Made by a program: the position numbers and the translations under genes. The notes beneath the pieces are model-generated. The model made no database searches. It was not told where the DNA came from and saw only the letters and a list, made by a program, of their open reading frames with translations. Below are positions 1-27,982 of a DNA stretch of 27,982 bases, one piece after another. This DNA is from a virus. Position 1 is the stretch's first letter, and every line of letters begins with the position of its first letter. The stretch is from the IMG/VR virus record IMGVR_UViG_3300037116_000129, positions 1 to 27,982 of that record. One strand, written 5' to 3'.

Positions 1-198
1 GCCTGGCAGCAATACTGCTTGTTTTGCCTCTCATGCCTGCTCGGTGCGGCTGTCAATTGGTCCCTTTTCGTCGCGCTCATTTCCGATTTGGCTTTCTTCG
101 CTGATTGGCCGCTGCTCGCCGCCGCGCTCGGCATCCTGTCCGGTACTGTCCTTAACTTCCTGCTGAGCAAGCACGTCACCTTTAACTGCACTTTCTGA
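1..198 (+). CDS. GtrA-like membrane protein, C-terminal fragment
   Basis: The reading frame is open from the first base of the window and stops at 196-198, giving 65 residues of a C-terminus. It shows two hydrophobic helices and ends in a G-x-x-x-NFLLSK-x-x-TF pattern, typical of the last helix of GtrA/DPMS-like flippase-type membrane proteins, which move polyprenyl-linked sugars or are fused to glycosyltransferases. The start lies outside the window. The last codons (Cys-Thr-Phe-stop) fall inside the left inverted repeat of the adjacent insertion sequence, so the natural terminus may have been replaced. It runs opposite to the phage genes and is probably a host gene. The family call rests on a short fragment. 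Confidence 0.6.
   Translation, partial: AWQQYCLFCLSCLLGAAVNWSLFVALISDLAFFADWPLLAAALGILSGTVLNFLLSKHVTFNCTF
186..198 (+). repeat. IS left terminal inverted repeat
   Basis: CTGCACTTTCTGA, perfectly complementary to 1669-1681. Its last three bases are the stop codon of the GtrA-like fragment. Confidence 0.6.
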
Positions 199-210
199 GA
201 TCTCCATATG

Positions 211-1557
211 TCACGCGACGAGTTTGACCAAGCGGTGCCACAGATCCTGGATTTTTCGCGGCAGGGTCGCGGTTGCCGCTCGTGCCCAAAATTCGGCGTC
301 CAGACACTGGCGGCGCAAGGTGTTGCGCTTGTCCGCGTGCGAAGGCCGACGCTCCGCGTCATCCCAGGGGCTCGCATTCCGATCCACCAGTTCCTTGGCC
401 GGCCGATGCCAGGCCCAAAGTTCGATCAGCGTGTGCCACCACAGATGCACATGATAGACCGCTACGTGCGTCCAGTAGTTGCGCGTCTGTGCTTCGCCGA
501 CGCCATGCACTTCTTTGATATCATGGAACACCTGCTCGATGGCCGAGCGGTCGGCCACTGCTTCCAGGATCTCCGTCACCGTGGCCTCGGCATGGGTACA
601 AAAGTACGCTACCCACTTGCCGTCGTCTTCTTTCACCAGCACCACCCGAATCAAACCGCCCGCTGGCGGGTAGGTCGCCAGGAAGGTCTTGTACCGCTTG
701 ATGACCTCAGAACCGTACAACCGGAACGTGCCCGTCTGCCAACCCTGCCGGTGCCCCGCACGCTTGGCCAGGCTGATCCTGTTCTTGCCATAGGTCGGCG
801 GCCGACCCGGCCCGCGACGTTCACCCGGTTTGCGGGGCGGCGGCAGGTCGAACAGCGCTGCGTCCTTGCGCAGTCGGCTGACGACGATGGCCTTCGCGGC
901 GGCCGCTTCTTGCAGGAATGGCCGCTTGGCGTAGGCGCCATCGGCGACCACCCAAAGCGGCAGGTCCAGCGTTTTCACCCACTTCGCCGCATCCGTGACC
1001 ATGGCCCCAGCCATGGTCAGCTTGGTCTCGAAGGTCACGTCGCGCAACAAAGTAAGTTGCTGGGCATCGATGTCCTTCTGCCGCACGTACAAGCGGGCCA
1101 ACAGCGGCAAGCCGATGGTGCCCCACATCGGATGGCGTACCACCCAGGCCAGGGTGACCCAATTGTGGCCGTAGACCAGCTTGGCGCCGGCCGGTCCGGG
1201 TGTCGGGTTGTGATGCAGGCCTGCGCCTTCGACCTTGGGGCCATACCGCTTGCTGGGCGTGTCGTCGATGGCCAATACGATGCGGCCGCTGGGCGCGATC
1301 ACCTCCACGGCGATGCGCCACACGATCGTGGCGAGCGCTTTGGTCTTGTCGCCCAGGGCAAAGAGGAAGTAATAATAGTCCTGGTAATCGTCGCTGAGTT
1401 CGCCGGCGCGCAGCCAACTGGACACCGTTTGTCGTCCGGTGCCGAAAAGCACGCCAGCCATGAGTGGCACGAGTCGCCACGCCAGCCGTGCATCCAGCAC
1501 GTTGCTCAGGCGATCGATCCACGCCGTTACGTCCGCCGTCAGACATGGCTGTGCCAT
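211..1557 (-). CDS. DDE transposase (IS701/DDE_5-like)
   Basis: A 448-residue transposase, or 460 residues if the upstream GTG at 1593 is used. I prefer the ATG at 1557 because a GGAGA motif lies upstream. In the longer numbering the N-terminal part has GTGRQTVSSWLR (51-62), a helix-turn-helix-like segment seen in this family. The catalytic triad is visible as D110/D111 in LAIDDT, D218 in VVADGAY and E353 in SAIEQVFHD. The stretch around HHNPTPGPAGAKL (127-139) is characteristic of DDE_5-type transposases. No frameshift or internal stop is seen, so the gene looks intact. It catalyses cut-and-paste movement of its own element and is not part of the phage operon, though it reads the same way. 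Confidence 0.9.
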   Translation of the reverse strand: MAQPCLTADVTAWIDRLSNVLDARLAWRLVPLMAGVLFGTGRQTVSSWLRAGELSDDYQDYYYFLFALGDKTKALATIVWRIAVEVIAPSGRIVLAIDDTPSKRYGPKVEGAGLHHNPTPGPAGAKLVYGHNWVTLAWVVRHPMWGTIGLPLLARLYVRQKDIDAQQLTLLRDVTFETKLTMAGAMVTDAAKWVKTLDLPLWVVADGAYAKRPFLQEAAAAKAIVVSRLRKDAALFDLPPPRKPGERRGPGRPPTYGKNRISLAKRAGHRQGWQTGTFRLYGSEVIKRYKTFLATYPPAGGLIRVVLVKEDDGKWVAYFCTHAEATVTEILEAVADRSAIEQVFHDIKEVHGVGEAQTRNYWTHVAVYHVHLWWHTLIELWAWHRPAKELVDRNASPWDDAERRPSHADKRNTLRRQCLDAEFWARAATATLPRKIQDLWHRLVKLVA

Positions 1558-1651
1558 CCTTGGCTCTCCGGTACGATGAGGGTAGTAGTGCACCCGCTAT
1601 CGTGCCTGGAGAGCCGTTTTTGCGCCTAGATCAGTCTTGCTCCGGGACCCG

Positions 1652-1849
1652 CTAGTGCCAACGATTTGTCAGAAAGTGCAGAACGGCCTCGGAGTCGGTA
1701 AATCTAAGGCTCAGCTTCGATGCGATCTCGATTCGGATGTCGCCGTCGGCGATCGCCTCCTGGAGCCACTGCTCGAAAGCAGGAGTAAGCACGTCGCGAA
1801 GAAACCGCTTTTTGCGCTCGGCCGGTGACCAGTATTCGTCATCGCTCAT
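1652..1849 (-). CDS. Small charged protein, probably truncated by the IS
   Basis: A 65-residue open frame starting MSDDEYWSPAERKKRF. It is acidic/basic and mostly helical in character, with no recognised domain. Its last ten or so codons lie within the IS: the frame crosses the right inverted repeat at 1669-1681 (coding LHFL) and stops at 1652-1654. The original C-terminus has therefore probably been lost. No strong ribosome site precedes the ATG. It is the last minus-strand open frame of the phage side before the IS. Function unknown. Confidence 0.5.
   Translation of the reverse strand: MSDDEYWSPAERKKRFLRDVLTPAFEQWLQEAIADGDIRIEIASKLSLRFTDSEAVLHFLTNRWH
1669..1681 (-). repeat. IS right terminal inverted repeat
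   Basis: Reverse complement of CTGCACTTTCTGA. It lies inside the 3' end of the 65-residue open frame on the minus strand. Confidence 0.6.
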
Positions 1850-1858
1850 GGGTCGGGT

Positions 1859-1891
1859 CTAATCCGTGTTTCATCCGTGTTTGTCCGTGGC
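1859..1891. repeat. Short ATCCGTGTTT direct-repeat element
   Basis: Two copies of ATCCGTGTTT followed by a related GTCCGTGG fill the gap between the spike-base-like gene (stop at 1892-1894) and the next minus-strand start. It abuts the 3' end of the upstream gene, as the other repeats in this window do. Confidence 0.5.
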
Positions 1892-2137
1892 TCAGGTCTC
1901 CCCGACCAGGTCGCTTGCCGTGGTGTTCGTGGCGTACACCTTCGTGGCGTTGGGGTAGATGTAGGTGCCGGCGGGCACCGCGTTGTAGACCACGCCCGAC
2001 GCGATGGGGGTATCGACCTTTACGTTGCCCGTGACGCCGACGTAAATGCGCCAGACAGGCGCGGCAAAGACCGTGGTGTCGCTGGGGGTGATGGTCATCG
2101 CCCCTGCGCCGCGGAAATCACGAAAGCTGAGAGACAT
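1892..2137 (-). CDS. Spike-base-like phage protein (RCAP_Rcc01079-type)
   Basis: An 81-residue beta-rich protein. The pattern DTTVFAAPVWRIYVGVTG, then V-PAGTY, then KVYATNTTASDLVG resembles the small spike-base proteins (RCAP_Rcc01079 family) encoded by gene transfer agents and many siphoviruses, in which a virion-surface beta domain carries a central VPAG turn and ends in an ATGTTA-D-like motif. The match is by remembered pattern only. The gene overlaps the 90-residue gene upstream by 20 bases. In the virion it would sit on a head or tail spike; its position at the far end of the late operon fits a surface component. Confidence 0.6.
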   Translation of the reverse strand: MSLSFRDFRGAGAMTITPSDTTVFAAPVWRIYVGVTGNVKVDTPIASGVVYNAVPAGTYIYPNATKVYATNTTASDLVGET

Positions 2138-2390
2138 CGGCAGGTTCCCTCGACGGGGTTTCCCAGCGGGCGGGCATCCGGTATCCCAGCTCGAGCAGGA
2201 TCGCCAGCACCTCGCTATGGGTTGGATTGGGCCGCTGGCACTCGATCTTGTACGTGTGCAGCGCCGTGGCGAATTCCGTCTCCCACGCCTCGTATTGGCT
2301 GCGCACCGAGTCTGCGCACTTGTGCAGGTCGGGCAATCGGGCCCGGTGGCGCTGGTAGACTGTGCGCAGGCGCTGGCGTGTCAGGATCAT
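2118..2390 (-). CDS. Hypothetical 90-residue phage protein
   Basis: Starts MILTRQRLRTVYQRHRARLP. It is basic at the N-terminus and helical, with a central alpha-helical stretch (about residues 25-70) and a Pro/Arg-containing tail. I recognise no domain. It overlaps the spike-base-like gene downstream, which supports it being a real coupled gene rather than a shadow. Spacing to the upstream 48-residue membrane gene is about 75 bases. Unknown function; a minor tail or lysis accessory is possible from context only. Confidence 0.55.
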   Translation of the reverse strand: MILTRQRLRTVYQRHRARLPDLHKCADSVRSQYEAWETEFATALHTYKIECQRPNPTHSEVLAILLELGYRMPARWETPSREPADVSQLS

Positions 2391-2464
2391 GGCGGACCTG
2401 GAGACCTGGGTACAACGATCCTACCCTGCCGGCGGGAACGCGCACAAGAGCCGGCCGCTGAAAT

Positions 2465-2611
2465 TCAGCCGCCGCGGACGCGATGGGTTAGGCTTATGAC
2501 GAATGCGCCGGCGGCGAAGCCGCAAAAGAACCAGCCCCAGTGCGGGCAGTTCCATTGGAACGCCTGCGGGTGTGGGACCAGGAACGTTTGCGCGAAGAGG
2601 GCCGAGATCAT
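2465..2611 (-). CDS. 48-residue single-helix membrane protein
   Basis: A short gene starting MISALFAQTF and ending LTHRVRGG. It has one hydrophobic segment (about residues 24-41, WGWFFCGFAAGAFVIS) followed by positive charges, which suggests an inner-membrane protein. Its ATG overlaps the lipoprotein stop codon as ATGA (2608-2611), strong evidence for translational coupling. Together with the lipoprotein it could form a two-component lysis pair such as spanins, but an inner spanin normally has a periplasmic coiled coil, which is absent here. Function is therefore open. Confidence 0.55.
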   Translation of the reverse strand: MISALFAQTFLVPHPQAFQWNCPHWGWFFCGFAAGAFVISLTHRVRGG

Positions 2612-2826
2612 GGGATGTCCTCGGGCGCGGGCTCGGCCGTTTTTTGCGCGACGCGCTGCGGTTGCGCAGGGGTCGAGATCGTCAGCCCATCGTCACAGGG
2701 ATAGGGGCGCCGCACGGCGCAGCCGGCGACGGCGATGAACAGACAGCATGCCAAGAAGAGTGAGCGCCGCACGATGCGGCCGGCGACGGCGATGAACAGA
2801 CAGCATGACAAGAAGAGTGGGCGCAT
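2608..2826 (-). CDS. Small proline-rich lipoprotein with duplicated leader
   Basis: A 72-residue protein. The signal region is duplicated in tandem: residues 3-21 and 22-40 come from a 57-bp direct repeat, giving two hydrophobic segments (LFLSCCLFIAVAG and LFLACCLFIAVAG). Only the second is followed by a Cys at the lipobox position (C36 in AVAGC); in the first copy Arg replaces it. The short mature part is Pro-rich, like Rz1-type outer spanins. I start it at the ATG at 2826 because the upstream sequence CACGAATCGGGGGAAT, with a GGGGGAA ribosome site, is identical to that before the lipoprotein at 27745. The mature parts also share the PQRV and QKTAE motifs, so the two genes are paralogues. 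It is coupled by ATGA to a tiny membrane protein. Outer-membrane location is inferred. Confidence 0.7.
   Translation of the reverse strand: MRPLFLSCCLFIAVAGRIVRRSLFLACCLFIAVAGCAVRRPYPCDDGLTISTPAQPQRVAQKTAEPAPEDIP
2707..2820. repeat. 57-bp tandem duplication (two copies)
   Basis: Copies at 2707-2763 and 2764-2820 differ at only a few positions. The period is a multiple of three, so the lipoprotein frame is kept and its leader is doubled. Confidence 0.85.
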
Positions 2827-2995
2827 TGCATTCCCCCGATTCGTGGGATCCATGGAAATGGACGATAAGGGCGGGCCGGCTTAGCTGCAGCAGCGAGGCC
2901 TCGGCCTCTTTCGCCGCCCTCGGCTCCGGGCCCGGAGCTTTGGGCGGCCCTGTGCGTCCCATCTGGGCGCCGCCCGCCCTTTCGTGCGTTGGCTC

Positions 2996-3044
2996 ACTCC
3001 TCACGCTCCGCGTGAGGAAATCCCTCACGCGGAGCGTGAGGAGT
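2996..3044 (-). terminator. 22-bp-arm hairpin after the sedolisin gene
   Basis: Arms at 2996-3017 and 3023-3044 are perfectly complementary, with a 5-base AAATC loop. Each arm also contains a smaller palindrome (TCACGC-TCC-GCGTGA). It lies four bases past the sedolisin stop. No T tract follows on the minus strand, so it may be an RNA-stabilising hairpin or dispersed repeat rather than a classical terminator. The rest of 2827-2995 holds only a GC-rich spacer with a small CTCCGGGCCCGGAG palindrome. Confidence 0.6.
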
Positions 3045-3047
3045 ACC

Positions 3048-4739
3048 CTAGCTCGCCGGCGGACCGTAGACGGCGGTGATGTCCGAGATCGTCTGCGCCA
3101 CCAGGGCGGCGACAGTTGTCTGGGCTGCGTTCACACAACAATGCGCGAGGCGAACGACCGACTGGGCGCGCGCGAAACCGGTTTGCGCGGTGGACAGCGC
3201 CGCCTGGTCGTTCAGGAGCGTGGCCTGGGCGGACTGAAGATTGGCCAGGTCCGTGTTGATCGTGTCAGGCGTGGGCATGTCGCGCGGTCGCTGCTCACGC
3301 GAGCAGCTCGGGGAGGCCGCGCCGTCGCCGGAGCTCGAAGACGTGGACTGCGCCGCGGTCAGGATTTGCAGGAGCAGGGGCAGGTACTGCTCGAGCACGG
3401 GCAGAAGCTGGGTGATCAGCCCGGATATGGCTGTCAGCGTGAGGCGCGGCGAGGGCTTGGTCATGGATTGTCCTTGTGAACTGGGTGAGGCGGATTGCCA
3501 TAGGGTGGCCAGGCGCGAGCGCACGCTGGGCTCGCTCAGGCGCAGGATTGAGGCAAGGAACGGGTGTGCGGTCGCGGCGTCCTCGACGCCCTGGACCGCG
3601 GCTGCCTGGGCCAGCGCCAAGGTGGGCGGCGCAACGGCCGGCGGCGGAGGGGTCGGAGGAGACGCTGCCGGCGGAGAGGCCGGCGGCGCCGCGCTCGTGC
3701 CACTGGTGAGGAGGCTGACGAGCGCCGGGCCATTCGGCGAGCCGAGGCCCGTACACGGGTCCCAACCGGGGGACGCGGTGTAGGCGCCGTTGTTGCCCGT
3801 GAGGATGTCGCGCATGGCCGCCGGCGTGCCGTAGAGCAGCGCGGGGAGCTGGTGACCGTTGAAGCCCGCGGCCTTGCAGGCGGCGGCGATCCCGGCCCAC
3901 AACGGCGCGACCGCCGAGGTGCCGCCCATCGCCTGCACCGCCTCATTTAGCACGATCCGCCAGCCAGGGCCCGAGGGGTCGGCCAGGCCGGACACGTCGG
4001 GCACGCCGCGCATGGCGGCGGTTTGCGTCTGCCAGTCGGGGCGGGTGAAGCACACGCTGAAGCCGCCGCCGGAGCCGTCGCCACGGCCGTCGTTCCACAC
4101 GGTTTCTCCCGTCGAGCCGAACGTCGTGCCGCCGCAGCCGATCGAGCCTGGATAGGACGCGGGAAAATCGACGTTGGTCCCGCCTTCGCCGTCGCTCGAG
4201 TCGCCGTCGCCGCTGGCGACGAACACCGGCACGCCGGCGGAGTCGGCCCCATCGATCGCGGCGGCGACGGTGGAACGATCCATCGAGCTCCACGCGTTCT
4301 CCGGCCCGCCCCAGGAAATCGAAATCGCATCGACGCCGGCGGCGACCAGGGCGTTGATGCCCGCGGCGAAATGCGTGCCGCCATCGTTGGGCGCCCACGC
4401 GATCACGATCTTGCACTGACGGCCGGCTATCGACTGGCACACGCCGCCGGCGACCTGGATGTCGAGCGCGACCTCGCCGTCAGCCGCTCCGCCCGGAGCA
4501 TTGACGGCGTCCGCGATCGGGAGATTGGTGATGACAGGCACCGGCTGGCCCATGTACGGGAAGGCCGTCACATTGTCGGCGTTGAGGTAGCCGCCGCCGA
4601 GCTCCAGGATCCCGATCACCGGCTGCCGGGCCGCTTTGACGTTGGGTAGCTGGTAGAAGGCTGCGACCTGGAGCGGGGTGAGCGAGCCTGTGGCGCGCTG
4701 ACCGATGCGACGGACGCGAAATTTCGGGGTGCAAAGCAT
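3048..4739 (-). CDS. Sedolisin (S53) peptidase with C-terminal extensions
   Basis: 563 residues. Residues 19-345 match the catalytic domain of kumamolisin/sedolisin serine-carboxyl peptidases, starting at the TPLQVAAFYQLP stretch that opens mature kumamolisin. The catalytic residues are all present: E89 and D93 (EVALD), oxyanion D178 (ASGD) and S275 (GGTSAVAP). The calcium-site pattern (DILTGNN at 311, WDPCTGLGSPNG at 326) is also kept. There is no signal peptide and no large N-terminal activation propeptide, which most family members have. A Pro-rich linker (about 348-373) leads to a helical segment, a hydrophobic helix (about 432-463) and a Gln/Ala-rich coiled-coil-like tail (490-550). M426 (at 3464) has AAGGA just upstream, so the tail might also be made separately. 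It follows the holin-like gene, which suggests a lysis or virion-associated protease. Confidence 0.88.
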   Translation of the reverse strand: MLCTPKFRVRRIGQRATGSLTPLQVAAFYQLPNVKAARQPVIGILELGGGYLNADNVTAFPYMGQPVPVITNLPIADAVNAPGGAADGEVALDIQVAGGVCQSIAGRQCKIVIAWAPNDGGTHFAAGINALVAAGVDAISISWGGPENAWSSMDRSTVAAAIDGADSAGVPVFVASGDGDSSDGEGGTNVDFPASYPGSIGCGGTTFGSTGETVWNDGRGDGSGGGFSVCFTRPDWQTQTAAMRGVPDVSGLADPSGPGWRIVLNEAVQAMGGTSAVAPLWAGIAAACKAAGFNGHQLPALLYGTPAAMRDILTGNNGAYTASPGWDPCTGLGSPNGPALVSLLTSGTSAAPPASPPAASPPTPPPPAVAPPTLALAQAAAVQGVEDAATAHPFLASILRLSEPSVRSRLATLWQSASPSSQGQSMTKPSPRLTLTAISGLITQLLPVLEQYLPLLLQILTAAQSTSSSSGDGAASPSCSREQRPRDMPTPDTINTDLANLQSAQATLLNDQAALSTAQTGFARAQSVVRLAHCCVNAAQTTVAALVAQTISDITAVYGPPAS

Positions 4740-4778
4740 GTTGAGGTTCCTAGCCGTGGAGTCAGGTAGTGGAGACGA

Positions 4779-4970
4779 TCAAGCCGGCCGGTAATTCAGG
4801 ACGAGCTGCGCGGTGTTGAGCGCGCCGAAATAACCCTTCGCGCCGTCCGGGCGCCGACCATGCAGCGTCTCGAGGTTGACGTTTCGTGCATAACAGTTGT
4901 TACCGTGCGGGTCCCAGGACGAAGTCAATTGCCAGCCGGACGGTGGTCGATGCACGCTCGCGGACGCCAT
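4779..4970 (-). CDS. Doubtful small open frame between holin-like and sedolisin genes
   Basis: A 63-residue frame ending NTAQLVLNYRPA. It overlaps the holin-like gene by 71 bases from its only ATG; a TTG at 4928 would shorten the overlap. The C-terminal half (NLETLHGRRPDGAKGYFGAL) has ordinary protein composition, while the N-terminal half looks like a shadow of the upstream gene. No good ribosome site is seen. I cannot assign a function and the start is uncertain. Confidence 0.35.
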   Translation of the reverse strand: MASASVHRPPSGWQLTSSWDPHGNNCYARNVNLETLHGRRPDGAKGYFGALNTAQLVLNYRPA

Positions 4971-5253
4971 CGATGACCGCCTGGGCGAGGACGACGCCGG
5001 CCAGGCCTCCCAGGAAGCTCAGGCCGCTGCGGGCATGCTCAGTGGCGAGGCGCGGAGCCCATTGCGCGAGCAGTTCACAGATCCAGGGCATGACGAAGCC
5101 GCTGAAACAGGCGCCGACGATCACCAGGGCGAACATGCGCCGCTTGGGCGCCCCCGCGGGCTGCAGCAGCGCGAAACTCAGCGCACCGGCGACGCAGCCC
5201 GCGGCGTCGATGACGCCGGGGGGAATCTCCATGGCCAGCCTCGCGTGCTTCAT
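4900..5253 (-). CDS. Three-helix membrane protein, holin-like
   Basis: 117 residues with three predicted hydrophobic helices at about 14-33, 40-62 and 77-95, separated by short charged turns (APKRR, RLATEHARS), and a charged C-terminus. This size and topology fit class I phage holins, which form the inner-membrane lesion that starts lysis. A GAGGGAAAC ribosome site precedes the ATG at 5253. It lies between the oxygenase and the sedolisin peptidase. No sequence motif proves holin function; a general small membrane protein is the alternative. Confidence 0.55.
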   Translation of the reverse strand: MKHARLAMEIPPGVIDAAGCVAGALSFALLQPAGAPKRRMFALVIVGACFSGFVMPWICELLAQWAPRLATEHARSGLSFLGGLAGVVLAQAVIDGVRERASTTVRLAIDFVLGPAR

Positions 5254-5320
5254 GTTTCCCTCGCACCCGAATTCAGCGCGCGCGAGCGGGAGAAAGCAAA
5301 TCGAAAATGGGCGGGTGCCA

Positions 5321-5959
5321 CTAATGGCAACGGGTAGTGTGGACGTTCACACTGGCCGCGCCTGGGGGGGGGACTCGCGATCCGAAATCTGCGTGCATCC
5401 GTCGCCCCGCGCCAGGTTGAGCGCCGTACCAAAACACAGCCAGCGAACGCCGGGCGACGTCGGCCGGCCCGGTCACGGCGCGGACCTGGTGCTGTTCCGC
5501 GCGGCAATCGAAGACTACCAGCCGCCCGGGCAGCGGCTCGACAACGGCGCCGCCGGCGAACACCAGCTCGCCGCCCCAGAGCGGCGTCCACAATTCATGG
5601 ACCCACAGCACGGCCGACAGCACCCGCTGGATGCCGAGCCGGCCATGCGTGTCGGCGTCGAGGTGTGGCGCGAGCCCTGGCCCGGGCGGCATCTCGTGCA
5701 ATCCAGCGCCCCGCAGGCCCAGGTCGCAAATCAACGGGCGGACAGCCGCCGGGAACCAGTCGGCCACGGGCAGGGCGGCCAGCTCGGCGAGGAGCAGCCC
5801 GCACGCCGTCGGCAGCGGCGTGGTAAGGTCGCTGGCGCGCTTGCACTGCGTCGCTGGATCGTAGGCGACCCAGCCCGGCCAATCGGCGGCCGGCCACGCT
5901 TCGCGCGCTGCGTGGATCCGCTCCGGCGGGAACAGGCCGTCATGCACTACGAAATTCAT
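5321..5959 (-). CDS. 2-oxoglutarate/Fe(II)-dependent dioxygenase
   Basis: 212 residues from the ATG at 5959, which has GGAGGT upstream and overlaps the methyltransferase stop as TGATG. Counting from the GTG one codon earlier, the metal-binding facial triad is H100 and D102 (APHLDAD) and H158 (AEQHQV), and R171/R172 (RRSLAVFWY) is placed to bind 2-oxoglutarate. The double-stranded beta-helix core between them, GELVF...LPGRLVVFDC, is typical of prolyl-hydroxylase-like enzymes. Likely role: hydroxylation of a protein, sugar or nucleotide. It ends a row of glycosyltransferase-like, methyltransferase and oxygenase genes, so a shared modification target is plausible. The last codons run through a copy of the GTGTGAACGTTCACAC palindrome (giving VNVHT), suggesting the repeat has altered the C-terminus. 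Confidence 0.82.
   Translation of the reverse strand: MNFVVHDGLFPPERIHAAREAWPAADWPGWVAYDPATQCKRASDLTTPLPTACGLLLAELAALPVADWFPAAVRPLICDLGLRGAGLHEMPPGPGLAPHLDADTHGRLGIQRVLSAVLWVHELWTPLWGGELVFAGGAVVEPLPGRLVVFDCRAEQHQVRAVTGPADVARRSLAVFWYGAQPGAGRRMHADFGSRVPPPGAASVNVHTTRCH
5336..5353. repeat. GTGTGAACGTTCACAC palindrome, copy 1 (one mismatch)
   Basis: Reads AGTGTGGACGTTCACACT, one base away from the perfect 18-bp palindrome seen at 17710. It lies inside the last codons of the oxygenase gene. Confidence 0.75.
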
Positions 5960-6648
5960 CACGACCTCCAGCAGGCAATGGTGACCGCGGAGCCATGCTT
6001 GTGGGCATCGTCCTCAATGTGCCCGATCGTGTAACCGACCGAGGCAAGCAAGTCGAGCAGGGCGGCACGCGTGGGCCAAAGCGACTCCGCCGACATGCCG
6101 CTGAGCGGATCGCCGAGGCCGAACTCTCGATAACGCTTGTAGCGCCGGCCATGGATCGTTTCGGTGGCTTCCTCATCGGCCGCTATATGCGTCCAGAGGA
6201 ACAGGTTGGGGCAGCGCGCAGCCATGGCCGCGATCAGCTCCCACGGCCGCGGCATGTGGTAGAGGACGCCGACGCAATAGATCAGGTCGCATGCCGGCGC
6301 TTCGGGTAGCCCGTCCTCGAGGTTCCATGGCGGCAGAAGCTCAACGTTGTCCAAGCCGTAGAGCTCGGCGATCCACCGCGCACGTTCAAGGTTGTCGCGC
6401 CGGCCGTCGACGCCGAGGACGTGACGCGCCCAGGCGGCGAGATACCGCGTGCGGCCGGCCTCCAGGCAGCCCAACTCCATGACGCTGCGAGCCTGCGGGA
6501 AGCACGCGAAAGCGTGGCGCTCCATAATGCCGTCGGGCGTGAAGGCCGGCATGCCATAGACCTTCCCGTCGCGCTCGAAGCCGGTCACCCATGGCCCGCG
6601 GCGCTCGAACTCGGCGAGCAGCGTCTCGTGAATCCATTTCTCGCTCAT
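5959..6648 (-). CDS. Class I SAM-dependent methyltransferase
   Basis: 229 residues from the ATG at 6648, which overlaps the upstream stop as ATGA and has GGAGTGGAG before it. The Rossmann motifs are visible: motif I MELGCLEAGRTRYLAA with the SAM-binding Gly-rich loop, the acidic end of beta-2 (VLGVDGRRDNLERA), and motif IV/post I CDLIYCVGVLYHMPRPWE. The last is close to the DUF1698/cmoB-like and small-molecule O/N-methyltransferase pattern. No DNA-methylase DPPY-type motif is present, so sugars or proteins are more likely substrates than DNA bases. It sits between the glycosyltransferase-like and oxygenase genes with overlaps on both sides. Confidence 0.82.
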   Translation of the reverse strand: MSEKWIHETLLAEFERRGPWVTGFERDGKVYGMPAFTPDGIMERHAFACFPQARSVMELGCLEAGRTRYLAAWARHVLGVDGRRDNLERARWIAELYGLDNVELLPPWNLEDGLPEAPACDLIYCVGVLYHMPRPWELIAAMAARCPNLFLWTHIAADEEATETIHGRRYKRYREFGLGDPLSGMSAESLWPTRAALLDLLASVGYTIGHIEDDAHKHGSAVTIACWRS

Positions 6649-7817
6649 TGGCTCCACTCCCTGTAGTCGCCGACGTGTTCAGCGCGCCGGCGCACCAGCG
6701 CTGGCAGCACGGTCCGCGTAATGTACTCCCAGCCCGTATTGGGCGCGCCGGTCGGGTAAAGCTGCATGTCGGCGATCGTCCCCTCCATGAAAAGCGATCC
6801 CGCCTCGTGCGGGCGAAAGTGCAGCGACGGGTAAGGCTCGATGCCGCTCCAGAATTGGTCGATACGGCGCCAGTCCTTGGCGAACAGCTCACGGTTGCGG
6901 AACCAGAGCCATGAGCCACTGTAATGCCAGTCGCTGGCGGTTTGCTGGGAGGCCCAGCCGGCGCCGACCTTCTTGAACGCGCCGGCGATCGGGAATTGTC
7001 GAAGCAGCCGTTCGACGTGGCCCCAATAATCGCAGTAGACTTCGTAAAGGATCTCGGTCCAAAGATGGGCGGTATGGTCCGCCGGGCGCGTCACGCCCTT
7101 GGCCTGGATATACAGCGTCGCCTCGGCAGGATCGGCGGACTCAACGCGCGAGAAGAGTGGCAGGAAGCTGCCGACCTCGCGCAACTGCGGGTCGTTCGGC
7201 AGCTCGACAAACTCGACGTCGTGCGCGCCGAACTCGGCGCGCACCGCCGACGGCCGGTCAATGCTGGCGTTCAAGCGCGGCTTACTGCCGCCGTATCGGC
7301 CGATGGTGACCGGGCCCGGCTCGGTCATGATCGCGACGATGCGACGCCCGTTGAATTGGCCGAGACGGCGCACGATCTGCCGCACGTTCCATTGCCAGAC
7401 TCCGTTGCCGGCAACCGGGTAAACGTGATAGAGCAGGTTGCGCTTCAACACGGGCGCCAAGACGGTTTTGTCGGGGCACACCCTGCACCACGGCTCGGCC
7501 GGCGCGCGGCTATCGCGTCCTGCGAAGCCCTTTTTTTCGACGGTGCATTGCCCGTGCACGCTACACGCGTAGAGCGGCACATTCCGTTGCTTGCCGGCCT
7601 GGCATGTATCACACCAGGCAAGCTCGGGGAGCGCAGCGCCGCGGTGTACGCAGGCGGTGCCGTAACGGGAGGCGGGCGCCTTTGGGCCCGTCGCCAGCGC
7701 CGGCAACCCCATCAGGTGAGCACGCATCGCCTCGTTGCCCGGTAAGTCCAGCTTGGGGCAGTGCGGACAGCCCTCGCCGATGCAACCCGTGTGTTTGAAT
7801 GCGTTGGCGTGCATCAT
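6645..7817 (-). CDS. Cys-rich glycosyltransferase-like protein
   Basis: 390 residues. The first 115 residues hold many Cys pairs (C12, C17, C20, then CDTC, YACSVHGQC and CRVC), suggesting two or more zinc-binding knuckles. The remainder starts KRNLLYHVYPVAGNGVWQWNV and contains FNGRRIVAI, LPNDPQLREVGSFLPL, a LYIQAKGVTRP segment and a GSWLWFRNRELF to FRPHEAGSLF end. From memory this pattern resembles glycosyltransferase-like proteins of planctomycetes; I cannot name a CAZy family. Its ATG overlaps the upstream tail gene stop as TGATG, and its own stop overlaps the methyltransferase start. A role in decorating a virion or host surface glycan is inference. Confidence 0.55.
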   Translation of the reverse strand: MMHANAFKHTGCIGEGCPHCPKLDLPGNEAMRAHLMGLPALATGPKAPASRYGTACVHRGAALPELAWCDTCQAGKQRNVPLYACSVHGQCTVEKKGFAGRDSRAPAEPWCRVCPDKTVLAPVLKRNLLYHVYPVAGNGVWQWNVRQIVRRLGQFNGRRIVAIMTEPGPVTIGRYGGSKPRLNASIDRPSAVRAEFGAHDVEFVELPNDPQLREVGSFLPLFSRVESADPAEATLYIQAKGVTRPADHTAHLWTEILYEVYCDYWGHVERLLRQFPIAGAFKKVGAGWASQQTASDWHYSGSWLWFRNRELFAKDWRRIDQFWSGIEPYPSLHFRPHEAGSLFMEGTIADMQLYPTGAPNTGWEYITRTVLPALVRRRAEHVGDYREWSQ

Positions 7818-9394
7818 CAGGCCACCGTGATTGTGCAGGAGTTGCCCGCGCCGTCATTTAGCAGGAACACCGCACTAAAAGTCGGGTCGCAGGTATATCC
7901 AGATTGGGCCGTCACTTCAAAGTCGACGTAGTCGAGCACAGGCGGATCAGTGCTGTTGGCGCAGCCGATAGACGCTTGCTGGGTTCCGGAGCACGCAGTG
8001 ACTGACGGAAACGACCAGCCGCCGTCGTGACAAGTGACGGTGCCAGAGTTCGGCCACCCTGTAAAGCATCCCGTTTTCGCGGTAACGGTGAAACTGAGCG
8101 TAGCTCCTTCTGTGCAGCCACAGCAGCTCGGCGGCGTGCTGCAAACGCCGGCACACGTTCCGGCGTCCGCATACGGCCCGCTCAGCACTACTCCAGTATT
8201 TCCGGTCCACGTGACGGTTTCGCCGACACTCACCGGTTGTGGGCTAAGCGAGCCGTCGATCAGACACGCGTAAATGCCATTGGCGTTGTTTTGCACGCAC
8301 CAATAGTTGTTTGGATTGGGACAAAAGGTCGTGAGGTTGAAATTGCAGGCGGTCCCGCCGCCCAGGCCGCCGTTGGAGATCGCTATCGTCGCCGGCGGCG
8401 ACGATCCGCAGGTCGGGTCGAGATACCAGCCGCCGACAACGATGGTTCCGAAAGTGGCGCTGACCCACCAAATGCAGCCGACGTGGTTTACGACGATCGA
8501 AACGCCGGACGCCGTGTAGCTCCATTGCTGAAACCCGCCAACCACGCCGTCGTACGTCAAACAGTAGGGCAAATCGAGTGCCGCCGGCAAGCCCATGCAC
8601 GCGATCGAATAACCGCATCCGAGGCTGAAGCCGATCGAGCCAACGTACGCACCGCCGCCGCTTCCGCCGCTCCCTCCGCCTCCGCTGCCGCAGCATGCCG
8701 GCGTGACCACCACGTTGGTGACGATCCCATTGGTGAGAGTGATCGTATAGAGGCTTCCGTCGAGGCAGTCGAAAATGGTAGTGGTGGTCGCCGCCTGCGA
8801 AGCGACGCCCACGTCCAGGAATCGCACAAGCGTCCATTGAACGCCGGTCAATTGTGTTTCGGTCCAGAGGATCTGCACCTGGCCGACGCCGGTATTGTTG
8901 CTGAACAAATTGGCATAGTTGCCGGTGCCGCAGTCGGCAAAACCATCCCCAACTGTGCCGATATCGACCATGGCGAAGGTCATGCCGACGACAAGCGCCG
9001 GCTGGATGTCGCCCGGCGAGATCACATTGCCCTTGCCGTCAAACGTGCCGCACGTCGCCGGCCGCTGCAAGATCGCGAACGGCTGGCCGGCCACCGGCGC
9101 GGCCGATCCGAAATAGGTCGCGCCGAAGAACGACGTGTCGGTCTCCGCCGGCACAACGAGCGGCGCGCCGATGCCCACGACGGCGTACTGGGGCAGGTCG
9201 ATGCCGGGGCTGGGCGTGGCGTTCTGGATCCGCAGCGACAAGTCGCCCGGGCCCTTGCTCGGCGGCGCGTGGAAGTCGCCGCGCTGCTCGCGGACATAGC
9301 GCTGAGCCATATCGACGAGCAGGTTGTACAGGTCGGCGCTGATCGAGCCGTTGAAGCGGTCGCCGGCGCGGACCTTTTTGAATGGGTCAGCCAT
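7817..9394 (-). CDS. Cysteine-rich tail/fibre protein
   Basis: 525 residues. The N-terminus (FKKVRAGDRFNGSISADLYNLLVDMAQRY) looks like a short virion-attachment domain. A beta-rich middle follows, then a Gly/Ser linker (about 236-247), then a long beta-rich C-terminal half with roughly twenty cysteines (CCGCTEG, CVQNN, CAGVC and others) and many Thr/Asn/Gly. The architecture suggests a tail-tip or fibre protein with a disulphide-stabilised receptor-binding region, although disulphides are unusual in virion proteins assembled in the cytoplasm. No catalytic motif is recognised. It lies downstream of the CBM-bearing tail protein, in the usual place for receptor-binding genes. Confidence 0.6.
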   Translation of the reverse strand: MADPFKKVRAGDRFNGSISADLYNLLVDMAQRYVREQRGDFHAPPSKGPGDLSLRIQNATPSPGIDLPQYAVVGIGAPLVVPAETDTSFFGATYFGSAAPVAGQPFAILQRPATCGTFDGKGNVISPGDIQPALVVGMTFAMVDIGTVGDGFADCGTGNYANLFSNNTGVGQVQILWTETQLTGVQWTLVRFLDVGVASQAATTTTIFDCLDGSLYTITLTNGIVTNVVVTPACCGSGGGGSGGSGGGAYVGSIGFSLGCGYSIACMGLPAALDLPYCLTYDGVVGGFQQWSYTASGVSIVVNHVGCIWWVSATFGTIVVGGWYLDPTCGSSPPATIAISNGGLGGGTACNFNLTTFCPNPNNYWCVQNNANGIYACLIDGSLSPQPVSVGETVTWTGNTGVVLSGPYADAGTCAGVCSTPPSCCGCTEGATLSFTVTAKTGCFTGWPNSGTVTCHDGGWSFPSVTACSGTQQASIGCANSTDPPVLDYVDFEVTAQSGYTCDPTFSAVFLLNDGAGNSCTITVA

Positions 9395-9415
9395 TTCTGG
9401 TCTCGAATCGAAGAA

Positions 9416-9517
9416 CTAACCACAGAGGCACAGAGGCACCGAGAAACTCACCGAGGAATTCATTGGGTTAATCTTCTCTGTGATCTTTCCTCTGTGCCTC
9501 TGTGTCTCTGTGGTTAG
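9416..9517. repeat. Long accacagag inverted repeat, copy 1
   Basis: CTAACCACAGAGGCACAGAG at 9416 is mirrored by its near-complement ending GGTTAG at 9517, with arms of about 45 bp and several mismatches. It fills the gap between two tail genes. Confidence 0.85.
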
Positions 9518-9522
9518 GCCGA

Positions 9523-10722
9523 TCAGTTCGTCGTGCTCGGGATCTCCAGCAGCGCCAAGTCGCCGTAGTCATACACGCGATCAACCACGATCGCCGTGGG
9601 CAACGGGTGAGCGGTGCCTCCGCTCGTGCCCGTCTTGTACCAGGGCCACGCATACCACCAGCCCTCCTTGATGATCGGGTCGGAGGCGCCGACCACCAGC
9701 GCGGGCACGGACGGGCCGTTCGGCGTCCAGGAGGAACTGCCGACGGCGTTCCATTGTGCCGCCGAAATGTTGGGCTGATTCCCCGTCGTCACCTGCAGCG
9801 CCTCGTAGATCGCGCCGTTGAAGATCACCAGATCGCCGACCTGGTACGTAGCCGACGTCGACCAGGCGTTGCCGATCGGGGCGTTATCCAGGTTGCCCAC
9901 CATCGTCGAGGTGAAGAGGTAGCCGTTGTAGGTGACCTGGGAGCCGATCTGATAGGTCTCGGTGCTCACCCAATCCGCGGCTGTCGCGGTGAGGTTTTTC
10001 GAGTAAGCGAACATGAACGTGATGTCGAGCTGCGTGTCGCTGTTGGTGCTCATCGGCGCGCCGCGAAACAGCACGCTGCCCTTGGGAAACAGAAACGTCT
10101 GGCCCTTGTAGATGATCGTCAAATCGGTGGCGTTCACGCAGGGCGTGATGTTCGCGACCTGCCAAAAATAGAGCGGACTCAGCGGCTGGCCGTCGAAGCC
10201 GATCGGGTTGGCGGTGTTGAGCCGCAGCGTGATTGTGAACTCGATCTTGGCAATCTCGACATCGACGCCGGCAACCTCAGTTTCGCTGACGCCGATCGCC
10301 CCGTTGAAATCGGGGATCCCGGACGTGAACGCCCCGTCGCCCATCAGCACGCCGCCGAGAATGCAGTCGTAGGTGGCGATATGCTCCAGGGCCTGCTGCC
10401 GCTTGACGGTCTGAGTGCCGATATTGAACTTCAAATCGAACTGCTGCGGCGTGTCGGCGTAATCGCACGTCGCCTCCCAGACGCCGCCGCCGATCTCCTT
10501 GACGGAGACCTTGTCCAGGAAGAGACTGAGCTGCTGCCCGGTGCTCGAAATGCTGGTCTCGGTCTGGGGCGCGGCGGTAATGACCGCGATCTGGATAGCC
10601 AACTTCTGCGTCGAGCCCGTCAGCGCGTAGACCCGCTTGGCGGTCGGGCCCTTGAACTGGATCGAGCCCTCCTGCATGGGCTTCTCGATAATCGAGATCC
10701 CGTTGACGTTCATCACTGCCAT
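9523..10722 (-). CDS. Tail protein with two CBM5/12-like modules
   Basis: 399 residues, with GGGGTGA before the ATG. Residues 1-245 form a beta-rich tail-type domain. Residues 250-288 and 290-328 are two consecutive modules of the form W-x-Y-x-G-V-YNG-F/Y-x-P-x-W (YQIGSQVTYNGYLFTS; YQVGDLVIFNGAIYEALQ). These match the carbohydrate-binding module 5/12 pattern found in chitinases and phage tails. The rest is beta-rich with aromatic residues (EGWWYAWPWYKTG). Likely a distal tail or baseplate protein that contacts a surface polysaccharide. It lies directly after the tape measure, where distal tail proteins are normally encoded. Confidence 0.65.
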   Translation of the reverse strand: MAVMNVNGISIIEKPMQEGSIQFKGPTAKRVYALTGSTQKLAIQIAVITAAPQTETSISSTGQQLSLFLDKVSVKEIGGGVWEATCDYADTPQQFDLKFNIGTQTVKRQQALEHIATYDCILGGVLMGDGAFTSGIPDFNGAIGVSETEVAGVDVEIAKIEFTITLRLNTANPIGFDGQPLSPLYFWQVANITPCVNATDLTIIYKGQTFLFPKGSVLFRGAPMSTNSDTQLDITFMFAYSKNLTATAADWVSTETYQIGSQVTYNGYLFTSTMVGNLDNAPIGNAWSTSATYQVGDLVIFNGAIYEALQVTTGNQPNISAAQWNAVGSSSWTPNGPSVPALVVGASDPIIKEGWWYAWPWYKTGTSGGTAHPLPTAIVVDRVYDYGDLALLEIPSTTN

Positions 10723-10740
10723 CGGTCACCCCAGTTTTCT

Positions 10741-10798
10741 CCGCAGATTTCACAGATTTGCGCAGATTGAAATCTGCGCAAATCTGTGAAATCTGCGG
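10741..10798. repeat. 58-bp palindrome with 28-bp perfect arms
   Basis: Arms 10741-10768 and 10771-10798 are exactly complementary and separated by GA only. The arms are built from GCAGATTT/CACAGATTT units. It lies between the tape measure stop (10810) and the next gene start (10722). Confidence 0.92.
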
Positions 10799-10809
10799 AT
10801 CAACCTGCC

Positions 10810-13704
10810 TCACGCGAATGCTCCGCCGTCCATCCTGTTCAGCCGGCTGGCGATTTCCGCCAGGAGCTGGTTGGTACGATTCTGCGCGCGCAATTGGCGG
10901 TCCTGCACGGTCGCCCCGCCGGCGCCGAACATGCCGGCCAGGGCGTCGGCGAAGAACGAGCCTGGGCCGGCCTTGGCCTTGGAGGTGAAGCCCTCCTCGC
11001 CGCCGTGCGGGCCTGCCTCTCCGGTTTGGGACATCCATTCGCGCATCGCCGCTTCTTCGTGTGCGTCGTCACGGAGGGTCTGGAGCCGCTCGCGCAGCCG
11101 ATCGATTTCGCCGTCATCCAGACCGGCCGTTTCCGCTGCCGCCAGTTCCGCGGCAATGCGGGCGCGCTCGCGTCGCGCGGCGTCGCGCGCGCGCTGAGCC
11201 TCGGCAGCCGCCTCTCGGATGGCTGCCGGGGTGCGGGGTGTCGCCGCGGCCGGCGTCGTCGCCAATGCCGTCTGCTCGGCGGCCGCAGTTTGGGCGGCGT
11301 TTGCTCTGTCAGTCTGCCAGAGAGCGCGAAAGACGTTGGCGACGGTCGTGAGGATGGTTGCCATTACATCGTGGATCTTGCTGGCGATCCAGTCGAAGAT
11401 ACCGGCGAACGTCTCTTTCAAGCTGTCGCCGATTTCGCTCCACGTCATTGCGAAAAGCACTTCGATCGACGTCACCACGTCATGGAAGGCGTCCTCGAGC
11501 GAATCGGTGATCGTGTGCCAAACGTCGAGGGCAGCGCCTTTCCAAATGATCCATTGCTGTTGGACGAACAGCGTGATTTGCCGCCATGCGAGTTCCGCGC
11601 CCGTTTTCACGAGGTCCCAAACGAGCCCCCAGTTGCCGGCAGAAACGGCGTCCATGACGCCGCCCATCGTGGTCTTAACGGTGTCGAGGATTCCCGCGAA
11701 CGCCTGTTTGCAGGATTCCCACGCGCGACCCGCCGTCGCGCCGAAAAAATCCACGAACTGTCCCCACGCAGACTGCGCCACTCCGGATTCGACGACGAGG
11801 TCGGCGAGCAGCCCAACAAATGCGATCAGCACGCCCGCGCCGAGAGCAAGCGCCACGGCACCCAGGGCTACGATCAGCACGCCAATGGCCGTCACCAGCA
11901 AGTAGATGCCGGCACTGGCGATATTTTCCCAAATCCACGCAAAAATCAGGCCCAAAGAAAAGCCGTGCGTGCCGGCCTGCGCAACCACGGTCGCGCCGGT
12001 AAACAATGCCAGCACTCCAACTGCGGCAGCGTGGGCTGCGCTGACCAGCCAAACCGCGCCGGCCCAGACTCCCAAAGCGGCGTTGCTCGCCCACGCCCAT
12101 ACAGTCGAAGCTGCGGTCGCCCCGGTGAAGATTCCCAGCACGGCGGTAGCAACCGTCGTCGCCGCGCTCAGCGCCCATGTCGCGGCGCTCCACACCGCCG
12201 CCCCGGCCGCCGCTGCGAAGCTGAGCACATCCATCGCAACACCGACCGCACCGAAGCCCCACAGCGAAGCAGTCGAAGCCGCGTACGCCGTGGTAAGCAG
12301 CCAGACGGCCGCCGTCCAGGCGCTGGAAGCGATCGAGGCCGCGATTGTGCCGGCGGTCCACACGCCGAGTGCCGCGTTGTCAAGCCAGGTCAACGCCGTT
12401 GCCGCCGCGGTGGCGAGGCCAAACCCGGTGACCGCGAACAGGCCAATCGCGTGCGCCGTCTGCACGGCAAACACTGCCGCCGCCCACGTAGCCATTGCGG
12501 CCGTGGCGATTCCGCTGGCCGTGGCCGTGACGATGCCCCAGGCGCCGGTAGCCGCCGCCGCTGTGCCAGAAGCACCGGCCGCGGCCGTGGCGCCGAGCCC
12601 GAATATGCCCAGCACCGCGTTATAGGCGCTTTGCACGCCAGTCACTACGCCGACGACGGCACCCCAGGCCCACATTGCGGCCGTGGCAATACCGCTCGCC
12701 GCGCTCGTGATCGTGGACCAGCTAAACACCGAGGCGCCGAGGATGCCGAAGCCGCTCGACGCGAAGACGGCGAACCCCCACAGCGCGCTGAGCGCAGCGC
12801 CGACGATGCCGACGGCGCCGGCCAAAAACGAAAACGCGAAGCTGGCCACGTAGATGCCGACGCCCAGGGCGCCGATCACGCCGCCGATAATGCCCACCCA
12901 TTCGGCGACCTTGAACAGGATCAACAGCAGCGGGCCGTTCTCGCGCACCCAATGCTGGATCACCAGCACGATCTCGGTGACCTGCCGAACGAAGGTGGTC
13001 ATGTAGGGGGCGACGGCAGCGCCGATAAAGCCCCAAGTGGTCCGGGTAGCTGTGCCCAACTCGCGCTCCGCGACGCTGAGTTGGCGGGCCAGGGCGACGT
13101 CCTCGGGCGACAGCACGCCGAGGCGTCGGGCATTTTCCTGACGCCGCTGCAGGCCCTCCTGACCGCCGGAGAGGTTGAGGGCGCCGGCGGCGCGGCCGAG
13201 GATCTGCGTCTGCAGGGCGGAGCGCTGGCCGGCGTCGTGGACGTGGCTTAGCGCGTCGGCGATCCGCTCCAGGCGCTGCTCGGTGGTCAGGCCGTTCAGC
13301 TCCTGGAAGGTCAGGCCCAGCTCGTTCAGCGCGCGCTGGGCGTTGGGGGCCGCGTGGGAGGCCTGCTCGAGGAAGCTGTTCATTTTGCGGACGGCCGTCG
13401 CCAGGGCGTCGAGGTCGCCGCCGGTGGCGTAGGCGAGCGGGCCCAGCTCGGCGATCGAGATCCCGGTTTGCCGGGCGACCTGGTAAAGGTGGTTGCCGTC
13501 CTCGGTGAGGACGTGCAGCGCGTAAATAAATGGCGCCTGCATCGAGGTGCTGGCCGCGCCCATGGCGGCGCCGGCGACCTCCATGCCTTTGCCCCAGGCG
13601 GCGAATTTCTTTTGTGCTGCTTCGAGCCCCTTGACCAGCGGGTCGATGTTGACGCCGAGGGTGACGTGGCCGCGGCCAGCCTCAATCGAGCTTTTGCTGG
13701 CCAT
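10810..13704 (-). CDS. Tail tape measure protein
   Basis: 964 residues from the ATG at 13704. The frame also opens at 13752, adding a hydrophobic stretch MLLPALLLCLTAAILW, but the later Met is preferred because it shortens the overlap with the chaperone extension; neither has a strong ribosome site. The N-terminal third has the LGVNIDPLVKGLEAAQKKFAAWGK and GDLDALATAVRKMNSFLE patterns of tape measures. A very long Ala/Gly/Trp-rich hydrophobic middle follows, with loose repeats (ASGIATAAM twice, NAALGVW twice). The C-terminal part is amphipathic, with a coiled coil rich in Arg/Glu/Ala (AAEAQRARDAARRERARIAAELAAAE is representative but not continuous). It sets tail length and is injected through the tube. 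Largest phage gene in the window. Confidence 0.9.
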   Translation of the reverse strand: MASKSSIEAGRGHVTLGVNIDPLVKGLEAAQKKFAAWGKGMEVAGAAMGAASTSMQAPFIYALHVLTEDGNHLYQVARQTGISIAELGPLAYATGGDLDALATAVRKMNSFLEQASHAAPNAQRALNELGLTFQELNGLTTEQRLERIADALSHVHDAGQRSALQTQILGRAAGALNLSGGQEGLQRRQENARRLGVLSPEDVALARQLSVAERELGTATRTTWGFIGAAVAPYMTTFVRQVTEIVLVIQHWVRENGPLLLILFKVAEWVGIIGGVIGALGVGIYVASFAFSFLAGAVGIVGAALSALWGFAVFASSGFGILGASVFSWSTITSAASGIATAAMWAWGAVVGVVTGVQSAYNAVLGIFGLGATAAAGASGTAAAATGAWGIVTATASGIATAAMATWAAAVFAVQTAHAIGLFAVTGFGLATAAATALTWLDNAALGVWTAGTIAASIASSAWTAAVWLLTTAYAASTASLWGFGAVGVAMDVLSFAAAAGAAVWSAATWALSAATTVATAVLGIFTGATAASTVWAWASNAALGVWAGAVWLVSAAHAAAVGVLALFTGATVVAQAGTHGFSLGLIFAWIWENIASAGIYLLVTAIGVLIVALGAVALALGAGVLIAFVGLLADLVVESGVAQSAWGQFVDFFGATAGRAWESCKQAFAGILDTVKTTMGGVMDAVSAGNWGLVWDLVKTGAELAWRQITLFVQQQWIIWKGAALDVWHTITDSLEDAFHDVVTSIEVLFAMTWSEIGDSLKETFAGIFDWIASKIHDVMATILTTVANVFRALWQTDRANAAQTAAAEQTALATTPAAATPRTPAAIREAAAEAQRARDAARRERARIAAELAAAETAGLDDGEIDRLRERLQTLRDDAHEEAAMREWMSQTGEAGPHGGEEGFTSKAKAGPGSFFADALAGMFGAGGATVQDRQLRAQNRTNQLLAEIASRLNRMDGGAFA

Positions 13705-14065
13705 CCACAGGATTGCGGCCGTCAGGCACAGCAGCAGGGCGGGCAGGAGCATTGCGGGTGGCCTCGGCTATCCAGCTTTCCTCGGTGTCGTCTGTCCCGG
13801 GCTCGACCTGCTCCGCCAGCCATTGGTCGTCCTCGATCCGCTCCCGATCGGTGCGCCTCAGTGTCACGTTCAGCTCATCCGGACCTTTGGCGTCCTTGGC
13901 ATTCCCCGAGAAATAGGCGATCAGACAGGCACGGTCCCAGTCGGAATCTTGCTCCATGCACAGCCGCGACTTCTCGCCGCGCTGGGCCCACTTCAGCTGA
14001 CGCAGGGAATGGGTTTCGGGGTCGAGCCCGACGAAGCCGCCGATCCAGTAGCAAAGCTCCTCGAT
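13682..14065 (-). CDS. Tail assembly chaperone extension in the -1 frame
   Basis: A protein-like stretch, TIEELCYWIGGFVGL...SLRQLKWAQRG...WDRACLIAYFSGNAKD, continues past the chaperone stop but in the -1 frame and has no start codon of its own in the region. The SLRQLKWA...WDRA...NA pattern resembles the T domain of gpG/gpGT-type chaperones. It ends inside the 5' end of the tape measure gene. Expression is expected as a fusion by -1 frameshifting. Two slip candidates are visible: four Gs at 14089-14092, where a Gly tRNA can re-pair perfectly, and nine Ts (minus strand) at 14244-14252. The coordinates given start at the first clearly protein-like codon, not at a true start. Confidence 0.7.
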   Translation of the reverse strand: MEELCYWIGGFVGLDPETHSLRQLKWAQRGEKSRLCMEQDSDWDRACLIAYFSGNAKDAKGPDELNVTLRRTDRERIEDDQWLAEQVEPGTDDTEESWIAEATRNAPARPAAVPDGRNPVDGQQKLD

Positions 14066-14574
14066 CGTTCCGCAATTTGCCGATTCAACCCCTCGACGTC
14101 GATCTCGGGCATGGCGTCCAGAGCTGCGCCAAAATCGAGCTTGCTCATACCGCTCTCGATCCTCTTGTTGATCCGCCCCAGGAACTGATCCCAGTTCGCC
14201 GCCAGCGTCCGGAGCGCCGCCGTCTTCTGCGGGGCATTCCGGGAAAAAAAAAGTAACGCACCGATGATCGCCTTGCTCAGACGCTCCGAGACTGAGTCGT
14301 CGGTGAAGCCCTCCAGGAGCTGGTCGCGCGACAGCCCCTTGGCGTCCGCCGCGGGCTTGACCAGGGCGTAGAACACGCCGAACGCCTGGAACGGATCGCC
14401 GAGCAGGTTGACCACCGGCAACACCGCATCCTCCTTGTTTTTCGCGCGCGGATCCGGCACAAGCTGCTCGGTAGTGACGCCGGCGAACTCCTGCAGCCGC
14501 CGGCCGGCCGCGAGCGAAAACTCCAGCGTCCATTCCCGGCCCAAGCCGTCGGTGAAAGTCCTCGGATATTCCAT
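13993..14574 (-). CDS. Tail assembly chaperone (gpG-like)
   Basis: 193 residues from the ATG at 14574, with GGAGGGACCG directly upstream; the frame is open a few codons further to a TTG. It starts MEYPRTFTDGLGREWTLEFSL, as many phage tail chaperones do, and then contains RRLQEFAGV, NLLGDPFQAFGVFYALVKPAADAKGLSRDQLLEGF and a terminal acidic/basic helix. It lies between the tail tube and tape measure genes, the standard position, and its stop is followed in the -1 frame by a second domain. Role: coats the tape measure and recruits tube subunits; absent from the finished virion. Confidence 0.8.
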   Translation of the reverse strand: MEYPRTFTDGLGREWTLEFSLAAGRRLQEFAGVTTEQLVPDPRAKNKEDAVLPVVNLLGDPFQAFGVFYALVKPAADAKGLSRDQLLEGFTDDSVSERLSKAIIGALLFFSRNAPQKTAALRTLAANWDQFLGRINKRIESGMSKLDFGAALDAMPEIDVEGLNRQIAERSRSFATGSAASSGSTPKPIPCVS

Positions 14575-14591
14575 CGGTCCCTCCAAAATTC

Positions 14592-14705
14592 AAAAGCCTA
14601 ACCACAGAGACACAGAGGCACAGAGAAACTCACAGAGAAGCGTTCCACCCAAATTTTCCTCTGTGGTCTTCCTCTGTGCCTCTGTGCCTCTGTGGTTAGG
14701 CTTTT
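14592..14705. repeat. Long accacagag inverted repeat, copy 2
   Basis: AAAAGCCTAACCACAGAG at 14592 is mirrored by CTCTGTGGTTAGGCTTTT ending at 14705 (arms of about 45 bp, imperfect inside). Read on the minus strand it ends in a TTTT run after the tail tube stop, so it could also work as a terminator-like hairpin. Confidence 0.88.
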
Positions 14706-14711
14706 TTGTGT

Positions 14712-15614
14712 TTACGACGTGCGGTATTGGAACAAGTTGGTCGCCAGCCCGTGCGGCTCGAATTTCATTTTGACTTTTTGCCCGTCGAGCAGCGGCGCGT
14801 CGACCGGGAAGTCGGTGATCGCCCAGTCGGTGTACGGGCCCCAGCTCCCGGACGTGGCGTAGGGACCGTCGAGGAAATACAGCGTGATCGGGTTGCCGCT
14901 GTCGTAGGCCGTGCGGAAGGCGCTGTGGACGGCGTTGTTCCAGATCACCTCGAACTCGGCGCTGACCTTGGGCAGGCAGCAGAGGTACTGCTGAAAGGCG
15001 ATGCCGTTGCCGTCCTCCTCCTGGGCGCGATCGCTGGCTTCCTCGAGCTGCCATTCGAGCGACCAGGAAATATCCCGCGCGGTCGGGACCGGAGTGCCGC
15101 CCGTGGTATTGACGGAGGCGATGAAGCCGACCTTTTTGTTGACTTGGGTTTCGGCGGTGCCGAGCGTGCCGCTGGTAGCGTCGGTGAAGATCTGCACGCG
15201 GTTGACGTAGTTGGCCGCGGGCTGCAGTGTGATGTCGATCATCTGGCCGCCGGCGAGCGGTTGTTTGATCGGGAACTTCGAGACGATCCAGTCGCCAATA
15301 AGACCATAGGCGCCCGTCGCCGGCGGCCCTTCGAGGTAGGCCGCCGCGGAGAGGACGGTGCCATTGAGCCAGGCGTTGCGCAGGGCGGTAAGGCCGGCGC
15401 CGCCGTTCCAGATCGCCGACAACGTCACCTCCGCGCTTTGGCGGACCGGGATGACCGTCGAGATTTGCGTGGTGCGGTCGGTGCTGTCGAACGAGGCGGC
15501 CGGCTTGCGCGCGACCTTGATGTCGCGCGCGCTGATGATCGGCACGAACTTGTTCGCACCGAAGCTGCCGCTGTTGAGGCAGAAGCAATTGTTTTTGCCA
15601 AGGTTTTTCCCCAC
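14712..15614 (-). CDS. Major tail tube protein with duplicated domain
   Basis: 300 residues. The GTG start at 15614 has GGGAGG eight bases upstream. Two halves look homologous: residues 61-133 (AEVTLSAIWN...LEGPPATG...GDWIVSKFPIKQPLAGGQ) and 219-289 (AEFEVIWNN...LDGPYATSG...TDWAITDFPVDAPLLDGQ). Each would be one tail tube beta-barrel, so the tube may be built of tandem-domain subunits as in some siphoviruses. It lies upstream of the tail assembly chaperone, the expected position. It would polymerise around the tape measure to form the tube. Confidence 0.78.
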   Translation of the reverse strand: MGKNLGKNNCFCLNSGSFGANKFVPIISARDIKVARKPAASFDSTDRTTQISTVIPVRQSAEVTLSAIWNGGAGLTALRNAWLNGTVLSAAAYLEGPPATGAYGLIGDWIVSKFPIKQPLAGGQMIDITLQPAANYVNRVQIFTDATSGTLGTAETQVNKKVGFIASVNTTGGTPVPTARDISWSLEWQLEEASDRAQEEDGNGIAFQQYLCCLPKVSAEFEVIWNNAVHSAFRTAYDSGNPITLYFLDGPYATSGSWGPYTDWAITDFPVDAPLLDGQKVKMKFEPHGLATNLFQYRTS

Positions 15615-15617
15615 GGA

Positions 15618-16139
15618 TCAGACCTCCCGCATGATGCCGCCCGCGATCAGCGCGGGAAGCTTTTTGTCGACTGTTTTTCGGAATGCCGGCCCCGCCGACG
15701 GCCGGGCGCGGACATTAATGGGCCGCACGGAAAGCGTTTCTGAAATATGGCGCCGCCTGACTTTAGCGGCACGCGAGATCACCAGGTATGCCACGCCGCC
15801 GTGCTCGAGGACTTCCGGCGGAGGCCGCCCGCCGATCGCGGCCTTGCGGCTGAGCAGTACAGGGCCGATCGAGACGGACTTGTTGCGGAGGTCCACTGCA
15901 TAGAAAATCGTGCCTTTGTAACCGATGCCGCCAGGGAGCTGGACCTCGTGATAGACCGGCGGCTCCCCGGCTTGGGAGACGGCGCGACGGCGATTAGCCT
16001 TCTTGATTGAGTTGCGCTGGACGTTCCGGCAGTAGCTGCCAAACTGGAAGAGCAGGCGTGACTGGAATTTCTCCGCCGGCGTCATGATGGCCTGGGAGTT
16101 CCAAAGGACCTTCAGATCGTTAAGCTGGGCGCCGATCAT
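15618..16139 (-). CDS. Tail completion protein, HK97 gp10-like
   Basis: 173 residues from the ATG at 16139, which overlaps the tail terminator stop as ATGA. The same frame extends further upstream but overlaps known genes there and looks like shadow. The protein is basic, with a region of SIKKANRRRAVS, then HEVQLPGGIGYKGTIFYAVD, and a C-terminal ARPSAGPAFRKTVDKKLPAL resembling the RPFMRPAF end of gp10-like/virion morphogenesis proteins. It is probably a connector or tail completion protein at the head-tail interface. Confidence 0.6.
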   Translation of the reverse strand: MIGAQLNDLKVLWNSQAIMTPAEKFQSRLLFQFGSYCRNVQRNSIKKANRRRAVSQAGEPPVYHEVQLPGGIGYKGTIFYAVDLRNKSVSIGPVLLSRKAAIGGRPPPEVLEHGGVAYLVISRAAKVRRRHISETLSVRPINVRARPSAGPAFRKTVDKKLPALIAGGIMREV

Positions 16140-16636
16140 TGTGCGTTCGCCGCGTTGGGCGCATACTCCTTGATGGCCAGGGAAATCGAGCTGTAAAAGC
16201 GGTTGCCCGCCAACTTGTCCGGGTCGAACACCAGGTGCACGTTCTCGGCGACCTGGACGTCGAGCAGGTCCGGATCGCTGCCGGCGACCGCCATCACTGC
16301 GGCGACCGGGAAGGTCCGGGCGGCTCGCCGGGCCAGGGTGACCAGGGCATCGATCGCGGCCTGGTCGGTTCTGTTGACCGTCTGCTGCAGGGCGATCTCG
16401 ATCCCGTAGGTGTCCTCCGTCCCGTCGCGCGATTCCTCGGCCGTCACGACGGCCGGATGCCGCACGTCGACCTGTAGGGTCGCGAGCTGCACGTTCGTGT
16501 ACTCGGCGTAATAGCTCCGATCCGCCTCGAACAGCGGCGGGCTGATCGGGTCGCCGCTCTCGTCGAGCGCGGCAACGTCCGCGTTCAGCGCGGCCACGAC
16601 AAAGTTCGCGACCTCGATAATCCTGCCCGCGGCCAT
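16136..16636 (-). CDS. Tail terminator-like protein
   Basis: 166 residues, starting MAAGRIIEVANFVVAALNAD. The central RSYYAEYTNVQLATLQVDVRHP, followed by GTEDTYGIEIALQQTV and RTDQAAIDALVTLARRAAR, fits gpU-like tail terminators. These cap the growing tail tube and are encoded just before the tube gene. It starts three bases after the upstream gene and couples to the gp10-like gene by ATGA. Identification is by position and remembered pattern. Confidence 0.6.
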   Translation of the reverse strand: MAAGRIIEVANFVVAALNADVAALDESGDPISPPLFEADRSYYAEYTNVQLATLQVDVRHPAVVTAEESRDGTEDTYGIEIALQQTVNRTDQAAIDALVTLARRAARTFPVAAVMAVAGSDPDLLDVQVAENVHLVFDPDKLAGNRFYSSISLAIKEYAPNAANAQ

Positions 16637-16639
16637 CGG

Positions 16640-17182
16640 TTACCCCGCTGCGATCTGGACGCCCAGGGCCTGCGCGCCCGTGCCGGTCAGGTCGAACGTC
16701 TTCGAGCCGCTGCCGACCGCGGAGGCGGCCTGCTTGAGGATGCGGCACTCTTCGCCAGGCTGCAGCACGATCTTGAAGCTGGCGCCGAGGCCCGAGTAAC
16801 CGTTGCTTGCGCCCTCGGCGATCGTGATGGCGTTGGCGTTGGCCGACGGATTCTGGAACAAAATCATGAACGGCGTCAGGCCGCTGAGCGTCACGGTGCC
16901 GAGGACGGGGTCGGTGATATTGGTGAGGTCGATCGTCACCGCGCCGGACGATAGCGCCTCGGTGAAGCAGACGTCGGCGCTGCACGCCGGCGTCGTCGCG
17001 CCGTTCATCGTGGTCAACGTGTCGAGACCGTTCACCACGTAACTCGAATTGGGCGGAATCCCCTCGCCGGTGATGGTCCGCGTCACGTCCATCTTGCCCG
17101 TGTACGTGGCCGACCGCGCCACCAACGGGATCCAGCAGGCCAGGACAAGCACAAGCAAAATGCCGGCGATCCAGAACTCCAT
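16640..17182 (-). CDS. Membrane-anchored beta-rich phage protein
   Basis: 180 residues. GAGAGGAAATCGCC before the ATG at 17182 supports this start and therefore the N-terminal hydrophobic segment (about 4-24, FWIAGILLVLVLACWIPLV). The remainder is a beta-rich domain (TGEGIPPNSSYVVNG, VTIDLTNITDPVLG, NPSANANAITIAEGASNGYSG, LQPGEECRI). It resembles small phage surface beta proteins in which an N-isolated G-rich turn and a PGEE turn are conserved. A transmembrane anchor on such a protein is odd for a virion component. It could be cleaved, or the protein could act in the host envelope. Confidence 0.55.
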   Translation of the reverse strand: MEFWIAGILLVLVLACWIPLVARSATYTGKMDVTRTITGEGIPPNSSYVVNGLDTLTTMNGATTPACSADVCFTEALSSGAVTIDLTNITDPVLGTVTLSGLTPFMILFQNPSANANAITIAEGASNGYSGLGASFKIVLQPGEECRILKQAASAVGSGSKTFDLTGTGAQALGVQIAAG

Positions 17183-17194
17183 GGCGATTTCCTC

Positions 17195-17225
17195 TCAGCG
17201 CTCTCTGCGTTCTCTGTGGTGAAAA
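17195..17225. repeat. Degenerate half copy of a ctctgtggt-type repeat
   Basis: TCAGCGCTCTCTGCGTTCTC continuing into TGTGGTGAAAA resembles one arm of the accacagag repeats. It lies between the connector stop (17230) and the next gene start (17182). Confidence 0.5.
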
Positions 17226-17229
17226 CTCC

Positions 17230-17646
17230 TCACTGCGTTGCGACGAGCTGCGTGTGCACCAGGTACCGCGCCCCGGATTGCCGAAACTCGTTTTGCCATT
17301 CCCAGGCGAGCTTGCCGCTGACCGGCGGCATCACCTGGAAAACGCACGACACCCCGTTGATGACTTCCAGGACCTGGTCCCCGGTCTCCGGCGTGGGCGT
17401 CGTGAAGTCCAGGTCGCCGGCGTCGAACGAAAAGCTGCGGACCGCGTTCTCGGGTGTCTGCTGGATCAGGTCCAGCGTGCCCGGCTGGCTGCCGAGCAGG
17501 CTGTAAAGCGGGTTTTGCTTGCCGCCGATCGCCATGGCGATCTGAGCGGTCTCACTGGTCGACGGCCGCTGGTACGTCAGCACGGTCGAGGCAAAGCCCT
17601 TGATTTCCTGATTGAGCCAGCTCATTCCCATCGTCGCGAAGTCCAC
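17230..17646 (-). CDS. Head-tail connector-like protein
   Basis: 138 residues. The GTG start at 17646 has CGGAGGATTCGCG upstream, a strong ribosome site. It starts MDFATMGMSWLNQEIKGFASTVLTYQR, contains a beta-rich middle, and ends WEWQNEFRQSGARYLVHTQLVATQ. Position between the decoration/capsid genes and the tail terminator fits a head-closure or connector protein. I do not recognise a specific family, so the call is mainly contextual. Confidence 0.5.
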   Translation of the reverse strand: MDFATMGMSWLNQEIKGFASTVLTYQRPSTSETAQIAMAIGGKQNPLYSLLGSQPGTLDLIQQTPENAVRSFSFDAGDLDFTTPTPETGDQVLEVINGVSCVFQVMPPVSGKLAWEWQNEFRQSGARYLVHTQLVATQ

Positions 17647-17658
17647 CGCGAATCCTCC

Positions 17659-17684
17659 GGGGAGTGTGAACGTTCACACTCCCC
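17659..17684. repeat. GTGTGAACGTTCACAC palindrome, copy 2 (26-bp perfect)
   Basis: The core at 17664-17679 is extended on both sides to a perfect 26-bp palindrome GGGGAGTG...CACTCCCC. It lies 13 bases upstream of the connector start codon. Confidence 0.88.
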
Positions 17685-17709
17685 CCTCGTCGTGTCGCAG
17701 GCTGGCGGT

Positions 17710-17727
17710 AGTGTGAACGTTCACACT
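17710..17727. repeat. GTGTGAACGTTCACAC palindrome, copy 3
   Basis: AGTGTGAACGTTCACACT, a perfect 18-bp palindrome, 10 bases after the stop of the decoration protein gene and 25 bases from copy 2. Confidence 0.88.
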
Positions 17728-17737
17728 CCCCGCGGTG

Positions 17738-19213
17738 TTACGCGATCGTGCCGATCGAGACGCCCTGCACGGTGCCCGTGGTGCCGCTGTTCAGCGTCAC
17801 GATGAACAGCCTCGTGGCGGTGTTGGCCACGGTCATGGTGCCCGTCATCGTGAAGCCGGTCCCGGAGTCGGTGGCCAGCGTCAACGTGCCGGAGCCGCCG
17901 CTGTTCGTGATGAGCAGCATGTAGCTCTGGCCGACGACCAGGCCGGGCGTGTCGGCCAGGATCTGCGCGGGCGTCCGCATGGCCTGGCTGCCGGGCGTGG
18001 CGTTGGTCGAGGTCAGGCAGGTGAAGGCCGCACCGCTGGCCTCGCCCGCGACGAGCGTGCCGGTGGTCGCGCTGAACGTGGTGAATTTGGCAGTGGGCAG
18101 TGTGGCGTTGAGTCCGCCGCCGATCTGCACCATCGTGATCGACGTCCCCGAGACGTAGGTCACGAGGAAGCGCACGTAGGAATTGCCGGGGACCAGGAGC
18201 TGGCCGCTGTTGAGCGTGATCGTAACGTCGGTGCCGCCGGCGAGCGTGGCCACGTATTGCGTCTGATTGAGGTACGTGTACTCCCAGCTCTGGCCGACGT
18301 TGCCGTTGGGCAGGGCGGCCACGATATTCGTGATCGTGTCCGTGGTGTCGGTGAACGCCGAGGTCGGCCCGGTGCGGAGCGTGACACCCCCGGCGATACC
18401 GGCCGCGGTGATCGTGCCGGCGCCGACCGTGGTCAGGCCGGTGGCGACCTCGAGGACGTCCGTCGTCATCGGGACGACGTAGAGGCCCAGCATCGTCACG
18501 CTGGTCGCCGAGACATACGTGATCAGGAACACGCCGACGCTGTTCGGCGGAATGATCGTCTGGCCGCCGCTGAGCGTGACGTTGGTGCCGCCGACGAGCG
18601 TCTCGGCAAAGGCGGTGGTGTTTTTGATCTGCAGCTTGAACGACTGGCCGGCGACCGCGTCGGGGATCGCAGCGATGATGTGCGCGGCGGTGTCGGTCGT
18701 GTCGGTGAACGCCGCGGTCGGCCCGCTGCGCGTGATGACGCCGCCGGCAATCGCCGCGGCGGTAAGCGTGCCGGTGGCGGCCGTGGCAGTGTAGGCCGTG
18801 TTGATCTCGGGCGACCCCTTGCCCGAGATCGCGGAGGGAACCGGATGGTGCAGCACCGAGGCCAAACTGGCAGCGCCGGTCGGGCCGCCGTCCGAGGCCA
18901 GGTCGTTCGGGCCACCGACGATCCAGCCGAACGGATAGGTCGTGATGGCGGAGACCGTGGTCACCTGCAGCTTCGACGTGTCCCACAGGACATAGGTGCC
19001 GTCCGCATACGCGGCGTCGGCGGGGATCTGGTAAATGCCGCCGGACACGGCCAGCGAGTCGGTCGTCTCGCCCCCCGTGAACGCCGGAATGTCCTCGTGG
19101 GCGACGCAGGGCAGGTCGTTCACCACGACCACGTCGCCGGCATTGCACGATCCCGCGCCCACGCTGTAGGGCTGCATGATCGGCTTGCCGCGGAGGAAGG
19201 CTGCCATCGTCAT
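17738..19213 (-). CDS. Capsid decoration protein (DUF2190-like) with three repeats
   Basis: 491 residues. Residues 1-110 resemble DUF2190/capsid cement proteins (AGDVVVVNDLPCVAHEDIPAFTGGE, YQIPADAAYADGTYVLWD). The rest is three beta-rich repeats at about 147-242, 265-362 and 384-487, each opening TGTLTAA/GTITAAG/TGTLVAG and closing around ITYVSATSVTM, VTYVSGTSITM and IVTLNSGTTGTV. Repeats 1 and 2 share the sequence GPTAAFTDTTDT nearly exactly. Located right after the capsid gene, as cement proteins are. It would bind the outer capsid shell, and the repeats may project from it. Confidence 0.75.
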   Translation of the reverse strand: MTMAAFLRGKPIMQPYSVGAGSCNAGDVVVVNDLPCVAHEDIPAFTGGETTDSLAVSGGIYQIPADAAYADGTYVLWDTSKLQVTTVSAITTYPFGWIVGGPNDLASDGGPTGAASLASVLHHPVPSAISGKGSPEINTAYTATAATGTLTAAAIAGGVITRSGPTAAFTDTTDTAAHIIAAIPDAVAGQSFKLQIKNTTAFAETLVGGTNVTLSGGQTIIPPNSVGVFLITYVSATSVTMLGLYVVPMTTDVLEVATGLTTVGAGTITAAGIAGGVTLRTGPTSAFTDTTDTITNIVAALPNGNVGQSWEYTYLNQTQYVATLAGGTDVTITLNSGQLLVPGNSYVRFLVTYVSGTSITMVQIGGGLNATLPTAKFTTFSATTGTLVAGEASGAAFTCLTSTNATPGSQAMRTPAQILADTPGLVVGQSYMLLITNSGGSGTLTLATDSGTGFTMTGTMTVANTATRLFIVTLNSGTTGTVQGVSIGTIA

Positions 19214-19270
19214 GGTTGTTATCTCTCAGTAAGGCTCTGACTCGTGATTCATCCTGGCTCGTGACCCCGA

Positions 19271-21727
19271 TCACGCGCCGGCGCTGTACACGCCGCCGCG
19301 GAAGTTTTGCTGGTTCGCACCGAACGGCATGGTGCCGCGGATCGAAATGCCGGGCCGGTCGAACTGGTAGTCGGGGCCGGCCTGCAGGACCTCGGGCGTG
19401 TCGACGCCCTGGAGGAACGCCACCTCAATCACGGCCAGCACGGCCGGGTTGAAGAGCACCCAGAACGCCGTGGTGTTGTTGACGTAATTGGCGTTGTCGA
19501 CGTACCGGCTCATGACCGGCTTCATCTTGCCGCCCCAGATGTTTCCGTTGGGCTGCTTGGGCGTGGAGGTCTGGCCGGTGCCGACCAGCTCGCGATAGGT
19601 GACCAGCTCCATGGCCGTCACCCAGTTGTCCGAACCGAAGAGGAGGATCGGCATCATCCCCTCCATGCCGAGCGGGCTGCCGTTCGGATCGACCTGGTTG
19701 TCGAAATACTTCTTCGCGGTCTGCAGCGAGGAGCTGCTGAGGGCCGAGGAGCCGCCGCTGATTTTGTTGGGGTTGTAAACCTTGCCCGACTTTTGATTGG
19801 CGGCGTTGTTCGTCCCGGTCGTCGTGCGCCAGAAGGCGTTGCCGTCGTCCGCGGTGAGCGTGTAGCCGGACGGGATGCTGCCGACGGCACTGCCGGTGAT
19901 GAGCGACGCCATCAGCGACCAGAACCAATCGTTGAGCGCTAGGCCGGCGCCCTGGCCGACCTTGAGCGGCACGCTGGCCAGGATGCCCATGTCGTCGTTG
20001 ACCAGGTGCGTCCAGGGGATGGTCAGAATGCCGCCATAGGGCGCGGCCTGATTGGCGAAAGCCTGGTCGCCCAGGCTGAAATTGGCGAGCTCGCCGCTGG
20101 GGCCGAACTGCTTGAACATCGTCTGTCCGAGCAAATTGATCGATTTCGAAGGCTTGAAATCGGTCACGTTGCGGATGGCGGCGATCTCGCGCCAGGACTG
20201 CTCGGTGAAGAGATAGCCCTGCAGCGCGAACTTGTTCAGCACGTTGGACAGAATGTTCTGGATCGACATGTTACTCGATCCTTCCGCGCGGATCGACGCG
20301 GAGCGGTCGAGGAAGTCCCAGGCCTTGAGCATGCTCGTCATGCCCTGCTCGCTCTTGAGATCGAGCGAGTCGCGGTAGCCGAGGCCACGCATGCCGCATT
20401 CCAGGAGCTGGTGCAGGCCCATGCGGCCCTTGAAAATCGTGTGGGCGGCCTGCTGGACCTGGTCGGTGTAGCGGGTCTTGAGCCCGTCCTGCGCATGCTT
20501 CTGCAAGCGCATCGGCACGCGCCGGAATTTCGCTTTGCCGTCCGGGGCGAGGTCGCTGTAGAACTCGTCGTCCTCGAGCAGGAACTGGTGACGGCAGGCG
20601 TGCAGCACGGCCGCCTCGATCACCGCGTCGTTGACGTCCGGCCGGCTGCTCGTGTAGGCGAGGCCGCCAGGGACGCCGAGGCCGGCCGCGGGGCGCGAGG
20701 CGCGGAGGGCTTCCAGCTCGACCTTGTCGGCCGACCAGTCGTGCGCGAGCGCGTGGGGCACCAGGTCCACCGTCTTCGTCTTGCCGTCCGCCTCGATCTC
20801 GATTTTGGTAACGCCGTATTTCTCGGCCGCGGCGGTGATCGAGCTGACGCGGAGCTGCTGGCCGGCGAGGACCTGCGCATGCTTCTTGGCCATGTCGCCG
20901 AAGATGGCCTCGGCCTCGGCCTTCAGCCGCTGCCGGCGTGCCGACTTCGATTCCTTGGGGTCGTCCTCCTCGTCCTCCTCCTCGTCGTCGGAGGCCTTGG
21001 CCGCGCACTTCTTGAGGGCGGCGCGGGCCTCGTCGGCGGTCATCGCGTCGACCTCGTCGTCGCTGTACTTGGCTGCCTTCACCTTGCCGGCAGCGCGCAG
21101 GTCGGCCATCAACGCCTTGAGGGCGATCGCGAACGGATTCATGGTGTCACCTTTTTGAGCCGCCACGGTCGCCGAGGTGTCGCCGTCGGCGCCGAGGGGG
21201 ACGAAGCTGATTTCTCCCAGCCGGGTTTCGCGGCTGATCGTGAGGGGACCGGTTACAGTCCGGCCGTTGACCTTGGTTTCTTCGCCGGCCTCGAGGAACT
21301 CGGTTCGGATGGGATCGGCGCCGACGGAGAGCTGCCAGGGGAATCCGTTTCGCGCGGGGATGACGACCTTGTCGACGTGTTGCTTTTCGCCGCTGAAGAC
21401 GCCCTCGATGGCGATCTCGCCGTCGAGAGTGACAGCGGTGGTATGCCCAACAACCTGTTCATGGTCATGTTGCCTCAGTGCCGGGCGTTGCTGGGAAGGG
21501 ACCTGCACACCGGCGATGTCAATGATGACGTCGTTACACCAGCCCATCGGCCGCATTTGCGCGCCGGTGTACGCCACGCCCTTGAAGGTCGCGAGCTTGC
21601 CTTCGCCCTCGGCCGCCTGAATCGCGCAGGCGCCGGACGCCACGGCGGCGATGCGAAACGCTTTCGGGGCGTCGCGCCGCGCGGCCTTGATCGGCACCGG
21701 GCGACGGTTTTTCCATTTACGCGGCAC
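19271..21727 (-). CDS. Fused prohead protease-scaffold-major capsid protein
   Basis: 818 residues in three parts. Residues about 45-185 are a prohead protease (S78/HK97 type): H87 in RQHDHEQVVG and S134 in WQLSVGADP are the likely catalytic His and Ser. Residues about 196-345 are a charged, helical scaffold or delta-like region with an acidic run near 247-258. Residues about 355-818 are a major capsid protein resembling Mu gpT/HK97 fold proteins (LFTEQSWREIAAIRNVTDFK, LGDQAFANQAAPYGGILTIPWTHLVNDD, LFNPAVLAVIEVAFLQG). Fused protease-capsid genes are known in phages. M196 has AAAGGTGACACC directly upstream, so a protease-less capsid could also be made. It overlaps the portal stop by 11 bases. 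Confidence 0.88.
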   Translation of the reverse strand: MPRKWKNRRPVPIKAARRDAPKAFRIAAVASGACAIQAAEGEGKLATFKGVAYTGAQMRPMGWCNDVIIDIAGVQVPSQQRPALRQHDHEQVVGHTTAVTLDGEIAIEGVFSGEKQHVDKVVIPARNGFPWQLSVGADPIRTEFLEAGEETKVNGRTVTGPLTISRETRLGEISFVPLGADGDTSATVAAQKGDTMNPFAIALKALMADLRAAGKVKAAKYSDDEVDAMTADEARAALKKCAAKASDDEEEDEEDDPKESKSARRQRLKAEAEAIFGDMAKKHAQVLAGQQLRVSSITAAAEKYGVTKIEIEADGKTKTVDLVPHALAHDWSADKVELEALRASRPAAGLGVPGGLAYTSSRPDVNDAVIEAAVLHACRHQFLLEDDEFYSDLAPDGKAKFRRVPMRLQKHAQDGLKTRYTDQVQQAAHTIFKGRMGLHQLLECGMRGLGYRDSLDLKSEQGMTSMLKAWDFLDRSASIRAEGSSNMSIQNILSNVLNKFALQGYLFTEQSWREIAAIRNVTDFKPSKSINLLGQTMFKQFGPSGELANFSLGDQAFANQAAPYGGILTIPWTHLVNDDMGILASVPLKVGQGAGLALNDWFWSLMASLITGSAVGSIPSGYTLTADDGNAFWRTTTGTNNAANQKSGKVYNPNKISGGSSALSSSSLQTAKKYFDNQVDPNGSPLGMEGMMPILLFGSDNWVTAMELVTYRELVGTGQTSTPKQPNGNIWGGKMKPVMSRYVDNANYVNNTTAFWVLFNPAVLAVIEVAFLQGVDTPEVLQAGPDYQFDRPGISIRGTMPFGANQQNFRGGVYSAGA

Positions 21728-23177
21728 GTCGCCCCTCCTTGCCGTCGGTGGCGTCGATGGTCTCGGTCTGCGTCTTCTTCATCGGGTCGCTGAAGACGAG
21801 CTTGAAGCGCTCGATCTCGTCTCGTTCGAGGGCCTGCTGCTTCAGCACGTCCTGCCAGTCCTTGCCGCGCGACGCCCAGAACTCCTGCCAGGTAAGCGTG
21901 CCGTTGGCGATGCGGGAGTGATCGGCGAGCGCGTCCTTCACCGGGTCGAGCGGCTCGAAGCCGGGCCAGTGCCACTCGTGGGGCAGGTCGGCGATCGACT
22001 CGATGCCCCAGGGCAACAGACCTGGGACCAGGGCGGCCTCTTCGATGTAGGCCGCGAGCAGCTTGTCGAGGATCTGCGCGTCGCAATCGGCCCGCTCGAT
22101 TTTTAGGCCGTTGCGATAGTTGATGTGGTCCAGGCGCGCGCTAGAGAAATTGAATTTTTGGCTCGTGCCGAGCGCGAGGTTCAGCGGGTAATTCAACGGC
22201 CGGCAGGCCTCGCCCAGGCAGGCCTGCTGAAACATCTCGTAGGTGGCTCCCGGGCCGCCCGTTTGGTATTGCTTGAGCTTCGTGTTCGCCGGCAGCGCCG
22301 CCATCGTGCCGCGGTCAATCGGGATATTCGTGAACGGCGTCGGCGTCTGGGCGCCGGTGTCGTCGGCCGGCGACTCCGTCTCGATGACTGCGGTCAGGTT
22401 CGCGGCGAGGTTCGCCTTCTGCAGTTCGGCGCGCCGGAACGAGCGCAGCTCGTTGAATAGATCGAGGGCGGTCGTGAAAACCGGCACGCCCCGGACCTGG
22501 CCCGGTCGCCATTTGCTAAACCAGTGGAGCACGAAGCGGGCCTTGACGGTGTCCGCCTCGAGCGGGTTGTGGCCCGCGAAAAAGAAGTCGCCTGGGTGAT
22601 GGCGAAGGATCGTGTACCCGGTCGGCCGGCCGGTGACCGGGTGCAGGATCAATCCGTCGATCCACAACTCCTCCATGCGCCGCGGGCTGGGCGTGGTGAC
22701 CTGGTCGGCCTCGACGTCGACGGGGTAAATCTTGACCGGGTGCAAGAGATCGCGCACGGTCTTGAGGACAAGGAAGCCTTCGCCGTCGACGCTCTTGGCC
22801 AGCTTGAGCGTGCGCAGTTTTTCGGGGAGGTTGACTTCCTGGGCCCAGTTGCGCCAGCCCGTCTCGAATTGGCGCTTGGCCGCCGTGGGCAGATTGACCT
22901 GCAGCGTCGGTCCGGTGCTGATCAAATCGTCGGCGTTGCCGTTGCAGATGCCGAACAGGTAGGGGTTGTTGCTCAGCTCGTAGCGCGAGCGGTTGCGGAG
23001 CGTGCGCCGGATCTGGAAATTGTTGGCTGCCTTCGCCGAGAGGTAATCGACCTGGGCCCAGTTTCGGGCGTTCTCGTCGTTGTACAGCGCGTTTTCAAAT
23101 CGCGCGCGGATTCGCGGCGTTACGATCGGGGCCGTGGGCATGCCGCGGCCGACCAGCTTTTTCAGCCAGTCGATCAT
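21717..23177 (-). CDS. Portal protein (lambda family)
   Basis: 486 residues from the ATG at 23177, overlapping the upstream stop as ATGA. It begins MIDWLKKLVGRGMPTAP and contains ARNWAQVDYLSA, RSRYELSNNPYLFGICNGNADDLISTGP, a VDVEADQV...RRMEELWIDGL section and EMFQQACLGEACRPLNYPLNLALGTSQKFNFSSARLDH in separate parts. The last is the lambda gpB-type loop for the portal wing and clip. The C-terminus (DALADHSRIANGTLTWQEFWASRG) is typical. It forms the dodecameric DNA channel between terminase and head. Confidence 0.9.
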   Translation of the reverse strand: MIDWLKKLVGRGMPTAPIVTPRIRARFENALYNDENARNWAQVDYLSAKAANNFQIRRTLRNRSRYELSNNPYLFGICNGNADDLISTGPTLQVNLPTAAKRQFETGWRNWAQEVNLPEKLRTLKLAKSVDGEGFLVLKTVRDLLHPVKIYPVDVEADQVTTPSPRRMEELWIDGLILHPVTGRPTGYTILRHHPGDFFFAGHNPLEADTVKARFVLHWFSKWRPGQVRGVPVFTTALDLFNELRSFRRAELQKANLAANLTAVIETESPADDTGAQTPTPFTNIPIDRGTMAALPANTKLKQYQTGGPGATYEMFQQACLGEACRPLNYPLNLALGTSQKFNFSSARLDHINYRNGLKIERADCDAQILDKLLAAYIEEAALVPGLLPWGIESIADLPHEWHWPGFEPLDPVKDALADHSRIANGTLTWQEFWASRGKDWQDVLKQQALERDEIERFKLVFSDPMKKTQTETIDATDGKEGRRAA

Positions 23178-23440
23178 GCGCCGTCCCCCGGAGAATCGAA
23201 CTGGCTGGCGCCGCTGCTGGTGCCCTGCTGATCGGGGTTGCCGGCGGCCGGGATCAGCTTCGAAAACATGATGCCTCGCGTCGGCGTGGCGCGTGCGGCC
23301 TTGGCCGCAAGGTAACGATCGGCGCTGATCAGGTCCCCGATCGGCATCTGCTCGACTTCGAGGGCGTCCGTCTTGACCTTCTTGGGGCCCGTCGAGTTGG
23401 TGCCGATGTTCGGGGCGAGGTCCTGGGCGGCCATGGGCAT
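23174..23440 (-). CDS. Small protein before the portal, gpW-like by position
   Basis: 88 residues from the ATG at 23440; the frame is open up to 23533 with a GTG, but neither start has a clear ribosome site. The segment EVEQMPIGDLISADRYLAAKAA resembles the helical gpW-type start motif of small head-joining proteins, and the tail is Gly/Ser/Gln-rich. It sits between the terminase block and the portal, and its stop overlaps the portal start as ATGA. Identity is tentative. Confidence 0.5.
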   Translation of the reverse strand: MPMAAQDLAPNIGTNSTGPKKVKTDALEVEQMPIGDLISADRYLAAKAARATPTRGIMFSKLIPAAGNPDQQGTSSGASQFDSPGDGA

Positions 23441-23593
23441 GCACAACCTGGAGGCGCAGACTTCACTCTTGCCATCAGGTTCCATCAGGCGCGCGCGGGG
23501 GCGCAAAGGCAAAGCGGCGGGCTGGGAATTCACGGAGTGGTGCTATATGTGGCATTCAGGGGCGCGAAAGCGGCGGGGAAGTGAATTGGCGGG

Positions 23594-23995
23594 CTATTTC
23601 GCTGTGCGTGCCATACTGGCGGCGACCAGTGCGCGCAGGCCAGCTTGAGCCGAGCCGCCGCCGAGCTGCTCGACGTGGGCCCGCTCCTCGGGCGGCAGCC
23701 GGCCAGCGCCCTCGCGGCGGCCGAGGAACGCTTCCCAGAAGCGCCGCTCAAATTCCTCGGCGCGAGCGCGGCCGGCCGCGAAGCAGGCCAGATACAAAGC
23801 CTTGGGCCGGCCCTCCTCGATGCAGCGTCGGCATTGACCCAGCGGCTCATCCTGCGCGGCCGGATAACAGCTCGGGCAGATCGCCTCTCCGCACGATGCG
23901 CACCAGCGCAGGCAAACCCAGTTAAACACCGTCGAGCAGGTTCCACACGTCGTCGGCAGCGAACAAAGCTTGCCGTATTTTTCTCGTTCGCTCAT
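23594..23995 (-). CDS. Cysteine-rich zinc-finger protein
   Basis: 133 residues, with GGAG upstream of the ATG. Eleven cysteines lie within the first 70 residues in pairs (CGTC at 17-20, CASC at 32-35, CPSC at 40-43, CRRC at 55-58), consistent with two zinc knuckles. A helical basic C-terminal half (about 72-133) follows. No enzyme motif is visible. Adjacent to a second zinc-ribbon gene and the terminase; a DNA-binding accessory for packaging or a late regulator is possible, but this is inference. Confidence 0.6.
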   Translation of the reverse strand: MSEREKYGKLCSLPTTCGTCSTVFNWVCLRWCASCGEAICPSCYPAAQDEPLGQCRRCIEEGRPKALYLACFAAGRARAEEFERRFWEAFLGRREGAGRLPPEERAHVEQLGGGSAQAGLRALVAASMARTAK

Positions 23996-24025
23996 TGAGC
24001 CAATCTCCGGTAGCCGCCCTCGCTG

Positions 24026-24211
24026 TCAAGAGGATGTGTGAACGTTCACACCCGCCGCGGCTTGGGGAAGCTCGACGGTACAGAACGGACGCGCGCAGGC
24101 GAGACAGACGCGCCGCCGGCGAACCGCGCCGGAGCGGCGCCGGGTGTTGACGACACGCGAGCACGTGGACCGGCATTTCGGGCAACGTAGGCCCGCCTCC
24201 GAGTCGCTCAT
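24026..24211 (-). CDS. NrdR-like zinc-ribbon protein
   Basis: 61 residues from the ATG at 24211, which overlaps the terminase stop as ATGA and has GGGAGGGC upstream. It contains CPKCRSTCSRVVNTRRRS, followed by AVRRRRVCLACARPFCTVE. The CPxC...S-V-x-x-R...RRRR-x-C-x-x-C-x-x-x-F pattern is the N-terminal zinc ribbon of NrdR, the ribonucleotide reductase repressor. The ATP-cone that NrdR needs for nucleotide sensing is absent, so this is a stand-alone DNA-binding-type ribbon. The last residues (VNVHT) come from a GTGTGAACGTTCACAC palindrome. Confidence 0.65.
   Translation of the reverse strand: MSDSEAGLRCPKCRSTCSRVVNTRRRSGAVRRRRVCLACARPFCTVELPQAAAGVNVHTSS
24036..24051. repeat. GTGTGAACGTTCACAC palindrome, copy 4
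   Basis: A perfect 16-bp copy inside the last codons of the NrdR-like gene and upstream of the cysteine-rich zinc-finger gene. Confidence 0.88.
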
Positions 24212-26250
24212 TTTTTGCCCTCCCTTTGCTTCGCGCGGGCCTGGTCGTACAGCTCGCGGTAATCCACCGGCCTGGCCGGCTTGGGCTTGAGGTCTGGCAT
24301 CGCTTCGAGTCTGACACCCAGGATCGAGGCGGCCACGCAGCAGCCGACGGCGCAATCGAGCCAGTGATTGTCTGGCCTGCCCGGCTTTTCGTACCACTCC
24401 TCGAGCTCGCGGCCGTGGCCCTTACGCGACTTGCGGATTTCGGCCGACAGATGGTCGGCCAGCATCGAATGCGCTTCGGCCTCGCCGCCCCACAACGTCA
24501 GGGCCCCGCTGGCACCGAGCGGCGCGGCAAGGCGCGCGTGCAGAAACGTCTTCCACCAATTGGTGTCGTAGAGACAGGCGCGCACCACGCCCTTGGACGG
24601 CGCGGCCTGAATGAACCAGTTGAGCCCCGCGCGCTCGCCCGTCTTGGGCTTGCGCTCGGATAGAGGCGGCGAGCGCTCGCCCACAAATATGCCGTGCGAG
24701 GGTACGAGCAGCGCGGCATGCGGGCTCTCACGGCAGAATTTTTTGACGACCTCGGTGGATTGCCCCCAATTGGCGTCTACCAGAAGTTTCGCGATCCGCA
24801 TGTTCGCCCCGCCCTGGCCCGGATATTCGCGGGTGAGGAGCTGGCCGGCCAGGGCGTCCAGGCCGGCGCGGAGCTGGGCCTCGAGCCCGGACACGTGCGT
24901 TACCGCGGCCAGCGTCCGTTTGGCGTCGGCCAGCGTGTAGTACAGCCGGCGCTGGTCGGGGTAACTTCCGTAGTCGATGATCGAGCCGCCGAATGTTTCG
25001 TCCCAGGCAATCACCGTGTACCAGAGCAGCTTCCGCTGCACGTCGATGAACGCCGTGAGGTTGGTGGCTTCCGCGGGCACGTGCCACCGCGGCACGCGTG
25101 ACAGACGCGCGCAGATCGCGCGCGGGTCGATCGGCTCCTCTTCCTCGACGCGTGCCAAGGGCGAGTTCTGGTATTCGGCCATGAACGCGCGGCGGTCGCG
25201 CAGAAACAAGTGCATCGCCGATTGCAGGGCGGACACGTCGCCAGGCAGCACGCGTGCGGGCCACGAATGCACGGCGCCCTCGTCGAGCTCGACGCGATGC
25301 TCGAGGTAATAGGCCGTGGACTCGGCGAAGTCGGGCGGCTGTTTCAGCGCGCAGCCGCGGTAGACGTCGAAGTAGCGGTCCCAGGCCTCCAGGTTCGCCG
25401 GCATCGACGGCAGGAGCTGGTAACGCTCGCCGCGCCACAGCGGCTGCTTCTCCCGATCGAGGAACGTGTCCGCCAGGTCCTCCGGCGCGATCACCGTGCA
25501 GAGCATGACCGCCGACATCGCCTTGTCGGGCCCCGCCAGGCCGAGGACGTCGCCCTGGATCGTTTCGATGCGTGTCTGGTTTTGCAGCGGGCTGTTGGCG
25601 GATTGCTTGGTCTGCGGATCGTCGAGCAGCACGTAGTCGGGGCGGACGCTCTCGCCGGACACCATCGTGAACAGACTGCCGCGGACGCCCTCGCTGGTCA
25701 TGCCGGCGGTTGCCAATACCGCCCCCGAGGTCGGCACCATGCCATCCCGCAGGGGCCAGTCGGCCGGCCAGTTATCGGGGGGCGCGATCGTGGGCAGCAC
25801 GATCCGCTCCTTGCCCCATTCCAACATCGTCGGCTCGCCGTCAGAGGTCTGGCCATTCGCGCGCTGGGCGATGCCCGCAACGCGCTGGCAGGCGTAGGCG
25901 ATCTCAGGAAAGTCGGCGGTGTACAGCGGCAGGAAGCGGATGAATTTTTTGAGCGCGTCGAGCGATTCGCGCGACTTGGAGTTCGTCGCGTTGAGCAGCA
26001 GCACATAGCGGCGCAGGGCGTAACTGATCGCCCATAACGCCAGCATCCGGTTGACCGTGGTCTTGCCGCTTCCGCGTGGCATGGCCAAGGCGAACAGCGC
26101 GCTCAGCTCGACGGCTTCCTTGATCCGATCGATGGCCGCGTTCTGGTCGTCCGACCAGGCCAGTGAAAACGTCTCAGGGTTGTACGTGCGGCAAAACAGC
26201 TTCGGGTCGCGACAGCGGCGGCGCCGCTCAATGTCGGCGATCGCCGGCAC
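24208..26250 (-). CDS. Terminase large subunit
   Basis: 680 residues from the GTG at 26250. Walker A is MPRGSGKTT (57-65) and Walker B is DYVLLDD (205-211); the pair forms the packaging ATPase. The nuclease half shows FIDVQ (D403), KLLVDANWG (D492) and a late DNHWLDCAVG acidic motif, the RNase H-like headful or cos nuclease. Upstream of the GTG the same frame still reads protein-like: DDSTDYGRHRKRAARRAAAA and then SAEGRDIGPVP, back to a stop at 26356-26358. It contains no ATG, GTG or TTG. The true start may therefore be lost or frameshifted. The gene drives DNA packaging and heads the structural block. Confidence 0.9.
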   Translation of the reverse strand: MPAIADIERRRRCRDPKLFCRTYNPETFSLAWSDDQNAAIDRIKEAVELSALFALAMPRGSGKTTVNRMLALWAISYALRRYVLLLNATNSKSRESLDALKKFIRFLPLYTADFPEIAYACQRVAGIAQRANGQTSDGEPTMLEWGKERIVLPTIAPPDNWPADWPLRDGMVPTSGAVLATAGMTSEGVRGSLFTMVSGESVRPDYVLLDDPQTKQSANSPLQNQTRIETIQGDVLGLAGPDKAMSAVMLCTVIAPEDLADTFLDREKQPLWRGERYQLLPSMPANLEAWDRYFDVYRGCALKQPPDFAESTAYYLEHRVELDEGAVHSWPARVLPGDVSALQSAMHLFLRDRRAFMAEYQNSPLARVEEEEPIDPRAICARLSRVPRWHVPAEATNLTAFIDVQRKLLWYTVIAWDETFGGSIIDYGSYPDQRRLYYTLADAKRTLAAVTHVSGLEAQLRAGLDALAGQLLTREYPGQGGANMRIAKLLVDANWGQSTEVVKKFCRESPHAALLVPSHGIFVGERSPPLSERKPKTGERAGLNWFIQAAPSKGVVRACLYDTNWWKTFLHARLAAPLGASGALTLWGGEAEAHSMLADHLSAEIRKSRKGHGRELEEWYEKPGRPDNHWLDCAVGCCVAASILGVRLEAMPDLKPKPARPVDYRELYDQARAKQREGKK

Positions 26251-26579
26251 GGGCCCGATGTCGCGCCCTTCCGCCGAGGCCGCCGCCGCGCGGCGTGCTG
26301 CCCGCTTGCGGTGCCTGCCATAGTCCGTGCTGTCGTCGATGGGATCGACGCCTGGTTAGAGTGTGTCTATCCGTTGAGGGGCGCGCTCCGCCGGCGGTCT
26401 CGCGCTTTTGGGTGGGAGCTTTAGCCGGCGCAGCGTTCGAGCCCTATCGTTTATGCGCGTGCTGTGGGGGGAAGTCAAATGCCTGGCGCTCGGCGTCGGC
26501 CGGTATCTATACGCTGCGTTGCAAGTCTGGGTCGATTACGACCCAGTGAAACGCGCGGTCCTGGACACGCCGAAAACGG
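26251..26579. other. Gap before terminase; no confident gene
   Basis: About 330 bases. It holds the in-frame N-terminal extension of the terminase (to 26355), an ATG in another frame at 26321, and a hairpin CTGGGTCG-ATTA-CGACCCAG at 26527-26546. A + strand frame (ATG at 26453, 61 residues, MRVLWGEVKCLALGVGRYLY...) is possible but unsupported by a ribosome site. No terminase small subunit is recognisable here. Confidence 0.5.
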
Positions 26580-27011
26580 TCACGATGACTGGACAAGCGG
26601 GCGCAACCGGAGGTGAGACATCCGCACCAAGCGCCTGAGCGCCCCCCTCCGCGAGACGCGGGGCAGCGCGTCGATTATGTCCTTGGTCGCCGCCTCCGCC
26701 GCTTTGGACCCGACGCAATCGCCAACTTTTTTGCCGCCCTTCAGCGGCTCGCTCATCGCCTCCAGAATTAGCCGTTTCATGCGCGGCCAGCCAATCCCGC
26801 CGTCGTCGCATGCCAGCGCGAGTACCGCATGCAGCGGAATCTGTGCCGTCGGCGCGATGAGCTGGTCAGCCCCTTGCTCGACAGTGCCGAGGATCCTCAG
26901 CGAGAGCTGCGCACCGAGCGCGTGCTGCCCCTCAACGAAGGCTATTTTGCCGTGCTCACTCTCCAGCTCGGCGCCAAGTACCCGCAGGATTTGTGCGTCG
27001 GTTAACAACAT
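26580..27011 (-). CDS. Unrecognised 143-residue phage protein
   Basis: 143 residues from the ATG at 27011, with AGGG a few bases upstream; the frame runs much further back but that part looks like shadow. It starts MLLTDAQILRVLGAELESEHGKIAF and contains DQLIAPTAQIPLHAVLALACDDGGIGWPRMKRLILEAM, then a Lys-rich segment and an Arg-rich C-terminus. It is the first minus-strand gene, in the place usually held by a terminase small subunit, but I see no helix-turn-helix or other domain and do not assert that role. Confidence 0.5.
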   Translation of the reverse strand: MLLTDAQILRVLGAELESEHGKIAFVEGQHALGAQLSLRILGTVEQGADQLIAPTAQIPLHAVLALACDDGGIGWPRMKRLILEAMSEPLKGGKKVGDCVGSKAAEAATKDIIDALPRVSRRGALRRLVRMSHLRLRPLVQSS

Positions 27012-27249
27012 GTGACAACCCTGCGCGCGGCGATCGTCGAAATCAAGAAAGTGTGTCTCATAGCGTGGCTGTTCCCGGAACCCCGCCCCTCGGCCAGGGT
27101 CGGGGGAAGGACCCTTTAAGCGGCGGGGACGGCGCAACCTGCACCGGCGGCGGCAGAATCGCCGGGGGAAAAGGGGTCGGCACAGAAATGGGGCGCAGCC
27201 GATGATATGGTTTGGGTAGATCCACAAAACCTTGACGAGAGGTAATACA
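27012..27249. promoter_or_regulatory. Divergent intergenic region
   Basis: This gap separates the minus-strand phage block from the + strand gene at 27250, so promoters for both directions are expected. I see no convincing -35/-10 pair. GAGAGGTAATACA directly before 27250 is a ribosome site. Confidence 0.4.
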
Positions 27250-27657
27250 ATGCGAACCCTGCTCTTCGCGGCCATCGCTTGCCTGCTCAGTTCTTCCTCG
27301 GCCTGGGCGTGGCCGAGCGTGTACGTGGCCGTCGCTCCGCCTGGTCCCGTGTACGTGCAATACGGTCGGGTGCTCGCCGTTGGTCCGGTCGCTCCGGCTG
27401 CGCCCATGTACCTGCAGTACAGTCGGCCTTTGCTCTCCTACTACTCCTACTCCATGCCCGCGGTGGTCTCGGTCGCTCCGGCCGCGTCTTACGTGATGCC
27501 GCAAGCCGCCGTGATGCCGGCGGCGAGTGACGATACGGCGGCGGCTTTGGCCAGGCTGCAGGCCGAGGTCCGGCTGCTGACTCAGGAGGCCAATGTGCGG
27601 GCCCTGCAAAGTCGCGTGATCGAACTGGAGAAACGGCAGGCGGTGCCGTCGAAATAA
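27250..27657 (+). CDS. Secreted Tyr/Pro-rich protein with coiled-coil tail
   Basis: 135 residues from the ATG at 27250, preceded by GAGAGGTAATACA. A signal peptide (about 1-20, cleavage after SSAWA) is followed by a Tyr/Pro/Val-rich stretch (PGPVYVQYGR, PMYLQYSRP, YYSYSMP) with a repeated YVQY/YLQY motif. A short coiled coil follows (about 95-132, AAALARLQAEVRLLTQEAN, RALQSRVIELEKRQ). No enzymatic motif. Probably an envelope or surface protein. It lies next to a lipoprotein in the same direction. Confidence 0.75.
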   Translation: MRTLLFAAIACLLSSSSAWAWPSVYVAVAPPGPVYVQYGRVLAVGPVAPAAPMYLQYSRPLLSYYSYSMPAVVSVAPAASYVMPQAAVMPAASDDTAAALARLQAEVRLLTQEANVRALQSRVIELEKRQAVPSK

Positions 27658-27744
27658 CCGAGTGCCGATTGTGCGGGTCGCATCAGGTGCGCGAGCCGGA
27701 ATGACGATGGGAATATTGGTATCCACGAATCGGGGGAATTGTCA

Positions 27745-27982
27745 ATGCGCTCACTCACATTCGTCGCGTGCTGCCTGTTCGCCGCCGGCTGCTGCGCCCT
27801 GCGGCGCCCCTGTCCCTGCGAGGAGGCGACAGTGGCGATCGCCGCGCCTGTGGCCACGCCGGTGGCGATCACGCCCCCTGTGCAGCAGCCGCAGCGCGTG
27901 ATCGTTGACCTGCAGGTTACGCAAAAGACGGCCGAGCTGGCCACGCGACAGGCGCTACCCCCGGCGACGGCCGTGCCGCAGG
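27745..27982 (+). CDS. Small lipoprotein, paralogue of the 2608-2826 gene (partial)
   Basis: The gene runs off the right edge of the window. It begins MRSLTFVACCLFAAGCCALRR, with a lipobox Cys at C16 (LFAAGC), then CPC and a Pro/Ala/Val-rich stretch with PQRV and QKTAE. The upstream sequence CACGAATCGGGGGAAT is identical to that before the minus-strand lipoprotein at 2826, and the ATGCGC start and the RRP-PC region are closely similar. Unlike that gene it has no leader duplication. The inverted orientation and opposite ends of the window make the pair notable. Confidence 0.75.
   Translation, partial: MRSLTFVACCLFAAGCCALRRPCPCEEATVAIAAPVATPVAITPPVQQPQRVIVDLQVTQKTAELATRQALPPATAVPQ

Follow-up and report, generated by a model that had tools for sequence, protein, structure and literature searches.

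The lysis enzymes of phages that infect bacteria are taken to be peptidoglycan hydrolases. In the phage fragment described here, a gene for a protein-cleaving enzyme, a sedolisin-like peptidase of family S53, follows a holin-like gene. This raises the questions of whether the enzyme is intact, whether the gene belongs to the phage proper, and whether it acts in host lysis or elsewhere in the life of the phage.

The phage and its host

The DNA analysed, called the window throughout, corresponds to a linear IMG/VR record 27,982 bases long; it is a virus fragment whose genes lie mostly on the minus strand. A second contig, G001, represents the same phage (99.98% over 20.8 kb); it adds 6 kb beyond the terminase side and stops short of the S53 gene. 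The head part of the window contains terminase, portal, an S78 protease-capsid fusion and head-tail joining genes, followed by the tape measure and two tail-end proteins. After the tail genes come sugar, methyl and oxygenase genes, the holin-like gene, the S53 gene, small genes and, near the window end, a transposase.

Several observations concern this gene map itself. The prohead protease (S78; PF04586) and the major capsid protein (PF25209) are fused in an open reading frame of 818 amino acids (19271-21727), as they are in the syntenic phages G002 and G456 described below. One tail-end protein (9523-10722) carries a CBM_5_12 chitin-binding module (residues 286-324, E=4e-10). Two repeats of about 105 bp (9416-9519 and 14596-14699, 82% identical), with translations like '...TEAQRHRE...LCASVPLWL', resemble dispersed repeats known from bacterial genomes. 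The IS transposase at the contig end (211-1593; DDE_5 / DDE_Tnp_1) probably explains why the assembly stops there.

The phage and its host were placed with the relatives of one gene:

24208-26250, minus strand: terminase large subunit (GpA type; Pfam)

Its relatives in bacterial genomes are nearly all from Planctomycetota, the best one being found in a Gemmataceae MAG (52%). Judged from these terminase relatives, the host is thus probably a member of the Planctomycetes.

An S53 peptidase without a prosegment

The gene under study and its parts are as follows:

3048-4739, minus strand (read from 4739 to 3048): S53 sedolisin-like peptidase gene, 563 amino acids (open reading frame and translation, kumamolisin match, homologues in G002 and G456)
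4683-4739, minus strand: N-terminal 19 amino acids, MLCTPKFRVRRIGQRATGS, aligned to the last prosegment motif of bacterial S53 enzymes; start kept in three phages
3705-4682, minus strand: catalytic domain, residues 20-345, with E89, D93, D178 and S275 (alignments; dN/dS against G002)
3051-3704, minus strand: C-terminal extension, residues 346-563, conserved in three phages

A phmmer search of the PDB matched the protein to kumamolisin 1t1e (E=4.7e-52); residues 14-352 of the query cover residues 188-551 of 1t1e, which is the mature domain only, and the S53 catalytic domain is present in full length. Human TPP1 was a weak match. E89, D93, D178 and S275 line up with the catalytic residues of kumamolisin and do not vary across the 86 S53 sequences aligned. 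D311 and D327, placed by sequence only in the calcium site region near the C-terminus of the catalytic domain, are conserved in the alignment as well. The sole Pfam match was subtilase (PF00082), and a PHROGs scan of the protein gave no match. Compared with G002, the catalytic domain shows a dN of 0.20 and a dS of 0.70 and by this measure is under purifying selection. As far as residues and domain can tell, the phage protein is a catalytically intact serine-carboxyl peptidase.

Bacterial S53 homologues have about 180 additional N-terminal residues, and in the alignment the start of the phage protein, TPKFRVRR, corresponds to the last prosegment motif of the bacterial enzymes (RPSFRTR, TPKFKINAK). 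Residue 19 of the phage protein pairs with residue 5 of mature kumamolisin-As. The activation domain Pro-kuma_activ (PF09286) was absent from the whole window in a domain search that included separate open reading frames, which rules out that the prosegment is encoded by one of these. Hydropathy analysis revealed no signal peptide, hydrophobic N-terminus or transmembrane helix in the protein. The preliminary description had proposed a propeptide-less S53 enzyme with all catalytic residues, no signal peptide and a start close to that of mature kumamolisin, and all three points were confirmed.

The C-terminal extension of about 218 amino acids is missing from most bacterial S53 enzymes in the alignment. 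It comprises a Pro-rich linker, a conserved LAQAQAAAVQGVEDA...RLA.LW segment, an amphipathic stretch and a predicted coiled coil. Met426 was considered as an internal start for a separate C-terminal protein: each of the three phages has an ATG here, preceded in two of them by a purine-rich stretch, but the frame stays open through this ATG. An AlphaFold model of the S53 protein built from two sequences was unusable (pTM 0.32).

A late gene conserved behind small membrane proteins

Two further phages carry a full-length S53 homologue in the same gene order. G002 (41.5 kb; S53 57-62% identical to that of the window) encodes an integrase, ParA, ParB and an annealing protein; no convincing attachment repeats were found at its ends. 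G456 (31.9 kb), detected by a wider scan with an S53 alignment, has a terminase 37% and an S53 protein 52% identical to those of the window. The start MLC(T/S)PKFR(V/I)RR is common to the window and G002, and the same start motif is present in G456. The features around the S53 gene are:

4900-5253, minus strand: holin-like gene, 117 amino acids, two predicted transmembrane helices (hydropathy; PHROG 2359 holin match); 64% identical in G002
4779-4970, minus strand: open reading frame of 63 amino acids, C-terminal half matching a 65-amino-acid gene before the holin-like genes of G456
5337-5352, no strand assigned: 16-bp palindrome GTGTGAACGTCCACAC upstream of the holin-S53 cassette
2465-2611, minus strand: small gene downstream of S53, conserved in all three phages
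2118-2390, minus strand: small gene downstream of S53, conserved in all three phages, 76% identical in G002

Small holin-like or transmembrane protein genes lie directly upstream of S53 in all three phages; G456 has two of them, neither being a homologue of the holin-like gene in the window. The gap between the holin-like gene and S53 is 160 bp in the window and 16 bp in G002. The position behind a holin-like gene, reported earlier for this locus, was thus found again, with a weak holin assignment (PHROG 2359, E=5e-4). Comparison with G002 revealed higher identity for the holin-like protein and S53 than for portal (47%), capsid (43%) and tape measure (29%). The N-terminal half of the 63-amino-acid open reading frame overlaps the holin-like gene, its counterpart in G456 is intact, and the frame in the window is probably a remnant.

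The palindrome GTGT(A/G)(G/A)ACGT(C/T)(C/T)ACAC sits 38-139 bp before the first gene of the cassette in the window, G002 and G456, and additional copies precede the head genes in each of them; it was not found in the other relatives scanned. In the window it has 8 matches (4 palindromic sites, the others being 17664-17679, 17711-17726 and 24036-24051) against 0.12 expected. Its presence before the cassette in three phages suggests that the holin-like genes and S53 may share one late transcription unit. In the window, G002 and G456, the palindrome GTGTNNACGTNNACAC lies in the spaces that separate transcription units, at 33-151 bp from the gene start that follows. It is possible that it is a late operator or a parS-like site, as the phages encode ParB-like proteins.

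Since gene order and start are conserved in three phages, a recent insertion of S53 as cargo is ruled out. These comparisons point to S53 as an established late gene in a lineage of probable planctomycete phages rather than cargo.

Search for a peptidoglycan hydrolase

The preliminary description had seen no conventional endolysin in the window. We searched for amidase, muramidase, transglycosylase, CHAP, NlpC/P60 and M15/M23 domains. Pfam and PHROG scans found no peptidoglycan hydrolase family in the window and the 6-kb extension of G001, and no known domain of this kind in the S53 protein. Pfam scans also found none in the longer syntenic phages, among the best 25 families for the 43 genes of G002 and the best 25 for the 37 genes of G456; families beyond these had E-values worse than 3e-4 and 2e-3, respectively. 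A PHROG scan of G002 was likewise negative among the best 25 of 73 families, which is weaker evidence than the Pfam scan. Thus, the earlier observation holds, and a canonical endolysin in the same phage, with S53 as an unrelated cargo gene, was looked for and not found. Behind this negative stand profile searches on predicted genes; the majority of these genes lack an assigned function, and a divergent peptidoglycan hydrolase is therefore possible.

Papain-like peptidases in related planctomycete phages

In nine other terminase-related phages and prophages, these being the relatives whose late region after the tail genes was read or matched by profile search, a papain-like cysteine peptidase is encoded at or near the position of S53. 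Six of them (G013, G025, G027, G029, G040, G043) carry a member of one family, A8. In the Gemmataceae prophage G044, a papain-like peptidase of 285 amino acids lies behind a coiled-coil protein with one transmembrane segment and before ParA/ParB, just as S53 lies before ParA/ParB in G002. The peptidase of G005 has 282 amino acids, and that of G060 (579 amino acids) is a less certain assignment. The positions agree best in G044 and G005 and less closely in the others, where metabolic and small genes intervene. A Pfam search of 64 late genes of G005, G013, G029 and G040 detected no peptidoglycan hydrolase.

The assignment to papain is based on motifs and one moderate model. In the A8 family, Q100, C105, H275 and N298 are invariant in 16 sequences and follow the order Gln, Cys, His, Asn of papain. 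PF00112 scored 14.2 bits on the papain-like protein, compared to a Pfam cut-off of 20.7. The Foldseek matches listed for the model (pTM 0.65, mean pLDDT 57) are papain-family enzymes, the best being xylellain (E=5e-5); murein hydrolases of the CHAP/NlpC type are thus not favoured, though the model is only moderate. The A8 family has at least 576 relatives in viral contigs and no match in INPHARED. A large viral papain-like family (alignment A9, L120-L199; at least 576 stretches) has an N-terminal transmembrane anchor and stays under the Pfam cut-off; examples are L060:11237-12313, L063:6768-7844 and L056:14202-15308. It is common in phages related to planctomycete prophages and has no INPHARED match. 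Taken together, S53 and papain-like enzymes may be read as two unrelated proteases filling one role.

A wider group of viral S53 enzymes

Scans of viral contigs and INPHARED with the single S53 protein found no relatives. The wider viral group was detectable only with an alignment of seven S53 sequences, which matched 96 stretches of viral contigs. Of 78 readable viral open reading frames, 48 have at most 60 residues before the mature start, so that a prosegment cannot fit, and 25 have at least 110. Viral S53 enzymes with a full prosegment are L253, L280, L281, L296, L300-L303 and L305-L308, among them the very long fusions L281 (1551 amino acids), L296 (860) and L300 (991). In a FastTree phylogeny the three planctomycete-phage enzymes form one clade (support 1.0), nested in a mostly viral clade without prosegments (support 0.994) that also contains a chromosomal planctomycete enzyme, L099. 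Prosegment-bearing enzymes, viral and cellular, mostly group elsewhere in the tree.

The neighbours within two genes of viral S53 genes (n=144) include PHROG endolysins, two r1t holins, two amidases, a glucosaminidase, a CHAP and an M15 protein. In L254 an endolysin (phrog_700) is the gene next to S53; a neighbour in L282 looked lysozyme-like by eye and had no PHROG match. Other viral S53 genes lie by head genes, as in L293, where S53 follows the portal gene near the terminase, or have no clear lysis context. The link between S53 and lysis thus appears recurrent, not universal, among these contigs. Since some viral S53 genes adjoin ordinary endolysins or holins, replacement of the endolysin is not a general rule, and the idea that S53 replaces it in all phages is ruled out.

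Possible functions of the phage peptidase

S53 enzymes are active in acid and the cytoplasm is near neutral. We consider the chances about even that the protein is an intact peptidase with a part in host lysis, its gene being established among the late genes of a lineage of planctomycete phages. It would fold and build up in the cytoplasm, whose neutral pH would leave an acid-type enzyme nearly idle. Once the holin opens the inner membrane, it would leave the cytoplasm, become active outside and cleave envelope protein. In place of a prosegment and a signal peptide, the low activity of the enzyme in the cytoplasm and the holin gate would keep it safe.

Several comparisons between genomes fit a function in lysis. 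S53 lies behind small transmembrane proteins in three phages although those of G456 are non-homologous. The holin-like gene and S53 are conserved above the structural genes, and the palindrome precedes the cassette in three phages. Papain-like peptidases are found in a comparable region of related phages, without a peptidoglycan hydrolase recognised by Pfam among 64 late genes of four of them. Some of the other viral S53 genes also have endolysins or holins at most two genes away. The viral S53 genes beside head genes or without clear lysis context speak against it.

Whether S53 would be the main or an accessory lysis enzyme has about equal weight, since Planctomycetes, Gemmata obscuriglobus among them, possess peptidoglycan that is sensitive to lysozyme (PMC4432640). 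This also argues against lysis by a protease only, as a protein peptidase is not expected to cut peptidoglycan. The preliminary proposal that a protease replaces or assists a muramidase stands in part. A holin-adjacent S53 enzyme without propeptide, the lack of a recognisable endolysin and the unusual envelope of Planctomycetota are in line with it, and the papain-like peptidases in the comparable slot of other planctomycete phages strengthen the case for a protease in lysis. Replacement as a general statement does not hold, given the S53 genes beside ordinary endolysins and the peptidoglycan of the host.

As an accessory lysis enzyme, S53 would remove envelope or wall-linked proteins while an unrecognised phage protein cuts murein. 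This is a sub-case of the lysis function and not an alternative to it, and we regard it as a real possibility, though a tentative one. The host has peptidoglycan, recognisable endolysins occur at most two genes away from S53 in some other viral contigs (as in L254), and many genes of the three phages lack an assigned function; on the other hand, neither Pfam nor PHROGs offers, among the families listed, a murein hydrolase candidate in these phages. It seems unlikely that planctomycete phages lyse mainly by a holin-released protease, mostly papain-like and here a prodomain-less sedolisin, that attacks a strength-bearing protein layer without any peptidoglycan hydrolase.

The chief rival to a function in lysis is a virion-associated protease, on the tail or in the head, that would cut host surface protein at entry. 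The extension with its Pro-rich linker and coiled coil, kept in three phages, could serve for attachment; tail and fibre genes lie only a short way upstream of the gene, and S53 of L293 is found among virion genes. However, glycosyltransferase, methyltransferase and oxygenase genes separate S53 from the tail genes, and it is grouped with holin-like genes behind its own palindrome. In addition, fibre-like neighbours diverge between the window and G002 whereas holin and S53 are well conserved. A virion function is therefore doubtful in our view.

A cargo (moron) gene that serves the lysogen, for instance in nutrient scavenging, and is unrelated to lysis is quite improbable. S53 enzymes are otherwise mostly secreted scavenging proteases, the IS transposase is nearby, and among other members of the terminase family S53 is rare, with matches in 2 of 43 viral records, of which one is weak and partial, but gene, start and neighbours are conserved in three divergent phages, and without a signal peptide a lysogen could not secrete the enzyme by Sec. 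Processing of structural or glycosylated tail proteins inside the cell, compatible with a non-secreted enzyme downstream of tail and glycosyltransferase genes, is very unlikely for an acid-active peptidase in a near-neutral cytoplasm and a phage with its own S78-type prohead protease.

The nature of the planctomycete envelope, proteinaceous wall versus peptidoglycan, has been disputed for decades. Should the lysis enzyme here prove to be a protease, this would tell what holds the envelope together and provide a tool for the genetics of a phylum from which few phages are known. Whatever their function, prodomain-less viral S53 enzymes are natural test cases for how folding succeeds, and harm is avoided, in a sedolisin that lacks the prosegment.

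Comparison with known systems

The S53 family itself is known; new are the prodomain-less form and the phage context. A 2025 survey of prokaryotic viral lytic proteins (PMC12596118) does not have S53, papain or Planctomycetes among its terms, open-access papers revealed no literature linking sedolisins and phages, and the protein has no match in INPHARED or PHROGs. Found in about 50 viral contigs, the prodomain-less enzymes seem to form a group not described before.

With kumamolisin and kumamolisin-As (1t1e, 1sio) the phage enzyme shares the whole catalytic domain, the catalytic Glu, Asp and Ser, the oxyanion Asp and the GGTS motif. It differs in lacking the prosegment of about 180 amino acids and the signal peptide, in its C-terminal extension and in its viral late-gene context. 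Loss of the prosegment is not unique to the phage, as the chromosomal enzyme L099 (MAG SZAS-6), which falls in the same larger clade, also lacks it; L099 has, however, a signal peptide, another C-terminal domain and cellular gene surroundings. Other prodomain-less viral enzymes (about 48 IMG/VR contigs, such as L236, L254 and L282) have the short N-terminus and intact catalytic residues as well, but are 30-46% identical, mostly without the C-terminal extension, and lie in varied contexts, some by endolysins. The papain-like (C1-type) peptidases share the late region near small membrane genes in terminase-related phages and differ in fold and mechanism, one type having an N-terminal transmembrane anchor. 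The arrangement is similar to the holin-endolysin cassettes of tailed phages, in which a signal-less enzyme directly follows a small membrane protein (here with a weak holin assignment), but the enzyme is an S53-type protein peptidase instead of a peptidoglycan hydrolase.
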